A stretch of 64,000 nt of DNA, from contig CANJCM010000001.1 of the NCBI GenBank assembly GCA_947472765.1, forward strand, positions 1 through 64,000. Reading direction: 5' to 3'. This DNA is from Opitutia bacterium (GTDB lineage: Bacteria; Verrucomicrobiota; Verrucomicrobiia; Opitutales; Opitutaceae). Under the pieces are notes generated by a model. It was given only the letters and a program-made list of their open reading frames with translations, searched no databases and was not told where the DNA came from. Below, one piece after another: positions 1-64,000 of this stretch (position 1 is its first letter; each line of letters starts with the position of its first letter). Position numbers and translations under genes: made by a program.

Positions 1-780
1 CAGGGGATCTATCCGATGCTGGTGGCCACGCGGGCGCGCGCCGCGGGCGTTCCCGTACGGCTGGTGGCCTTCGAGGAGGAGACCAGCGCCGAACTCGTGG
101 CCTCCTTTGCGCCCGCCGATCGCCGGATGATCAAGGTCGGCCAGGTGGGACACATGCTGGAGGCCTTGAAGGAATTCCGGGCGGCGAGCGCCCTGATGGC
201 GGGACAAATCACGCCCCGCCGTCTGTTCAAGGGCCTGCATCCCGACTTCAAGGCGACCCGTATCCTCCTTTCGCTCAAGCGAAGGAACGCCGAGACGATC
301 TTCGGCGCCATTGCCCGCGAGATTGAGGAGATCGATGTTCGACTCCTCGACGCGAGGGCGTTCGTCGACGAACACCTCGCAACCGCCGGGGCGATGACCG
401 GGGGTCGTTTTCCCATCGAGGACGAATACCTGCACCACGGTGTCCAAATCGCGCGGGAATGTGCGCGACTGGATATCGGTCAGGGCTGCGTCGTTCGCCA
501 CGGGACGGTGCTCGCCGTCGAAGCCTTCGAGGGGACGGACGAGATGCTGCGGCGCGCCGGCAGTTTCAAGACCGACGACGCTCTCTTCGTGAAGACGGTC
601 AAGAGCCGGCAGGACTGGCGCTTCGACGTGCCTTGCTTCGGCCTCCGCACCCTGGAGGCGATGCACGAAGCCGGCATGGGCGCCGCGGCGCTCGAAGCCG
701 GCAAAGTTCTGATCCTCGACAAGCCGGCCGTGCTCCAGCGGGCGAAAGAGTGGAAAATCGCTCTCTTCGGCTTCGAGTGA
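1..780 (+). CDS. lpxI: UDP-2,3-diacylglucosamine pyrophosphatase LpxI (5'-truncated by window edge)
   Basis: The reading frame is open from base 1, so the true start and the N-terminal part of the protein lie to the left; the ATG at 16 is internal. The visible 259 residues match the LpxI (DUF1009) family: a 'GQ.GHMLEALK' segment, a central 'MTGGRFPIEDEYLHHGVQIA' region and the C-terminal 'FGLRTLEAMHEAGM' to 'ALEAGKVLILDKP' block. LpxI hydrolyses UDP-2,3-diacylglucosamine to lipid X in lipid A synthesis and is the alternative to LpxH. Its presence implies an outer membrane with lipopolysaccharide. It is followed after 86 bases by a DUF151 gene on the same strand. Family assignment is by motif recognition and is fairly secure. 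Confidence 0.87.
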   Translation, partial: QGIYPMLVATRARAAGVPVRLVAFEEETSAELVASFAPADRRMIKVGQVGHMLEALKEFRAASALMAGQITPRRLFKGLHPDFKATRILLSLKRRNAETIFGAIAREIEEIDVRLLDARAFVDEHLATAGAMTGGRFPIEDEYLHHGVQIARECARLDIGQGCVVRHGTVLAVEAFEGTDEMLRRAGSFKTDDALFVKTVKSRQDWRFDVPCFGLRTLEAMHEAGMGAAALEAGKVLILDKPAVLQRAKEWKIALFGFE

Positions 781-866
781 GCCGGGCGACTCACGCCGGA
801 CTCCCCGCCGGATTTCCCGCCCCTCGCCGCTTGCGCGGCTGAACGGATGGCTCCACTGTCGAGCCC

Positions 867-1340
867 ATGTCAAACGACGTCGTCGTCGCCACGATCAAGG
901 GCGTGATGCCAACCAGCAACGGTTGCGCCGTTTTCCTCGGCAACGAGGAGAAGACGTTCGTGATTTACGTCGATCACTCCGTCGGCAACGCGATCCAGAT
1001 GACCCTGAGTGGCGTCAAAAAAGACCGGCCGCTGACGCATGATTTGATCGGCAGCATGTTGCTCGGCCTCGGCGCGCAGATTGATCACGTCGTCGTCAAT
1101 GACGCCCGCGAAGGAACATTTTTTGCGCGCATCCTGCTCCGGATGGACAATGAACTTGGCAAGAAAATCGTGGAGCTCGACGCCCGCCCGAGCGACTCGA
1201 TCGTCCTCGCGCTCCAGCAGAAGCGGCCCATTTACGTCGCCCGGGCGGTCTTCGATGGCGTGGACGACATGAGCGAGATCCTCGACAAGGTGCTGAAACA
1301 GCAGGCAGAGGAATCCGACGAAGAGGAAGAGCAGCCCTGA
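867..1340 (+). CDS. Bifunctional nuclease family protein (DUF151)
   Basis: This 157-residue protein has the DUF151/BFN fold signature: 'FLGNEEKTFVIYVD', 'RPLTHDLIGSMLLGLGA', 'FFARILL' and the family hallmark 'ELDARPSDSIVLALQQKRPIYVA'. Family members include plant and Thermotoga proteins with reported DNase/RNase activity, but the bacterial role is poorly defined. The C-terminus is a short acidic tail rich in Glu. It lies between lpxI and a tRNA-dihydrouridine synthase with gaps of 86 and 40 bases, so the three may be cotranscribed. No signal peptide is visible, so a cytoplasmic location is expected. Confidence 0.85.
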   Translation: MSNDVVVATIKGVMPTSNGCAVFLGNEEKTFVIYVDHSVGNAIQMTLSGVKKDRPLTHDLIGSMLLGLGAQIDHVVVNDAREGTFFARILLRMDNELGKKIVELDARPSDSIVLALQQKRPIYVARAVFDGVDDMSEILDKVLKQQAEESDEEEEQP

Positions 1341-1380
1341 ACCCACGGCTGTCTCCGCGTTCCGTTCCGCCTCCTCCGGC

Positions 1381-2472
1381 ATGTCGCCCCCCCAGCCTCT
1401 CCTTCCTCCCGGCCAGCAAGCCGGTGGGCCGCTCACGGCGCTGGCGCCGATGCAGGACGTCACTGACCTCGCGTTCATGGGCGTCATTTCCCACTACGGG
1501 GCGCCGGACTATTTCTTCACCGAGTTTTTCCGCGTCCATTCGCAATCCCGCCCGGAGCGACACATCCTGCGCTCGATCGACGAGAACCAGACAGGCCGGC
1601 CGGTCTTTGCCCAACTCATCGGTGAAGACCTGTCGCACCTGACCCGGACGGTGGAGGAACTCCTGCGACACAACGTCGCGGGCATCGATCTCAACCTCGG
1701 CTGCCCTGCGCCCAAGGTCTACAAGAAGAACGTCGGCGGCGGACTGCTCCGCGAGCCGGCCAAAGTGGGCGAGATTCTCGCCGCGCTCCGTGCCGCCGTG
1801 CCCGGGCTCTTCACGGTCAAGATGCGCGTCGGCTTCGACGACTGGTCCCATTTCGACCGCCTCCTCGATCTCATGAACGAGCACGACGTCGATTTGCTCA
1901 GCGTGCATGGCCGGACGGTGAAGGAGATGTACCGGTCCGAGGTGCACTACGACCTGATCGGCCACGCCGCGGCGCGGGTCCGGTGCCCGGTCCTCGCGAA
2001 CGGCAACATCCTCTCGGCTCCGCGCGCGTCGTCCGTGCTCGCGCAGACCCAGGCCGCGGGCGTGATGATCGGGCGCCACGCCATCCGCAATCCGTGGATT
2101 TTCCGCCAGTGCCGCCAGCAATTCGCCGGTGAGCCGGTTGATCGCATCAGCCTGGCCCACGTGCGCGAATACGTGGAGCGCCTGTATCGGGCGACGCAGA
2201 CTCCGGAGTTCGCGGGCCGGTACCACGTGAACAAGATGAAGAAGTACCTCAATTTCGTCGGTCAAGGCGTCGATCCCGCCGGCGCCTTCCTGCACGACAT
2301 GCGCCGGACTGAAACCGAGGCCGAACTCTTTGCCGTCTGCGATCGTCACCTGCTGGCCGAGCCGGACCGCGAGTTTGCCCCCGAGCCCTATCCTGGAGTC
2401 ATCGCCCGCCCCAATTGCGAAGCGCCTTCCGCATCGGCGGACGGCTGCTCCCTCGAAACGATCGTCGCCTGA
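1381..2472 (+). CDS. tRNA-dihydrouridine synthase family protein
   Basis: The 363-residue protein is an FMN-dependent tRNA-dihydrouridine synthase, which reduces uridines in the D-loop of tRNA. Visible motifs are the N-terminal flavin-barrel start 'LTALAPMQDVTDLAFM', the catalytic-cysteine block 'NLGCPAPKVYKKNVGGGLL', 'VKMRVGFDD', the 'SVHGRTVKEMY' segment and the phosphate-binding 'VLANGNILS...GVMIGRHAIRNPWIF'. The block after the catalytic Cys is closer to the DusC/DusB form than to DusA, but the subfamily is not certain. The ATG follows the DUF151 stop by 40 bases. Its stop is 7 bases from the stop of the convergent SufT-like gene, leaving no room for a separate terminator. Confidence 0.88.
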   Translation: MSPPQPLLPPGQQAGGPLTALAPMQDVTDLAFMGVISHYGAPDYFFTEFFRVHSQSRPERHILRSIDENQTGRPVFAQLIGEDLSHLTRTVEELLRHNVAGIDLNLGCPAPKVYKKNVGGGLLREPAKVGEILAALRAAVPGLFTVKMRVGFDDWSHFDRLLDLMNEHDVDLLSVHGRTVKEMYRSEVHYDLIGHAAARVRCPVLANGNILSAPRASSVLAQTQAAGVMIGRHAIRNPWIFRQCRQQFAGEPVDRISLAHVREYVERLYRATQTPEFAGRYHVNKMKKYLNFVGQGVDPAGAFLHDMRRTETEAELFAVCDRHLLAEPDREFAPEPYPGVIARPNCEAPSASADGCSLETIVA

Positions 2473-2479
2473 GCGACGG

Positions 2480-3016
2480 CTACTCGAGCCCGAGAATCTT
2501 TCGTCCCGCGGGCGAAATCATCTGCGGCGTCCATTGCGGATCCCAGACGATATGGACCTTCGCCTGCTCGACGCTCGGCAACGCGGCGATCTTCTGGCGG
2601 GCGTCCTCGGCGATGACCGGGCCCATGCCGCAACCCGGGGCCGTGAGAGTCATCTTCACTTCGACCGCACTGCGACCGGCGGAGGCCGGCTCGATCGAGA
2701 GATCATAGACCAATCCAAGATCCACGATGTTGACGGGAATCTCGGGATCGAAGCAGGTGCGCAGGGCGTCCCAGACGGCCTGTTCGCTGAACTCCCCGCC
2801 CACCGAGGGGGTCGCTTCGCCCGCGGGTGCATAGCCTTGGATGGCGTCGGCGTTTTCGCGGGCAATGCGGAGGAGCCCCTGCTCCGTGCGCACCGTGACA
2901 TTCCCTCCCAGCGTCTGCGTGATGAAGACCTCGGATCCGGCCGCCAGGACTACGGGATGTCCGGCGGGAATGACGGTGGCGGGAACCGCCCGCGAGAGAG
3001 TGTGGGATTGAGCCAT
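2480..3016 (-). CDS. SufT-like iron-sulfur assembly protein (MIP18/DUF59 family), copy 1
   Basis: The protein (178 residues) carries an N-terminal beta-rich region with 'HPVVLAAGSEVFITQTLGG' and a C-terminal MIP18/DUF59 domain with 'DPEIPVNIVDLGLVYDL' and 'MTLTAPGCGMGPVIAEDA'. The conserved Cys in PGCGMG is the hallmark of this family, which supports Fe-S cluster maturation. Domain order equals that of the SufT gene at 60351, which belongs to the suf cluster, so the window has two paralogues about 57 kb apart. This copy starts 8 bases after the sppA stop on the same strand and is probably cotranscribed with it. Which Fe-S targets it serves is not visible. Confidence 0.85.
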   Translation of the reverse strand: MAQSHTLSRAVPATVIPAGHPVVLAAGSEVFITQTLGGNVTVRTEQGLLRIARENADAIQGYAPAGEATPSVGGEFSEQAVWDALRTCFDPEIPVNIVDLGLVYDLSIEPASAGRSAVEVKMTLTAPGCGMGPVIAEDARQKIAALPSVEQAKVHIVWDPQWTPQMISPAGRKILGLE

Positions 3017-3024
3017 GGAATTGA

Positions 3025-4845
3025 TCAGCGAATGGAAAGATTGATGGGCAGGCGCGCATAGACGCCACGCGGATCGCGGAAGGCATTCAGCGCCTTCAAC
3101 TCCTGCTCGATGCGGCCGGCGATCTGTCCGCTGAGCCCCGACTGCGAACGCGCGTAACGCGGCGCATTCCGCTCCACGAACTCCTGAATCGCCTCGAGGA
3201 GGTCCTTGCGCCGCGGATATTCGATCAACCGATACGGCGCGGCGAGTCCCGCCTGATGCGCGGCATAAACGATCGCGGCATCGAGCCCGCCAAGCTCGTC
3301 CACCAGTCCGAGCTTCTGGGCCTCCGCGCCCGACCAGACGCGCCCCTGGGCGATTTCCTCCACGGCCTCGCGAGTGAGTTTTCGTCCCTCGGCCACCTTC
3401 CCGACGAACTCATGGTAGATCCAATCGACCATCCGCTGGAAAACTGCGAGCTCCTCCGCCGTCTTCGGCCTTGAGACCGTCAGGGCGTCGGCAAATTTGC
3501 CCGTCTTCACGCTGTCGAAGGTCACCCCAAAATTGTTTGCGAGCTTCTGCACGTCGAACTGGATGCCGAAGACGCCGATCGATCCGGTGATCGTCGTGGG
3601 TTCGGCAAAGATCCGATCACCATAAGCTGCGATCCAGTAGCCGCCCGACGCCGCGTACGTCCCCATCGAGATGATCACCGGCTTCGACTTCTTGATCAGC
3701 CGCACTTCCCGTTGAATGACTTCGGAGGCAAAGGCGCTGCCGCCCGGGCTGTTCACGCGCAGCACGATCGCCTTCACGTCGTCGTCCTGACGCAGCTTGC
3801 GCAGTTCCCGCGAGAAGGAGGTGCCGCCCACTTCGCCCGTGTCGCCCTCGCCGTCGACAATCTCGCCCTCGGCATAAACCACGGCGATCCGCCCGCGTCC
3901 GCGACCCGTGCTCGTTTCCGCTCCGGCGGGCTCGGCCAGATCCTTCGCAATGCGCGCGTAGTCCGCGATCGCCACTTGTTTGAAAGGCCGCTCGGAGCCC
4001 TCCCGTCCGGTCTTCAGTTTCAGGGCATCGTAAACCTGATCCCGATAGGCTGCCCGATCCACCAGGTGGCTCGCGGTCGCCGCCTCAGCCCGAATCAAAC
4101 CCTCGCTATCCACGGTGGCTTGAATCTTGTCGGGCGTCAGCCCGCGCGACGGCGCGATATCGGACAGAATGCCGTTCCACAGATCGGCCAGCAAAGCCTG
4201 GATTTCCTCGCGGTTCTCCGGGCTCATTTCCCGGCGGATGAACGGCTCGACCGCGGACTTGTACTTTCCGACGCGGGTGACCTGCACATTGACACCGTAC
4301 TTTTCAAAGGCGCCCGCGAAGAACGCGGGTTCGCTCGCCAGGCCGGGCATCAGGATCATGCCATAGGGATCGATGACCAAATCCGTCGCTGCCGAAGCGA
4401 TGTAGTAACTCTTGGTGGTCGCGTAAGTGAGGTAGGCGGTGATCGGCTTGCCGGAGGCGCGGAAGTCGAGCAACGCCTCGCGGACCTCGCGCAGCGCGGC
4501 ATAGCCGGAGCCGAAGGCCGAAGGGGTGAGTTCGCCCGCCACGAAGACACCGGCAATGCGGTTGTCGGCCGCGGCGGCGCGCAAGGCGTGGGTGATGGCC
4601 CGCAATTGCAGCGTGTCGGTGTGACCGCCGAACGACCCCAGATCCACCGAGGGCGGCGCGTCGGAGATATTGGCGGAAAGGTCAAAAACGAGATACGACC
4701 CGCGCTCGAACGTGGGCGCGGCCCGCTCGCCGCCGCCCAGCGAGGCCAGAACGGCCAGGGTGCCAAAGAGCAAAACCACGCAGCCACCGGTGAAGACCGC
4801 GAGGGCCACCAGCGAGCCCAGCATTGACGTGAAAAAATTCTTCAT
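3025..4845 (-). CDS. sppA: Signal peptide peptidase SppA, 67K type
   Basis: A 606-residue membrane-anchored serine protease that degrades cleaved signal peptides. An N-terminal hydrophobic segment (about residues 8-35) anchors it. Two tandem peptidase S49 repeats follow, as in the long (67K) form. The catalytic lysine is in 'VGKYKSAVEPF' of the first repeat and the serine nucleophile in 'YAASGGYWIA' of the second, followed by the family block 'TITGSIGVFG'. 'VLRVNSPGGSAFASEVI' is also typical. Length matches the family. A SufT-like gene follows 8 bases downstream. No sign of truncation. Confidence 0.93.
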   Translation of the reverse strand: MKNFFTSMLGSLVALAVFTGGCVVLLFGTLAVLASLGGGERAAPTFERGSYLVFDLSANISDAPPSVDLGSFGGHTDTLQLRAITHALRAAAADNRIAGVFVAGELTPSAFGSGYAALREVREALLDFRASGKPITAYLTYATTKSYYIASAATDLVIDPYGMILMPGLASEPAFFAGAFEKYGVNVQVTRVGKYKSAVEPFIRREMSPENREEIQALLADLWNGILSDIAPSRGLTPDKIQATVDSEGLIRAEAATASHLVDRAAYRDQVYDALKLKTGREGSERPFKQVAIADYARIAKDLAEPAGAETSTGRGRGRIAVVYAEGEIVDGEGDTGEVGGTSFSRELRKLRQDDDVKAIVLRVNSPGGSAFASEVIQREVRLIKKSKPVIISMGTYAASGGYWIAAYGDRIFAEPTTITGSIGVFGIQFDVQKLANNFGVTFDSVKTGKFADALTVSRPKTAEELAVFQRMVDWIYHEFVGKVAEGRKLTREAVEEIAQGRVWSGAEAQKLGLVDELGGLDAAIVYAAHQAGLAAPYRLIEYPRRKDLLEAIQEFVERNAPRYARSQSGLSGQIAGRIEQELKALNAFRDPRGVYARLPINLSIR

Positions 4846-4983
4846 ACGGCAGCGCGGAAGCTACTGCGTTTTGTCGGTTCCACCAGTCGAAAGCCTTCCC
4901 TTCGCCTCGCGCGCCGGTGCGTTCGCGCCCGACGTGGAGCGAATCCTGCTACACGGCGGGGCGACGACCGGCAGCCGCCCGTC

Positions 4984-5041
4984 GGGCGCGGACGAGCCGC
5001 GCCCCTACTGCCTTTCGGAGGGGCGTGCCTCGTGCGCGCCC
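4984..5041. repeat. Inverted pair of GTAG/GGAG hairpins (REP family Y)
   Basis: The 251-base gap between divergent sppA and the next gene holds two short hairpins in opposite orientation. The minus-strand copy (4984-5008) starts GTAG and has the stem GGGCGCGG/CCGCGCCC around loop CTCGT. The plus-strand copy (5017-5041) starts GGAG with stem GGGCGTGC/GCGCGCCC and the same loop. The tetranucleotide ends face each other across 8 bases. Copies of the same family occur at 11761, 20242, 38285, 60974, 63460 and 63505. Confidence 0.8.
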
Positions 5042-5096
5042 AAGAGTACGATCCAGTTGCGCCGCGCACTTACGCCGACATCATTTCCATCTGACC

Positions 5097-6587
5097 ATGA
5101 GCGAAAAGAACGAGTTGCTGACCACGAACCGGAAGGCACTCACGATCAACCTCGATGAGGCCAAGTACGGGACGTTTGCCGAAATCGGCGCGGGCCAGGA
5201 GGTCGCGCGCATCTTCTTCCAAGCCGGGGGTGCCTCCCGGACCGTGGCAAAGACCATCTCCGCCTACGACATGGCATTCAGCGACGCCATCTACGGCAAG
5301 GCGGCGCGCTACGTGTCGGAGGAGCGCCTCGCCCTCATGCTCAACCACGAGTACCAGTTGCTCCTGGAGCGGCTGGCCCACACGCGCGGAGATCGCAGCA
5401 CGTTCTTCGTCTTTGCCAACACCGTTGCCACCAAAGGCTACAAGGGCAACGAGGCCCATGGCTGGCTCGGCGTGCGCTTTCAGTCGGAACCCGGCGGCGC
5501 GCCCAGTGAAGTCGTCCTGCACGTCCGGATGTGGGACAAGGAAAACGTCCTGCAACAGGACGCCCTGGGCATCGCGGGCACCAACCTGATCTACGCCGCG
5601 TTCTATTATCGCGACGACCCGGAGCGATTCATCCAGTCGCTCGTCGACAATCTCGGCGTGCAACGGCTCGAGGTCGACATGCTCAAGTTCTCCGGTCCGG
5701 CCTTCACCTCGGTGGACAACCGGCTGATGTCGCTCCACCTCGTCCAATTCGGACTGACCAACGCCGTGATGTTCGGGCCCGAGGGTCAGGTGCTGCAGCC
5801 AGCGGAAGTCCTGTATCGCCGCGCCGTGCTGGTCGAGCGTGGCAGCTTTCAGCCGGTCAACCACGTCAATGTCGACATGCTGAACTGCGCCACGGCGCAG
5901 TTCGTTCAGGAACCCGCCGTGAAGGGCAAGGAAGTCGTCGTGATCATGGAAATCACGATGAACAACCTCCTGTCTGCCGGGACCCTCGATCCGAAGGACT
6001 TCCTCTCGCGCGTCGATCTACTCGGTGAACTCGGGTTCACGGCGATGATTTCCAACTACTCCGAGTATTACCGTCTGACGTCCTACTTCCGCCGGTACAC
6101 GAAGGAGATGATCGGGGTGACCCTGGGAATCAGCAACCTCCTCGAAGTCTTCAACGAGAAGTACTACGAGCACCTCGAGGGCGGCATCCTGGAGTCGTTC
6201 GGGCGCATGTTCCGGCAAGCCGTGAAGCTCTACATCTATCCGATGCGCCAGGAGACCTATGACCGCTACCTCCAGAGCAGCGGCGGCACCTCCGCCGGTT
6301 CCTCGCCCACGCATGCCTTCTCGTCCGACGTGCTGATTACGGCCAAGAACGTGCAGGTCGCGCCGCATCTGCGGAACTTGTACGCCCACCTGCTGGAAAA
6401 CCACTACCTCGATTGCATCGCGGGATTCGATCGCGATGTGCTCAGCATCTTTTCCCGCGACGTCCTCCGGCGGATTCAGGAGCGGGATCCCCTGTGGGAA
6501 ACCATGGTTCCGGCCAAGGTCGCGTCGGCGATCAAGGCTCGGAAGCTCTTCGGCTACGCGGAGCCGGTGGTCGCGGCCGCCAGCTAG
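5097..6587 (+). CDS. Conserved protein of unknown function, 496 residues
   Basis: I do not recognise a characterised family. The ATG at 5097 was chosen over upstream in-frame starts because the upstream region contains a REP-like hairpin pair and reads as low-complexity arginine-rich sequence. The protein is soluble-looking with no signal peptide or membrane segment and has well-ordered stretches such as 'FFVFANTVATKGYKGNEAHG', 'WLGVRFQSEPGGAPSEVVLH' and 'MLNCATAQFVQEP'. I have a recollection of close homologues with misleading automatic labels (TonB-dependent receptor, nucleotide adenylyltransferase), and nothing in the sequence supports either: no plug, barrel or HxGH motif is seen. It precedes dapF by about 100 bases on the same strand. 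Confidence 0.8.
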   Translation: MSEKNELLTTNRKALTINLDEAKYGTFAEIGAGQEVARIFFQAGGASRTVAKTISAYDMAFSDAIYGKAARYVSEERLALMLNHEYQLLLERLAHTRGDRSTFFVFANTVATKGYKGNEAHGWLGVRFQSEPGGAPSEVVLHVRMWDKENVLQQDALGIAGTNLIYAAFYYRDDPERFIQSLVDNLGVQRLEVDMLKFSGPAFTSVDNRLMSLHLVQFGLTNAVMFGPEGQVLQPAEVLYRRAVLVERGSFQPVNHVNVDMLNCATAQFVQEPAVKGKEVVVIMEITMNNLLSAGTLDPKDFLSRVDLLGELGFTAMISNYSEYYRLTSYFRRYTKEMIGVTLGISNLLEVFNEKYYEHLEGGILESFGRMFRQAVKLYIYPMRQETYDRYLQSSGGTSAGSSPTHAFSSDVLITAKNVQVAPHLRNLYAHLLENHYLDCIAGFDRDVLSIFSRDVLRRIQERDPLWETMVPAKVASAIKARKLFGYAEPVVAAAS

Positions 6588-6688
6588 CGATTCGGCCGGC
6601 GCACCGGCCACGGAGCACCCGAATCACTTCGTCCTTTCTAACCGGAAGCGCGTGCGCCTTTCTACCGGACGGGAGATTCCCAACTGGC

Positions 6689-7543
6689 ATGCGCTTCCAC
6701 AAATATCACGCTCTCGGCAACGACTACCTCGTGCTTGATCCGGCGGATTATCCGGCCTGGCCGTCCGGCCCAAGCCCGGACCAGATTCGAACCCTCTGTC
6801 ATCGTAACTTCGGCGTGGGTTCAGACGGCATCCTGTGGGGCCCGCTGCCGTCCTCGCGCTGCGAATTCGGCCTGCGAATTTTCAACCCCGACGGCTCCGA
6901 AGCAGAAAAATCCGGCAACGGTCTCCGCATTTTCTCCCGCTATCTTTGGGACGGTGGACGCGTGCGCGAAGATCCGTTCAGCATCGAGACACCCGGGGGG
7001 GCCGTTCGCTCGGTGGTCCGGGCCGCCGGCCGCGAAATCACGGTGGAAATGGGCAAGGTAAGTTTCCGCAGCGAGGTCATCCCGGTGACCGGCCCCGCGC
7101 GCGAAGTTCTGAACGAGAAAATCACCTCGGGTGATCGCGAATTCACGTTCTGTGCGGCCACCATCGGCAATCCGCACTGCGTGATTCCCCTGCCTGCCAT
7201 CTCCGCCGATCTCGCCCGTCAGTACGGACCCGGCCTCGAGGTGCATCCGTCCTTTCCGCGGAAGATCAACGTCCAGTTCCTGCGCGTCCTCGACCGCGCC
7301 AACATCCAGATCGAGATCTGGGAACGCGGCGCCGGCTATACGCTCGCGTCGGGCAGCAGTTCGAGTGCGTCAGCCGCCGTCGCCCACCGGCTCGGTCTCG
7401 TCGACCGGGACGTCACGGTGCATATGCCGGGCGGAAAAATCCAAATCGAGATCGGCGATGGGTTCTCCATCGCGATGACGGGATCGGTGACGCGCGTCAG
7501 CGACGGCGAGATCGACCCGGAGATCTTTTCCGTCTCCCCCTGA
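6689..7543 (+). CDS. DapF-like protein (diaminopimelate epimerase fold) lacking both catalytic cysteines
   Basis: The 284-residue protein has the DapF fold: 'MRFHKYHALGNDYLVLDP' at the N-terminus, 'GVGSDGIL', 'RIFNPDGSEAE', 'TIGNPHCVI' and a C-terminal 'IEIWERGAGYTLASGSSSS'. In authentic DapF the two blocks 'E.CGNG' and 'TLACGTG' carry the two catalytic cysteines that interconvert LL- and meso-diaminopimelate. Here both positions are serine (Ser75, codon 6911-6913; Ser221, codon 7349-7351). The rest of the fold looks intact, so this is not a decayed gene. It may have lost or altered racemase activity, or act on another substrate. The start at 6689 fits the family N-terminus exactly. Confidence 0.85.
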   Translation: MRFHKYHALGNDYLVLDPADYPAWPSGPSPDQIRTLCHRNFGVGSDGILWGPLPSSRCEFGLRIFNPDGSEAEKSGNGLRIFSRYLWDGGRVREDPFSIETPGGAVRSVVRAAGREITVEMGKVSFRSEVIPVTGPAREVLNEKITSGDREFTFCAATIGNPHCVIPLPAISADLARQYGPGLEVHPSFPRKINVQFLRVLDRANIQIEIWERGAGYTLASGSSSSASAAVAHRLGLVDRDVTVHMPGGKIQIEIGDGFSIAMTGSVTRVSDGEIDPEIFSVSP

Positions 7544-7555
7544 GGAACGAAGCCC

Positions 7556-7579
7556 GGCGGGTGAGGACACCCGCCCTCC
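7556..7579 (-). repeat. GGAG hairpin (REP family Z), single copy
   Basis: Just after the dapF-like stop, the minus strand reads GGAG followed by a hairpin with stem GGCGGGTG/CACCCGCC. The same hairpin family forms pairs at 34067/34146, 49583/49662 and 51343/51414. Confidence 0.65.
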
Positions 7580-7618
7580 ATCGCAGAAGATGGGCGCGGG
7601 GATTCTAGATTTCCGGGC

Positions 7619-7651
7619 CAATCGAAAATCGAGAATCCAAAATCGAAAATC
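7619..7651. repeat. A-rich intergenic repeat of the 'AAAATCGAGAATCC' family
   Basis: A 33-base stretch containing AAAATCGAGAATCCAAAATC lies against the end of the redoxin gene. Near-identical segments are found as inverted pairs at 54569/54622 and 58765/58858, always outside genes. Confidence 0.65.
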
Positions 7652-7654
7652 TCC

Positions 7655-8275
7655 TCAGCTTCCGCTGCCAAACTTGACCGAGCAGCCATAGGCCTGCGTG
7701 ACCGGCTTCGCGATCGGCTGACCGGCCTTCAGGGACTCGAGCGCGGCCTTCACGTAATTGGTCGCCTTGGGAATGTCGCGCTCGCTGCCGGACGGAATGC
7801 TGTCGATGGCCCCTTTGTAAACCAGCACGCCCTCGCGATTGATCACGAACATGTGCGGAGTGGACGTGGCGCCGTACAGCCGGCCCACTTTGCTCGTCCG
7901 ATCCCGGAGGTAGCCGGTGGTGACCGCGCCGACCTTCTTCTGCCAGTCGACCGCGGCGGCCTCGTTGAAGTCTCCCTGCGCGCCCTCGTAACCAGCGGAA
8001 TTGATCGACAACCAGATCGCGCCATCGGCGGCGGCGGCCTTCTGCGTGCCCTGCATGTTCTGGCTGTTGTAGTGCTTCACGACGATGGGGCACTCCGGGT
8101 TGACCCATTCGAGCACCACGACCTTGCCCTTGTAGTCGGACAGCTTGTGGCTCCGGCCCTGAACATCGACGAGGGTGAAGTCCGGGGCGGGCTGGCCGAC
8201 TTCCACGGCGGCGCGGGCGAGATTGCCGGCAGCGGCGACGAGGGCGAAGAGGACGAAGAGAAATGATTTAGCCAT
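7655..8275 (-). CDS. Exported redoxin/thioredoxin-family protein (AhpC/TSA-like)
   Basis: The protein of 206 residues starts 'MAKSFLFVLFALVAAAGN' with a signal peptide ending near 'LARA'; an alternative ATG three codons upstream (8284) would add MTT. The mature part begins 'VEVGQPAPDFTLVDVQGRS', the redoxin N-terminal motif, and has 'VVLEWVNPECPIVVKHY' with the single peroxidatic-type cysteine. A second conserved Cys is near the C-terminus ('QAYGCSVKFG'). It therefore resembles the periplasmic redoxin-domain proteins annotated as thioredoxin family rather than a CxxC thioredoxin. It is divergent from the membrane protein at 8391. The substrate is unknown. Confidence 0.85.
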   Translation of the reverse strand: MAKSFLFVLFALVAAAGNLARAAVEVGQPAPDFTLVDVQGRSHKLSDYKGKVVVLEWVNPECPIVVKHYNSQNMQGTQKAAAADGAIWLSINSAGYEGAQGDFNEAAAVDWQKKVGAVTTGYLRDRTSKVGRLYGATSTPHMFVINREGVLVYKGAIDSIPSGSERDIPKATNYVKAALESLKAGQPIAKPVTQAYGCSVKFGSGS

Positions 8276-8390
8276 GGTTGTCATCGGGATGACTGAAGTT
8301 TGAAGGGAGCCGGCGTCAAAGGTTTCAACCGTCGAAGATGCGTCCGCAATTCCATTTGCCGGTCCGGCCTGGTGTCGGCTAGCGTGCCGC

Positions 8391-9893
8391 GTGCTTGGCT
8401 GGTTCGCTGACATCTTTCGATTGGCGTGGGGCCTGATCTACTGGAACGCGCGCAAAGCCTGGTTCCAGTATCGTCGGGGCCGAAGCGCGTGCCCGTGTCA
8501 GGCGCCCAGCGATTCGGGCCGCGCGTACGAGACGAGCTGCGAGGCGGCGATGTCGTGGCACCGGCAGAAGCGTTTCCAGCGCGTGTGCCCATTGCTCGTC
8601 GAGACCGCCGATGGCCTGCGTTGTTCGGTCAACGCCGCCGAAGTGCGACCTTTCTGGGGCCGGTTCGGGCGCTATTACGGCGGCGCCGCCCTCGCCCTCT
8701 ATGCCGCCGGGGTGATCGCGGTGTTTGGCTTTCTCCGGACCATTGGGTATCCGATCAGCATCCTGCACGTCGCCCTCCCGCCGCTCTGGCACAAGGTTGG
8801 CCAGGCCCGCGGCTGGTTCTTTGTCGAACAGGCCAGCCGGGCCTTCACCGCCGGCAAACGACCCGAGGGAATCCTCTACCTCGCGAGCGCGTACGACTAT
8901 GATCCCGCCGGCAACTACGAGGCGGGCCTCGCCCTCGCGAAGATCTCCCAAGCCAGCCAACCGGCGCGGTCCGACGAGATGTTCCAACGGCTGCTCCGGG
9001 ATCATCCGACCCGCCGTGCGGCCACCACAGAGGGCTGGTTCCGGGCGCTGCTTCCCCGGGGAGACATGCCCCGGATCATTACGCTCGCCCAAAGCGAAGT
9101 GCTGACCGACCGCGAACACGCGCATGTCTGGATTCGCGCCCTCTGCTTCGCCACCCGCCGGACCCAGGATGACGCCCCGTTGCGCGCCCTGCTCGGGAAT
9201 GCGGACCCCGCCGCGGCCGTCTGGCGTCCCCTGCTCGAAGTGGAGTTGCTCCTCCGCGCCGGAAAAAAACGGGAAGCCCAGGCCGCCATCCTGCAGTCGT
9301 GGCCCGTCAACGCCCCGGCTTTCACGCTGTTCTATCGCGTCAACACGTTGATCGACCTGGGTGCGATTATGCCCGCCCTCGATTTGCTGGCCCAGCACTC
9401 GGAGGTGCTCGACCGACGGGATTCGGCCGCCTTGCGCCTCGACGCATTCGCCGCGCACGGTGCCACCGCGAACCTGAACCAGCAGATCGACGACCTCCTC
9501 GCCGGCCGCCTCGACGCCACCGCCATCCGCATCCTGTGCGCCCATCTCATCCGGCATCCGAATGACGCGGCGTTCGGACGGCTGTGGGATCGAATCGAAC
9601 GGATCGCCCTGCCGATGGACAACGAGACCGTCGGTTCGTGGTTCTCCTTGCTCGCGACGGCGGGAGCGGTTGGCGACACGACCCGGCTGCATCAAGTCAC
9701 CAGCCGGTTGAAGGAATCCTCCAGCACGCCGTTCATCGCGCTCGGCATCGTCGAGTCATTCTTTCGCGGCGAGATGCCGGACCGTGCCATCACAACCCTG
9801 CTCCCCCTGCTACCGCTGCCGCTCGAGGTCACATACGCGCTGCTGGAACGTTATCCGCCGCCCCGTCCGCGCGTGACGGTGCAAATTCCCTGA
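8391..9893 (+). CDS. Cys-rich, single-pass membrane protein with helical repeats, coupled to exosortase
   Basis: This 500-residue protein starts at a GTG and has no clear named family. Residues about 30-85 contain five cysteines ('SACPCQAPS', 'ETSCEAAM', 'RVCPLLV', 'LRCSV') that could bind a metal. A hydrophobic segment 'YYGGAALALYAAGVIAVFGF' follows at about residues 104-123. The remaining C-terminal part is Ala/Leu-rich and helical and resembles degenerate TPR repeats ('GILYLASAYDYDPAGNYEAGLALAKI'). Its stop overlaps the start of the exosortase gene in the sequence TGATG, which indicates translational coupling. A role in the exosortase pathway, for example scaffolding, is inferred from this coupling only. 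Confidence 0.78.
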   Translation: MLGWFADIFRLAWGLIYWNARKAWFQYRRGRSACPCQAPSDSGRAYETSCEAAMSWHRQKRFQRVCPLLVETADGLRCSVNAAEVRPFWGRFGRYYGGAALALYAAGVIAVFGFLRTIGYPISILHVALPPLWHKVGQARGWFFVEQASRAFTAGKRPEGILYLASAYDYDPAGNYEAGLALAKISQASQPARSDEMFQRLLRDHPTRRAATTEGWFRALLPRGDMPRIITLAQSEVLTDREHAHVWIRALCFATRRTQDDAPLRALLGNADPAAAVWRPLLEVELLLRAGKKREAQAAILQSWPVNAPAFTLFYRVNTLIDLGAIMPALDLLAQHSEVLDRRDSAALRLDAFAAHGATANLNQQIDDLLAGRLDATAIRILCAHLIRHPNDAAFGRLWDRIERIALPMDNETVGSWFSLLATAGAVGDTTRLHQVTSRLKESSSTPFIALGIVESFFRGEMPDRAITTLLPLLPLPLEVTYALLERYPPPRPRVTVQIP

Positions 9894-11494
9894 TGTCCAC
9901 GCCGCCCTTCTCGGTTTCCTGGGCGCGGCTCCCCAGGATGGCGCAGATAAACGTCGTCGCCCTCGGCGTCGCCGTCGCGGTGCTGAGCGCGCGGCTCTGG
10001 CCGGATTGGCGGGGCAACCCGGATCTCTCCCACGGGTTCTTCATGCCGATCGTTTTTCTGGCGCTCCTCTGGGAGGGCCGCGCCAACGGCACGCCTCGTT
10101 ATCTGCGGCGCACCGTCGGGCTGAATGTCGGATTTGTGACCCTGCTCGGCGGCGCACTGGCGGCGCTGACGGCGGCGGGGCTTTACGCCGCGGCGGTGGA
10201 TTGGACGCATGCAATTGTCACCGCCACGCTCACGTTCTCCGTGGTGCTTTTCCTCGGCGCCGCCTTGCTGCACTATGCGGCGGAAGACACCCGCCTCATT
10301 GGCTTTAACTGGCCGGCCATCGTGGCGATTGTTCTCTGGCTCCTGACGGCGCCGATTCCACCCGGGACGTACACCCGGCTCACCCTCGGACTGCAGTTAT
10401 GGGTCAGCGAAAGTGTCCTCCACACGCTGCACCTGGTCGGCGTGCCGGCGATCCGCCATGGCAACATCATCGAACTCGCCAACACCACGGTCGGCGTCGA
10501 AGAGGCCTGCAGCGGCGTGCGCAGCCTCATTTCGTGCGTTTTTGCGGGCTTCTTCTTTTCGGCGACGCTGGTGCGGAGAACGGGCGCACGTGCGCTCATC
10601 ATCCTGCTCGCCGCACCGCTCGCGCTGGGAATGAATTTCCTTCGTTCGCTTACCCTCACGTTGTTGTCCAACGGCGGCGTCGATATCTCGGGTACCTGGC
10701 ACGATGTGACAGGCTTCGCGGTCCTCGGAGTCACCGCTGCCATCCTCGGGGGACTCGCCGTCGCGCTCGAGCCGGCTCGGCGCGCCGTGCCCGTCGCTCC
10801 CGCCGCCGCCCCGAACCCAACGCCCCTCGCCCTTTGGCGGTTCCGTACTCTCGCGGCCGGCACGCTGCTCGCCACGGCCCTTGTGGTCGTCTTTGTCCTG
10901 AACACGCGGCCTTCGATTCGCCGCGACGTCCCGCCGCCCGATTTGCTCGGCCTGCTGCCTGCCGCGGCGGACGGCTGGGAAGTGCAGACCAGCGACCTCT
11001 ACCAATTCTCGGGCCTCCTGCAGACGAACTACCTTGCCCAGCGCCGTTACCGGCGCACCACGGGCTCCGATCCCACGGAGGTCACACTTTACCTGGCGTA
11101 CTGGCGCGCCGGACAGGCACCGGTCAGTCTGGTGGCGTCGCATACCCCGGATGCCTGCCTGCCAGGTTCCGGCTGGACGCCCCTGCCCACCTCGCCGCCC
11201 CGCGTGCAGCTTGACCTCGAAGACCGCACGATCGCCGACGCTGAGTACCGGCTCTTCCAATCGGGTGACTCGCCGCAACACGTCTGGTTCTGGCACCTCT
11301 ACGACGGGCGAACGATTTCCTACCGCGATCCCTACTCGGCCACGGAACTCCTGCGCATTGCCTGGCGCTACGGCTTTCGGCACGACGGGGATCAAGTCTT
11401 CGTGCGGCTCTCGAGCAATCGTCCGTGGGCCCAGATCGCCCAGGAACCGCTTGTGGGCACCTTGTTCGGCCGGCTGAAGGGTCTCGGCCTGTAA
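9893..11494 (+). CDS. Exosortase fused to a C-terminal EpsI domain
   Basis: The 533-residue protein has about eight N-terminal membrane helices forming an exosortase, the transpeptidase-like enzyme that processes PEP-CTERM-type sorting tails. The catalytic triad is visible: Cys206 in 'VEEACSGVRSL', Arg251 in 'NFLRSLTL' and His270 in 'GTWHDVTG'. After a further helix ('TLLATALVVVFVL', about residue 323) comes an EpsI domain with 'HTPDACLPGSGW' (Cys422), as in exosortase systems linked to exopolysaccharide export. The ATG overlaps the previous stop by one base. No PEP-CTERM substrate or polysaccharide gene is seen in the window, so its substrates are encoded elsewhere. Confidence 0.9.
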   Translation: MSTPPFSVSWARLPRMAQINVVALGVAVAVLSARLWPDWRGNPDLSHGFFMPIVFLALLWEGRANGTPRYLRRTVGLNVGFVTLLGGALAALTAAGLYAAAVDWTHAIVTATLTFSVVLFLGAALLHYAAEDTRLIGFNWPAIVAIVLWLLTAPIPPGTYTRLTLGLQLWVSESVLHTLHLVGVPAIRHGNIIELANTTVGVEEACSGVRSLISCVFAGFFFSATLVRRTGARALIILLAAPLALGMNFLRSLTLTLLSNGGVDISGTWHDVTGFAVLGVTAAILGGLAVALEPARRAVPVAPAAAPNPTPLALWRFRTLAAGTLLATALVVVFVLNTRPSIRRDVPPPDLLGLLPAAADGWEVQTSDLYQFSGLLQTNYLAQRRYRRTTGSDPTEVTLYLAYWRAGQAPVSLVASHTPDACLPGSGWTPLPTSPPRVQLDLEDRTIADAEYRLFQSGDSPQHVWFWHLYDGRTISYRDPYSATELLRIAWRYGFRHDGDQVFVRLSSNRPWAQIAQEPLVGTLFGRLKGLGL

Positions 11495-11575
11495 TATTCG
11501 CGGGGTCGTGGCACCCACCCAAATCGGGGGCTTCGACACACTTCCACCGCTTCCCGGCGCGCCCCACGGTGGCAC

Positions 11576-11668
11576 ATGCCCTTCTCCACCACCGCCTCGG
11601 AACGCAAAATTCTCACGGCCCTCGCCGCGCTCATCGTGCTTGGCCTGATCGGGATGGCGCTCCTCTAA
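11576..11668 (+). CDS. Candidate 30-residue single-pass membrane peptide
   Basis: Eighty-one bases after the exosortase stop, an ATG opens a frame of 30 codons ending TAA. The product begins MPFSTTASERK and continues as one hydrophobic helix, ILTALAALIVLGLIGMALL, reaching the C-terminus. A short polar head with Arg and Lys followed by a helix is what a small inner-membrane protein looks like. Position behind the exosortase gene suggests a small accessory protein. The evidence is composition and context only, and no ribosome-binding site is obvious. Confidence 0.45.
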   Translation: MPFSTTASERKILTALAALIVLGLIGMALL

Positions 11669-11696
11669 GGCGGATGAAGAAACACCGTAGCCATCC

Positions 11697-11781
11697 GGGC
11701 GCGGACGAGTGTCGGGACGGAAGACAAGGGTAACGAGGCCCGCCCCTCCACCCCTTCGTCGGGCGCGCCTCGTGCGCGCCC
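11697..11781. repeat. REP family Y pair, one copy interrupted
   Basis: The plus copy at 11761-11781 is a perfect hairpin (GGGCGCGC/GCGCGCCC, loop CTCGT). Upstream, the two halves of a minus-strand copy lie at 11697-11709 and 11735-11749, separated by about 25 bases that are not part of the family. The pair orientation is the same as at 4984-5041. Confidence 0.6.
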
Positions 11782-11786
11782 GCGTC

Positions 11787-14700
11787 TTACACGTGCTGCC
11801 CCACCTCACGCACGGGAAGGTGCGAGGCGGGTTCGGCGCCGTCGGCGACGGCCTTGGGCCGGCGATCCTTGGCGAGGAAGGTGTAGAAGGTCGGCACCAC
11901 GAAGAGCGTGAAGAACGTTCCGATCGACATGCCGCTGGCGATGACAAGACCGATCGAGAACCGGCTGGCGGCGCCCGCCCCACTGGCGGTGACGAGCGGC
12001 AGAACGCCGAGCACCATCGCCGCGGTGGTCATCAAAATCGGACGCAGCCGCACGCCGGCCGCATGCTGGGCGGCGTCGCGGATCGAGAGTCCCCGTTCCT
12101 CCTGGAGCTTGTTCGCAAACTCCACGATCAGGATGCCGTGCTTCGTAATCAGTCCCACGAGCGTGATCAGTCCGACCTGCGTGTAGATGTTCAACGTCGC
12201 GAAACCGAAGAAGAGGAAAACCATCGCGCCCGCGATCGAGAGTGGCACCGACATCATGATGATGAAGGGATCGCGGAAGCTTTCGTACTGCGCGGCGAGC
12301 ACGAGGAAGATCACGAGCACCGCGAGGGTGAAGGTGCTGGTGAGCGAGCTGCCCTCCTGCACGAACTGCCGCGAGGTGCCGGCGTAATCGACGGTGAAGC
12401 CGAGCGGGAACGACTGCGCCTGCGTCCGCAGGTAGTCGAGGGCCTGCCCCTGCGAAACGCCCGGAGCCGGCAGGAATGAAACCGTCGCGGCATTGAGTTG
12501 CTGGAAGCGCCTCAGCTCCCGGGGCTGGGTCGACTCGCGCAGGGTCGCAAAGGTCGCAACCGAAACGAGCCCGCCCTTGGTGGTCGAGACATAGTAATCC
12601 TTGAGCTGCTCCGGGTTCAGCCGGGCGAGCCGCGTCACCTGTGGAATGATTTTGTAGGCGCGCCCCTCGATCGCGAACCGGCCCACGTAGCCGCCGCCGA
12701 GCATCGAGCCAAGATCCGCGGCGATCTGCTGCATGTTCACGCCGAGCGCGGCCGCCTTCTCGCGATCGATCTCGATGTCGATCTGCGGCTGGTCGAACTT
12801 GAGGTTCGAATCCCCGAAAACAAACAGGCCGCTCTTCATGGCCTGCTGGACGAGATCGTCCGCGACTTCCGCCACGCGCTGCGGACTTTCGGTCGAGCCG
12901 ATCACGAACTGCACGGGCAACCCGCCGGCCGAACCCGGCAGCGGCGGACGCTGGAACGCCGCCGTGTTTACGCCCGACACTGTCGCGACCCGGCCCTGAA
13001 TCTCGGCGAGCAACTCCGCCGCGCCGCGTTTGCGCTGGCTCCAGGGCTTGAGCCGCCAGCCGATGAAGGCCGTGTTCGGGGTGCCGCCAAAGCCGCTGAG
13101 TTGGAAAATTTCGGCCGTCTCGTCCGGATAATTCCGGCGGATCACCTCGGACACTTGATCGGCAAACATCTCGGTCTGCTCGATCGTCGCGTTCGGCGCC
13201 GCCTGGGCCTGCATGAAGATGATCCCGTCGTCCTCGGAAGGCGCCAGTTCACTCTTCGACATCATCACGAAGGGAATGATCGATCCAAAGACCAGCACCG
13301 CCACGACCACGACGGCCGGGCGCGTCTCCAGCACCGTGTGCAGGACGCGTTCGTAGAGCGCTTGCAGTTTCTGGAAGCCGGTGTCGAGCAGATGCTCGAG
13401 CCCACGCGGATTTGGATTATGCCGCAGAATCCGCGAGGACAGCATCGGCGTCAGCGTCAGCGCGACGAAGCCCGAGATCACCACCGCCCCGGCGAGCGTG
13501 AACGCGAACTCGCGAAACAGCGCCCCGGTAAGTCCGGTTTGGAAGCCCAGCGGGGCGAACACCGCCACCAGCGTGATCGACATCGTGATCACCGGGCCGA
13601 TGAGTTCGCGCGCGCCCTGCAGGGCCGCGGCCAGCGGGGCGAGCCCCTCCTCGATGTGCCGGTGGATGTTTTCCACCACGATGATGGCGTCGTCCACCAC
13701 GAGGCCGATCGCCAGCACCATCGCCAGCAAGGTCAGCAGGTTGATCGTGAAGCCCATCGCCAGCATCAGCGTGCAGGCACCGACGATGGAGAGCGGAATC
13801 GCCACGATCGGAATGAATACCGAGCGGAACGAACCGAGGAAGAGGTAGATGACGACGACGACGATGAACATCGCCTCGATCAGCGTCTTCATGACCTCGC
13901 GAATGGAGTCGGTGATGAACTCGGTGAGGTCCGCGACGACCTTCGCTTTGAGCCCCGGAGGCAGCTGCGCCTGCAACTCGGGCATGACCTCGCGGACCCG
14001 TTGCATCACATCGATCGCGTTCGCGGTCGGGAGCGCGAAGATGCCGATGAAGACGCCGTTCTGGCCCGAGAACTTCACCGACGTGTTGTAATCCTCGGCG
14101 CCGAGCACGACATCGGCGATATCCCGCAGCCGGACGAGTTCGTCGTTCTTCTCCCGGACGATGATATCGCGAAACTCCGCCACCGAGCGCAGATCCGTCT
14201 GCGCGGTGAGGTAGACCGTGAGCATCGAACCCTTGGTCTGGCCCACGGCGGAGAGGAAGCTCTGCGATGCGAGTGCCGCCCGCACTTCCGCCGCGCCGAG
14301 ACCGAGCGCCGCCATGCGATCCGGCTTCAGCCAGATGCGCATGGAGAAGGTCCGCGCGCCGAGCACATCGGCCCGCTGCACCCCGGGCACGGTGGACAAC
14401 TTCGGCTGCACCACGCGCACGAGGTAGTCTGTGATCTGGTTGGCCTCGAGGGTGTCGCTGTAGAAACCGAGATACGCCGACGCCGTGGTTTCACCGACCG
14501 AGACGTCGAGCACCGGCGATTCCGCGCCGGCCGGCAGATCGCCGCGGACTTTGTTCACCTTGGCGGTGATTTGAGTCAGCGCGTCGTTCGGATCGAAGTT
14601 CAACCGCAGTCGCGCCGTGATGCTGGCGAAGCCCTGGCGGCTCGACGACTCGACGTAATCGATGCCATCCGCCGAGGCGATTTCACGCTCGAGTGGTGTC

Positions 14701-14891
14701 GTGACGAAGCCGCGGACGAGGTCGGCGTTCGCGCCGGGATAGACGACGCTGACGGTAACGACCGCGTTGTCCGTGCGCGGGTACTGCCGCACCGTAAGCG
14801 AGCGGATCGATTGCCACCCGGCCAGCAGCAGGAAGAGGTTGACTACCGTCGCGAGCACCGGACGGCGGATGAAGAGATCCGTGAATTTCAT
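11787..14891 (-). CDS. RND multidrug efflux transporter, inner-membrane permease (HAE1 type)
   Basis: At 1034 residues this is a full-length AcrB/MexB-type proton-driven permease. It starts 'MKFTDLFIRRPVLATVVNLF' and shows the duplicated RND layout: TM1, a large periplasmic loop with 'YPGANADLVRGFVTTPLERE', then TM2-6 with 'AIGLVVDDAIIVVENIHRH' carrying the proton-relay Asp pair in TM4. A second periplasmic loop and TM8-12 follow. It would pump hydrophobic drugs or metabolites from the periplasm. The adaptor gene precedes it with a 10-base gap. No outer-membrane channel gene is next to the pair, so it likely uses a channel encoded elsewhere. Confidence 0.93.
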   Translation of the reverse strand: MKFTDLFIRRPVLATVVNLFLLLAGWQSIRSLTVRQYPRTDNAVVTVSVVYPGANADLVRGFVTTPLEREIASADGIDYVESSSRQGFASITARLRLNFDPNDALTQITAKVNKVRGDLPAGAESPVLDVSVGETTASAYLGFYSDTLEANQITDYLVRVVQPKLSTVPGVQRADVLGARTFSMRIWLKPDRMAALGLGAAEVRAALASQSFLSAVGQTKGSMLTVYLTAQTDLRSVAEFRDIIVREKNDELVRLRDIADVVLGAEDYNTSVKFSGQNGVFIGIFALPTANAIDVMQRVREVMPELQAQLPPGLKAKVVADLTEFITDSIREVMKTLIEAMFIVVVVIYLFLGSFRSVFIPIVAIPLSIVGACTLMLAMGFTINLLTLLAMVLAIGLVVDDAIIVVENIHRHIEEGLAPLAAALQGARELIGPVITMSITLVAVFAPLGFQTGLTGALFREFAFTLAGAVVISGFVALTLTPMLSSRILRHNPNPRGLEHLLDTGFQKLQALYERVLHTVLETRPAVVVVAVLVFGSIIPFVMMSKSELAPSEDDGIIFMQAQAAPNATIEQTEMFADQVSEVIRRNYPDETAEIFQLSGFGGTPNTAFIGWRLKPWSQRKRGAAELLAEIQGRVATVSGVNTAAFQRPPLPGSAGGLPVQFVIGSTESPQRVAEVADDLVQQAMKSGLFVFGDSNLKFDQPQIDIEIDREKAAALGVNMQQIAADLGSMLGGGYVGRFAIEGRAYKIIPQVTRLARLNPEQLKDYYVSTTKGGLVSVATFATLRESTQPRELRRFQQLNAATVSFLPAPGVSQGQALDYLRTQAQSFPLGFTVDYAGTSRQFVQEGSSLTSTFTLAVLVIFLVLAAQYESFRDPFIIMMSVPLSIAGAMVFLFFGFATLNIYTQVGLITLVGLITKHGILIVEFANKLQEERGLSIRDAAQHAAGVRLRPILMTTAAMVLGVLPLVTASGAGAASRFSIGLVIASGMSIGTFFTLFVVPTFYTFLAKDRRPKAVADGAEPASHLPVREVGQHV

Positions 14892-14901
14892 GCGCGCGGG
14901 C

Positions 14902-16029
14902 TCAGCTCTGGGCGGGAGTCGGCTTCAGGCTGTTGGCCGGCACGACCGTGTTGTTCACGATCACCGCCGAGCCATTGCGCAATTTCATCTGGCCCGCCGT
15001 CACCACCTGCTCCCCGGCCTTGAGCCCATTGAGGATCGCGATGCGGTCGCCCCGCTTCCCGCCGGTGGTGACGAAGCGTTGCTCGGCGACGAGTGACCTG
15101 GCCCCGTCCGTTCCCGCCTTCTCGTTCACGACGAAGACGGAATTTCCATAAGGACTGTAGACCACCGCCGTCGCGGGCAGCTCGAGGACCTTCGTCTCAT
15201 CGGGCAACTGGACCGCCACATGGGCAAAGAGGCCGGCCCGCAGCGACTCGTCGGTGTTTGGCACGACGGCCCGCAGGCGGAGATTGCGCGTGGCCGCGGA
15301 CACCCGCGGATCGATGGCCTCGATCGTGCCCTCGAACACGCGCCCTGGAAATGCGTCCACCTTGACTACGACGGGCAGGCCGACCTTGAGGTTGGGCAGT
15401 TCCTGCTGGGGCAGGGCGAAATCCACGTAGGCCGGATTCACCGCCTCAATCGAGACGATGCTGTCACCCTTGTTGAGAAACTGTCCCACGTTCACCTGCC
15501 GAATTCCCACGCGGCCCGCGAAGGGAGCGACGATCCGCTTCTTGGCGAGCGTGGCCTTGAGCGATTCGATCGCCGCGAGGGCCTCCGCATGATTGGCCTG
15601 CGCGGTATCGAGATCGGAAGCCGTGTTCGCGTTGGTCTCGCGGAGACTCTGGACGCGCTCCAGGGAAGCGGCGGCGAGTCGCGCCCCGGCCTCGAGTCCC
15701 TTCAACTGGGCGACTTCCGTGGCGGTGTCCATTTGCACCAGCACCTCGCCAGCCTTGACCGTTTTCCCGGAATCGAACGCCACCTCGGTCACGCGCCCCT
15801 CGATTTCGCTGCGCAGGGCGACCCCTTGGTAGCTCTCCACCGTACCGACCGCCGAGAGCGTGTTGCGCCAGGCTCCGGACGTGGCAGGTGCGGTGGTGAC
15901 CGCGGCGGCGGGGGGACGCATGGCGGCCATGGCTGCGGCCTCCCGCTTCAGGCTGCGGAACTTCGTTCCAAAGATCGCGGCGACCACCGCGAGGGCGATG
16001 ATCGTGGTGAGGAAAATTCGTTTTTTCAT
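14902..16029 (-). CDS. RND efflux periplasmic adaptor (membrane fusion protein)
   Basis: The 375-residue adaptor starts at the ATG giving 'MKKRIFLTTIIALAVVAAIF', an N-terminal anchor; a TTG five codons upstream was rejected. The layout is a membrane anchor, lipoyl/barrel-sandwich halves ('VALRSEIEGRVTEVAFDSGK' and 'IVAPFAGRVGIRQVNVGQFL') flanking a short helical hairpin rich in Ala and Glu, a beta-barrel domain and a membrane-proximal domain. The hairpin is short (about 60 residues), as in MexJ-type adaptors. It bridges the permease 10 bases downstream to an outer-membrane channel. The two form one operon transcribed leftwards. Confidence 0.92.
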   Translation of the reverse strand: MKKRIFLTTIIALAVVAAIFGTKFRSLKREAAAMAAMRPPAAAVTTAPATSGAWRNTLSAVGTVESYQGVALRSEIEGRVTEVAFDSGKTVKAGEVLVQMDTATEVAQLKGLEAGARLAAASLERVQSLRETNANTASDLDTAQANHAEALAAIESLKATLAKKRIVAPFAGRVGIRQVNVGQFLNKGDSIVSIEAVNPAYVDFALPQQELPNLKVGLPVVVKVDAFPGRVFEGTIEAIDPRVSAATRNLRLRAVVPNTDESLRAGLFAHVAVQLPDETKVLELPATAVVYSPYGNSVFVVNEKAGTDGARSLVAEQRFVTTGGKRGDRIAILNGLKAGEQVVTAGQMKLRNGSAVIVNNTVVPANSLKPTPAQS

Positions 16030-16181
16030 GCAGAAGTCAGGCAAAGGACGGCGGAACGCAGGGAATCGGCCCCGGTGTCCAAGGCGCGCACGTACAGACC
16101 AACATCCATCTGTTGACGCACTTCCCCGAGGTCAGGTTCCATTCGCACTCATGACAGACTGACGCGCCGCGCCACCCGGCG

Positions 16182-17126
16182 TCACGCCTCGCGATTGCGT
16201 GGATGAAATTTAGCGTGGTGCGCCACGAGCCGCTGCGGTTCGACCGCCGTATAGATCTGGGTGGTCGAAATACTGGCATGCCCGAGCATTTCCTGAATCG
16301 CACGCAGGTCGGCGCCGCCGGTGAGCAGATGCGTCGCGAAGGAGTGACGCAGGCCGTGCGGCTTCACGTTCTTCGCCAGGCCCGCCCGCTTCGCCTGCTT
16401 CTTCACGATCATCCACAAGGCCACGCGGGAGAGCGCAAGTCCACGGGGATTGAGGAAAATCTGGCTGCCGGTCTTCGGCTTCACCAGCGCGGGCCGGCCG
16501 GATGTGAGATAGGTCAGCAACGCCTCGCGGGCCTTCTCGCCGACCGGCACGATCCGCTCTTTCGAGCCCTTGCCGAACACACGGATGAAGCCGTGCTCGA
16601 GATCCACCTGCTGCAGGCTGAGAGCCGCAAGTTCGGAAACCCGAAGCCCGCTCGAGTAAAACAACTCCAGCAAGGCACGGTCGCGCAGTGATCGGGCGTC
16701 ACCGCCGTTCGCGGCATTGAGCAGGCGCGAGACTTCGTCCGCGGTGAGCGTCTCGGGAATCTTGCGTCCCGGCTTCGGCCCGCTGAGGAGCGCCGTGAAG
16801 TCATCCTCGCGCAGTTTCTCGCGGACCAGAAAACGCGCCAGCATCCGCAGCGCCGTGAGTTTCCGCGCGAGGCTCGCCACGGCGTAGCGCGCCGTGCTGA
16901 GACCATGGACCCACGACGCGGCCTGCTCCGCGGTGACGCTGCGCCAGCCAGCAACGCCCTGCTGCGCGAAAACCTGCGCCGCCTGATCGAGGTCGCGCCG
17001 ATAGGCGGCGACGGTATTGCGCGAGAGTCCGCGCTCGAGCTCGATGAAGGCGAGAAACGCATCGCGGTCGTCGGCAAAACCGCGGGGGGCGGTCTCGGCG
17101 GGAGTGGGACGCGGGCGCCTCAGCAT
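16182..17126 (-). CDS. xerD: Site-specific tyrosine recombinase XerD/XerC type
   Basis: This 314-residue protein has the N-terminal SAM-like core-binding domain ('DAFLAFIELERGLSRNTVAA') and the C-terminal catalytic domain. The tyrosine recombinase residues are visible: Arg in 'SSGLRVSELAALSL', Lys in 'VFGKGSKERIVPVG', His-x-x-Arg in 'KPHGLRHSFATHLL', His in 'LGHASISTTQIYT' and the Tyr nucleophile in the same block. The overall length fits XerC/XerD, which resolve chromosome dimers at dif. The subtype cannot be fixed without comparison to a second Xer gene. No att-like repeats or integron structure flank it, so it is a housekeeping recombinase rather than a mobile-element integrase. Confidence 0.88.
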   Translation of the reverse strand: MLRRPRPTPAETAPRGFADDRDAFLAFIELERGLSRNTVAAYRRDLDQAAQVFAQQGVAGWRSVTAEQAASWVHGLSTARYAVASLARKLTALRMLARFLVREKLREDDFTALLSGPKPGRKIPETLTADEVSRLLNAANGGDARSLRDRALLELFYSSGLRVSELAALSLQQVDLEHGFIRVFGKGSKERIVPVGEKAREALLTYLTSGRPALVKPKTGSQIFLNPRGLALSRVALWMIVKKQAKRAGLAKNVKPHGLRHSFATHLLTGGADLRAIQEMLGHASISTTQIYTAVEPQRLVAHHAKFHPRNREA

Positions 17127-17204
17127 GACGAAACGTTGAGGCCCGCTTGATCGAATGTCGCCAGCGAATGCGAAGGACGCCGAAAATTGCGGCCGTTGAT
17201 CGTT

Positions 17205-17283
17205 GTAGCCCGCTGGGTGAGCAGCGGGACGACGTACTGCGGAGCGATGCAGAAGAGGTCCCTGCCCTCACGGGCAGGGCTAC
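17205..17283. repeat. Inverted pair of GTAG hairpins (REP family X)
   Basis: In the gap between xerD and infA, a plus-strand copy (17205-17230) reads GTAG followed by stem CCCGCTG/CAGCGGG with a GTGAG-type loop. A minus-strand copy (17258-17283) reads GTAG with stem CCCTGCCC/GGGCAGGG and loop GTGAG. The stems differ but stay paired, and the GTAG ends face outwards. The same pair type occurs at 54262/54312. Confidence 0.78.
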
Positions 17284-17350
17284 CTCGCAATCACATCCAC
17301 CGAAGTGTGAGCCCCTCTTGGAGGGTGGTGCCCGAAGGCCTGAACCTGAC

Positions 17351-17611
17351 TCAGAACCGCCGGCGAGGCGGCGGGGTGTAATTCGGATTCGTTTCCTTCA
17401 TGCGGAACGTGATCCGGGCCTTGTCCAAATCGTACGGGCTCATCTCCATCTTCACCGTGTCGCCAGCGGCGATCTTGATGAAGTTCTTCCGGAGTTTTCC
17501 GGAAATGTGGGCGAGCACGACGTGTCCCGTCGAATTCGACAACTGCACCTTGAACATCGTCCCCGGAAGCACCGCCACGACCTTCCCCTCGACCTCAATC
17601 GACTCAGCCAT
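17351..17611 (-). CDS. infA: Translation initiation factor IF-1
   Basis: The 86-residue protein is an S1-like OB-fold IF-1 with '[20 protein letters not shown]', '[20 protein letters not shown]' and '[20 protein letters not shown]'. It binds the ribosomal A-site during initiation. Most bacterial IF-1 proteins have about 72 residues; here a C-terminal tail ending '[12 protein letters not shown]' adds about 14 residues with prolines and arginines. It stands alone and is divergent from tadA at 17727. Confidence 0.93.
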
Positions 17612-17726
17612 GGGTGTTGCGGGGTTTGTTCGCGGTGCGAATCATCATAGGTTCGTGCTTCAAAAGCACCTTGTAAGGCAGATTTCGGCGGACTTAGTCA
17701 AGGCTTCCCTCCCGCTCGACCCGCCC

Positions 17727-18257
17727 ATGTCGCTCCCGCCCACCTCGCCACCGCCCTGCCCGTTTGAGAAGCGGTTTCCGTCCCAGCTGGTGCGTGATGA
17801 TGTGTTCTTCATGAGTCTCGCGTATAATCAGGCCATCGATGCCTGGCGGGAGGACGAGGTTCCCATCGGCGCGGTCATTGAACTGGGCGGTGAAATCATC
17901 GGCGCGGCGCACAACACCGTGGAAGGCGCCCACGACCCCACCGCCCACGCCGAGATCCTCGCGATTACCCAGGCCGCCTCCCGGATCGGCGACTGGCGGC
18001 TCGCCGGCGCGACGTTGTATGTGACGAAGGAACCGTGCCCGATGTGCTCGGGGGCCATGCTGATGTCGCGGGTTCGCCGCGTGTGTTACGCCGTCCCCGA
18101 TCCGAAAATGGGCTGTCTCGGCGGAGCGACGAATCTCAACGACCTGCCGCGGGTGAATCACCATGTTGAACTCACCGCTGGCGGCGTGCTCGAGGCGGAA
18201 TGCCGCGACCTGCTGCAGGCGTTCTTCCGGCTGAAGCGCGAGGCGCCGGACGCGTGA
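17727..18257 (+). CDS. tadA: tRNA-specific adenosine deaminase TadA
   Basis: This 176-residue zinc enzyme converts A34 to inosine in tRNA-Arg(ACG). The catalytic zinc site is plain: 'HDPTAHAEILAI' (His and the proton-shuttle Glu) and 'EPCPMCSGAMLMSRV' (two Cys). The C-terminal helix 'LEAECRDLLQAFFRLKR' is the TadA tRNA-binding end. The ATG at 17727 gives a short Pro-rich leader before the conserved start 'VRDDVFFMSLAYNQAIDAWR'; a later start is possible. It is followed by a gap and then by the superoxide dismutase gene. Confidence 0.92.
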   Translation: MSLPPTSPPPCPFEKRFPSQLVRDDVFFMSLAYNQAIDAWREDEVPIGAVIELGGEIIGAAHNTVEGAHDPTAHAEILAITQAASRIGDWRLAGATLYVTKEPCPMCSGAMLMSRVRRVCYAVPDPKMGCLGGATNLNDLPRVNHHVELTAGGVLEAECRDLLQAFFRLKREAPDA

Positions 18258-18285
18258 ACGGTGAGCGGCCCGGCCCGGATTTTTG

Positions 18286-18317
18286 AGCCGGAAGCCAGGA
18301 ATTCAGGAATCGAACCG
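18286..18317. repeat. Dispersed repeat containing 'GAAGCCAGGAA'
   Basis: A 32-base segment here matches, in the opposite orientation, 38517-38548 with only a few differences, and its first 17 bases match 20195-20211. All three lie between genes. The gap 18258-18508 holds nothing else I can name. Confidence 0.6.
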
Positions 18318-18508
18318 GGGACGGGGCGTCTCGTGGCCAATGGCCGGAGCAGAGGGCCTAGGATGTCGCGGCCGCGCAGAGGCAGGGCGGAACTAATTAT
18401 GACCGATGGCGCGCCGGCCAATCCGCAACGGGCCATTGACGCATCGTGATGATGATGCATTTGTTCCAACCCCCGCTCCGTTTCGTTCCCAACTCAAATC
18501 ACACTCCC

Positions 18509-19141
18509 ATGGCCTTCGAACTTCCGAAACTGCCCTACGCCTCGAACGCGCTCGAACCTCACGTCGATGCCAAGACGATGGAAATCCATCACGGCAAGCA
18601 TCACCAGGCATACATCACCAATGCCAATAACGCCCTGAAGGATCATCCCGCGCTGGCGGCTCTCGACGTCAACGCCCTCATCGCTGACCTCAGCAAGGTC
18701 CCCGAGGCCATCCGCGGCGTCATCCGCAACAACGCGGGCGGGCACAGCAATCACGCTTTCTTCTGGACGGTCATGGGCCCCGGCAAGGGCGGCGCGCCCA
18801 AGGGTCAGCTCGCCGCGGCGATCGAGGCGCAGCTCGGCGGTTTCGCCAAGTTCAAGGAAGACTTCGCCAAGGCCGGCGCCACGCGCTTCGGCTCCGGCTG
18901 GGCCTGGCTCGTCGTCACTCCGGACAAGAAACTGGCCATCGGTTCCACCGCGAACCAGGACAGCCCGCTCATGGGCAAGGCCGTCGCAGGCATCGAGGGC
19001 AAGCCGGTCATCGGCCTCGATGTCTGGGAGCACGCCTACTATCTGAATTACCAGAATCGCCGTCCCGACTACATCACCGCGTGGTGGAACGTCGTCGATT
19101 GGGATGCCGCCGAGGCCAACTATCAGGCCGCGCTAAAGTAA
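18509..19141 (+). CDS. Superoxide dismutase, Fe/Mn family
   Basis: The 210-residue protein dismutates superoxide in the cytoplasm. It begins '[20 protein letters not shown]' and has the metal ligands in place: His in '[17 protein letters not shown]', His in '[13 protein letters not shown]', and Asp/His in '[18 protein letters not shown]'. '[10 protein letters not shown]' is also diagnostic. The sequence reads more like the Mn or cambialistic type, but the metal cannot be settled by eye. The ATG at 18509 was preferred to one 63 bases upstream because it matches the family N-terminus. No signal peptide. A terminator follows at 19182. Confidence 0.94.
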
Positions 19142-19181
19142 GGTCGACTGACGCCCGGCTCCGTTCGCCGGCGCCTGCTCA

Positions 19182-19212
19182 AGCCGCATCGTTTCGGTGC
19201 GGCTTTTTGTTG
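19182..19212 (+). terminator. Rho-independent terminator after superoxide dismutase
   Basis: The stem AGCCGCATC pairs with GGTGCGGCT (one mismatch) around TGTTTC-type loop bases and is followed by TTTTTG. It lies 41 bases after the stop codon. Confidence 0.75.
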
Positions 19213-19250
19213 GCCATGTCGCACCACCGCTCCCGCCCTCTTTATCCACG

Positions 19251-20147
19251 ATGACGCCGCACCGCCGCCAGCAGTGGGCCGTGGCGCTCATGTTCGTCAC
19301 ACCGGCCTGCTGGAGCGTGAACTACCTGGTCGCGCGGAGTGCGAGCCACACGATTGCGCCCCACATGCTGGCGCTCGGACGCTGGCTGCTGGCGGGCGCC
19401 CTGATGGCGGCGATGCACTGGCGCGAGATTGCGAGTCACGGCGGCGCCGTGCGCAAGGAGGCAGGCCGCTTCCTCGTGCTCGGCGCGCTCGGCATGTGGA
19501 TTTGCGGCGCCTTCGTCTACATCGCCGGCCGCACCACGACCGCGACGAACATCGGATTGATCTACGCGATCTCGCCCGTGCTCGTCGCGCTGTTCTCCAC
19601 GTTGGTGCTGAAGGAGCGCATCGGCATCGCACAGATCGCGGGCACCGCCGTGGCGCTCGCCGGCTTCTTTCACATCGTGCTCAAGGGTGAATGGGGCGGC
19701 CTCTCGGCGGTCGAGCTGACCCCGGGTGACTGGTGGATCTTCGTGGCCGCGATCTCGTGGGCGGCCTACACACTCCTGCTGAAAGCCTGGCCGACGGCGT
19801 TCGGACCGGCGGCCCGCCTGGCACTCACGTCCCTGGGCGGCGCGCTGGTGATTCTGCCCTTCGCAATCGCCGAGGCCGTCTGGTTCATGAGTTCCGAGCT
19901 CTCGTGGCAGAACGCGGGCTACATCGCCACGACTGCGATCATTCCCGGCGTCGGCGCTTACCTGGCCTACTCTTTCATGCTCCGGGAACTCGGCGCCTCG
20001 CGCGTCGCGGTGGTGCTCTATCTCGGGCCGATCTACGGCGCCCTGATGGGTTGGCTCGTGCTCGGTGAATCGATCCGGCCGTTTCACTGGGCCGGCGCCG
20101 CGCTTATTCTGCCGGGGATTTTTCTCGCGACGCGAAAGGGAAAGTAA
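19251..20147 (+). CDS. DMT-superfamily transporter with two EamA domains
   Basis: The 298-residue protein has ten predicted membrane helices arranged as two EamA repeats. 'RTTTATNIGLIYAISPVLVA' closes the first repeat and 'SRVAVVLYLGPIYGALMGWL' with 'LGESIRPFHWAGAALILPGI' closes the second. Family members export amino acids or other small metabolites across the inner membrane; the substrate cannot be predicted. The ATG at 19251 gives 'MTPHRRQQWAVALMFVTPAC', directly entering helix 1. It stands alone between the sod terminator and REP-like repeats. Confidence 0.88.
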   Translation: MTPHRRQQWAVALMFVTPACWSVNYLVARSASHTIAPHMLALGRWLLAGALMAAMHWREIASHGGAVRKEAGRFLVLGALGMWICGAFVYIAGRTTTATNIGLIYAISPVLVALFSTLVLKERIGIAQIAGTAVALAGFFHIVLKGEWGGLSAVELTPGDWWIFVAAISWAAYTLLLKAWPTAFGPAARLALTSLGGALVILPFAIAEAVWFMSSELSWQNAGYIATTAIIPGVGAYLAYSFMLRELGASRVAVVLYLGPIYGALMGWLVLGESIRPFHWAGAALILPGIFLATRKGK

Positions 20148-20218
20148 CTGCTGCGCGGGCCGATTCACACCGTCGCGGCAAGCCGGCGGGGTTGAGCCTG
20201 AAGCCAGGAAGCTGTGTC

Positions 20219-20266
20219 GGGCGCGCCCTTACACTGGGGCTGTAGGGGCGGGGCTCGTCCACGCCC
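20219..20266. repeat. REP family Y hairpin with truncated partner
   Basis: The copy at 20242-20266 starts GTAG and forms GGGCGGGG/TCCACGCCC around CTCG with a mismatch. A shortened minus-orientation remnant lies at 20219-20232. The spacing and orientation resemble the complete pairs elsewhere. The 134-base gap holds nothing else apart from 17 bases of the GAAGCCAGGAA repeat at 20195. Confidence 0.55.
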
Positions 20267-20281
20267 GAACGGACAAAGCCG

Positions 20282-22675
<2,394 letters not shown>

Positions 22676-22770
22676 GCGCCGGAATGTAGTCCGCCCTCAC
22701 CCGAGGGGAATCCCGTTTTCACGGCCGCGGGTGAATTGATCGCCCGAGGCCGTCCGCGCTGCGGGATGAA

Positions 22771-24975
22771 TCAACCGCCCGCACCGACCGTCAGAGGCAG
22801 GCGATTGTGCGCCCACTTCTCCGGCTGCTCGCGACCGAGTTTGATCGCATCACTGACCACCCGCAGCGTTTCCCGCAGGTGCACGTCGGCCTTCACGTAG
22901 GTCTCGTTCTCGTCGTCATCGAGGCCGAAGTCCTCATCGCCCTCTTTCTTGGGCGCCTTGATCTTCGGCACCGGCGGCGGCCCGAGGTAGAACGGCTTGA
23001 ACGGAAAATCGGTCTTCGCGACCTCTTCCTTCTCGAGCTTCATGGCCTTGCGGAAGGTGTCGTCCGTTTCCTTCTGCAGCCGGCGCTTCTCGAGGTTCAC
23101 GGAGATCGTCTTCTGTTCCTGGCGCTCCTTGAACCAGTCGACGTTCTTTTTCAGGAAGCTGAATTCCGGCAGTTCGGACTGCCGCTTGACGCTGGCTTCG
23201 CGCAGAGGGGACAGGACCTTCGCATCGAGCGGCTCGCCGTCGAAGAAACTCGTGCTGATCTGGTCCCACACCATCGCGCGGGGCAGGCTGCCTTCGCCGA
23301 TGTTCGAGATATAATCGTCGATCGACGGAAGCACGATGTCCGGCACGACGCCCTTGAGCTGCGTCGAGGCGCCGCTGGGCAGGTAATATTTCTGCACGGT
23401 GAACTTCGCGGCTCCGGTCTTCTCGGTCGTGAGCGCGAGGGCGCGGGAGGCACGCTTCATTTCAAAAATCGTCTGCACCGAGCCTTTGCCGTGGGTGGAG
23501 CTGTCGCCGATGATGATCCCCCGGCCGTAATTCTGCAGGGCGCCGGCCACGATCTCCGAGGCCGAAGCGCTGAAGCGATCGACGAGAACCGCCAGCGGAC
23601 CGCTGTACGCGACCTTGGAGTTCATGTCGCGCGCCACCTCGATGCCACCGTCGTGATCCTTCACCTGCACCACCGGGCCCTGCGGAATGAAAAGCCCGGC
23701 GAGATCAATCGCCTCGTTCAGGTAGCCGCCGCCATTGCGACGCAGGTCGAGCACGAGTCCCTGTATTCCCTCGGCCTTGAGCTGATCAATCAGCCGCGAG
23801 ACGTCGAGCGAGGCCGTCGTCTTGTCGGCATCGGTGTCACCGTCGTTGGCCGGACCATAGAACGCCGGCAACGTAATCACCCCAACGGGCTGCGTCTTGC
23901 CCTCGGCATCGGGGAGTTGGAAGACCGCCGCACGTGCGCGCGCCGAGTTGAGCTTCACGGTGTCGCGCGTAATGACGATTTCGCGCCGGCCCGACACATC
24001 GGGGTTGTCCGCGGGCTGCACGACGAGTTTCACGAGGGTGCCCTTTTCGCCGCGGATGAGTTCGACGATTTTGCGCACCTTCATGCCGATGACGTCGACA
24101 GGTTCGCCGGTGGCCTGCGCCACGCTGATGATTTTGTCGTTCGGCTTGAGTTCCTTGCCGATGTCCGCCGGGCCGCCGGGCACGATTTCGCGCACCACGC
24201 AGTAGTCGTCCTCGGTCCCGAGTTGCGCGCCGATTCCGACAAGCTGGAGCTTCATCTGGATCGAGAACTCGTCGTACGTCGTGCCGGAAAAATAGGTCGA
24301 GTGCGGATCGTAGAGATGGGCGATGGAAGAGAGGTAGATCTCCGCGACGTCGCTGCCTTCCATCTCGTGGACGTTCTTCAGCATCCGGTCGTAGCGCTTG
24401 CGGACCGCCGTCACGGCCTCCTCGGTCGTCTTCTTGTTCAGGATTTCCGAAATCAGCTCAAACTTCAGGCGGGACCGCCAGAGGCTGTCGGCTTCCTCGC
24501 CCGTGGCCGGCCACTCGGCCTTGGACCGATCCGCGGGATACGAATCGTCCGCCGTCAGATCGACCTCCTTCTGCAGTTCCTCGAGAATCCACGCGACGCG
24601 ATCCTCGACCCGCTTTTCATAGACGCGGTAGATGTCGTACGCCGCGTTGATATTACCGAGGAAGGCCGCGTTGTAATAGACGTTCTTGCCGAAGTCGGTG
24701 CCGAACCTGGTCTTGTCCGAAACGAGGAAGAAGAGCCGCTGCGAATCCAGATCCTCCATGAAATCCGGAATGACCTGGGCGTAGTCCACTGCGCGCACGG
24801 CATCGCGGTTATAGTGCGATTGCTCGAGCAGCTTGATGAGCGCCGCGGCTTCGCCCGCCAGGGTCGGCGAGGTGACGAACGGCTTGCGATCGTCGGCGGC
24901 GAACCCCGCCGTCAGCAGCAGGGCCAACCCAAACACCAGACCACATTGCCGCAGGAAGACTCGGGGAAGCATCAT
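22771..24975 (-). CDS. Carboxy-terminal processing protease (Tsp/Prc, peptidase S41)
   Basis: This 734-residue periplasmic protease starts at the ATG giving 'MMLPRVFLRQCGLVFGLALL', a signal peptide ending near GFAA; longer upstream starts would bury that signal. Domains in order: an N-terminal Tsp helical domain, a PDZ domain ('QLVGIGAQLGTEDDYCVVRE'), and the S41 catalytic domain. The serine is in 'VDRFSASASEIVAGAL' and the lysine in 'STHGKGSVQ'. A C-terminal DUF3340-like helical domain follows, so it is the long Prc form. It degrades or trims periplasmic proteins with nonpolar C-termini. It is divergent from the DUF1592 gene. Confidence 0.92.
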   Translation of the reverse strand: MMLPRVFLRQCGLVFGLALLLTAGFAADDRKPFVTSPTLAGEAAALIKLLEQSHYNRDAVRAVDYAQVIPDFMEDLDSQRLFFLVSDKTRFGTDFGKNVYYNAAFLGNINAAYDIYRVYEKRVEDRVAWILEELQKEVDLTADDSYPADRSKAEWPATGEEADSLWRSRLKFELISEILNKKTTEEAVTAVRKRYDRMLKNVHEMEGSDVAEIYLSSIAHLYDPHSTYFSGTTYDEFSIQMKLQLVGIGAQLGTEDDYCVVREIVPGGPADIGKELKPNDKIISVAQATGEPVDVIGMKVRKIVELIRGEKGTLVKLVVQPADNPDVSGRREIVITRDTVKLNSARARAAVFQLPDAEGKTQPVGVITLPAFYGPANDGDTDADKTTASLDVSRLIDQLKAEGIQGLVLDLRRNGGGYLNEAIDLAGLFIPQGPVVQVKDHDGGIEVARDMNSKVAYSGPLAVLVDRFSASASEIVAGALQNYGRGIIIGDSSTHGKGSVQTIFEMKRASRALALTTEKTGAAKFTVQKYYLPSGASTQLKGVVPDIVLPSIDDYISNIGEGSLPRAMVWDQISTSFFDGEPLDAKVLSPLREASVKRQSELPEFSFLKKNVDWFKERQEQKTISVNLEKRRLQKETDDTFRKAMKLEKEEVAKTDFPFKPFYLGPPPVPKIKAPKKEGDEDFGLDDDENETYVKADVHLRETLRVVSDAIKLGREQPEKWAHNRLPLTVGAGG

Positions 24976-25181
24976 GACGAATTTAGGTGGGTTAACTCGA
25001 CCAACTATGGCATCGGCTTCGAGCCGGCTGCAAGGCCCGGGCGCGATTTCCCCGAATATTCCGAAACTTTCCCCAGCCCGGGGAACTCCGCGGAAGGCGG
25101 TTCCGCGTTTCGGGAAACGATGATTAAAGCCTTTTCCGTCCGAGCCGCGGGGGCCATATCCATCCCGCCCACCCCGCTTTG

Positions 25182-27917
25182 ATGCGAGCGTTACCCCTTC
25201 TCGTCCTGTCTGCCGCCGCGGTTCTGACCGCACTCCCGCCGCATCTGGCCGCCGCGGATCCGTTTGGATTCACCGATCGCTATTGCACGGCTTGTCACAA
25301 CGACGTCGATCGCGAGGCGGGCCTCGACCTTACCCAGCTCGAACTCCGGCCGGAAGATCCGGAGAATCTCCCGCTCTGGATCCGCGTTCACGATCGCGTC
25401 CAGAACGGAGAGATGCCACCGGCCTCGAAATCGCGGCCGCCGGTCGCGGCCTTGAGCCAGTTCCTCGCGGATCTCGGTGGCTCCCTGCGGACGGCCGAGG
25501 CCGGGCTCGCCACCGACGGCCGGGCCACCCGGCGGCGCCTCAACCGCAGCGAGTACGAAAACGCCATCCGCGATCTGCTCCACGCGCCGTGGCTCCAGCT
25601 TCAGGGACTGTTGCCCGAGGACGGCGAGGCGCACCTGTTCGACAAGTTGAGTTCGGCCCTCGACGTTTCGCCCGTCCACCTGGCGCAGTACCTCCGCGCC
25701 GCCGACACCGGACTCCGGGAAGTGATGAGCGCGGAGTTGTTCCGGCGTCCGCCGACCACGACGCGCTACTACGCCCGCGAGACGAAGAGCCTGATCTCGG
25801 GCGACGTGTCGTTTCGCTTTCAACCGTTCAACGGCTTCCAACCCGACTGGCTCAAGTTTCCCCTGCTCGGCACGCAGGCCCAACCGGAAGTGCGCGCCGC
25901 CCGGGCTCCCGTCACGGTGGGCGCCGGCGACCCCGTTCTCCGGGAGCAGGAGGCCGTCGGCTGGACGTCGAGTGACTACATCTTCTTCGGCTCGGCCTGG
26001 AGCGGCTTTCGCGTGCCGGTGGCCGGACGCTACCGGCTGCGTTTCAGCGGCTACAGCGTCTGGGTGGGGCCCGGCGGACATCCCACCCGGCTCGTGGGCA
26101 CCGGACAAAATCGGACGCGCGTGCCGCAGCCGGCGTCCTGGTACACGCCGAACTTCGACGACATTTCAGAGGGTCGCGGTCCAGAGCCGATCACCGTCTA
26201 TAGCCGGACCTGGGACCTGAAGCGTCGCATCGGCGGCTTCGATCTGGGGACGCAGCCGGACGTGTTTGAAGTCGAGTCCTGGCTCCTGCCCAACGAGTGG
26301 ATCGTGACCGACGCCGCGCGACTCTATCGGGCGCACCGGGTGCCGGGTTCACGCGGTTTCACGAATCCCCTCGCCCGTTCCGACGGCCAGCCCGGTGTCG
26401 CCTTCCGCTGGCTCGAGGTCGAGGGACCGCTGGCGGACGAGATGACCGGTGCGGGCTACCGTCTGCTGTTCGACAGCCTGCCGATTCGCGCCGTGGGCGA
26501 AGGCGAAAGCGGCGTCGACCTTCCCGTGGTCACGCCCGTGCCGGTCGGAAAACGGGATGCCGTCATCATGGGTTCGGACGCCGGGCTGTATGATTTCGAA
26601 GTGACCAGGCAACGGGCCGAGGTCGTAAGTGCCGCGCCGCGCGCGGACGCCGAGCGCCTGCTGCGCCGCTTTCTCGACCGCGCTTACCGCCACCCTGTGA
26701 ATGAGAAGGAGGTGCAGCGTTTCGTCGGGCTGATTCAGCGCCAGCTCGATCGCGGCACCGGTTTCACCGCCGCGATGCTGACCGGCTATACGGCCGTGCT
26801 GGCGTCGCCGTCGTATGTTTACCTCCGCGAAAACTCCGGCGTTCTCGACGACCAGGCCCTCGCCACGCGCCTCGCGCTCTTCCTCTGGAATTCGGAGCCC
26901 GACGATGTCCTGCGCGCCCGGGCGGCTCGCGGCGAGCTCCGGGATCCAGCGAACCTGCGGGCCGAGACCGAGCGGCTGCTTCGGGATCCGAGGTCGGAGC
27001 GCTTCGTCAGCGCCTTTCTCGATCGCTGGCTCGATCTCCGGCGCATCCACGAGAACACGCCCTCGACCGCGCTGTATCCTGATTATTACGTCGATGACCT
27101 GCTGACGGAGGCCGCGGTCGATGAGTCGCGGCTCTACTTCACCGAGATGCTGCGGGCCAACCTGCCCGCCCGCCTGATCGTCGATTCGGACTTCACGTTC
27201 CTGAACGAACGCCTCGCGCGGCACTACGGCATTCCGGGCGTCAGTGGCATTGCGATGCGCCGGGTCACACTGCCGGCGGACAGTCCGCGCGGTGGATTTC
27301 TCACGCAGGCGAGTGTGTTGAAAGTCACGGCCAACGGCACGACGACTTCGCCCGTGATCCGGGGCAAGTGGATCATGGAACGCATTCTCGGCACCCGGCT
27401 GCCCGCGCCGCCCGCGGTGCCGGCGGTGGAGCCGGATATCCGCGGCGCGGTGACGATCCGCCAGCAGTTGGATCGACATCGGGCCGACGAAAGCTGCGCG
27501 GTGTGTCATCGCCTCATCGACCCGCCCGGGTTCGCGCTCGAGAACTTCGATGTCCTCGGCGGGTGGCGCGACCGATACCGGGCCTCGTCACCCGCCGTCC
27601 CGGCCGAAGTCGGCGTGGGCAAGAACGGCTGGCCTTACGGATTCCATTTCGCGCTGCCGGTCGATGCGAGCGGCCAGTTCACCGACGGACGCGCGTTTCA
27701 GGATGTCCGCGAGTTCAAGCGCCTCCTGCTCAGGGACGAGTCGCGGGTCGCGCGAAACATGGTGAATCAGCTCACGGTCTATGCCACCGGTGCCCCGGTG
27801 CGATTCAGCGATCGTGACACGGTGGAGACCATTCTCGACCAGACGGCGCCCGACACCCATGGGCTGCGGTCACTTGTGCACGCGCTGATTCAGAGTGAAC
27901 TGTTCCGGCGGAAATGA
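25182..27917 (+). CDS. DUF1592-type exported cytochrome-like protein (DUF1587/1592/1588/1585 layout)
   Basis: The 911-residue protein begins with a signal peptide ('MRALPLLVLSAAAVLTALPP') followed at once by a haem-type motif 'YCTACHNDVDREAGLDL'. 'RRRLNRSEYENAIRDLLH' is the DUF1587 block. The centre has the DUF1592 sequence 'YRHPVNEKEVQRFVGLI' and later 'RFVSAFLDRWLDLRRI'. DUF1588 ('TTSPVIRGKWIMERILGT') follows, and the C-terminus has a second CxxCH ('ESCAVCHRLIDPPGFALENF') and a DUF1585 end. Such proteins are abundant in Planctomycetes and Verrucomicrobia and usually sit beside a DUF1552 gene; none is adjacent here. The function is unknown; redox or polysaccharide roles are proposed for the family. 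Confidence 0.87.
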   Translation: MRALPLLVLSAAAVLTALPPHLAAADPFGFTDRYCTACHNDVDREAGLDLTQLELRPEDPENLPLWIRVHDRVQNGEMPPASKSRPPVAALSQFLADLGGSLRTAEAGLATDGRATRRRLNRSEYENAIRDLLHAPWLQLQGLLPEDGEAHLFDKLSSALDVSPVHLAQYLRAADTGLREVMSAELFRRPPTTTRYYARETKSLISGDVSFRFQPFNGFQPDWLKFPLLGTQAQPEVRAARAPVTVGAGDPVLREQEAVGWTSSDYIFFGSAWSGFRVPVAGRYRLRFSGYSVWVGPGGHPTRLVGTGQNRTRVPQPASWYTPNFDDISEGRGPEPITVYSRTWDLKRRIGGFDLGTQPDVFEVESWLLPNEWIVTDAARLYRAHRVPGSRGFTNPLARSDGQPGVAFRWLEVEGPLADEMTGAGYRLLFDSLPIRAVGEGESGVDLPVVTPVPVGKRDAVIMGSDAGLYDFEVTRQRAEVVSAAPRADAERLLRRFLDRAYRHPVNEKEVQRFVGLIQRQLDRGTGFTAAMLTGYTAVLASPSYVYLRENSGVLDDQALATRLALFLWNSEPDDVLRARAARGELRDPANLRAETERLLRDPRSERFVSAFLDRWLDLRRIHENTPSTALYPDYYVDDLLTEAAVDESRLYFTEMLRANLPARLIVDSDFTFLNERLARHYGIPGVSGIAMRRVTLPADSPRGGFLTQASVLKVTANGTTTSPVIRGKWIMERILGTRLPAPPAVPAVEPDIRGAVTIRQQLDRHRADESCAVCHRLIDPPGFALENFDVLGGWRDRYRASSPAVPAEVGVGKNGWPYGFHFALPVDASGQFTDGRAFQDVREFKRLLLRDESRVARNMVNQLTVYATGAPVRFSDRDTVETILDQTAPDTHGLRSLVHALIQSELFRRK

Positions 27918-27922
27918 GTGCC

Positions 27923-27944
27923 GGTCGCCCCTCTTGGGGCGACC
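27923..27944 (+). terminator. Perfect 9-bp hairpin after the DUF1592 gene
   Basis: GGTCGCCCC pairs perfectly with GGGGCGACC around a TCTT loop, starting six bases after the stop. The following sequence is A/T rich (AAAAATTTTC) but lacks an immediate T-run, so termination is plausible but not certain. Confidence 0.5.
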
Positions 27945-28007
27945 CTGAAGAAAAATTTTCTGTTCCGGATTCGCATTCTGGGCCTGCCGAGGCTTGCTTT
28001 CGCTCCC

Positions 28008-28955
28008 ATGCCCGGACGCTCCGCCTCCCTTTCCCGACGTCGCACGCCCACCCGGGCGCGCCCGGCGGCTCCGGATCCCGCTCCCCCGCTCCGCGCGCTG
28101 CTGGTCATTGATCACCATCGGTTGCAGAATGCCGCCTGGGCCGAATTTCATACCGTTCGAAAGCGTCTGGAAAAGGCCACCCGCGACCTCCGGCGTCACG
28201 AGGAGGTGGATTCACCCGCCTACGAAGCGTGGCTGCACCGCACCTTTCCCCTGCTCGTCACGACGCTCCGCGAACTCAATGCCGAGTCCGAGGCGAAGGC
28301 CCGGAAGATCCAGCAGGTGCAGGCAATGGCCTACACAAGCGGGCGCTCGGCGAAACGACTCTGGCGCGAGCACCGGGAGCGGGAACGTCAACCCACGCCG
28401 GCACCCGTCGACCCCGATGAACCCCAGTCGACGCCGGAGCCCGAGGACGACGTCCCCGCGGCCAAATCCCGGCCGGCCCGATCCCAGCACGCCCGTGACA
28501 TCTATCGGCGGCTCGTGCAGCACCTGCATCCGGATCGCGGCGGCGATTGGACGACCGGCCGTGAGCGTCTCTGGCACGAGGTCCAGCAGGCGTGGGACGC
28601 CGGGGACGCCGACTGGCTGGCTCGACTCGAGGTCGACTGGGAGGCCGCGCATGAAATCCTTTCCGCCACCTCCCCTTTGAGCCGGCTCAACCGCGCGATC
28701 GAGGAACTCGAGGCCTCACGCCGTGATATCGAGCGCAAGCTGGCGGGATATCGACGTTCGCCGCCCTGGCGTTTCACGCTGCTGGCCGGCAAGCGCGATC
28801 ACCTCCATCGGCGAACCGAGCACAATCTCAACGCGGAGATCGATTACCTCCGCCGCGAGTTGCGCCACCTCAACTCGCTCATCGGCGCGTGGGAGGAAGA
28901 TTGGACCCGGGCCGACAGCCGGGCACGGCACACGCGGCGGCGGACGCGCTACTGA
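28008..28955 (+). CDS. Coiled-coil protein with a J-domain-like HPD motif
   Basis: This 315-residue protein is charged, Arg-rich and predicted to be mostly helical. After an Arg/Pro-rich N-terminus it has a coiled-coil stretch (about 35-130). The segment 'RDIYRRLVQHLHPDRGGDW' (His174-Pro175-Asp176) closely resembles helix II, the HPD loop and the start of helix III of a DnaJ J-domain; helix I and the G/F region of true DnaJ are not evident. A second coiled coil lies in 'LNRAIEELEASRRDIERKLA'. It may be a DnaK co-chaperone of unusual build. The start at 28008 avoids reading through the hairpin at 27923. It is convergent with the cytochrome gene 13 bases away. Confidence 0.72.
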   Translation: MPGRSASLSRRRTPTRARPAAPDPAPPLRALLVIDHHRLQNAAWAEFHTVRKRLEKATRDLRRHEEVDSPAYEAWLHRTFPLLVTTLRELNAESEAKARKIQQVQAMAYTSGRSAKRLWREHRERERQPTPAPVDPDEPQSTPEPEDDVPAAKSRPARSQHARDIYRRLVQHLHPDRGGDWTTGRERLWHEVQQAWDAGDADWLARLEVDWEAAHEILSATSPLSRLNRAIEELEASRRDIERKLAGYRRSPPWRFTLLAGKRDHLHRRTEHNLNAEIDYLRRELRHLNSLIGAWEEDWTRADSRARHTRRRTRY

Positions 28956-28968
28956 ACGCGCCGCACCT

Positions 28969-30135
28969 TCAATTCCGCGAACTGACCGAGGGGGAATTCG
29001 CCGGCGGCGGCACCAGCGAAGTGACGTAGGCGGCAATCGCCACCAGGTCGTCGCCGTTCAGGTTCGCCACGACCGGTTGCATCAGCGGAGCCGAAGGCCC
29101 CTTCCGCTTCCCCTGCTGCAAGTCGTACATCTGCCGCACGAGATAACTCGGCGAACGACCCGCAATGCCGGGCACGTCGGCGAGTCCCTTGAGATCGGGG
29201 CCGTGACACGTGATACACGCCGTGGTCTTGCCCGGAACAATCTTCCCGTCAGTCACGCTGACACCGCCGGTGAGCACGAGATTCTCGCCCTTCTTCAGAC
29301 TGCCGATCGGGACATAAGCCACGAAGCCGGAGCGCGGGTTGCGCAGCCCTTCGGCCTGTTCCTCGTCTTCGGGCATCTCAATAATCCGGCCCGCAATCGC
29401 CTCGGTTCGTTCCTTCTCGATCGCGAGAAAGAGATTTCCGGAAATCCGGGTCCGGGGCACGAGGTCGGTCTCGACGACGCGGGTCCACGGTGTCCAAGGC
29501 ATGGCGCCAAAATACTCCGCGGCGATTCTAACGTCCTCATCCGTCATCGCCCGGGCGAGTGTCGCCATGGTGACGGTATTCGGCTTTCGCGGGTCAGCCG
29601 ACTGCCGGGCGCCGCTGCGGAAATCCTCGATTTGCCGGATGAAATACGCCACGGGCAGGCCGCTGACCGGAGCGTTCTCGGGGCGACCCTTGCCGGTCGG
29701 AAGATGGCACGATCCACAGCCCCGGGCAGCGGTCCCCATCGCCACGGGCCCGTTCACGATGATCCGCGGCATCGGGGGATGATCGCCGGGGAACCAGTCG
29801 ATCACATGGCCGCCGTCACGCACGTCGACCCGCGAGTAGGCGGCCGTGCTGCCCTCGACGTGACGCAGCCGGGTCTGCTCGCCCGGGTCTTCGTTCTTCC
29901 GCAAGTCCCGGGAAGGCGAAGCCTGGGGGGCGGCTTTGTCACCCGGAGCCGGAGGCGTGAGGAAACCGTAGGCCCATAACGGCTCCGGTTCGCCGGCCGC
30001 CGCGGCCCGGGCCGCGATGAGACCGAAGGTTAGACTGAAAGCTGCCAACCATCGAACACGGCCAAGCCGTTGCAAAGAGGGGTACTTCACGGGCGTGATT
30101 TCAGAGCCGGAGCCGGTCACCGCAACCGCATTCAT
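28969..30135 (-). CDS. Exported di-haem cytochrome c protein
   Basis: The 388-residue protein has a hydrophobic export segment ('WLAAFSLTFGLIAARAAAAG'), reached after about 28 residues if the ATG at 30135 is used; a later start is possible. Two haem-binding motifs are visible: 'ARGCGSCHLPTGKGRPENA' and 'TACITCHGPDLKGLADVPG', each followed by the class-I cytochrome context ('YLVRQMYDLQQGKRKG'). It would carry electrons in the periplasm. It could serve the PQQ and GMC dehydrogenases encoded 6-16 kb to the right, but that is inference. It is divergent from the TonB-dependent receptor. Confidence 0.87.
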   Translation of the reverse strand: MNAVAVTGSGSEITPVKYPSLQRLGRVRWLAAFSLTFGLIAARAAAAGEPEPLWAYGFLTPPAPGDKAAPQASPSRDLRKNEDPGEQTRLRHVEGSTAAYSRVDVRDGGHVIDWFPGDHPPMPRIIVNGPVAMGTAARGCGSCHLPTGKGRPENAPVSGLPVAYFIRQIEDFRSGARQSADPRKPNTVTMATLARAMTDEDVRIAAEYFGAMPWTPWTRVVETDLVPRTRISGNLFLAIEKERTEAIAGRIIEMPEDEEQAEGLRNPRSGFVAYVPIGSLKKGENLVLTGGVSVTDGKIVPGKTTACITCHGPDLKGLADVPGIAGRSPSYLVRQMYDLQQGKRKGPSAPLMQPVVANLNGDDLVAIAAYVTSLVPPPANSPSVSSRN

Positions 30136-30447
30136 GCTTCACCGGCAAATTCCCTGACGATAGCGCGGTTCGGACCGGAAAACCGCCACCCGGCGACCGG
30201 GTGCCAGGTCGGGACGGACGGAGGGAATGACCCGGCAAATCGCCATTGACTCAAACCCTCGCTGCGGGGCAATTTTATGACACGCCGTCTTCGGTCCCCA
30301 AGACCCTTGACCCGAGTGAAGTCGGCGTTCCGCGGCAAGACTGTCCATTGCCTCGTTTTCCAGGCCCTCTCCGCGGCCCGTCTGCAACTACCAAGTTTCT
30401 GCCTTCTGCTCACGGGAGCGGACGGCAGGTTCCAACGCCAAACCCAT
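30136..30447. other. Divergent intergenic region, cytochrome c / TonB receptor
   Basis: This 312-base gap separates two divergent genes and must hold both promoters. I see one small hairpin (CACCCGG/CCGGGTG, 30187-30203), and no recognisable operator, riboswitch or convincing promoter box. Confidence 0.5.
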
Positions 30448-33400
30448 ATGAAAGTACCCGATACTCGATCAGCAGTTATCGCCGCTGCCGTCCTCGCCGG
30501 ACTCAGCGTTTCCACCGCCTTCGGACAAGGCGCGCCCGCTCCGTCGGCCTCCGCCTCCAACGAGGCTGTCCGCCTCGACCCGTTCAGCGTCAGCGCCGAT
30601 TCCGACGTCGGATTCGTCGCCGCCAGCGCCCTCGCCGGCGGTCGTATCTCCACCGCGCTCAAGGACACGCCCGTCGCGTTTTCCGTCATCACGAAGGAGT
30701 TCCTTGACGCCTTCAACATCACCGACATCGCCTCCGCCTCCAACTGGACGACGAACTCCGACTACGCCCTGGGCGACGGCAGCGTCTACATTTACGGCGG
30801 CAACGAATCGAGCGTGCAGCGTGTCCGCGGCGTGCAGGTCAACACCCCCACCCGCAATTTCTTCCCGTACAATGCGGTGACGGACAGCTTCAACATCGAC
30901 CGCGTCGACTACGCGCGCGGCGCGAACGCCGTCCTCTTCGGCGCCGGTGGCGCTGGTGGCACCCAGAACACGGGCACCAAGCAGGCGCTCATGAACCAGG
31001 ATCTGACCGAGGTTCGTGCGCAGGTCGGCAGCTGGGACAAGTATCGTTTCACCGCGGACGTAAACCGCGTGATCACCGACAAGTGGGCGGTTCGCACGAA
31101 CCTGATGTTCAGCAGCAAGAATGACTGGCGCGATCGTCTCTGGGAGGACAAGAAGGGCTTCCACTTCGCGACCACCTACAAGGTGACGCCGAAACTCACC
31201 GCCCGCGGTGAATTCGAGTACCTCGATACCCGTCGTGCCGTCAGCGTGTTCCAATACCGCGACTTCGTCTCGGCCTGGGACGGCAAGACCTATGACTTCG
31301 CCGCGCCGCTCACCGGTGCCGGCGCCCCCTCTGCGGCCTCGCTGGCCCAGATGGGTATCGCCCGGTTCCCGCAGCGCTTCGTCACGCATCCCGATTACGC
31401 GGGCAAGGCGCTGAACTTCCAGAATCGCTTCCGGACGACCGGACTCGCCTACAACGCGAGTGCGCCGAATTACTTCAAGGGTCAGCCGGTCAAGACGGTT
31501 GGCTGGTCGCTGCGCGCCGAGGCGATGATCGACAGCCTGACCGGAATTCCGGACGACCAGCGTTACGCGAATGTGATGATGGGCAGCCCGTTCTTCACCG
31601 TTCCGAACCGCACTGACACCCCGCTCTACGATGATCCGGGCCACAACTTCCCGATCAACGCCTCCCGCTCCCGCGATGCGTCGCTCTATCTCACCTACGC
31701 GCCGTTCCAGGGCTTCTTCGTTGAAATCGCGGGCGACTCGAATTCGGTGCGTGGCTTCGGTGACACCACCAGCCGCCGCGGCATGCAGGAGTACTACATG
31801 GATATCGTCCGCACGCTTCCCGACGGCACGACCAATCCCTGGTTCCTCCATCCGTATCAGGAGCGCGGTCACTACAAGCAGGGCCGTCTCACCGAGCGCG
31901 ACAGCCTCCGTATTCAGTCCGTGTACGTGAAGGACACCCGCTTCGGCAAACTGCAGGCCGGCTTCATGGGCGGTCTCAACATCGACACCGTCAGCAACCG
32001 CTCGAGCGAACTGATGCTCAAGGCGGACTGGATCACCCCCGACGCCCGCTCGTGGATCAACAACGGCGAGCTCAACGAGTACTTCCTCTGGAACCGTACC
32101 TACTTCGACGACAAGACGCGCCCGCCGCAGTATGCGTTCATCGAAGAAGCCCGCCCGGTTACCGTCGTCGATCCCGTCACCAGCGTGACCCGGGTCCTGA
32201 CCCCGACCTGGATGTGGGACGCCCGCCGCGAAGACAACGTGTATGACTCCGAGCGTAATTCGAAGTACCTGCAGTTCGCGGGCAACTTCGACATGTTCAA
32301 GAACCGCCTCGTGCTCATCGGCGCCTTCCGCCGTGACTTCATCGACTTCTCGCAGAATCGCGTGAAGGCCCCGGGTGACCATCCGGCGGGCTGGGACGGC
32401 GTTTCGCTGGTCCTTCGCCAGGCGGCCCCGAAGGACTATGATACGCTGATGTACACCCCGAAGAACGCCGCAGGCGTCGCCACGGGTTCCCCGATTCCGG
32501 CTGACACGCGTCCTCGCGTGAACATCGCCGGCGCCGCGATGCAGCAGCCGCAGTATGTGAACGACCGCTTCCGCGACGACTTCGACTCGCCTGACGTGAA
32601 GCGCATCGTGAACACCGGCACCCTCGGTGGTGTGATCAATATCAACAAGTGGCTCGGCGTTTACGCCAACCGCAGCACGACGTTCAGCTTCGGCACCGCC
32701 AACCAGTCGGTCTGGAACAAGTTCCTTCCCCCGACCACGGCGTTGGGCAAGGACGCCGGCATCCGCGTCACGCTGCCGAACAACAAGCTCTCGTTCAGCG
32801 CGGGTTGGTACCGTGCCTATCAGAAGGGTGCGCTCGTCACCGTCGGTGACGGCTTCCTCGGCAATTACAATGCGATCGGCGACTTGGCACCGGTGGGCGA
32901 CCTGAACGGCCGCAACATCCGTAACTTCGCCCGCTTCCGGACGAACAACATCGCCTCGACGCAGACGAACGACACGACCGGCTATGAGTTCGAACTGACC
33001 GCGAACCTGCGGCCGAACTGGCGCTTGATCGCCAACTTCGGCACCAACGACGCTGCGGCCATCGATGCGAACGTCGACCTCGTGGAATACTTCGCCTACG
33101 CCGATCCGATCGTCCGTCAGATCCTGGCCGATGGCGGCATCCAGATCGACGCGTCCACCCAGCAGGCGTCCATTCGCCCCGAGTTCAATGACCCGACGAA
33201 GATCAACCTCGCGAACGCGGAAGCCGCCGTCAACGGGTGGAATGGCCTCGTGAACACCACGATCCCGAGCATCACCTCTCGCGGCAAGCAGCGCGTGAAG
33301 GTGCTGCAGAGCGTTCCGTGGTCGGCCAACATCGCGACCGACTACCGCTTCCGGACCGGTCCGCTGAACGGTCTCCGCCTGGGCCTCGGCGCGAACATCC

Positions 33401-33792
33401 GCGCTGACCAGTACGTCGGCAATCGCGGTGGCGACACCATCCGCGATCCGAAGGACCCGACCAAGGCGATCGACGACCCGAGCGTGGACGCGACGAGCTG
33501 GGTGAAGGCCAAGGGCTATCATACCGCGACCGCCAGCCTCTCCTACACGGTGCGGCTGAAGGAAGCGCGTCGCTTCGCCCCGAAGTCGATCCAGTTCGAC
33601 CTCAGCATTGACAACCTGCTCGACCGCCGCGCCCCGCTGTTCGGCTCGACGCAGGGCAGTCACAACACGTCGGACACCGTGTTCGTTCCGCGTGACGGCA
33701 CGCTCAGCGATCCGTCCCGCGTGTCAGTCCCGGGTAACTTCAGCTATCTGACGCCCCGGAACTTCACGCTGACGGCCAAGATGGACTTCTAA
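30448..33792 (+). CDS. TonB-dependent outer-membrane receptor
   Basis: The 1114-residue protein begins 'MKVPDTRSAVIAAAVLAGLS' with a signal peptide cleaved near 'AFGQ'. 'EAVRLDPFSVSAD' is the TonB-box region typical of large receptors in Opitutaceae-like genomes. The plug follows ('LKDTPVAFSVITKEFLDAFN' to 'NIDRVDYARGANAVLFGAGG'), then a long 22-strand barrel region. The protein ends 'LTPRNFTLTAKMDF' with the C-terminal aromatic residue expected for outer-membrane insertion. It imports a large or scarce substrate using TonB energy; no ligand can be assigned, since no SusD-like or siderophore gene is adjacent. A strong terminator follows. Confidence 0.93.
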   Translation: MKVPDTRSAVIAAAVLAGLSVSTAFGQGAPAPSASASNEAVRLDPFSVSADSDVGFVAASALAGGRISTALKDTPVAFSVITKEFLDAFNITDIASASNWTTNSDYALGDGSVYIYGGNESSVQRVRGVQVNTPTRNFFPYNAVTDSFNIDRVDYARGANAVLFGAGGAGGTQNTGTKQALMNQDLTEVRAQVGSWDKYRFTADVNRVITDKWAVRTNLMFSSKNDWRDRLWEDKKGFHFATTYKVTPKLTARGEFEYLDTRRAVSVFQYRDFVSAWDGKTYDFAAPLTGAGAPSAASLAQMGIARFPQRFVTHPDYAGKALNFQNRFRTTGLAYNASAPNYFKGQPVKTVGWSLRAEAMIDSLTGIPDDQRYANVMMGSPFFTVPNRTDTPLYDDPGHNFPINASRSRDASLYLTYAPFQGFFVEIAGDSNSVRGFGDTTSRRGMQEYYMDIVRTLPDGTTNPWFLHPYQERGHYKQGRLTERDSLRIQSVYVKDTRFGKLQAGFMGGLNIDTVSNRSSELMLKADWITPDARSWINNGELNEYFLWNRTYFDDKTRPPQYAFIEEARPVTVVDPVTSVTRVLTPTWMWDARREDNVYDSERNSKYLQFAGNFDMFKNRLVLIGAFRRDFIDFSQNRVKAPGDHPAGWDGVSLVLRQAAPKDYDTLMYTPKNAAGVATGSPIPADTRPRVNIAGAAMQQPQYVNDRFRDDFDSPDVKRIVNTGTLGGVININKWLGVYANRSTTFSFGTANQSVWNKFLPPTTALGKDAGIRVTLPNNKLSFSAGWYRAYQKGALVTVGDGFLGNYNAIGDLAPVGDLNGRNIRNFARFRTNNIASTQTNDTTGYEFELTANLRPNWRLIANFGTNDAAAIDANVDLVEYFAYADPIVRQILADGGIQIDASTQQASIRPEFNDPTKINLANAEAAVNGWNGLVNTTIPSITSRGKQRVKVLQSVPWSANIATDYRFRTGPLNGLRLGLGANIRADQYVGNRGGDTIRDPKDPTKAIDDPSVDATSWVKAKGYHTATASLSYTVRLKEARRFAPKSIQFDLSIDNLLDRRAPLFGSTQGSHNTSDTVFVPRDGTLSDPSRVSVPGNFSYLTPRNFTLTAKMDF

Positions 33793-33818
33793 GTCTGTCC
33801 GCCAGTCCAGCCTGCTTC

Positions 33819-33857
33819 GGCCCGTGGATCCGCAAGGTCCACGGGCCTTTGCTTTCG
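33819..33857 (+). terminator. Strong terminator after the TonB-dependent receptor
   Basis: GGCCCGTGGA pairs perfectly with TCCACGGGCC over 10 bp around a 9-base loop and is followed by TTTGCTTT. It lies 26 bases after the stop. Confidence 0.8.
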
Positions 33858-34424
33858 GGCCGGTCGGAGGCCACAGACGTCCCATGGGCAGGCAAAAATC
33901 CGGTCTCCAAGGCGGTGCGTCGAGGTAGGACGACGTGCACGATCGGAGGAGGGCGATGTATGACTTTCCAAAATGCGGGCGGTATTCGGGCAGCCATTCC
34001 GAGCCCACACACCCCGGCGCTGCGCGCCATCCCTCTCGAGCCGGAACGATACAGTGGAACGAAATCGGCGGGTGCGGGCACCCGCCCTCCATGGCAGGCG
34101 GATCGTTCAGACTTCAGCTCGCTCTCCGCTCAAAGAGCAATCCATGGAGGGACGGTGCCCCCACCGTCCAAGGATGCCTAACGCGCGACGGAACCTCCAC
34201 TGGTCGGTGTGGGGCCGGCGCGAGAAGGGACCTTCGAGAAGCGTTTCGACAAGATTCCCTCTGGAGAGGGGTGCCCGCAGGGCGGGGTGTGTTGGCTCGA
34301 CGGACTACCCTATGGGACGGCTGTAGGCGGAGACCCGCGCTACTTTCAAGCCGCTGAATTAATCACTGACCTCCGCGGCTCCGCGCCTTCGCGTGAGCCA
34401 TACCTGTCCGCACCGACTGGGGCA
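33858..34424. other. Gene-poor region holding a long dispersed repeat
   Basis: No convincing gene lies here. The notable content is the 186-base repeat at 34031-34216 described separately. Short open frames on both strands have no start context or family resemblance. Confidence 0.6.
34031..34216. repeat. 186-base intergenic repeat, copy A, containing a REP family Z pair
   Basis: This segment aligns without gaps to 49547-49732 with about 14 differences by my count. It contains a minus-strand hairpin (34067-34090) and a plus-strand hairpin (34146-34169), both starting GGAG, with stems GGCGGGTG/CACCCGCC and GGACGGTG/CACCGTCC and GGAG ends facing inwards. The 55-base core between the hairpins is conserved too, so the whole unit moved or was copied together. 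Confidence 0.85.
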
Positions 34425-35231
34425 TCAAACGACGGCCAGCAGGGCCTGCTCCATCACGGCAAACGGTGGCTTCTGTCCGGTGAAGAGTTCGAACTGAAAC
34501 AAGGCCTGATGAATCAGCATGCGATAGCCCGGCACCGTCGTGGCACCGCGTGATTTCGCGTCCTTCAGGAACGTCGTTTCGGTGGGAACGAACACGGCAT
34601 CCAGCACGACCACTCCGGGCTTGATCGCTCCGGCCGGCACCGGCGTTTCCGTCGTGCCGAAGCCAATCGAGGTCGCATTCACGAGCACCTCGTAATCGCG
34701 GAGCGCCGCGAGTTGGTCGAGTCCACCCGCGTAATTGGCGCCGAAGCTGCGCGCCAATGCCTCGCCTTTCGCCGCGTCACGATTGAGCACCGTCACCGTC
34801 GCTCCGTTCCGCTGCAGTCCGTATACCATCGCCCGCGCCGCGCCACCGGCGCCAAGCACGACGGCGCGCTTTCCTGCCAGCGCAGTCACCTCCTTCAAGG
34901 CCTCCATCGCACCAACCCAATCGGAATTGTAGCCCGTGAGCACGCCGTCGCGGTTTGCGATCGTGTTCACCGCCCCGATGGCCCGGGCGACGTCGTCCAC
35001 GTGATCGAGATGAGCCATCACGGCCTGCTTGTGCGGCATCGACACCGTCGACCCGACCAGCCGCAGCCCGCGCACGGCGGCGATCCCTCCCTTGATGTCA
35101 TCCGTCGTGACCGGCAGGAAAATGAAATTCAGCCCGAGCGCGGCGAAGCCGGCATTGTGCATCGCCGGACCGAGATTATTCTGCTTCGCCGCCAGTGAAG
35201 TAATGAGCTTCGTGTCCTTCGTGATTTTCAT
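34425..35231 (-). CDS. Shikimate dehydrogenase family protein, SDH-like form
   Basis: The 268-residue protein has the AroE layout: an N-terminal substrate domain and a C-terminal Rossmann domain with 'AVVLGAGGAARAMVYGL' for NADP binding. The catalytic Lys is in 'GSTVSMPHKQAVM' and the Asp in 'LTGYNSDWVGAM'. In AroE the N-terminal motif HSxSP holds the two shikimate-contacting serines; here the aligned sequence is 'NNLGPAMHN' (Asn19 and Gly21). That resembles the SDH-like (SdhL/HI0607) group, which has much weaker shikimate activity. So it may not be the main aromatic-pathway enzyme. The ATG at 35231 matches the family N-terminus. It is divergent from the cupin gene. Confidence 0.83.
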   Translation of the reverse strand: MKITKDTKLITSLAAKQNNLGPAMHNAGFAALGLNFIFLPVTTDDIKGGIAAVRGLRLVGSTVSMPHKQAVMAHLDHVDDVARAIGAVNTIANRDGVLTGYNSDWVGAMEALKEVTALAGKRAVVLGAGGAARAMVYGLQRNGATVTVLNRDAAKGEALARSFGANYAGGLDQLAALRDYEVLVNATSIGFGTTETPVPAGAIKPGVVVLDAVFVPTETTFLKDAKSRGATTVPGYRMLIHQALFQFELFTGQKPPFAVMEQALLAVV

Positions 35232-35365
35232 CGGGGTGACCCGAGCACGACAGCGGATGCGCCCAGCCGGCAAGAAACAACGCCGCCGGACTTGCGACTC
35301 GCCGCGCCGCCCGGGAACCCCTTGGCTCGGAGTTACCCCCTTCAACCCCCAACCCACCCCCTCCC

Positions 35366-35809
35366 ATGAAACTGTTCTCCGCTCTCCTCTGCGCCGCCGC
35401 CCTCGCCGTCCGCTTGAGCGCCGCCGATCTCCCTCCCCCGCCGAAGGAAGTCCTGCACCTCGATCATGCCAAGGTCGACGAGGCCATCGCCAAGGGCATG
35501 TCGCTCGCGCAGAACACGAGCTTCAAGATTTCCACCAGCCGGCGCACCGGTCCCGGAATCGTCGAGGTGCACGAGCACGACACCGACATCTTCTACGTTC
35601 TTGAAGGCCAGGCGACTTTCGTGACCGGTGGCCAGGTCGTGGAACCCAAACCCTCCGGTCCCGCTGAGATTCGCGGCAAGGAAATCACCGGCGGCACCCC
35701 GCGTAATCTCGTCAAGGGCGACATCATCGTCGTCCCGAGTGGCGTGGCCCACTGGTTCAAGGACGTGAAAGGTCCGTTCGTTTACCTCGTGGTCAAGGTC
35801 ACGAAGTAA
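35366..35809 (+). CDS. Exported cupin-domain protein
   Basis: The 147-residue protein has a signal peptide ('MKLFSALLCAAALAVRLSAA') and a single cupin barrel. The metal-binding motif 1 is 'GIVEVHEHDTDIFYVLEGQA' (two His, Glu-like positions) and motif 2 is 'GDIIVVPSGVAHWF'. Cupins of this size bind a metal and a small ligand; the substrate is unknown. It lies 78 bases before the PQQ dehydrogenase on the same strand and may be cotranscribed with it. Confidence 0.85.
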   Translation: MKLFSALLCAAALAVRLSAADLPPPPKEVLHLDHAKVDEAIAKGMSLAQNTSFKISTSRRTGPGIVEVHEHDTDIFYVLEGQATFVTGGQVVEPKPSGPAEIRGKEITGGTPRNLVKGDIIVVPSGVAHWFKDVKGPFVYLVVKVTK

Positions 35810-35887
35810 ACGCGCGGTTCCTGCTGTCCGTCGTCAGCCGTCCGCCCCTCGTCGTCGCTGCTCTGTCGCCCCTTCTCCTCCCTCGCC

Positions 35888-38170
35888 ATGTTCCTGCGTC
35901 TCGCCGTCCTCTTCGTCCTGGCCTCCTCCGCCAGCTTCGCCGCCGACATCCGCCAGATGTTCGTGCAAAACTGCGCGATCTGCCACGGCAGCGAGGCCGG
36001 GGGCAGCGACCGCGGTCCCGCGTTGCGCAACAGCCGGCAGCTTCGCACCCGCACTCCCGCCGAAATCGCCAACGTCATCCGCCGTGGCACGACCAACGGC
36101 ATGCCGCCGATGCCGCTCCCAGACGAGGCGATCGACCAGCTCGCGCAATACGTGCATTCGCTCAACGCCACGGCATACGAACTGAAGCCCGCGGGTGATC
36201 TCGCGGCCGGCGAGAAGTTCTTCTTCGGGAAGGGCAATTGCGCGTCGTGCCACATGGTGGATGGACGCGGCGTCGCCGGCGGTCCGGATCTGTCCAACGT
36301 CGGCCAGCAGATCACGCTCGGCGAACTGGAACAGTCGCTCGTCGAACCCTCGGCCGTCGTGACCGCAGGCTATGCCCGCGCGACGGTCGCACTTAAATCC
36401 GGCGGTCAGCTCGAGGGCTTCGCCCGCAATCGCGGCAGCCACGATCTCCAACTCCAGTCGGCCGACGGCCGGATGCATTTTCTCACCGCCGCGGACTACA
36501 CGCGGATCACAGTCCAACCCGGTTCGACCATGCCCGCCCTCGAGGCGACGCCCTCGGAACGCGCCAACCTCATCGCCTGGCTCAGCCGGCGGATCGGGGA
36601 ATCGACGTCAACCTTGGCCGACACCCGCGCCGACGAAGCCGACTTTGCCGCCATCCTGAATCCAAAGCCCGGCAACTGGCCCACCTACTACGGGCGCCTC
36701 AGCGGCAACCGCTACTCCGAGCTCGATCAGATTACGCCCGAAAACGTCGGCCGGCTGCAACTGCAGTGGATTCATCCGATGCAGTACCAGCCTCTGGAGA
36801 CCACGCCGCTCGTCGTCGACGGGATGATGTTCGTCAGCGGCCCGAACATGGTTCGCGCGCTCGACGCCCGCACGGGCCGCGAGGTGTGGCGTTACTCGCG
36901 TCCGCGCAGTGCCGCCGGAACCGTCGCCGGCGATGCGGCCATCGGCGCCAATCGCGGCACCGCGGTTTCCGGCGACCGTGTTTTCTTCACGACCGACAAC
37001 GCCCATATGATCTGCCTGCACCGGCTGACCGGCGCGTTGCTCTGGGACACCGACATGCCCGAGACGCCGTCGAAGCAACTCGGCGCCACCTCGGCCCCGC
37101 TCGTCGTGAACGACCTCGTGATTTCCGGCGTGGGCGGCGGCGACAGCGGCATCCGCGGATTCATCGCGGCCTATCACATAACCACCGGTAAACTGGCCTG
37201 GCGGCACTGGACCGTGCCGAAACCCGGCGAACCCGGCTCCGAAACCTGGAAGGGCGAGGCGATTCATCTCGGCGGCGGCGCGACCTGGCTGACCGGCACC
37301 TACGACCCCGAGACCGGCCTGCTCTACTGGCCGACGGGCAATCCCTGGCCGGACACGGACGGCACGGATCGAGAGGGCGACAATCTCTACACGAACTGCG
37401 ACATCGCCATCGATCCCAGGACCGGCGAGCGCAAGTGGCACTTTCAATTCACGCCGCACGACCTCCACGACTGGGACGCGAACCAGCCGCCGGTCCTCGT
37501 GAATGCGAAGTGGCGCGGCCGCGATCGCAAGCTGCTGCTCCACGCCAACCGCAACGGTTACTTCTACGTGCTCGACCGCACGAACGGCGAATTCCTGATG
37601 GCGAAGCCCTTCGTCAGCAAACTCACCTGGTCCTCCGGTGTGGACGAAAAGGGCCGGCCGATCCTCACGCCGAACAATGTCACCACCCCCGCCGGCGTCA
37701 TCACCTGCCCCGCGGTCCGCGGCGCCACAAACTGGTTCTCCACGGCGTACAACCCGCTGACGAATCTCTTCTACGTGATGAGCATCGAGGACTGCAGCAT
37801 CTACAAGCAGGCGAAGGCCGGCGGTTTCCTCCCGGTCAACAATCCCGCCGATCCCGCGAAGCGTTTCCTGCGCGCCCTCGACATCGAGAACGGCGACATC
37901 GTCTGGGAAATCGAGCAGATCGCCCCGATGGAAAAGACCGTCGTCGACGGCAACTATTCCGGCGCGCTCACGACGAAGACGAAGCTCGTGTTCTACGGCG
38001 AATCCAGCGGCGGCTTCGCGGCGGTCGACGCCGCCACCGGCAAGACGCTCTGGCACTTCGAGGCGGGCGCGATGTGGAAGGCCTCGCCCATGACCTACAG
38101 CGTCAACGGTCGCCAGTACGTCGCGATTGCGTCGGGTGCGAACATCCTGTCGTTCGCGCTGCCGGAGTAA
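35888..38170 (+). CDS. Cytochrome c / PQQ-dependent dehydrogenase fusion protein
   Basis: The 760-residue protein combines a signal peptide (to about residue 18), a first cytochrome c motif at residues 29-33 ('CAICHGSEAGG'), a second at 118-122 ('CASCHMVDGRG') and a C-terminal eight-bladed quinoprotein propeller beginning near 'WPTYYGRLSGNRYSELDQIT'. The propeller has W-type motifs and the catalytic block 'FTPHDLHDWDANQPP'. In methanol-type quinoproteins a vicinal Cys-Cys pair precedes VNRG; here the aligned segment reads 'AAIGANRGTAVSG', so the disulfide ring is absent. The protein should oxidise an alcohol or sugar in the periplasm and pass electrons directly to its own haems. Confidence 0.88.
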   Translation: MFLRLAVLFVLASSASFAADIRQMFVQNCAICHGSEAGGSDRGPALRNSRQLRTRTPAEIANVIRRGTTNGMPPMPLPDEAIDQLAQYVHSLNATAYELKPAGDLAAGEKFFFGKGNCASCHMVDGRGVAGGPDLSNVGQQITLGELEQSLVEPSAVVTAGYARATVALKSGGQLEGFARNRGSHDLQLQSADGRMHFLTAADYTRITVQPGSTMPALEATPSERANLIAWLSRRIGESTSTLADTRADEADFAAILNPKPGNWPTYYGRLSGNRYSELDQITPENVGRLQLQWIHPMQYQPLETTPLVVDGMMFVSGPNMVRALDARTGREVWRYSRPRSAAGTVAGDAAIGANRGTAVSGDRVFFTTDNAHMICLHRLTGALLWDTDMPETPSKQLGATSAPLVVNDLVISGVGGGDSGIRGFIAAYHITTGKLAWRHWTVPKPGEPGSETWKGEAIHLGGGATWLTGTYDPETGLLYWPTGNPWPDTDGTDREGDNLYTNCDIAIDPRTGERKWHFQFTPHDLHDWDANQPPVLVNAKWRGRDRKLLLHANRNGYFYVLDRTNGEFLMAKPFVSKLTWSSGVDEKGRPILTPNNVTTPAGVITCPAVRGATNWFSTAYNPLTNLFYVMSIEDCSIYKQAKAGGFLPVNNPADPAKRFLRALDIENGDIVWEIEQIAPMEKTVVDGNYSGALTTKTKLVFYGESSGGFAAVDAATGKTLWHFEAGAMWKASPMTYSVNGRQYVAIASGANILSFALPE

Positions 38171-38284
38171 CGCATCGTGGCTGCGAGCCTGAGCGAGTGG
38201 CGGACGGGGTGTGACGTGTGAGTTGTGACGAGTGCCGTGTGGCGTGTGACGGCTTTCCGTTAACAGTTTCGACGGGCAGTCGGT

Positions 38285-38309
38285 GTAGGGGCGGGCCTCG
38301 TGCACGCCC
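38285..38309 (+). repeat. GTAG hairpin (REP family Y)
   Basis: GTAG followed by stem GGGCGGGC/GCACGCCC around CTCGT (one mismatch). It is a single copy lying between the convergent PQQ dehydrogenase and DapA-like genes. Confidence 0.65.
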
Positions 38310-38330
38310 AATTCCGGGTGCGGGATTAGA

Positions 38331-38440
38331 TCGCAGAGGACGCAGAGGTCAACGGAGGGCACGGAGCCGGTTGAGAATTCGAGCTGATTGATCCCCTCAA
38401 ACCCCTCTGCGCCCTCTCTTCAACTCTGCGCACTCTGCGT
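38331..38440. repeat. Inverted pair of 'GACGCAGAGG' repeats
   Basis: The left arm (38331-38364) contains GCAGAGGACGCAGAGG and the right arm (38402-38440) its imperfect complement CTCTGCGCCCTC. The same family forms the outer arms of the nested repeat at 63416-63609. Confidence 0.65.
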
Positions 38441-38516
38441 AAAAATATTCGCTGCCAACCACGGGCTTGGGTTGGCCATAGCAGGCACAAGACACGCACC
38501 AGCCGCCGACGAGCAG

Positions 38517-38548
38517 CGGCTCGATTCCCGGCTTCCTGGCTTCAGGCT
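38517..38548. repeat. Dispersed GAAGCCAGGAA repeat, second copy
   Basis: It matches 18286-18317 in the reverse orientation with a few mismatches; the shared core also occurs at 20195-20211. Confidence 0.55.
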
Positions 38549-38555
38549 AAAAGCT

Positions 38556-39617
38556 TTAGGCCTTAAGGTGAGGCTTCAGCGAAGCAATGAGAGCCCGTAA
38601 TTCCTGCTGGCCGGCTTCGTCGAGGGGTTTCGTCTTCGCCCCGCCACTCGTCGCCATTTTCGCGGCGGCCTTCATCGAGTTCGAACCTGTCGCCGGGGGC
38701 GTGCGCGCCGCGTGGGTCGTAAACACCCCGCGGGCCTCGAGCACGTATTTCATGCCCTCCATGCCGTAGCGAAGCATCGGGTCCAGCGCGGCCAGCGTGC
38801 GGGCGTGGCTCTCGCGGGCCGCGTCCTGCTTGCCCGCCTGCCAGAGATCAAAGGTCGTGGCGTAAAGATCGGCCAAGCCTGCCGCCGGCATGCTTCCCGA
38901 GAAACCCGCCGCGAGTTCATCGATCATCTTCCGGCCATGGTTGCCGGAGAAGACCTTGATCTCATCGTGACTCTGCTCGCGCAGCGGCTTCACGCGTTGC
39001 AGCGGATCGCCCGCCTCATCCTTGATGAAACGCATGTTTGGCACCGTGCGGTAGAGTTCCAGCAACAGGTCCACGTCCATGTTGCCGACGGCCTGGACGA
39101 ACATCGGCAGCGCGGTCGAATGTCCGACGTCCTGATAGTACTTCGCGACGGCCTTCACATCGCTGGTATCGGCGGGCGGCAGTGAGATGATCGCATCCGC
39201 GCCGGCCTTCTCCGCCGCCCCGATGTACCGGCGCACGGTCGTGAGGTCCGGGCCCTGCACGCCGAGGATGATCGCCGGGCGCAGCTTCCGCGCGGACTGG
39301 CCGATGGCGGCCATGCCCTCGAGTCGCTCGCCCTCGCTCAGCGTCGTCCACTCGCTCGCGAGCTGCGGCCAGACGTAGCCGTGCACCCCGCCGCGATCGA
39401 GAAACTCGAGCTGCTTCACCAGGGCGCCGACATCGAGCTTGTCCGCGGTCGTAAACGGCGTTTGCGCGATCGGAAAGATGCCCTGCAGCTTCTTGCCCTT
39501 CGGGGCCGTCGCCGCGACGCCGCGAACGCCAAGACCGAGCGCCAGCGCGCCAAGGCCGACGCGGGAGATGAATTGCCGGCGATTCAAACCGGGGGCGGAG
39601 GAGGATGAGGAACTCAT
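38556..39617 (-). CDS. Tat-exported dihydrodipicolinate synthase-family protein
   Basis: The 353-residue protein starts with a twin-arginine signal ('LNRRQFISRVGLGALALGLG') and then a DapA/NanA-type TIM barrel. The Schiff-base lysine is Lys199 in 'MRFIKDEAGDPLQRV'. The canonical GTTGE substrate loop is replaced by 'YVWPQLASEWTTLSEGERLE', so it is not a lysine-pathway DapA. Family relatives with altered loops act as aldolases or dehydratases on sugar acids. Export is unusual for this fold and fits a periplasmic pathway with the GMC dehydrogenases encoded upstream. Its start is 5 bases from the stop of the propeller gene, so they are cotranscribed. Confidence 0.83.
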   Translation of the reverse strand: MSSSSSSAPGLNRRQFISRVGLGALALGLGVRGVAATAPKGKKLQGIFPIAQTPFTTADKLDVGALVKQLEFLDRGGVHGYVWPQLASEWTTLSEGERLEGMAAIGQSARKLRPAIILGVQGPDLTTVRRYIGAAEKAGADAIISLPPADTSDVKAVAKYYQDVGHSTALPMFVQAVGNMDVDLLLELYRTVPNMRFIKDEAGDPLQRVKPLREQSHDEIKVFSGNHGRKMIDELAAGFSGSMPAAGLADLYATTFDLWQAGKQDAARESHARTLAALDPMLRYGMEGMKYVLEARGVFTTHAARTPPATGSNSMKAAAKMATSGGAKTKPLDEAGQQELRALIASLKPHLKA

Positions 39618-39622
39618 GGGGT

Positions 39623-40858
39623 TTACTCCTTCTTGCCGGACACGACGCCCATGACCACGCCGTCATCGGCGAGCCCGTTGCCAAACTGGTTAGCGACCTG
39701 GGTCAGCTTTCCGTTGGTGAAAATCATATCGAGCAGCTTCTCGCTGTAGAGCGGGCGGCCATACTCGTCCTTCAACTGCGCGATAACCTTCCGCGACTTC
39801 ACGTCGACGACGTCGCTCGAGGAAACATAGACGCGCGTGCCGTCGATGCTCGGCATGATCCAGAACGGCCCGGCGGACATCTTGATGCTGTCGATCTGCT
39901 TCGGCGGACTCACCGTGTTGTCGAAAACGTGAATCAGGTTGTTGATGCCGTCGGCGACCCAGACCTCCCGTTCGCCGTTGACCAGGGCAATGCCGTGACT
40001 CGGGCAGCCGTGCGGGATGCGGGGCCGCGGGTTGAGGTTCCACTTCTCCCGCCAGCCGAAGCCCTGTACCTCGACGGTCTGCTCGATCTTGCCCGTCTTC
40101 ACGTCAGCAATCACGAATCCCATCAGATTGTTCTGGTTCGAATAAATCTTGGTCCCGTCCTTGTTCACGACGAAGACGCGGACGTTGTCGGGGAACGGAA
40201 TCGTCTTCTGCAGCGTGTGCGTCGTGGTGTCCGCGATGCCCATGACCTTTCCGTTCGGCGCCATGAAGGCGGTCTTGCCGTCGGGACTGAGGTTGAGGTT
40301 GTGCGCATTCGGGCTGAGCGGTGAGCGCACGGTCGTCATCAGGTCGCCGGTCTTGGGATTAACCACGTACCAGTAGTCCTTCAGATCCGAACCCACGTAC
40401 ATGAACGAAGAGTCCGGTGCCATCTGGGGCCGCTCGCAGCAGTGGCCGTCAAAGGCGTTCTCCCAAACCATCTTCTCGGTCGTGAGATCGATCGCTCCGA
40501 GCCGGCCGCGCGCCGCGATATAGATCATGTTTGTCGCCGTGCTGGCCGTGACGCCCGCGACCTGCTCGGGATACCGGCTCGCGGGCACATTCCAGGTGGG
40601 GATGCGTTTGACGAAATTGTAGTTGTCCGTGACGTCCAGGACGACGATGCCCGTGCCGTTCTGGTCCCACGATCCCTCGAGGGTTCCGGGCAGCACGACA
40701 TAGAGCAGTTCCTTTTCAGCCGGGGGCTGCAGGCTGCCACTCTTGCGCGGCAACTGGAGGCCGCGCTTGGACGTCTGCGCGGGGCTCGACGCCGGCCCGA
40801 AGAGGAGGCCGAGCGTGACCAGGACAAAGGCGGACCGAAGAACGCTGATTGGAGACAT
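39623..40858 (-). CDS. Exported beta-propeller protein (YVTN/PQQ-like repeats)
   Basis: The 411-residue protein has a signal peptide ('MSPISVLRSAFVLVTLGLLF') cleaved near 'SSPAQ'. The rest is a repeated beta-propeller pattern with blades such as 'MIYIAARGRLGAIDLTTEKM', 'SFMYVGSDLKDYWYVVNPKT' and 'KIYSNQNNLMGFVIADVKTG'. I see no haem motif and no quinoprotein catalytic Asp motif, so a binding or sensing role is possible, as is a lactonase-type activity. The ATG at 40858 was chosen because it starts the signal peptide. It overlaps the DapA-like gene in transcription (5-base gap). Confidence 0.78.
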   Translation of the reverse strand: MSPISVLRSAFVLVTLGLLFGPASSPAQTSKRGLQLPRKSGSLQPPAEKELLYVVLPGTLEGSWDQNGTGIVVLDVTDNYNFVKRIPTWNVPASRYPEQVAGVTASTATNMIYIAARGRLGAIDLTTEKMVWENAFDGHCCERPQMAPDSSFMYVGSDLKDYWYVVNPKTGDLMTTVRSPLSPNAHNLNLSPDGKTAFMAPNGKVMGIADTTTHTLQKTIPFPDNVRVFVVNKDGTKIYSNQNNLMGFVIADVKTGKIEQTVEVQGFGWREKWNLNPRPRIPHGCPSHGIALVNGEREVWVADGINNLIHVFDNTVSPPKQIDSIKMSAGPFWIMPSIDGTRVYVSSSDVVDVKSRKVIAQLKDEYGRPLYSEKLLDMIFTNGKLTQVANQFGNGLADDGVVMGVVSGKKE

Positions 40859-40970
40859 GGGGATACAGGGGTGAGCGGCGCAGGGGGTGAGGGACGACGC
40901 CTGACGAGCCAACGGCCCGCGGGAGGGCGCCGCAATTTGAATCTTCAGTCAGTGGACGTGCACGGCGGCG

Positions 40971-41088
40971 GCGCCATTTGAGATCTGAAATTTGCGATTT
41001 GAGACCGGAGGCCGCAGCCGAGGCCGGGCTCGTGAAGGGCACCGCCCTTCCCTCTCAAATTTCAAATCTCAGATCTCAAATGCGGCGC
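40971..41088. repeat. Inverted repeat pair 'AAATTTCAAATCTCAGATC' in the SDR-propeller gap
   Basis: A left arm at 40971-41004 containing ATTTGAGATCTGAAATTTG is complementary, with small differences, to a right arm at 41053-41088. Both arms end in GC-rich GGCGCC sequences. The arms are much richer in A and T than the surrounding DNA. It separates two genes of the same putative operon. Confidence 0.7.
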
Positions 41089-41107
41089 CCACGGCGCCGC
41101 CGCGCGG

Positions 41108-41920
41108 CTAAATGGTTTTTGTATGTCCGCCGTCGATGTCGATCAGCGACCCCTGGAGAAAGCGCCCCGCCGGCGAGACGATGAACGCGACGAGATTCGC
41201 GATGTCCTCGGGCATGCCGATGCGCGAACTCTTGGTAGCGGCGACAATCGCCTGCTCCGCCGCCGCGAGATCGATGCCCTGCGTTTTCGTCATTTCCTGC
41301 AGCCGGGCCAGCAGGCGATCCGTTCGCACCAGACCGGGATTCACGGCATTCACCTGCACCCCATCGCGCAGACCGACGTCTGCCAAGGCCTTGGTCAGTG
41401 ACAGCAGCGCGGCGTTGACCGAACCGCCAATCGTGAAATCCGCGCCGGGTGTGCGTCCTCCCGCGCCCGCGATGAAGAGCACCGAGCCCTGATTCTTCTG
41501 CAGGTGCGGCCAGGCCGCCCGCGCGAGCCGCATGGCGCCCAGGAATTTCAACGCGAAGCCGTCCTCCCAGTCATCGTCGGTCAGCTTCAGGAAGTCGCCG
41601 CGCTTGGTCGCCCCGGCGTTGTTCACCAGAATGTCGACGCTGCCAAACGCCGCCACCGTGCGTTCCACGATCTGTGCCGCCGCATCCGCATCACGCAGGT
41701 CGAAGGAACAGCACTCCGCTCGCAGGCCCGCGTCGTGCATTTCCTCGACCGTCTGCGTGAGGAGGATGGCGTTTCGCGCCGTCAGCATGACCTGCGCACC
41801 CTGCTCCGCGAGTCGCTGGGCGATGCTGCGGCCGATCCCGCGACTCGCGCCCGTGACAATCGCAACCTTGCCCGTGAGATTCAGGCCCTCTTCCAAGCCA
41901 GCGCCATTGGGGGTGTTCAT
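41108..41920 (-). CDS. SDR-family NAD(P)-dependent oxidoreductase
   Basis: The 270-residue classical short-chain dehydrogenase has the cofactor motif 'GKVAIVTGASRGIGRSIAQR', the 'NNAGA' block in 'VDILVNNAGATKRGDF' and the end-of-barrel 'VNAVNPGLVRTDRL'. The usual catalytic YxxxK is not clear: the expected region reads 'GGSVNAALLSLTKALADVGL', with a Lys but Val-Asn where Tyr would be expected, so the catalytic Tyr may be missing. Typical substrates are sugars, sugar acids or alcohols. It sits within the GMC gene set with 33 bases to the gene upstream. No signal peptide; cytoplasmic. Confidence 0.85.
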   Translation of the reverse strand: MNTPNGAGLEEGLNLTGKVAIVTGASRGIGRSIAQRLAEQGAQVMLTARNAILLTQTVEEMHDAGLRAECCSFDLRDADAAAQIVERTVAAFGSVDILVNNAGATKRGDFLKLTDDDWEDGFALKFLGAMRLARAAWPHLQKNQGSVLFIAGAGGRTPGADFTIGGSVNAALLSLTKALADVGLRDGVQVNAVNPGLVRTDRLLARLQEMTKTQGIDLAAAEQAIVAATKSSRIGMPEDIANLVAFIVSPAGRFLQGSLIDIDGGHTKTI

Positions 41921-41953
41921 GGAGAAACGGAATAGCCGGCAGAGGCGCCGCGA

Positions 41954-43756
41954 TTAGAGTTCACCCCGCTGCATGCGCTCAAGGATGTGATCCGCCGTCC
42001 GCCAGGCGAGGGCCATGATCGTGAGCGTGGGATTCTTGTCCGCGTTGGAGCAGAAGGGCGCACCGTCGCAGAAATACAGGTTCGGCACATCCCAGGTCTG
42101 CGACCACGAGTTCGCGACCGAACGCCGGGCATCGCTGCCCATGATCGCCCCACCCACCTCGTGCTTCACATCGCCGCCGGGCCGGATGACGGTCAGCGGA
42201 TCCTTCGCCGGCTCGTTGCGGACTTTGCCACCCATCGCTTCGATGATCGTCTTGAAGGTCTGCTGCTGGTGCGCGACCTGGCGGAGTTCGTGACTGGACC
42301 ACTTCCAGTGAAAGCGCAGGACCGGCAGCCCGAAGCGATCCTTCACCGTGGGGTCGAGATCGCAGAAACAATCGTCGTTTGGAATCATCTCGCCGCGCCC
42401 GCCGAAGCTCAGGGTCGAGCCGTAGTAGCGCCGGACGTCCTCCTTGAACTTCCGGCCGTAGGACCCGCCGGTGAGCCATTCGAGCCCGGAGGAAAAACCG
42501 CCCTCAGGCATTTTCCGACCGGTGGAGTATTCGATGTGATAGCCGCGCGCGAAATCCAGTTTGCCCGCATGCTGCTGCTGATAGAGCCACCACGGCGCGT
42601 ACAGGTGCGCACCGCCCGCGCCGTCCTCGTTGTGGATCGGCAGGTTCTCGAGCGCCGGCACCTGTCCGGCCAGACTCGTCGCCACCGTGTCCATGATGTA
42701 CTTGCCGAGCAGTCCGCTGCTGTTCGCCACGCCTTGGGGAAACTGCGCGGTCTTCGAGTTGAGCAAAATCCGGACGGACTCCGCAGAACTCGCCGCGAGC
42801 ACGACGACGCGCGCCTTCACGACAAAGTCCTGGCCCGTCGATTTATCGATGTAGGCGATGCCAGTCGCCTTGCCGTTCGCATCGACGAGGACTTCGCGCA
42901 CCATCGCGTCCGTCACGAGATCAAGATTGCCCGTGGCCATCGCCGGCGGGAGATGAACCGTGGTCGACTGATAGGTCGCTTTGATCGCACAGCCGCGACC
43001 GCAGTCGGTCGCCCAGAAACACGCGGCCCGCGCCCGCATCGCCTCGGCGAGAATCCGCTGCGCCTTCGCATTTCCCGGGTGGAGTTTCGCGGGGATGTTA
43101 TCCGCGTCCTGCTTGGTCGTCAGGACCGCGCGATGAATCGGGACAATCGGAATTCCGAGCCCCTTCGCCTTCTTCTGCGCGAGCAGTTCGCCGGCCCGGG
43201 CCTTCGGCGGGGGCAGCAGGACTCCCGCCGGGGAATTCGGCGTGTTCTCGAGTCCGTCGTTACTGCCGTAGACGCCGATCAGCATCTCGACCTTGTCGTA
43301 GTACGGCGCGACGTCCTCGTAGTTGATCGGCCAGTCGAACCCGAGCCCATCGCGACTGTAGGGCTTGAAGTCGTAGGGACCGTTGCGCAGCGAGATCCGT
43401 CCCCAGTGATTCGTCCGGCCTCCGAGCATCCGGGCGCGCCACCAGTTGAACCGTCGATACGGATCGCTCGACGCGCTCGTGTAGGGCTCGCCGGGCACGG
43501 TCCAGCCGCCGTCGATGGTCGAGTCGTAGAATCCCCACGGCTTGTCCTTCGTCGCCACTCCCCGCAGGGGCGCGTTCGCGTTCGTCTGGAACATCGGCGT
43601 CTCCGTCACCGGATCGTAATTCCGCCCGGCCTCGAGCATCAGCACCCGGGCTCCCGCCATGGTGAACGTGTAGGCCGCCTGGCCGCCGCCGGCGCCGGAG
43701 CCGACGACGATCACATCGTAGGTCGGTTGCGTCTTGCTCGAGGTGATAATGGGCAT
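41954..43756 (-). CDS. GMC-family FAD oxidoreductase, copy 1 (600 residues)
   Basis: The protein begins 'MPIITSSKTQPTYDVIVVGS' and has the FAD dinucleotide motif 'GSGAGGGQAAYTF' and the GMC signature 'GRTNHWGRISLRNGPYDF'. The C-terminal GMC domain ends 'NADKNPTLTIMALAWRTADH'. No signal peptide is present. A small subunit with a Tat signal is encoded just upstream in the operon, which is how gluconate 2-dehydrogenase-type enzymes are carried to the periplasm. It is closely related throughout to copy 2 at 44511, with identical length. Likely role: oxidation of a sugar or sugar acid at C2, C3 or C5; substrate unknown. Confidence 0.9.
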   Translation of the reverse strand: MPIITSSKTQPTYDVIVVGSGAGGGQAAYTFTMAGARVLMLEAGRNYDPVTETPMFQTNANAPLRGVATKDKPWGFYDSTIDGGWTVPGEPYTSASSDPYRRFNWWRARMLGGRTNHWGRISLRNGPYDFKPYSRDGLGFDWPINYEDVAPYYDKVEMLIGVYGSNDGLENTPNSPAGVLLPPPKARAGELLAQKKAKGLGIPIVPIHRAVLTTKQDADNIPAKLHPGNAKAQRILAEAMRARAACFWATDCGRGCAIKATYQSTTVHLPPAMATGNLDLVTDAMVREVLVDANGKATGIAYIDKSTGQDFVVKARVVVLAASSAESVRILLNSKTAQFPQGVANSSGLLGKYIMDTVATSLAGQVPALENLPIHNEDGAGGAHLYAPWWLYQQQHAGKLDFARGYHIEYSTGRKMPEGGFSSGLEWLTGGSYGRKFKEDVRRYYGSTLSFGGRGEMIPNDDCFCDLDPTVKDRFGLPVLRFHWKWSSHELRQVAHQQQTFKTIIEAMGGKVRNEPAKDPLTVIRPGGDVKHEVGGAIMGSDARRSVANSWSQTWDVPNLYFCDGAPFCSNADKNPTLTIMALAWRTADHILERMQRGEL

Positions 43757-43833
43757 GCGGAAGATTCAGGAAACCGGACGAGGGAGATTTCACCGCCGCC
43801 AGAACGGCGGCACGTCAGGAAGAACGCGCTGAC

Positions 43834-44478
43834 TCAGGCCAGGCCGAGTTGCTTGAGCACTTCCGGCGGCGGACCGTCGAAGGACGCGAGCGGCACGTTG
43901 CCGACGTAGCCGATGTCCTTCATGCCCTCGGGCGTCGTGTAGTAACCGCCGGCCGTGAGGTCGCGGAATTTCTTGAAGAACTGCGCGCCCTTCGCGAACT
44001 GCGGCTGCGCCTTTGGGGCGTAGCAGATGTCGTCGCAAATCGCGTTTCGCTGACCCGCGATCAGGTTGACGAACGGAATTTGAAACCGGCGGCGGGACTC
44101 CTCGTCGAGCCAGCCGAGTCCTTCGACGACGAGCTTCCGGTCGGCCGCGTGTCCGTCGTACGGCGCGCTGATCCACTCGTCGACGAACAGGTGCACGTTG
44201 AGGCTCGAGGCGCTCGGACCTTTCGCGTCGGCGGGAATGATGACATCGCAGAGGGCCGCAGCCGTGGCGAGTTGCGTCGCATCGAGCGTGAGCGGCCAGA
44301 CATCGCCCGGCTTGTAGGCCTTCAGCAGATCGGGGTCAGTGCCGTAGCCCTTGGCCGCGGCCGGAGCGCCTTCCGCCGCGACGCCGTCGCGCTCGAGCAC
44401 CGCGATCGTCGCGGCGGCCGTGAGCATCCATTTGATCGCCGTGCGGCGATCCATCGAATTGGAGGACGTGGTATTCAT
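43834..44478 (-). CDS. Gluconate 2-dehydrogenase subunit 3 family protein (Tat-exported)
   Basis: The 214-residue protein starts 'MNTTSSNSMDRRTAIKWMLT' with a twin-arginine motif, then a Subunit 3-type helical domain ('LCDVIIPADAKGPSASSLNV' and 'FVNLIAGQRNAICDDICYAP'). In the family this small subunit escorts the flavoprotein through the Tat system and helps stability. Here it lies between two GMC genes, so it could serve either or both. The start is 32 bases after the GMC copy 2 stop and its stop is 77 bases before the GMC copy 1 start. No haem-bearing third subunit is present. Confidence 0.88.
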   Translation of the reverse strand: MNTTSSNSMDRRTAIKWMLTAAATIAVLERDGVAAEGAPAAAKGYGTDPDLLKAYKPGDVWPLTLDATQLATAAALCDVIIPADAKGPSASSLNVHLFVDEWISAPYDGHAADRKLVVEGLGWLDEESRRRFQIPFVNLIAGQRNAICDDICYAPKAQPQFAKGAQFFKKFRDLTAGGYYTTPEGMKDIGYVGNVPLASFDGPPPEVLKQLGLA

Positions 44479-44510
44479 GCGCAGTTGGCCGGGCGGGAGC
44501 CGCGGCAGGC

Positions 44511-46313
44511 TTAAAGGTTTCCTTTCTTGAGCTCGTCGAGCAGGTAATCGGCCGAGCGCCAGGCGAGCGCCATGATCGTCAGCGTCGGATTCTTGTCCGC
44601 ATTGCTGACGAACGGGCCGCCATCGGTGATGAAGAGGTTCTTCACGTCCCAGGTCTGGCACCACTGGTTCGTCACGGAATTCTTCGCGTCCGGCCCCATG
44701 ATCGTACCGCCGACCTCGTGGATGATCTTGCCGCCGGGCTCGATCGCCTTGCTGCCATCGGCGGACGGTGGCGTCCGCACGCGACCGCCCATCGACTCGA
44801 TCAGCGCGGCGAAAGTTTTCTGCATGTGCGCCGCCTGCCGCGTTTCGTGGTCCGACCATTTCCAATGAAAACGCAGGACGGGGATGCCCCACTTGTCCTT
44901 CACGCTCGGATCGAGGTCGCAGAAGGAATCCTCGTTCGGGATCATTTCCCCGCGACCGGCGAAGCCGACAATCGATCCATAGTAGCGACGGGCGTCCTCC
45001 TTGAACTTGCGGCCGTAACTGCCGCCGGTGAGCCAATCGAGTCCCGAAGCAGTGCCCGCGCCAGGCATCTGGCGGCCCGTGCCGAACTCGATGTGATAGC
45101 CACGCGCGAAATCCAGCTTCCCCGCCGCCTGCTCCTTGTAGAGCCACCACGGGACGTACACGTGACCGCCGCCCGCGCCGTCCTCGTTGTGCAGCGGCAG
45201 ATTCTCGAGCAGCGGCACCTGGCCGCCGAGCGAGGCGCCGACGGTGTCCATGATGTACTTGCCGACCTTGCCGCTGGAGTTAGCGAGACCCTGCGGAAAC
45301 TTCGCTGACTTGGAATTCAGCAGAATGCGCACGGACTCCGCCGAACTCGCCGCCAGCACGACCACCCGGCCCTTCACGACGCCCTCGGCACCGGTGACCT
45401 TGTCGATATAGATGACCCCGTTGGCCTTGCCGTCTGCGCCAAGCGTGACTTCCCGCGCCATTGCATTGGTTAGGATGTCGAGGTTGCCGCTCGCGAGGGC
45501 TGGAGGAAGGTGAACCGTCGTCGACTGATAATTCGCCTTGGTCGCACAACCGCGACCGCAGGCCGTCGCCCAGAAGCAGGCCTGCCGCGCCCGCATCGCG
45601 TCGGCGAGTACGCGCTGCGCCTTCGGATTGTTCGGATGCAGCTTGGCGGGAATGGTGTTCGCATCCTGCGCGACGCTTAGGACCGCGCGGTGGATTGGAA
45701 TGACCGGCAGGCCGATCTTTTTCCCGCGTTCCTGCGCGAGCCGTTCCCCGGCGCGGGCCTTCGGCGGCGGGAGCAGCACGCCGGGCGGCGAGACGGGTGT
45801 GTTTTCGAGGCCCTCGTTGCCGCCGTAAACTCCGACCAGCATCTCGACCTTGTCGTAATAGGGTGCGACGTCCTCGTAGGCCAGCGGCCAGTCGAAGCCG
45901 AGACCGTCGCGGCTCCGCGGCTTGAAATCGTACGGCCCATTACGCAGCGAGATGCGGCCCCAGTGATTCGTCCGGCCGCCGAGCATCCGGGCGCGCCACC
46001 ACCAGAACTGGCGCTCGGGATCGCTGGATGCACTTGTATACGGTTCACCCGGCACCTGCCAGCCACCATCCACCGTGGAGTCGTAGAATCCGAAGGGCTT
46101 TTCGTCGGTCCGCTCGCCGCGCAGGGGCGCCGTCCCGTTCGTCTGGAACATCGGCGTCTCCTTCACGGGGTCATAATTCCGCCCCGCTTCGAGCATGAGG
46201 ACCTTCGCGCCGTTCATCGCGCACGTGTAGGCGGTCTGGCCGCCGGCCGCGCCGGAACCGACCACGATGACGTCATAGCTGGGCTGGGTCTTGCTCGAAG
46301 TGATCAGTGGCAT
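44511..46313 (-). CDS. GMC-family FAD oxidoreductase, copy 2 (600 residues)
   Basis: This gene begins 'MPLITSSKTQPSYDVIVVGS' and mirrors copy 1 almost residue for residue in the motifs: 'GSGAAGGQTAYT' for FAD, 'GRTNHWGRISLRNGPYDF', 'EVGGTIMGPDAKNS' and 'NPTLTIMALAWRSADYL'. The ATG at 46313 is preferred over upstream starts because it matches copy 1. It would be the first gene of the operon running leftwards. The two copies probably arose by tandem duplication around the small-subunit gene and may have different substrates or form heteromers. Confidence 0.9.
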   Translation of the reverse strand: MPLITSSKTQPSYDVIVVGSGAAGGQTAYTCAMNGAKVLMLEAGRNYDPVKETPMFQTNGTAPLRGERTDEKPFGFYDSTVDGGWQVPGEPYTSASSDPERQFWWWRARMLGGRTNHWGRISLRNGPYDFKPRSRDGLGFDWPLAYEDVAPYYDKVEMLVGVYGGNEGLENTPVSPPGVLLPPPKARAGERLAQERGKKIGLPVIPIHRAVLSVAQDANTIPAKLHPNNPKAQRVLADAMRARQACFWATACGRGCATKANYQSTTVHLPPALASGNLDILTNAMAREVTLGADGKANGVIYIDKVTGAEGVVKGRVVVLAASSAESVRILLNSKSAKFPQGLANSSGKVGKYIMDTVGASLGGQVPLLENLPLHNEDGAGGGHVYVPWWLYKEQAAGKLDFARGYHIEFGTGRQMPGAGTASGLDWLTGGSYGRKFKEDARRYYGSIVGFAGRGEMIPNEDSFCDLDPSVKDKWGIPVLRFHWKWSDHETRQAAHMQKTFAALIESMGGRVRTPPSADGSKAIEPGGKIIHEVGGTIMGPDAKNSVTNQWCQTWDVKNLFITDGGPFVSNADKNPTLTIMALAWRSADYLLDELKKGNL

Positions 46314-46395
46314 CGGGGTAAAGCGGGGGAGCCGCCGCGATTGGATGTAACGGCTTCGGGAAATGCAATCCGCGGTTTGATCCGTGCGCTCCGAA

Positions 46396-47163
46396 CTAGG
46401 CGCCGAGCACTGCGGCCACGAATTCCGAGCGTGCTTCGAGGTGCGGATTGTGACCGGCATTCGCGAGCACCACGATTTCCGCCTGCGGAAAGTGCGTTCG
46501 AATCGTCCCGTGGTCCGCGGCCTCGATATAACCCGACTGACCGCCGGCGATGAAACGCACCGGCCCCGCGTAACGATCAGTGGGCGTCAAAGAATTCCCT
46601 TCCAAGTCCGGCAACGCCGCCGTCAACGCCGGCAAATTGATCTGCCATTTCCACCCGCCGGCCTCGATCCGCTCGAGGTTGGTCGCGAGAAACTTCCGCG
46701 TGCCCCAGTTCGGAACCCGCGCTTCGAACCGCAGCTCAGCCTCGGCACGCGAACGCAGATCCGAGAGGTTGAGTTCGTTCATCGCGGCGAAGCTCGCGCG
46801 GTGGGCGACCCAGAAATAATCCTTCGGCGCAATATCCACGACGAAGAGACGCGCGACGCGTTGCGGTTGCCGGCACGCGAGCAGCATCCCGATTTTGCCG
46901 CCCATGCTGTGCCCGAGCAACGTCACGGGTCCGCTCACATGCCGATCAAGCCACGCGCTCACATCGTCCGCCATCTCCTCGTAGGACATGCTCGCGGCGT
47001 GCGGCGAGAGTCCATGATTCCGCAGATCGAGCGCCTGGACGTGGTAGCTGGCTGCGAGATCCCGTCCGGCCGTCAGCCAGTTGCGCGAGGAGCCCAGCAT
47101 CCCGTGCAGGATGATCAACGGCGGCAGCCCGGCGCCTCCCAGATCGCGATGCGACAACTCCAT
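46396..47163 (-). CDS. Alpha/beta hydrolase (YbfF-like esterase)
   Basis: This 255-residue protein has 'PLIILHGMLGSSRNWLTAGR' (oxyanion region), the nucleophile elbow 'VTLLGHSMGGKIGMLL' with Ser in GHSMG, and the catalytic His in 'VVLANAGHNPHLEARSEFVA'. These agree with the YbfF-type esterases. The ATG at 47163 gives 'MELSHRDLGGAGLPPLIILH', a typical start; longer frames upstream run into a repeat. No signal peptide; cytoplasmic. It is separated by 82 bases from the GMC gene and is unlikely to be part of that operon with certainty. Confidence 0.87.
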   Translation of the reverse strand: MELSHRDLGGAGLPPLIILHGMLGSSRNWLTAGRDLAASYHVQALDLRNHGLSPHAASMSYEEMADDVSAWLDRHVSGPVTLLGHSMGGKIGMLLACRQPQRVARLFVVDIAPKDYFWVAHRASFAAMNELNLSDLRSRAEAELRFEARVPNWGTRKFLATNLERIEAGGWKWQINLPALTAALPDLEGNSLTPTDRYAGPVRFIAGGQSGYIEAADHGTIRTHFPQAEIVVLANAGHNPHLEARSEFVAAVLGA

Positions 47164-47267
47164 CAGGCAAGGCTGCCGTTGCCGTTTGCGAAGGCGCGAG
47201 CGGAAAAGGGGGCTTGTGATCCCGGCTTTCACCTCGAAGCACGGCGACCGCCTTGCATCTTCGATCG

Positions 47268-47294
47268 AGGCCCGGCGGCGAGCGCCGGCCCTAC
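47268..47294 (-). repeat. GTAG hairpin related to REP family Y
   Basis: Read on the minus strand it starts GTAG, then GGCCGGCG and CGCCGGGCC arms around CTCGC with one bulge. It lies in the gap between the LysR and hydrolase genes. Confidence 0.5.
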
Positions 47295-47306
47295 AATGCA
47301 ACCCAC

Positions 47307-48206
47307 TCAGGCAAATGTCAGTTCCTGGGCGCGGGCGGTGATAAGCGAGATCAAGGGATGAGTGATGCGCCGCTCCGCCGTGATCGCATGGAACTCATCG
47401 CGGACGCGCTCGGTGGCGCCGATGCGCCGCAATTGATAACGCTCCACCGCTTCGTCCGCGACGATCGTCGGAATGGGCACGAAGCCCAGGCCACGCGACG
47501 CCGCCACCTTCATCAGCGCCGCATCGTCGAACTCGGCGACCACGCGCGGTCTGATCTGCAACGTGCGAAACCAATTCTCGAGTGAGCGACGCAGGGCCGT
47601 GTTCTCGGCCGGCAGGAAGGCGGGCGCCTCGTGCAGCGACCGCGGAAACCCCTTCCGCAGCCGCGCGGCCGACGGCGCCGCGGCACAGAAGGTGATCCCG
47701 GACTCCCCCAGTTTGTGGTTGAAGACGCGAAGCTTCGCCGTGCTAGGCGCCGGCTCGTCGCTCAGCACGACGTCGAGTCGGTGCGAGGCAAGCTGGGGCA
47801 ACAGGTCCTCGAGCTTGCCCTCCCGACACACGAGATGCACCGGCTCCGGCCGCGCCAGCAGCGGCTTGAGGATCTCATAGGTCACCAGCTTCGGGAACGC
47901 GTCAGCGACTCCGACATTCAGCCGCAGGGCACGGGTCGTGGGGCGCTGCTTCACCGCGCTGACCAGCTCCCGCCCGAGCGAAAAAATCTCCTCCGCGTGC
48001 CGGAGCGCGATCTGGCCGGCATCGGTGAGCACGTTGGCTCGACCGCTGCGGCGAAAAAGCTTCTCGCCCAGCGCCGCCTCAAGCTCCCGGATTTGTGCTG
48101 AGATCGAAGGCGGGGACACATGCAGCTTTTCGGCGGCGGCCCGCAGGCTCCCGGTCTGGGCGACGGTGAGAAAGTAGCGGAGGTGGTGGTAGTTCAGCCA
48201 GTCCAT
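47307..48206 (-). CDS. LysR-family transcriptional regulator (NhaR-like)
   Basis: The 299-residue protein has an N-terminal winged helix-turn-helix ('WLNYHHLRYFLTVAQTGSLR' with 'AAEKLHVSPPSISAQIRELE') and a C-terminal LysR substrate-binding domain. The start 'NYHHLRYF' is like NhaR. LysR regulators usually control the divergent gene and themselves; the divergent neighbour here is the TerC gene, 252 bases away. A control of membrane ion or metal export is possible but not shown. The inducer is unknown. Confidence 0.88.
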   Translation of the reverse strand: MDWLNYHHLRYFLTVAQTGSLRAAAEKLHVSPPSISAQIRELEAALGEKLFRRSGRANVLTDAGQIALRHAEEIFSLGRELVSAVKQRPTTRALRLNVGVADAFPKLVTYEILKPLLARPEPVHLVCREGKLEDLLPQLASHRLDVVLSDEPAPSTAKLRVFNHKLGESGITFCAAAPSAARLRKGFPRSLHEAPAFLPAENTALRRSLENWFRTLQIRPRVVAEFDDAALMKVAASRGLGFVPIPTIVADEAVERYQLRRIGATERVRDEFHAITAERRITHPLISLITARAQELTFA

Positions 48207-48458
48207 GTCCGGGATACTGTACGGTTTTGCCTAAGTGTTAATTCTAAAATGAATAATAGTCGAAATGACAGGCTTCGCGTACCTTGAGCCCGTGCCTGCC
48301 ACCCTGCTCCCCCTCCTGCGTCACCATCTCCCGGCCCTCCGCTCCGGGATTGGCCGCCATCTGCGTTCGTTGCCGACCGCCTCAACCACCACGCTGGTGC
48401 CCTTGCTGGCGCCCGTGCCGGTGCGCCCCGCGGTGACCAACTCCTTCCCGTTCTCCCG
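48207..48458. promoter_or_regulatory. Divergent lysR/terC control region
   Basis: An A/T-rich stretch at about 48226-48260 (GTTAATTCTAAAATGAATAA) stands out from the GC-rich surroundings and is a likely operator/promoter region. It has partial dyad symmetry, but I do not see a clear T-N11-A LysR box. I looked for a yybP-ykoY riboswitch, common before TerC genes, and found no match. A 65-codon open frame (48265-48462) overlaps the terC start by GTGA. Confidence 0.45.
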
Positions 48459-49430
48459 GTGATCGACTCCACCTGGCTCTGGGTTGGTTTCAACGCCTTC
48501 GTCCTGATGATGCTCGCCCTCGATCTGGGGGTGTTTCACCGGAAGGCCCATATCGTTTCGCTCCGGGAGTCCATTCTCTGGACCATCGTCTGGGTTTCCC
48601 TGGCCGGACTCTTCGGCCTCGGCGTCTGGCACTACGGCGGGTCCGCGATGGCCCTCGAGTTCTACACGGGCTACGTGATCGAGTACTCGCTCAGCGTGGA
48701 CAACATCTTCGTCTTCGCGCTGCTGTTCGGCTATTTCGCGGTTCCGCCGGTCTACCAGCACCGGGTGCTCTTCTGGGGCATTCTCGGTGCTCTCGTCATG
48801 CGGGCCATCATGATCGCCGCCGGCGCCGCGCTGCTGGCGGAGTTCGCCTGGATTATCTACGTCTTCGGCGCCTTCCTGATCTTCACCGGCTTGAAGATGA
48901 TCTTCAAACGCGAGGAGCAGATTCATCCCGAGCGCAATCCGCTCGTCCGCTTGTTCAAGCGCTTCATGCCCGTCACGGCGGACTACCGCGGCGACAAGTT
49001 CTTCGTCCGTGAGAACGGCGTGCTCGCCGCCACGCCGCTGTTCGTGGTCCTGATTCTGGTCGAGGCCACCGACCTCGTGTTCGCCGTCGACTCCATCCCT
49101 GCCATCTTCGCCGTCACGACGAACTCGTTCATCGTCTACACGTCGAACGTCTTCGCCATCCTGGGGCTGCGTTCGCTCTACTTCGCGCTCTCCGGCGTGC
49201 TCGACAAGTTCCACTACCTGAAGATCGGTCTCGGCATCGTCCTCAGCTTCGTGGGGGTGAAGATGCTCCTCGGTCACACGGCCTGGAAAATCGACACGCT
49301 CTATTCGCTCTTCGTCATCGTCGGCATCCTCACGGCCAGTGTGCTGATGTCCCTGCTCCGCCCGAAGAAGCCGGGGCCGCTCCCGCATCCGGGGCCGACC
49401 TTGCTGGGCAATCCGCCGGGACCGGCGTGA
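48459..49430 (+). CDS. TerC-family integral membrane protein
   Basis: The protein of 323 residues starts at a GTG and has about nine membrane helices. TerC signatures are 'YSLSVDNIFVFALLFGYFAV' and 'DLVFAVDSIPAIFAVTTNSF' with 'YTSNVFAILGLRSLYFAL'. Family members such as Alx and TerC move metal ions, notably manganese, or support membrane protein assembly. The C-terminus is a short Pro/Gly-rich tail. It is divergent from the LysR gene. The weak start with no obvious ribosome-binding site could be served by coupling to the overlapping upstream open frame. Confidence 0.88.
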   Translation: MIDSTWLWVGFNAFVLMMLALDLGVFHRKAHIVSLRESILWTIVWVSLAGLFGLGVWHYGGSAMALEFYTGYVIEYSLSVDNIFVFALLFGYFAVPPVYQHRVLFWGILGALVMRAIMIAAGAALLAEFAWIIYVFGAFLIFTGLKMIFKREEQIHPERNPLVRLFKRFMPVTADYRGDKFFVRENGVLAATPLFVVLILVEATDLVFAVDSIPAIFAVTTNSFIVYTSNVFAILGLRSLYFALSGVLDKFHYLKIGLGIVLSFVGVKMLLGHTAWKIDTLYSLFVIVGILTASVLMSLLRPKKPGPLPHPGPTLLGNPPGPA

Positions 49431-49546
49431 GCGGTAGCGCCGGTCTCTGACGGGAGAACAGGAACCGTCGAACGTACCCAGCCGGTCAAGCGCCACACCG
49501 GTGCCATCGGTTAGTACATCAAGCCACACCGCCGCCCTTCGGGTGC

Positions 49547-49732
49547 CCCTCTCGAGCCGGAACGATCCAGTCGGACGAAGTCGGCGGGTGTGGGCACCCG
49601 CCCTCCATGGCAGGCGGATCGTTCAGACTTCCGTTCGCTCTCCTCTCAAAGCGCAATCCATGGAGGGACGGTGCCCCCACCGTCCAAGGATGCCTAACGT
49701 GCGACGGAACGTCCACGGATCGGTGTAGGGCC
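49547..49732. repeat. 186-base intergenic repeat, copy B, with a REP family Z pair
   Basis: It aligns without gaps to 34031-34216 with about 14 differences. The two GGAG hairpins are at 49583-49606 and 49662-49685. The surrounding gap (49431-49810) contains no gene that I can support. Confidence 0.85.
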
Positions 49733-49810
49733 CGGGATTCCTCCCGTTTGGCCGTGAGCTTGCCGAACCGGCTGGTCGCCGGGCCGTTCTCGAATAAACG
49801 ACGCCACGCC

Positions 49811-51259
49811 TCAGCGCCAGTCGTAGCGGACGCGGTAGGTGACGCTGCGTTCCTCGTCGGGCTTCAGGCTGACGCGAAACTCCACCGTCTGGGCGTCCTT
49901 CTTCGTCGACTCGTCCGACTGCTGCACGATCCGCCAGTTGGACCAGCGATAGAGGTGCTCGACCACGCGAACCTCAATCGGCTCGGCTTTGCGGTTGCGC
50001 AGCTTGATCTCGAAGGACTCCTCCGCGAAGTCCTGCCGGTTGTTGCCCTGAAAATCCGTCCGGATGCGCTCGCCGACGACATCGAACGCGTCCCCGGTGT
50101 AGATACGGATCAGTTCGTTCTTCGCGGTGTGCTCGAGTTCGTTTTCGCCGGTGAACTCGATCCGGCCGTCGGCGTCGTCCCGCCGGTAGAAACGCATCCG
50201 GCCCTTCGGCAGCGGCAGGCCGAGCTTGTTCTCCTCGCTGTTCCTGAACTCGCGCATGACCCAAACCTTGTTGTTGCTCTGCGTGCCGTAGCCGGGGTCG
50301 CGGTTCATGCCGCCAAAAAAACGGCCGAACATCGCCGCGCCGTCGTACACATAGACCACCGGCGCCTTGACCCCGATGGCGCGCATGAACTCGACCTGCT
50401 TGGTCTCGCGGTCGCGCAGCGTCACGGGCCGGGCAAGCGAGTAGAGGTGAAACTCGTCGAAGGCCTTCTCGGTCACCGCCGGCGCCGCCACTTCGAACGC
50501 CTGCATCCGCACCATGTCGCGGGCCGCCGCGCCCTTCGGCATGGACGGTTCGATCCGGTTCACGTTCCCGGCCATCAGCTTGACCGTCGCATTTTCAAAG
50601 ACCTTGCCGCTCTGGTTGTTCACCGTGACCCAGCCGACGATGTCGAGCAGGTCGCCTTTCTCCGGGGCCACGAGATTGTAGGCCGCCTGCCAGCTCATTC
50701 CGCCCGTGATGTAACCGAGCTCGGCGGAGAACTGCGCCGCCTGGTCCGCGCCCAGCCGCCACGTGAGCGTGGGTTTCAGGATGCCATCGCCCGCCAGCGC
50801 GGGAAACAGCGGTTCGCCCGGCAGGGAAAAGCGCAGCCGCCCGTCGACCTCGATGATCGGCGCCGTCGGCTCGCCCCCGGGATTGTGGCCGCTGCGAATA
50901 ACCTTCCCGGGGACCGTGTATTCCTTGGCGTCGCGGTCCCGGATGAGGAAGTCGATCGTTTTGCCCTCGTTCACCGAGAGGAGCAGGCCCTGCGACATCA
51001 CGTCCGCGCGGTAACTCTGCTCCAGAATCCGGAGCGACACCTTGCCCGCGGGATCGCGCAGCACGACCGAGTCCGGCTCCAGTTGCAACGTGGCGCCGAC
51101 GAAGGTCACCGCGTTCTCGCCGGCCTTGAGGTCGAGCGGTACGCGTTCGCGCACGACCGCGAAATTCTGGTTGTAGACCGTCAGCGCCGGCTGGCCCGAC
51201 AGCGAGGTCAGGACACCGGCCAACAGAACGAGTGGGAGGATTTTTGAGACCGTGCGCAT
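49811..51259 (-). CDS. Exported DUF4139-domain protein
   Basis: The 482-residue protein has a signal peptide ('MRTVSKILPLVLLAGVLTSL') and then 'ALTVYNQNFAVVRERVPLDL', the usual opening of DUF4139 proteins, with 'YNLVAPEKGDLLDIVGWVTV' and 'LGLPLPKGRMRFYRRDDADG' in the core. The C-terminal 'IEVRVVEHLYRWSNWRI' and 'KPDEERSVTYRVRYDW' fit a beta-sandwich end. Function is unknown; related DUF4139 proteins are secreted and sometimes called mucoidy inhibitor-like. The ATG at 51259 starts the signal sequence. Confidence 0.85.
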   Translation of the reverse strand: MRTVSKILPLVLLAGVLTSLSGQPALTVYNQNFAVVRERVPLDLKAGENAVTFVGATLQLEPDSVVLRDPAGKVSLRILEQSYRADVMSQGLLLSVNEGKTIDFLIRDRDAKEYTVPGKVIRSGHNPGGEPTAPIIEVDGRLRFSLPGEPLFPALAGDGILKPTLTWRLGADQAAQFSAELGYITGGMSWQAAYNLVAPEKGDLLDIVGWVTVNNQSGKVFENATVKLMAGNVNRIEPSMPKGAAARDMVRMQAFEVAAPAVTEKAFDEFHLYSLARPVTLRDRETKQVEFMRAIGVKAPVVYVYDGAAMFGRFFGGMNRDPGYGTQSNNKVWVMREFRNSEENKLGLPLPKGRMRFYRRDDADGRIEFTGENELEHTAKNELIRIYTGDAFDVVGERIRTDFQGNNRQDFAEESFEIKLRNRKAEPIEVRVVEHLYRWSNWRIVQQSDESTKKDAQTVEFRVSLKPDEERSVTYRVRYDWR

Positions 51260-51342
51260 GGAAGTGAAATGCTCATCCGTCGACCAACGCGCGAGCCGGT
51301 AGTTTCTTCGAAAGTTTTCCGCGAACGAACATTGCCCGTCTT

Positions 51343-51437
51343 GGAGGGCGGGTGCCCTCACCCGCCGATTTGTGACAGGACCCCTCGGTTCGGAACGGCT
51401 GCCCTCCACGATTGGCCGGTGGGGGCACCGGCCCTCC
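51343..51437. repeat. REP family Z pair with GGAG ends facing outwards
   Basis: Plus copy at 51343-51366 (GGAG, stem GGCGGGTG/CACCCGCC) and minus copy at 51414-51437 (GGAG, stem GGCCGGTG/CACCGGCC). The stem of the second copy changes two paired positions while keeping pairing. It lies between the divergent DUF4139 and GNAT genes. Confidence 0.75.
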
Positions 51438-51539
51438 ATCAGTGACCGATGAGTGAAAATGAGTGGTGAAGCCCGCCCCCCAATCTTCGGGCCGATCCGC
51501 GCTTGCCAACCCGGAGCGGTTCGCGCCCGTCTTGCGGCC

Positions 51540-51986
51540 ATGACCTTCACGCTCCGTCCCGCCACCCGGGCCGACGCCGACTGGCTGTATGCGCTGCGTC
51601 GCACCACGATGCAGGTGTATGTCGAGGCGGCGTTCGGGCATTGGGACGAGGCGGCGCAACGGGGGCGGTTCCATGTCGGGCACGAACTGGCCAACATGGA
51701 GATCATCGAGGTCGGCGACCGCGCCGTCGGCCTGCTTCACATCGAGCGCGCGCGGCATGAAATCTTCCTCGCCAACCTCCAGATCCAACCCGGCTTCCAG
51801 CGACGCGGACTCGGCACCGCCGTGATTCGCCGCCTGCTCGACGAGGGCCGGCAGGCGCGGTTGCCCGTACGCTTGCAGGTACTGAAGACGAATCCCTCGG
51901 CCCGGGCGCTTTACGAACGGCTGGGCTTCGCGCCGCTCGGGCCCGGCGATGTCGTCCACGACCGCATGATTTGGCGGCCCGACTGA
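51540..51986 (+). CDS. GNAT-family N-acetyltransferase
   Basis: The 148-residue protein has the GNAT fold: 'FTLRPATRADADWLYALRRT' at the start and the acetyl-CoA pyrophosphate loop 'QIQPGFQRRGLGTAVIRRLL' in motif A. 'NPSARALYERLGFAPLG' is the C-terminal motif B. It acetylates an amine on an unknown substrate. The ATG follows the family start closely. It lies 46 bases before the helicase gene on the same strand and may be cotranscribed. Confidence 0.87.
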   Translation: MTFTLRPATRADADWLYALRRTTMQVYVEAAFGHWDEAAQRGRFHVGHELANMEIIEVGDRAVGLLHIERARHEIFLANLQIQPGFQRRGLGTAVIRRLLDEGRQARLPVRLQVLKTNPSARALYERLGFAPLGPGDVVHDRMIWRPD

Positions 51987-52032
51987 TTTCCGCTTTGCCT
52001 CTTCCCGCCTTTGCCCGAGCTTCTGGCCCTTC

Positions 52033-54036
52033 ATGGATTTCGCCCTCGACTCCTCGTCTGCGCCGCACGGCTTCCCGCCGATCGACTTTCGCGCGCAGTT
52101 GAATGACGAGCAGTTCAACGCGGTCACCGCGGAGCCCGGCCCGCTCCTCGTGCTGGCCGGCGCCGGCTCGGGCAAGACCCGCACCCTCACCTATCGCGTG
52201 GCCTACCTGCTCTCGCAGGGCGTGCGGCCGGGCGAGATCCTGCTGCTGACCTTCACGAACAAGGCCGCGAAGGAGATGCTTCATCGCGTCCAGGAACTCA
52301 CCGGCGTCGAACCCGCGCGTTTCTGGGGCGGCACGTTTCACAGCATTGGCCACCGCGCCCTGCGCACCCACGGCGAGGCCATCGGGCTGCCGCGGACCTT
52401 CACGATTCTCGATGCCGAGGAGTCCGAGGGCGTACTCCGCGACGCCGTCGAGTCCGCCGATCGCGCGTTCTTCAAAGATAAGACGCACCCGCGTCCCGGC
52501 CCCCTGCACTCGCTGCTGTCGATGGCCCGCAACACGCAATTGCCGCTGCGCGACATCATCACGCGGTATTATCCGCAGCACGAATCGATCGCCGATCGTG
52601 CCCCGCTCTTCGCGAAGAAATACGCCGATGCCAAGCGCGAGGCCAAGGTGGTCGATTACGACGATCTGCTGGAGTTCTGGCTCCAGCTCCTCCGCCAGTC
52701 GCCCGAGACGGCCGCCTATTTCGCCCACCGCTTCCGGCATGTGCTGGTCGACGAGTATCAGGACACCAACACACTCCAGTCCCAGATCGTGGACCTGATC
52801 GGCTCGCATCACCGCGTGATGGCCGTCGGTGACGACGCGCAGTGCATCTACACCTGGCGGGGCGCGAACGTGGAGAACATCCTCACCTTCCCCGATCGGC
52901 ATCCGGGCACCGTGATTCACCGCATCGAGACGAACTACCGCTCGACCCCGCAGATTCTGAACCTCGCGAACGGCGTCCTGCTCGCCCAGCCCAAGGGCCG
53001 GCACTTCGACAAGGAACTGAAGGCTCATCGCGCCAACTCCGAGAAGCCCTACTTCGTGCAGTCGATGGACGGCCGCGAGCAGGCCCAGTTCATCGTGCAG
53101 CGGATTCGCGGGTTAATCGACGAGGGCTGCGCGCTCGCGGACATCGGCATTCTCTACCGCGCTCATTTCCAAGCCCTCGACATCCAGCTCGAGTTGTCGC
53201 GGCTCCAGATCCCTTACCAAATCACGAGTGGCGTCCGCTTCTTCGAGCAGGCGCACATCCGCGACCTCGTGGCGCTGCTGCGCTTCGTTTACAACCCGAG
53301 CGACACCGCGGCCTGGAATCGGATCGCGATTCTGCTGCCCAAGGTCGGCGACAAGAACGCCTCGAAGCTGCACAGCGCGGCCCTCGACCACGCACGGCTG
53401 ATGCAGAAGAATTTCCTCGATGTCCTCGACACCGACGACGTCCGCTCGAAGGTGCCCGCCGGGGCGAAGGAGGAATGGCCCAAGTTCGTCGCGTCGCTCC
53501 AGCAGGTCGGTGAGATGATGCGCACGATGAAGCCGCACAACGCGGTCGAGATCGCACTCGACGGCTGGTACGGCGACTACCTCAAGGGCGCGTTCGCGAA
53601 CTACGTTTCCCGGCTCGACGATTTGAAATCGCTGATCGGCTTCGCCAGCCGCTACGACGACATGCAGGACCTGCTCGCGCAGATCATGCTCCTCAACAGC
53701 GAGACCAGCGATCGCTCGGCCAACCCCGACGCCGATGCGCTCCGGCTCACCACCGTCCACCAGGCCAAGGGACTCGAATACTCCGCGGTCTTCCTGATCG
53801 GACTCGCCGACGGCAGCTTCCCGCTGCGTCGCGCGATCGAGGCCGGCGACGTCGAGGAGGAACGCCGGCTCTTCTACGTCGCGGTCACGCGAGCCCGCGA
53901 CGAACTCTATCTCTGCTTTCCCAAGGTGAACACCAAGGGCGGGCCGGTGATGATGCAGAGCCCGAGCCGCTTTCTGCAGGAGCTGTCGCCTGATCTGTAC
54001 CAGCCACTGAAGATCAAGCGGAGCTTCGGCTGGTAG
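52033..54036 (+). CDS. ATP-dependent DNA helicase, UvrD/Rep/PcrA family (SF1A)
   Basis: The 667-residue protein has the full SF1A motif set: Q-motif 'LNDEQFNAVT', Walker A 'LAGAGSGKTRTL', motif II 'VLVDEYQDTNTLQ', motif III 'GDDAQCIYTWRGANVEN', motif IV 'ETNYRSTPQIL', motif V 'VHQAKGLEYSAVF' and motif VI 'FYVAVTRARDELYL'. Motif III normally reads GDDDQSIY; here Ala and Cys replace Asp and Ser. It unwinds DNA in repair or replication restart. It is shorter than the typical 700-plus residue PcrA, mainly at the C-terminus. No accessory nuclease domain is seen. Confidence 0.92.
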   Translation: MDFALDSSSAPHGFPPIDFRAQLNDEQFNAVTAEPGPLLVLAGAGSGKTRTLTYRVAYLLSQGVRPGEILLLTFTNKAAKEMLHRVQELTGVEPARFWGGTFHSIGHRALRTHGEAIGLPRTFTILDAEESEGVLRDAVESADRAFFKDKTHPRPGPLHSLLSMARNTQLPLRDIITRYYPQHESIADRAPLFAKKYADAKREAKVVDYDDLLEFWLQLLRQSPETAAYFAHRFRHVLVDEYQDTNTLQSQIVDLIGSHHRVMAVGDDAQCIYTWRGANVENILTFPDRHPGTVIHRIETNYRSTPQILNLANGVLLAQPKGRHFDKELKAHRANSEKPYFVQSMDGREQAQFIVQRIRGLIDEGCALADIGILYRAHFQALDIQLELSRLQIPYQITSGVRFFEQAHIRDLVALLRFVYNPSDTAAWNRIAILLPKVGDKNASKLHSAALDHARLMQKNFLDVLDTDDVRSKVPAGAKEEWPKFVASLQQVGEMMRTMKPHNAVEIALDGWYGDYLKGAFANYVSRLDDLKSLIGFASRYDDMQDLLAQIMLLNSETSDRSANPDADALRLTTVHQAKGLEYSAVFLIGLADGSFPLRRAIEAGDVEEERRLFYVAVTRARDELYLCFPKVNTKGGPVMMQSPSRFLQELSPDLYQPLKIKRSFGW

Positions 54037-54106
54037 CTTTTTAACGCCAGCGGCGTGCTTCGTGGTGGCACCGCTGCACGAAGGCAATCGCACTTCCACT
54101 CATCGC

Positions 54107-54381
54107 CGATCGACTTTGTCATCTATCAAACGACAAACCCGGCCCTTTCCCCCGTGGGCGGTCCACTTTGTCATCTATTAGATGACAACCGGAGAGAGAG
54201 TCGGGCGCTGCCGAGCATCCTTGTCATTTAATACCTGGATTCCGAAGTTAAACGGATTGGCGTGGCCCTGTCCGTGAGGACAGGGACTTCTTGATCGCTT
54301 CGCCTAAAGCCGTCCCGCTGCTCACGCAGCGGGCTACGAAGCCAACTTCGGAATCCAAGTAATAGATGACAAAGTCGATCG
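54107..54381. repeat. Nested palindromic element with 22-bp terminal inverted repeats
   Basis: The outer arms (54107-54128 and 54360-54381) share GATCGACTTTGTCATCTAT in opposite orientation, with 20 to 21 of 22 bases matching. The next inner arms (54237-54249 and 54344-54356) are a perfect GGATTCCGAAGTT inverted repeat. Innermost is a REP family X pair (54262-54286 and 54312-54337). A separate perfect hairpin with arms TTGTCATCTA and TAGATGACAA around one T lies at 54169-54189, so the same word is used at least four times. No coding frame is present. It resembles a MITE or a layered REP cluster. Confidence 0.8.
54262..54337. repeat. REP family X pair
   Basis: Plus copy 54262-54286 reads GTGG then stem CCCTGTCC/GGACAGGG with loop GTGAG; minus copy 54312-54337 reads GTAG with stem CCCGCTGC/GCAGCGGG. 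The stems differ at paired positions from each other and from 17205/17258. Confidence 0.75.
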
Positions 54382-54568
54382 GGTGTCGGGGTAAAGGCGG
54401 TGCAGGAAAGAACGGCCCGGCCAGCATTTCCCGGTCCGAGCGGGGTGGCGCGCGCTTCCAGGGCGGGTGACTTCCGCGACGTTTGTTTCAAGCGCCGTGC
54501 GTGCTCCGAAGCGCGACGTCCACGCCCACGGCGTGGGCCTTTTTGCACGGCCTCAAGGGCCGCGCCTT

Positions 54569-54655
54569 TCGACTTTGGATTCTCGATTTTGGATTCCGGA
54601 CACCACGCACGCTGCCGGCCTGAATCGAAACTCGAAAATCCAAAATCGAAAATCC
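54569..54655. repeat. Inverted pair of 'AAAATCGAGAATCC'-family repeats
   Basis: The left arm (54569-54597) reads as TTTGGATTCTCGATTTTGG and the right arm (54622-54655) as its imperfect complement. The pair flanks a short GC-rich spacer. Confidence 0.65.
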
Positions 54656-54716
54656 CCGGAACGCTTAGGGTTGCACTCTCGGCGACCCGAGGCTCTGTGT
54701 TTCGTCCCAGCTTCCA

Positions 54717-55664
54717 ATGTCCAACCCCATTGTAGAAAACGTCGTCATCGTCGGCACGGGCTGCGCCGGCCTCACGGCCGCCATCTATGCCGGACGAGCG
54801 AATCTCAACCCGCTCGTCCTCGAAGGTCCGCTCCCTGGGGGCCAGTTGACCACGACGAGTGAGGTGGAAAACTTTCCCGGCTTCCCGCACGGGATCGACG
54901 GTTTCAAGCTCACGCAGGACATGCGCGAGCAGGCGACCCGGTTCGGCACCCGCTTCGAGCAGACGCTGGTCACGGCGGTCGACTTCACCGTCATGCCGCG
55001 GAAATTGATCTGCGACGGCCGCGAAATCCTCGCGAAGACCGTCATCATCGCGACGGGTGCCTCGCCGCGTCTCACCGGTATTCCCGGCGAAAAGGAACTC
55101 TACGGCGGCAAGGGCGTGACGACCTGCGCCACGTGCGATGGCGCGTTCTATCGCAAGATGGAGGTCGCGGTGCTCGGTGGTGGCGACAGTGCAGCCGAAG
55201 AGGCTCTCTTCCTCACGCGATTCGCCAGCAAGGTCTATCTCGTCCATCGCCGCGACACGCTGCGCGCCTCCAAAATCATGGCCGACCGCGCGGTCAGCCA
55301 TGAGAAGATCCAGATGGTCTGGGACAGCGTTCCCGTCGAAGTGCTCGGTGTGCCGGAGGGTGCGGTCAGCGGACTCAAGGTGAAGAACGTGAAGACCGGC
55401 GCCGAATCAGTGCTGCCGGTGAAGGGTGTTTTCGTCGCGATCGGCCACATCCCGAACACGGGTCCGTTCGCGCCGCCGCTCGATGTCGACGAAGGCGGTT
55501 ACTTCAAGCCCCTCGCCGGTTCGCAGGTGCAGACGAACATCCCCGGCGTGTACGTCGCGGGTGACTGCTCGGACCACGTCTATCGGCAGGCGATCACGGC
55601 CGCCGGCATGGGCTGTCAGGCCGCGATCGAGGCCGAACGCTGGCTCGCCGAACACGGCGGGTGA
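54717..55664 (+). CDS. trxB: Thioredoxin-disulfide reductase
   Basis: The 315-residue flavoprotein transfers electrons from NADPH to thioredoxin. It starts '[20 protein letters not shown]' with an FAD motif, and has the redox-active disulfide in '[18 protein letters not shown]', the NADPH motif '[15 protein letters not shown]' and the C-terminal FAD block '[20 protein letters not shown]'. All family motifs are intact. Its stop is followed by two pairs of inverted repeats and then by a Fur-family regulator with its operators. Confidence 0.95.
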
Positions 55665-55670
55665 GTTCGC

Positions 55671-55748
55671 AGTGGCACGGGTCTCCTGACCCGTGGCAGC
55701 GGGACTGCATTCAGTACGGTTTTCACGGGTCGGGAGACCCGTGCCACT
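55671..55748. repeat. 25-bp inverted repeat pair of ACGGGTC/GACCCGT hairpins
   Basis: The left arm (55671-55695) and right arm (55724-55748) are reverse complements with one mismatch over 25 bases. Each arm is itself a hairpin ACGGGTC/GACCCGT. A 28-base spacer lies between. It sits 7 bases after the trxB stop and could act as a terminator. Confidence 0.8.
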
Positions 55749-55760
55749 CGCCCTCGCTGC

Positions 55761-55835
55761 CATTCTGAGCGCAGCGATGAATCCACGCTTCTGCCGCGTG
55801 CGCAGGCAGATGGATTCTTCGCTGCGCTCTGAATG
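55761..55835. repeat. Inverted pair of 'CATTCTGAGCG' repeats
   Basis: Left arm 55761-55785 begins CATTCTGAGCGCAGCG; right arm 55811-55835 is its imperfect complement. The same pair type occurs at 61011-61083. Sequences with this core are known in several unrelated bacterial genomes. Confidence 0.75.
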
Positions 55836-55944
55836 ACAAGCTGCGGGAGGAGCGGATCAAGTGCGGCGACATCGCTTACGCGGAGCTCCCACCCATAAGC
55901 CGTCATTTGCCATCACCAGACACGCCATTCGCCCAAATTTCTAT

Positions 55945-55988
55945 TTAGAATAGTTCTAATTCTCACTTGCACCTTAGAACCATTCTAA
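55945..55988. promoter_or_regulatory. Two Fur/PerR-type operators before the Fur-family gene
   Basis: Two 15-base dyads, TTAGAATAGTTCTAA (55945-55959) and TTAGAACCATTCTAA (55974-55988), each TTAGAA-N3-TTCTAA, lie 29 bases apart and end 17 bases before the ATG. They stand out in an A/T-rich patch and resemble PerR/Fur boxes. They imply autoregulation. Whether they also control the suf genes downstream depends on promoter placement. Confidence 0.82.
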
Positions 55989-56005
55989 TTTGTTCAGCCC
56001 TCCTC

Positions 56006-56455
56006 ATGGACACTGCATCAAGAACTGAAGCGCTCTCACAGCGGCTGGCTGACAGCGGACTGCGCTCTACCCCTCAGCGTGAAGTGGTTTATGACGTGCT
56101 ACTAAAGAAACGCGACCACCCCACCGCCGACGAAGTTTTTGCCCGGGTTAAGCCCGAGCTTCCCACCATTTCCCTCGCAACGGTCTACAACTGCCTGGAA
56201 ACACTCGTTGCCTGTGACTTGGTCCGCGCCGTCAACATCGAGCGCGGCCCGACCCGCTACTGCCCAAATCTCCGTCCGCACGCCCATTTCCACGATGTGA
56301 AGACCGGGCGCACCCACGACATCGATCTGCCGCCCGAGGTCCTCGAGAAGGTCCAGGCAGTGCTGCCTAAGGGCTACAAACCTTCGTCCATCGAGATCAC
56401 TTTCCGCGGTTCCGCCGGCGCGCCCGTCGATGCGACCGGCAAGAGTACGTCCTGA
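56006..56455 (+). CDS. Fur/PerR-family transcriptional regulator
   Basis: The 149-residue protein has the Fur-family winged helix ('GLRSTPQREVVYDVLLKKRD' and 'LATVYNCLETLVACDLV') and a C-terminal dimerisation domain with a His-rich metal site in 'RPHAHFHDVKTGRTHDIDLP'. The CxxC pairs that bind the structural zinc in classical Fur and PerR are absent. It is therefore closer to Irr-like or divergent PerR-type regulators. Two dyad operators lie just upstream, so autoregulation is likely. It is followed 63 bases later by sufC, pointing to iron or peroxide control of Fe-S assembly. Confidence 0.87.
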   Translation: MDTASRTEALSQRLADSGLRSTPQREVVYDVLLKKRDHPTADEVFARVKPELPTISLATVYNCLETLVACDLVRAVNIERGPTRYCPNLRPHAHFHDVKTGRTHDIDLPPEVLEKVQAVLPKGYKPSSIEITFRGSAGAPVDATGKSTS

Positions 56456-56518
56456 CGCGTTTCCGCCCGGCTGCCTGCACCTCACACCGACCTCAGTTCC
56501 CGCTTTTCCTTTTCCTAC

Positions 56519-57283
56519 ATGTCCTCGCTCGAAATCAAAAATCTCCACGTCTCCATCGGCGAAAAAGAGATCGTCAAGGGCTTCACCCTGACGATCAACA
56601 GCGGCGAAGTTCACGCCATCATGGGGCCGAACGGCACCGGCAAGTCGACGCTCTCGAAGGCGATTGCCGGCCACCCCGACTACAAGATCACCCAGGGCGA
56701 GGTCCTCGTGGACGGCAAATCGATCCTCGAACTCGAGGCCGATGAGCGCGCCCGCGCCGGCATCTTCCTCGCGTTCCAGTACCCGAGCGAAATCACCGGC
56801 GTCTCGATCGCCAATTTCCTGCGCGCCGCCCTGCAGGCCCGCCTCGCCGAGGGCGAGGAACTCGACGCCAGCGCCTACTACAAGCGGCTCTACGACAAGA
56901 TGGACCGCCTGAAGATCGACCGGAAGTTCACCTCCCGCGCCGTCAACGAGGGCTTCTCCGGCGGCGAAAAGAAGCGCTGCGAAATTCTCCAGATGGCCAT
57001 GCTCGAGCCGAAGTTCGCGCTCATGGACGAGACCGACTCCGGCCTCGACATCGACGCGCTCCGCATCGTCGCCGAGGGCGTCAACGCCATGCGCGGCCCG
57101 AATCTAGGCGTGCTCCTGATTACGCACTATCAACGCCTGCTCGACTACATCGTGCCCGACCACGTCCACGTGATGTACGACGGCCAGATTGTGAAGAGCG
57201 GCGACAAGTCCCTCGCGCTCGAGCTCGAGGCCAAGGGCTACGACTGGGTGAAGAAGGAATTCGCCACCGCGAGTGCCCGCTGA
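56519..57283 (+). CDS. sufC: Fe-S cluster assembly ATPase SufC
   Basis: The 254-residue ABC ATPase has Walker A '[16 protein letters not shown]', the signature '[17 protein letters not shown]' and Walker B '[15 protein letters not shown]'. These match SufC specifically ('[20 protein letters not shown]'). It forms the SufBCD scaffold for building iron-sulfur clusters. It is the first gene of the cluster sufC-sufB-sufD-sufT. The gap to sufB is 28 bases. Putting sufC ahead of sufB is a common order outside the enterobacteria. Confidence 0.96.
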
Positions 57284-57311
57284 TCGCCCGCCCCGCGCAA
57301 CCCATACCGCC

Positions 57312-58760
57312 ATGAAACCTTCTCCTGACACTCTTCCCGCCGACGAGGCGACCGCGGTCGAAAATCCCGTCTCGGGCATCGATCAGTCGTCCGGCAATTT
57401 CCGCTATGAAATGGACTACGCGTTCGACGCGGGCACGGGCCTGACCGAGAACACCGTCCGTTACATCAGCGAGGTCAAGAAGGAGGCATCATGGCTGCTC
57501 GACTTCCGGCTCAACGCGCTGAAGACGTTCCACTCGAAGCCGCTGCCCACACACTGGGCGACGAAGGATCTCGAGAACATCAATTTCGACAAGATCCGCT
57601 ATTACCTCTCGCAGGGTCTGAAGCCGAAGCGGACCTGGGAAGAGGTGCCGGACGACATCAAGAAGACCTTCGAGCGGCTCGGCATCCCGGAACAGGAGCG
57701 CAAGTTCCTTGCTGGCGTCGAGGCGCAGTTCGACTCCGAGGCCGCCTATTCGAACATCAAGGAGATCGTCTCGAAGCAGGGCGTTATCTTCGTCAATTCC
57801 ACCGAGGGCCTCCGCGAGCATCCTGAGCTGTTCCGGAAGTTCTTCGGCAAGGTCATCCCGACCGGTGACAACAAGTTCTCCGCCCTCAACAGCGCGGTGT
57901 TCTCGGGCGGCTCCTTCATCTACGTCCCGCCGGGCGTGAAGGTCGCGCAACCGCTGCAGGCCTACTTCCGGATCAACGCGGAAAACTTCGGCCAGTTTGA
58001 GCGCACGCTCATCATCGCCGACGAGGGCTCCGAGGTGACCTACATGGAAGGCTGCACCGCGCCGAAGTTCTCCACCTCGACGCTGCACAGCGCCGTCGTC
58101 GAACTCGTCGCACTCAAGGGCGCGAAGATTCAGTACATCACGGTCCAGAACTGGTCCTCCAACGTCTTCAACCTCGTGACCAAGCGCGGCGTCGCGCACG
58201 AGATGGCCGAGATCAAGTGGATCGACTGCAACATCGGCAGCCGGCTCACGATGAAGTACCCGGGCGTCGTCCTCAAGGGACGCAAGGCCCGCGGCGAGGT
58301 CATCTCCATCGCGCTCGCCAACGACGGTCAGCATCAGGACACCGGCGCGAAGATGATCCACCAGGCGGACGAGACCACCTCCAACATCGTCGCGAAATCC
58401 ATCTCCGTCGGACAGGGCCGCAGCACCTATCGCGGCCAAGTGCACATCCCGAAACATCTCAAGGGGTGCAAGAACAACACCGAGTGCGACGCGCTGCTGA
58501 TCAACACGAACAGCCGCACCGACACCTACCCGGCCATCACCGTCAAAGGCGACCGCAACGCCGTCCAGCACGAGGCGAGCGTCTCGAAGGTGAATGAAGA
58601 AATGATCTTCTACATGCAGCAGCGCGGTCTCACCGAGGGGCAGGCCATGAGCCTCGCGGTGAATGGCTTCATCAACGACCTCGCCCGCCAGTTTCCCATG
58701 GAGTACTCGGTCGAGCTCAAGCGGCTGATCGATCTCGAGATGGAAGGCAGCGTCGGCTGA
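57312..58760 (+). CDS. sufB: Fe-S cluster assembly scaffold protein SufB
   Basis: The 482-residue protein has the SufB blocks '[20 protein letters not shown]', '[20 protein letters not shown]', '[17 protein letters not shown]' and '[20 protein letters not shown]' with '[18 protein letters not shown]'. It builds nascent clusters on the SufBCD complex. The ATG at 57312 yields an N-terminal extension before the conserved start. It is 28 bases after sufC. No defect seen. Confidence 0.96.
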
Positions 58761-58764
58761 TCGG

Positions 58765-58890
58765 ATTTTCGATTTTGGATTCTCGATTTTCGATTGTCGG
58801 ACCGGGTCCGGCAGGAGAGTCGCGGAGAAAAAATCGGAATGTCCCAGCAGCCGTTTCAATCGAAAATCGAGAATCCGAAATCGAAAATTC
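58765..58890. repeat. Inverted pair of 'AAAATCGAGAATCC' repeats between sufB and sufD
   Basis: Left arm 58765-58796 and right arm 58858-58890 are near-perfect reverse complements over about 32 bases. The spacer is GC-rich. The right arm ends directly before the sufD ATG at 58892, so a large hairpin could cover or clear the sufD start in mRNA. Confidence 0.8.
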
Positions 58891-58891
58891 C

Positions 58892-60199
58892 ATGTCCGCT
58901 CCCACTTCCGCGCCGCGTTCGCTGACCGGCAGTTTTCCCGCCGAGGCTTTTGCGCAGCATCTCACTTCGCTCGCCGGCGCTCCGGCCTGGTGGCTCGACC
59001 GGCAGCGCGCCGCTTACGAGACCTACGCCGGTTTGCCGATGCCGCGCCGCACCGACGAGTCCTGGCGCTTTTCGAATGTCGTCGGCCTGTCGCTGGACGG
59101 TTTCACCGCGAATCCCGCGGCGAGCCCCACCGCCCTCACCTCGCCATTCGGCACCCCGCACCTCGCGTTTCTCAACAACACGGTGGTTAACCGCAACGCG
59201 GTCCCCGCCGAACTCGTGCGCCAGGGCGTGGTCGTTACGACGCTGGTTGAAGCCGCCGCCCAACATCCCGAACTGCTGCGCGCCCACTTCATGGCCCAGC
59301 CGCAGAAGCTCGGCTCCGGCAAGTTCGCCGCGTTGCACAGCGCGTTCGTGGGCGCGGGAGCGTTCGTCTACGTTCCGCGCGGGGTCGAGGTGAAGGAACC
59401 CATCCTCATCACTCACGCCGCCGCTGGCGCCGGTTCGGCCGTATTTCCCCACACGCTGGTCGTGCTGGAGGAAAATGCCCGTGCCACCGTCGTGGATCAT
59501 TTCGTGTCCGCCGATGACGCCGCGCACTTCGCCTGCGGTGCCAACGACCTCTACGCCGGTCACGGCTCCCAGCTTACCTACATCGGGGCACAGGACTGGT
59601 CGCGCACGTCGCGCTCGTTTCAGTTCAATTCCACCGTCGTCCGTCGCGATGCCCGCGTGCAGTCGCTGAACCTCCACCTCGGCGGCCGGCAGGCGCGCCA
59701 CGAGTCGCTCTCGCAGCTTCAGGCGCCGGGCGCGTTTTCCGAGATGCTCGCACTCACCGTCGCGGACGACACGCAGGAATTCGATCAGCGCACGCTCCAG
59801 ATCCACCAGGCGCCGAACACGAAGTCCGATCTGCTCTACAAGAACGCCCTCCGCGATCAGTCGAAGACGATCTTCTCCGGACTGATCGTCGTCGATCCCG
59901 ACGCGCAGAAAACCGACGCCTACCAGAGCAACCGCAACCTGATGCTCAGCGACGACGCCGAGGCGAGTTCGCTGCCCGGACTCGAGATTCAGGCCAACGA
60001 TGTGCGCTGCACCCACGGAGCCACTACCAGCCGGATCGACCCCGAACAGGAGTTCTACCTTCAGGCCCGCGGCATTTCGAAGGCCGCGGCCGACGAACTC
60101 CTCACCTTCGGATTCTTCGAGGAGGTTCTGAACCGGCTCGAGAGCGATCCGCTCCACGACGTCCTCCGCACGTTGATCCAGTCCCAATTCAAGAAGTAG
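58892..60199 (+). CDS. sufD: Fe-S cluster assembly protein SufD
   Basis: The 435-residue protein has the SufD features: 'YETYAGLPMPRRTDESWRFS' near the N-terminus, the beta-helix block 'YVPRGVEVKEPILITH', 'YIGAQDWSRTSRSFQFN' and the end 'ARGISKAAADELLTFGFFEE'. It partners SufB in the scaffold. The gap from sufB is 131 bases and is filled by an inverted repeat pair. It lies before sufT. No cysteine desulfurase (SufS) or SufU/SufE follows in the window, so those must be elsewhere or beyond this cluster. Confidence 0.95.
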   Translation: MSAPTSAPRSLTGSFPAEAFAQHLTSLAGAPAWWLDRQRAAYETYAGLPMPRRTDESWRFSNVVGLSLDGFTANPAASPTALTSPFGTPHLAFLNNTVVNRNAVPAELVRQGVVVTTLVEAAAQHPELLRAHFMAQPQKLGSGKFAALHSAFVGAGAFVYVPRGVEVKEPILITHAAAGAGSAVFPHTLVVLEENARATVVDHFVSADDAAHFACGANDLYAGHGSQLTYIGAQDWSRTSRSFQFNSTVVRRDARVQSLNLHLGGRQARHESLSQLQAPGAFSEMLALTVADDTQEFDQRTLQIHQAPNTKSDLLYKNALRDQSKTIFSGLIVVDPDAQKTDAYQSNRNLMLSDDAEASSLPGLEIQANDVRCTHGATTSRIDPEQEFYLQARGISKAAADELLTFGFFEEVLNRLESDPLHDVLRTLIQSQFKK

Positions 60200-60206
60200 T
60201 CCGGGC

Positions 60207-60344
60207 AGTAGCGAGTAGTGAGCATCATTCTTCCGCCCGTTATTTCGCTCTGCGCACCACACCGCCGACGCCGCCATTCGCGTACAGCCTCCGCCAAGAC
60301 ATTCCGTCCCTACTCGCTACCCGCTACTCTCTACTCGCTACTCC
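60207..60344. repeat. Inverted 'AGTAGCGAGTAG' repeats between sufD and sufT
   Basis: Left arm around 60207-60222 contains AGTAGCGAGTAGTGAG; the right arm (60309-60344) contains several copies of the complement CTACTCGCTAC. The right arm ends a few bases before the sufT ATG. Confidence 0.6.
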
Positions 60345-60350
60345 CAGAAA

Positions 60351-60905
60351 ATGAACAACCGCGACCGCACCCTCTCCCGCGATGTCTCCGCGACGCAGAT
60401 TCCGTCTGGTGACAAGACGCTGCTCACTTCCGGCACAACCGTCATGATTCATCAGACGCTGGGCGGGAGCTACACCGTGCAAACGGACTTCGGACTCTTC
60501 CGGATCGACGGCAAGGACGGCGACGCCCTCGGCGAGAAGGTCGCGGACAGCACGGTCAACGCCGCCACCCTCGCGGACGGTGCACCTGATCCCGAGGCGG
60601 TCTGGGCTCAACTTCGCTACGTCTTCGATCCTGAGATCCCGGTCAACATCGTCGACCTCGGCCTCGTCTACTCGATGGACATCGAGAAACTCGCCGAACA
60701 GAACCCACCCGGCTACAAGGTAAACGTCGCCATGACGCTGACCGCTCCCGGTTGCGGCATGGGCCCGGCGATCGCCGAGGATGCGAAGAACAAGATTCTC
60801 CTGGTCCCCGGCGTCAGCGACGCCGACGTGCGCATCACGTGGGAGCCAGCCTGGAACCAGCAGATGATCTCCGAAGAGGGGAAGATGAAGCTGGGACTCA
60901 TCTGA
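60351..60905 (+). CDS. sufT: SufT-type Fe-S assembly protein, copy 2
   Basis: The 184-residue protein has an N-terminal beta-rich domain ('SREVSATQIPSGDKTLLTSG'-like; seen here as 'RDVSATQIPSGDKTLLTSG') and the MIP18/DUF59 domain with 'DPEIPVNIVDLGLVYSM' and 'MTLTAPGCGMGPAIAEDA'. It helps insert or carry Fe-S clusters when the demand is high. It is the last gene in the suf set, in the place where this family often lies. Copy 1 at 2480 is a paralogue with the same layout. Confidence 0.9.
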   Translation: MNNRDRTLSRDVSATQIPSGDKTLLTSGTTVMIHQTLGGSYTVQTDFGLFRIDGKDGDALGEKVADSTVNAATLADGAPDPEAVWAQLRYVFDPEIPVNIVDLGLVYSMDIEKLAEQNPPGYKVNVAMTLTAPGCGMGPAIAEDAKNKILLVPGVSDADVRITWEPAWNQQMISEEGKMKLGLI

Positions 60906-60973
60906 ACGAAGTAAGAAGTAAGATGCAGAAGGAAGAAACCGGGCGGGGACGGCACCCGCCCCAAACTCCATTT

Positions 60974-60998
60974 GTAGGGGCGCGCCTCGTGCGCGCCC
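60974..60998 (+). repeat. GTAG hairpin (REP family Y) followed by a T-run
   Basis: GTAG followed by stem GGGCGCGC/GCGCGCCC with loop CTCGT, and immediately TTTTTCTTTTCT. It lies 69 bases after sufT and could terminate the suf transcript. The rest of the 301-base gap holds the pair at 61011 and no gene. Confidence 0.75.
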
Positions 60999-61010
60999 TT
61001 TTTCTTTTCT

Positions 61011-61083
61011 GTCATTCTGAGCGGAGCGAAGGATCCACGGTATGAGCGACCGAAGATGGATTCTTCGCTGCGCTCAGAATGAC
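61011..61083. repeat. Second inverted pair of 'CATTCTGAGCG' repeats
   Basis: Left arm 61011-61037 begins GTCATTCTGAGCGGAGCG; right arm 61057-61083 is its near-perfect complement. The spacer is 19 bases. It corresponds to the pair at 55761-55835. Confidence 0.8.
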
Positions 61084-61206
61084 AATCCGGGGCGATCAGG
61101 GCAGCGGCAGAACGCAGCCTCGCCGCCCGACAAAAACCGGCTCGTTTCTTCACTCTTCCCTCATAAGTCTGACCTCGTGTTGGCCTGAGGCCGGCGCCCC
61201 TACCCC

Positions 61207-62262
61207 ATGAAACTCCTGTCTCCGCTTCACTGTGTCCTGCTGCTGTCGGCACTGGCAGCGCAGTCTCTCTTCGCCGACCGCATCGTCCTCGTCGCGGGCG
61301 GCAGCGAAGACCGCACGGATGTCCCGGCCCTCCAAGCCCGACTGAAAGAACCTTTCGGCGTGGCCTTCGATTCGAAGGACAACCTGCTCATCGTCGAGAT
61401 GGTGTCGGGCAACCGGCTCTTGAAAATCGACGCCGGCGGCCGTCTCACGCATGTGGCCGGGCAGACCGCTCCCGGTGACGCTGGCGACGGAGGACCCGCC
61501 CTAGGAGCCCAGTTCAACGGCCCGCACAGCCTCGTCATCCTGCCCAATGACGACGTCATCCTCGGCGACACCTGGAACGGCCGCCTCCGCCGGATTAACG
61601 CGAAGACTGGTATGCTCACGACCGAACCCGGCTTCCTGACGCCGAAGGACAAGGTCCGAACCGCCGGCCCGTTCTGCATCGCGCTCAACCCCGCCGGCAC
61701 CGAGGTGATTATTTCCGACCTCAACCGCGTCCATGCCCTCGAACTCAAAACCGGCCGGCTCCGGCTGATCGCCGGCAACGGGACGAAGGGCGTTCCCGCC
61801 GATGGGGCCGTCGCCACGGAAGCGCCCCTCGTCGATCCCCGGGCCGCGGTGGTCGATCGCAAGGGCAACGTCTACATCCTGGAGCGCAATGGCCACGCCC
61901 TGCGCGTCGTGGATCCCTCCGGTCGGATTCGGACCGTGGTCAATGCATCGGGGAAAAAGGGCGGCGAAGGCGACGGCGGCGATGCACTAGCGGCCACGAT
62001 GAGCGGACCGAAACACCTCTGCATCGACCATGACGACAACGTCATCATCGCCGATGCCGAGAATCACATCGTCCGGAAGTACGTCCCTGCCACAGGTAAA
62101 ATCGTCCGCGTGGCCGGCACCGGCAAACCCGGCACGGCGGGCGTCGGCGGCGCACCGGAACAGTGTGAACTCAACCGGCCTCACGGCGTGACCGTCGCCC
62201 GCGACGGCACGCTCTTCATCACGGATAGCTACAACAACCGCATCCTGAAGATCGTCCGCTGA
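61207..62262 (+). CDS. Exported NHL-repeat beta-propeller protein
   Basis: The 351-residue protein has a signal peptide ('MKLLSPLHCVLLLSALAAQS') and then NHL-type propeller repeats: 'LKEPFGVAFDSKDNLLIVEM', 'FNGPHSLVILPNDDVILGDT', 'AAVVDRKGNVYILERNGHAL', 'MSGPKHLCIDHDDNVIIADA' and 'LNRPHGVTVARDGTLFITDS'. Five to six blades are visible. Such proteins bind ligands or have lactonase-like activity, and the role is unknown. It stands alone between the suf cluster and the hydrolase gene. Confidence 0.87.
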   Translation: MKLLSPLHCVLLLSALAAQSLFADRIVLVAGGSEDRTDVPALQARLKEPFGVAFDSKDNLLIVEMVSGNRLLKIDAGGRLTHVAGQTAPGDAGDGGPALGAQFNGPHSLVILPNDDVILGDTWNGRLRRINAKTGMLTTEPGFLTPKDKVRTAGPFCIALNPAGTEVIISDLNRVHALELKTGRLRLIAGNGTKGVPADGAVATEAPLVDPRAAVVDRKGNVYILERNGHALRVVDPSGRIRTVVNASGKKGGEGDGGDALAATMSGPKHLCIDHDDNVIIADAENHIVRKYVPATGKIVRVAGTGKPGTAGVGGAPEQCELNRPHGVTVARDGTLFITDSYNNRILKIVR

Positions 62263-62435
62263 ACACAGCCTCCGGGGTACTCGCCCGCTCGGCCTCGATC
62301 CCACCCCCGCACGCCACCAAAGGAAATCCTTTGGCCACTTTCCCGCGCCGTTCCGCGGGTTGACCTTCGTACACATCACTACAGCGTCCTCTCGGCCTGC
62401 CCCATCTCTTTCGTCCCCAAAAAACCAATATCCCC

Positions 62436-63338
62436 ATGAGCAACATCGCCGAACGCAAATCAGCCAAGGAATTCGATCAGGAACTGCTGGATCTCTACGA
62501 CTACTACGTCCACGGCGCGATTGATCGCCGCACCTTCATGGAGCGCGCCACCAAGTTCGCCGTCGGCGGTCTGACCGCTGCTGCGCTCCTTCAGGCGCTG
62601 AGCCCGCAATACGCCTGGGCCGCCGAGGTGCCGAAGGAAGATGCCCGCGTGAAGTCGGAGTACCTCAAGTACTCGTCCCCGAACGGCAGCAAGGAAATGC
62701 GCGGCCTCTTCGCGAAGCCCGCCAACGCCACCGGCAAACTGCCTGGCATCATCGTGGTGCACGAGAACCGCGGCCTGAACCCGTACATCGAGGATGTCGC
62801 CCGCCGCGTCGCGCTCGCGGGTTTCGTCGCTTTCGCACCGGACGCGCTCTTCCCGCTCGGAGGCTATCCGGGCAACGACGAGCAGGGCGTCACCATGCAG
62901 CGCACGCTGAAGCCCGAGACGATCAACGAGGATTTCATCGCCGCCACGCAGTTCCTGCAGAAGCACGCGGACTGCAACGGGAAGATCGGCGTCACCGGCT
63001 TCTGTTTCGGCGGCGGCATGGCCAACCGGCTCGCGGTTCGTCTGCCGGACATCGTCAAGGCCTCGGTCCCCTACTACGGCGGCCAGCCCACGGCCGAGGA
63101 AACCGCGAAGATCAAGGCGTCTCTCCTGATCCACTACGCCGGCCTCGACACCCGCGTGAACGCCGGCTGGCCGGCTTACGAGGAAGCGCTCAAGGCGAAC
63201 AAGATCGAGTACGAGGCGTACATCTATCCGGACGTGAATCACGGTTTCCACAACGACACCACGCCGCGCTACGACAAAGCGGCCGCGGAGCTGTCGTGGT
63301 CGCGCACGGTGGCGTTCTTCAAGAAGAAGCTCGCCTGA
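62436..63338 (+). CDS. Tat-exported dienelactone hydrolase-family protein
   Basis: The 300-residue protein carries an unusually long n-region (about 30 residues) before the twin-arginine motif '[20 protein letters not shown]', ending near 'AWAAE'. The hydrolase domain follows with the catalytic Cys in '[16 protein letters not shown]', the Asp in '[14 protein letters not shown]' and the His in '[14 protein letters not shown]'. The family includes carboxymethylenebutenolidase, but exported relatives often act on other esters or lactones. A terminator with a TTCG loop follows. Confidence 0.88.
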
Positions 63339-63365
63339 GTCGCAGGCAAACTTCGTGAGGTTTTC

Positions 63366-63394
63366 GGGCCCGCTGTTCGCAGCGGGCCCTTTTT
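63366..63394 (+). terminator. Strong terminator after the dienelactone hydrolase gene
   Basis: GGGCCCGCTG pairs perfectly with CAGCGGGCCC over 10 bp around a TTCG tetraloop and is followed by TTTTT. It is 27 bases after the stop codon. Confidence 0.9.
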
Positions 63395-63415
63395 ATGTCG
63401 GCGACCGGAGTATTG

Positions 63416-63609
63416 AACACGGAGGACGCGGAGGGCGCAGAGGGAAGAGCGCAAAGCTCGGGCGCGCACGAGGCACGCCCCTACGAAGACGGCCTGATTT
63501 CTTCGTAGGGGCGTGGCTTGTCCACGCCTCAATGCGTCTTTTTCGAACGACGAAAGCCGACGTTAGTTCGACGGCTCGAACCCTCTGCGACCTCCGTGTC
63601 CTCTGGGTT
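63416..63609. repeat. Nested inverted repeats around a REP family Y pair
   Basis: Outer arms (63416-63444 and 63581-63609) are 29-base imperfect complements of the 'GACGCGGAGG' type. Inside lies a REP family Y pair: minus copy 63460-63484 and plus copy 63505-63529, both beginning GTAG with the GTAG ends facing each other. The plus stem GGCGTGG/CCACGCC and minus stem GGCGTGC/GCGCGCC keep pairing despite changes. The 355-base gap contains no gene. Confidence 0.8.
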
Positions 63610-63693
63610 AAATATGTTTGGGAAAACTCCCGAACATACGGAAACGGCCACTCGCTCACGCTCGCAGCCACGAAGCGAAGCCGCACTCAGCCC

Positions 63694-64000
63694 TCACACC
63701 GCCTCGGCTGCGATCCGCGCCCGCATCTTCGCCTCGGGCATCACGCCGATGCCGCCCTTCATGTTGTCACGCAGGTGCGCGACTTTCGACGTCGCGGGAA
63801 TCGCACAGGTAATCGCCGGATGCGAGACGATGAACTTCAGCAACACCTGCGCCCAGGTTTCGCAGCCGATCTCCGCGGCCCACGCGGGCAGCGGCCGGTT
63901 GCGGAGCCGGGTGAAGAGATCGCCGCTCGCGAAAGGCCGGTTCGCGATCACCGCGACGCCCCGCTCCTGGCACAACGGCAGCAACCGCTGCTCCGCCTCA
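63694..64000 (-). CDS. Aldo/keto reductase, C-terminal part (cut by window edge)
   Basis: The frame is open to the right edge, so only the last 101 residues are visible and the start lies beyond base 64000. The visible part reads 'LLPLCQERGVAVIANRPFAS', 'WAQVLLKFIVSHPAITCAIP' and 'ATSKVAHLRDNMKGGIG', which are the C-terminal barrel elements of the aldo/keto reductase family (the 'IPATSK' phosphate-binding region for NADP). The substrate is unknown. The catalytic Tyr and Asp are outside the window. It is convergent with the dienelactone hydrolase gene. Confidence 0.85.
   Translation of the reverse strand, partial: EAEQRLLPLCQERGVAVIANRPFASGDLFTRLRNRPLPAWAAEIGCETWAQVLLKFIVSHPAITCAIPATSKVAHLRDNMKGGIGVMPEAKMRARIAAEAV

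Follow-up and report, generated by a model that had tools for sequence, protein, structure and literature searches.

Diaminopimelate (DAP) epimerase, DapF, is the textbook example of a thiolate/thiol pair that performs a very hard proton transfer. In the available text on the DapF of Anabaena, the catalytic cysteines lie at the N-terminal ends of helices 2 and 4 with no basic residue within 4 Å of the catalytic sulfurs, DAP is bound via N13, N66, N164, N197, E215, R216, and T226 plus backbone groups, and aziDAP bonds covalently to the cysteines (PMC12039745). Catalytic serine is described in the proline racemase superfamily, which has a related fold: a Ser/Cys enzyme carries out 4-hydroxyproline epimerization and a Ser/Thr enzyme acts as a trans-3-hydroxyproline dehydratase, both with the catalytic serine at the site of the first cysteine, and some clusters of the superfamily miss one or both cysteines (PMC4113996). 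These enzymes differ from the protein described here in family and in substrates, and the portion of that paper available to us describes no Ser/Ser pair. Among relatives of DapF, cysteine mutants are crippled, as for HisR C67S/C209S (PMC11602996) and, in the accessible text, for C101A/C233S of PddB, a racemase for a different diamino acid that lacks the distal-carboxylate binders (PMC8225329). The DapF of Chlamydia trachomatis comes from the same superphylum as the organism studied here and from a host that likewise has no MurI; unlike the protein described below, it keeps both cysteines, and the accessible text reports a PLP-dependent glutamate racemase activity (PMC5885031).

The window analyzed here (64,000 nucleotides; positions 1 to 64,000 of contig CANJCM010000001.1, assembly GCA_947472765.1, from an Opitutia bacterium of the Opitutaceae) encodes a DapF-family protein of 284 amino acids plus stop codon on the forward strand (6689..7543). 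The protein scores 227.4 bits against the NCBIfam equivalog TIGR00652 (cut-off 114.65) and matches the Pfam family DAP_epimerase (PF01678) in two stretches (177 bits, cut-off 34.7); DAP_epimerase is the only Pfam family found at E-values up to 0.001, so that sequence does not place the protein in the proline racemase superfamily. Its closest solved relatives by sequence are DapFs, with whose catalytic cysteines two serines align: Ser75 (codon TCC, 6911..6913, forward strand) in a KSGNG block at the site of the first catalytic cysteine, in the context NPDGSEAEKSGNGLR, and Ser221 (codon TCG, 7349..7351, forward strand) in a TLASGSS block at the site of the second, in the context WERGAGYTLASGSSSSA. 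Translation and alignment thus confirm the claim of the first-pass annotation that serine replaces both catalytic cysteines of a DapF homolog. The PROSITE signature N-x-[DN]-[GS]-[SENGFT]-x(4)-C-[GI]-N-[GA]-x-R, as quoted in the accessible text of PMC8225329, fails on this protein and matches if serine is permitted at the cysteine. Annotation by family score conceals the swapped catalytic residues, and no earlier description of a Ser/Ser DapF was found in the open-licence literature searched, as far as its available text extends.

The Ser/Ser form is neither a sequencing error nor a chance event, because it was read at sequence level in all of the best 80 matches listed from genome contigs and in 56/56 genomes of the phylum that have the Ser/Ser type. 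The titles of these 80 relatives are mostly those of Opitutaceae and other Verrucomicrobiota, with one cyanobacterium (Westiellopsis, L072), and the records among them that are labeled Opitutaceae carry the Ser/Ser form. Altogether, 196 DapF-family sequences were read, comprising 145 Ser/Ser (138 distinct), 50 Cys/Cys, one fragment, and no mixed form. In a tree of 186 of these, a single change of label between Ser/Ser and Cys/Cys suffices, with a support of 99 (obtained with a quick method, on an unrooted tree with several long branches). We define the main clade as 143 Ser/Ser sequences, that is, the 145 without two plasmid genes (L209 and L210). Mean pairwise identity within the main clade is 64% and the active site is invariant, while mean identity to the Cys/Cys sequences is 32%.

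Several further residues are fixed together with the serines. Position 74, which adjoins Ser75 (codon 6908..6910, forward strand), is Lys in 143/143 main-clade sequences and in none of the 50 Cys/Cys sequences, 40 of which have Met; position 209 (codon 7313..7315, forward strand) is Glu in 142/143 and Arg in 46/50 Cys/Cys sequences; and position 217, four residues N-terminal of Ser221 (codon 7337..7339, forward strand), is Tyr in 142/143 and in one Cys/Cys sequence (L212). Position 224 is Ser throughout the main clade and Gly in 50/50 Cys/Cys sequences, and position 81 is Ile in all 143, where 47/50 Cys/Cys sequences have a further conserved cysteine. The first-pass annotation had regarded the remaining motifs as intact, which is only nearly the case, the departures being Gly224 to Ser in the CGTG block, Cys81 to Ile, Lys at position 74, and Glu at position 209. 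Other cysteines were considered as stand-in catalysts and rejected: Cys37 (143/143) and Cys164 (140/143) are not taken as catalytic because they are also present in Cys/Cys sequences (31/50 and 17/50, respectively). The AGY and TCN classes of serine codons are both used at Ser75 (at least four switches) and Ser221 (at least seven switches), which is uninformative because control serines likewise use both classes.

An AlphaFold2 model, for which the input was the window protein together with 46 of the 80 related loci, has the two-domain DapF fold (mean pLDDT 93.8). Ser75 and Ser221 sit immediately before helices 76-88 and 222-234, at helix starts like the cysteines of Anabaena DapF in the published description (PMC12039745). 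The top Foldseek match of the model is the DapF 8qzy, and in VIA-align the top is tied between the O-ureidoserine racemase 7vdy (Z 35.5) and 8qzy (Z 35.3). Cys/Cys DapFs (PDB 8qzy, 9mro, and 1gqz) share the fold over the full length (Z 33-35, 33-37% identity) and resemble the window protein in DAP-binding residues, in catalytic positions at helix starts, and in genomic role; they differ from it in that the window protein has serine at both catalytic cysteines, Lys74, Glu209, Ser224, and Ile81. Proline racemase and the hydroxyproline enzymes match the model at Z 23-27 with 12-16% identity (VIA-align).

The counterparts of the Anabaena DAP binders in the window protein are N11, N66, N161, N194, E212, R213, and S223. 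The first six are each invariant across the 143 main-clade sequences, including the residues for the non-reacting end of DAP (N66, N161, N194, E212, and R213), and position 223 is Ser in 136 of the 143 and otherwise Thr. Retention of these residues and of the fold bears out the first-pass description of an active-looking but altered family member. The two Ser/Ser sequences outside the main clade are plasmid ‘dapF’ genes of Streptomyces sp. NBC_01216 and Agrobacterium vitis; they resemble the window DapF in being Ser/Ser and in lying on the same side of the tree, but differ from the main clade in the absence of N161, Lys74, and Tyr217 and in belonging to a different operon. Ser/Ser alone does not mean DAP, because these two genes stand in a different operon and are without N161. 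Since the pocket is kept in the main clade, whereas binders are missing from PddB (in the text available) and from the plasmid Ser/Ser genes, the comparison of sequences favors the view that main-clade proteins act on DAP.

In the genome of origin (96% complete), neither a second DapF (PF01678 profile search) nor a match to DAP dehydrogenase (Ddh) was found, and both a second DapF and a bypass through Ddh were rejected. The genome encodes DapL (566 bits), MurE (510 bits) with a DNPR motif, which we take to mark meso-DAP ligases, and a LysA-like protein (280 bits) just below the family cut-off (297.9). A genome of the same genus (G010, 100% complete) has the Ser/Ser gene and DapL without Ddh, and six single-contig genomes of the order (G088, G091, G122, G140, G271, and G274) have no DapF match other than the Ser/Ser gene; in these six, DapL exceeds the cut-off and Ddh does not. 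The first-pass suggestion that the organism uses another DAP route or a second DapF, leaving this protein to do something else, finds no support in its genome; it is also opposed by the order genomes that carry the Ser/Ser gene, of which 36/39 have no Ddh over the cut-off. DapL is over the cut-off in 26/44 order genomes. LysA matches in the order are strong (445-464 bits) in 20/44 genomes (L143-L146 and 16 further places), and in the remaining 24, including that of the window, LysA-like proteins score lower and stay below the cut-off; there may be two LysA lineages within the order.

The distribution of the gene was assessed in 288 genomes of the same phylum and 146 of the cyanobacterial phylum, with genomes outside the Ser/Ser set read at sequence level in part. 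The Ser/Ser gene is present in 56/288 genomes of the phylum: 39/44 in the order of the window organism, in each of which it is the sole DapF match, and 17/244 elsewhere. In the rest of the order, two genomes of one genus (G223 and G286, g15) have a Cys/Cys DapF in place of the Ser/Ser form, two (G148 and G175) have no DapF match and a full Ddh (449 and 443 bits), and one (G282) has neither, as is also the case for G097 and G152. Family f22 includes two Ser/Ser genomes (G023 and G188), and the four others read are Cys/Cys (G015, G093, G156, and G185). Three of the 146 cyanobacterial-phylum genomes carry the Ser/Ser gene: beside two Cys/Cys DapFs in G288, beside one in G312, and as the only DapF match, without Ddh, in G373. 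Two genomes of the window’s own phylum (G244 and G275; 5 and 9% contamination) have the Ser/Ser gene plus an ordinary Cys/Cys DapF; these two, together with G112 and G215, also encode a Cys/Cys paralog in which Phe replaces Arg213. Such a Cys/Cys DapF-like paralog, with EFG in the ERG block where the DAP-binding Arg213 would be, was observed at L141, L142, and L157-L160, six genomes’ worth of loci in which it accompanies either kind of DapF; it is possibly another amino-acid racemase.

If the Ser/Ser gene did not have DapF function, its genomes would need Ddh or a Cys/Cys DapF. Ddh is over the cut-off in 17/20 genomes without a DapF match versus 3/59 with the Ser/Ser gene. Within the order the counts are 2/3 and 3/39, respectively (the latter being G018, G080, and G099), and outside it 15/17 and 0/20 (17 genomes of the same phylum and three cyanobacterial). 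Fisher values are 1.4e-11 for all genomes, 1.5e-8 for those outside the order, and 0.03 for those inside it, and serve as description rather than strict tests, because they ignore relatedness (family f16 accounts for 13 of the 15 Ddh genomes outside the order) and because the 17 DapF-less genomes outside the order were called with the window protein as the only query, a search that a very divergent DapF could escape. The repeated replacements (g15, g24, family f22, and G373) are a better argument than the Ddh statistics. Taken as a comparison of genomes, these distributions suggest that the Ser/Ser gene fills the DapF step.

Based on these data, we consider it probable that the window protein is a thiol-free DAP epimerase, the only one of its organism, which would convert LL-DAP to meso-DAP with the two serines as acid/base pair; most likely, the protein still makes meso-DAP. 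DapL would make LL-DAP, and the Ser/Ser DapF would convert it to meso-DAP for peptidoglycan (MurE) and lysine (LysA). We infer catalytic activity on DAP, with the Ser75/Ser221 pair moving the alpha-proton in place of the two cysteines, while substrate binding and helix-end geometry would be those of an ordinary DapF. The change from Cys to Ser most likely had a single origin, together with the co-fixed block of Lys74, Glu209, Tyr217, Ser224, and Ile81, and would have been retained since. The co-fixed residues probably tune the serines; for example, Lys74 and Tyr217, as candidate helper residues, may ease deprotonation.

The cell-wall chemistry of the family bears on DAP epimerization in both directions. 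In the available text of PMC5303756, DAP was detected by GC/MS in Lacunisphaera strains and Opitutus terrae, without assignment of the stereoisomer and along with ornithine, which supports a DAP epimerase, but at about one-tenth of the amount in Escherichia coli, which weakens it; DapF is listed for Lacunisphaera there, without comment on the active site. The reading as a DAP epimerase is also weakened by the crippled cysteine mutants of its relatives (HisR and, in the text available, PddB); by the three genomes that hold both the Ser/Ser gene and Ddh (G018, G080, and G099); by the coexistence of Ser/Ser and Cys/Cys genes (G288, G312, G244, and G275, with the paralog in G112 and G215); by the genomes without a DapF match and without Ddh (G282, G097, and G152); and by the LysA of the organism itself, slightly under the family cut-off.

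MurI is scarce in the order, a hint that the Ser/Ser DapF may also take part in making D-glutamate. A bifunctional DAP epimerase and glutamate racemase, like Chlamydia DapF, would add to the role of sole DAP epimerase rather than exclude it, and we regard it as possible, if tentative. MurI has no match in the genome of the window and is over the cut-off in only 8/39 Ser/Ser genomes of the order (absent from 31), and both DapF-less Ddh genomes possess it (8/41 versus 2/2, Fisher 0.05); in addition, Chlamydia DapF makes D-glutamate, and most PVC bacteria are described as having DapF without MurI (PMC5885031, available text). However, the decisive side of this comparison consists of two genomes, D-glutamate could come from a D-amino-acid transaminase (Dat), and Chlamydia DapF needs for glutamate racemization both of the cysteines (PMC5885031, available text). 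The absence of MurI is not tied to Ser/Ser, because it is missing from both Cys/Cys genomes of the order as well, and G373 has MurI with the Ser/Ser gene. The window protein scores 57.1 bits against the bifunctional DapF/glutamate racemase model NF038284, below the cut-off of 350. G148 and G175 (loci L149 and L150) are the only genomes of the order with Ddh and no DapF match, and both have MurI, which is absent from 34/44. A fuller version, in which a thiol-free two-base epimerase of Opitutales-type bacteria, its serines activated by Lys74 and Tyr217, would act on an alpha-proton of pKa ~29 to make both meso-DAP and D-glutamate, with its loss in G148 and G175 paid for with Ddh and MurI, is speculative and, as a whole, doubtful.

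We consider it unlikely that the protein is a paralog of altered function with DAP or some other amino acid as its ligand, either a different racemase or non-catalytic, while an unrelated enzyme makes meso-DAP. The loss of both catalytic thiols would fit such a paralog, given that replacement of the cysteines in relatives removes most or all of the activity in the accounts available, as would the plasmid-borne Ser/Ser relatives in an unrelated operon and the joint occurrence of Ser/Ser and Cys/Cys genes in G288 and G312. Nevertheless, the residues that bind the distal end of DAP are kept in 143/143 sequences, the Ser/Ser gene is the sole DapF match in 39/44 order genomes and is mostly replaced by a Cys/Cys DapF or Ddh where absent, and an additional enzyme would be required across dozens of genomes. 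On the Streptomyces and Agrobacterium vitis plasmids, a shared gene order was observed at loci L213:10308-16006 and L214:10177-16113, consisting of an iron-containing redox enzyme, a 2OG-Fe dioxygenase, dapF, a molybdopterin oxidoreductase, and an aldo/keto reductase; this operon resembles a pathway for a small molecule that has a thiol-free epimerase of its own. That the bacteria use LL-DAP directly, or little DAP, and that the epimerase has decayed is highly improbable, as the low DAP of Opitutaceae, with none by TLC and ornithine found (PMC5303756, available text), is set against a strongly conserved gene (143 sequences at 64% mean pairwise identity with an invariant active site), a MurE with DNPR, and the presence of Ddh, a meso-DAP maker, in most genomes without a DapF match.

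The gene neighborhood was considered as a clue to function and is uninformative, yielding housekeeping families or none. Eight window proteins were assigned by Pfam to S49 peptidase, redoxin, Dus, bifunctional nuclease, LpxI, and Fe-S assembly families, or to no family. At seven other loci, 20 proteins (part of the ORFs there) were scanned and included no DAP or lysine gene; one of the 20 is the dapF itself, and six belong to L230-L232, three loci at which the Ser/Ser gene is absent. The upstream neighbor of dapF (5094-6587) matches no Pfam family and has a homolog within the examined flank of the Ser/Ser dapF in 43/80 related loci.

The Ser/Ser protein is a conserved, thiol-free DapF variant that extends across a lineage, and its proposed chemistry is what surprises most. 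It also touches a long-standing question, the low DAP content of Verrucomicrobia subdivision 4. If the Ser/Ser DapF is indeed a DAP epimerase, thiol-directed inhibitors such as aziDAP should miss the whole group, and a lineage that uses two serines would serve as a natural experiment on why DapF needs cysteine at all.
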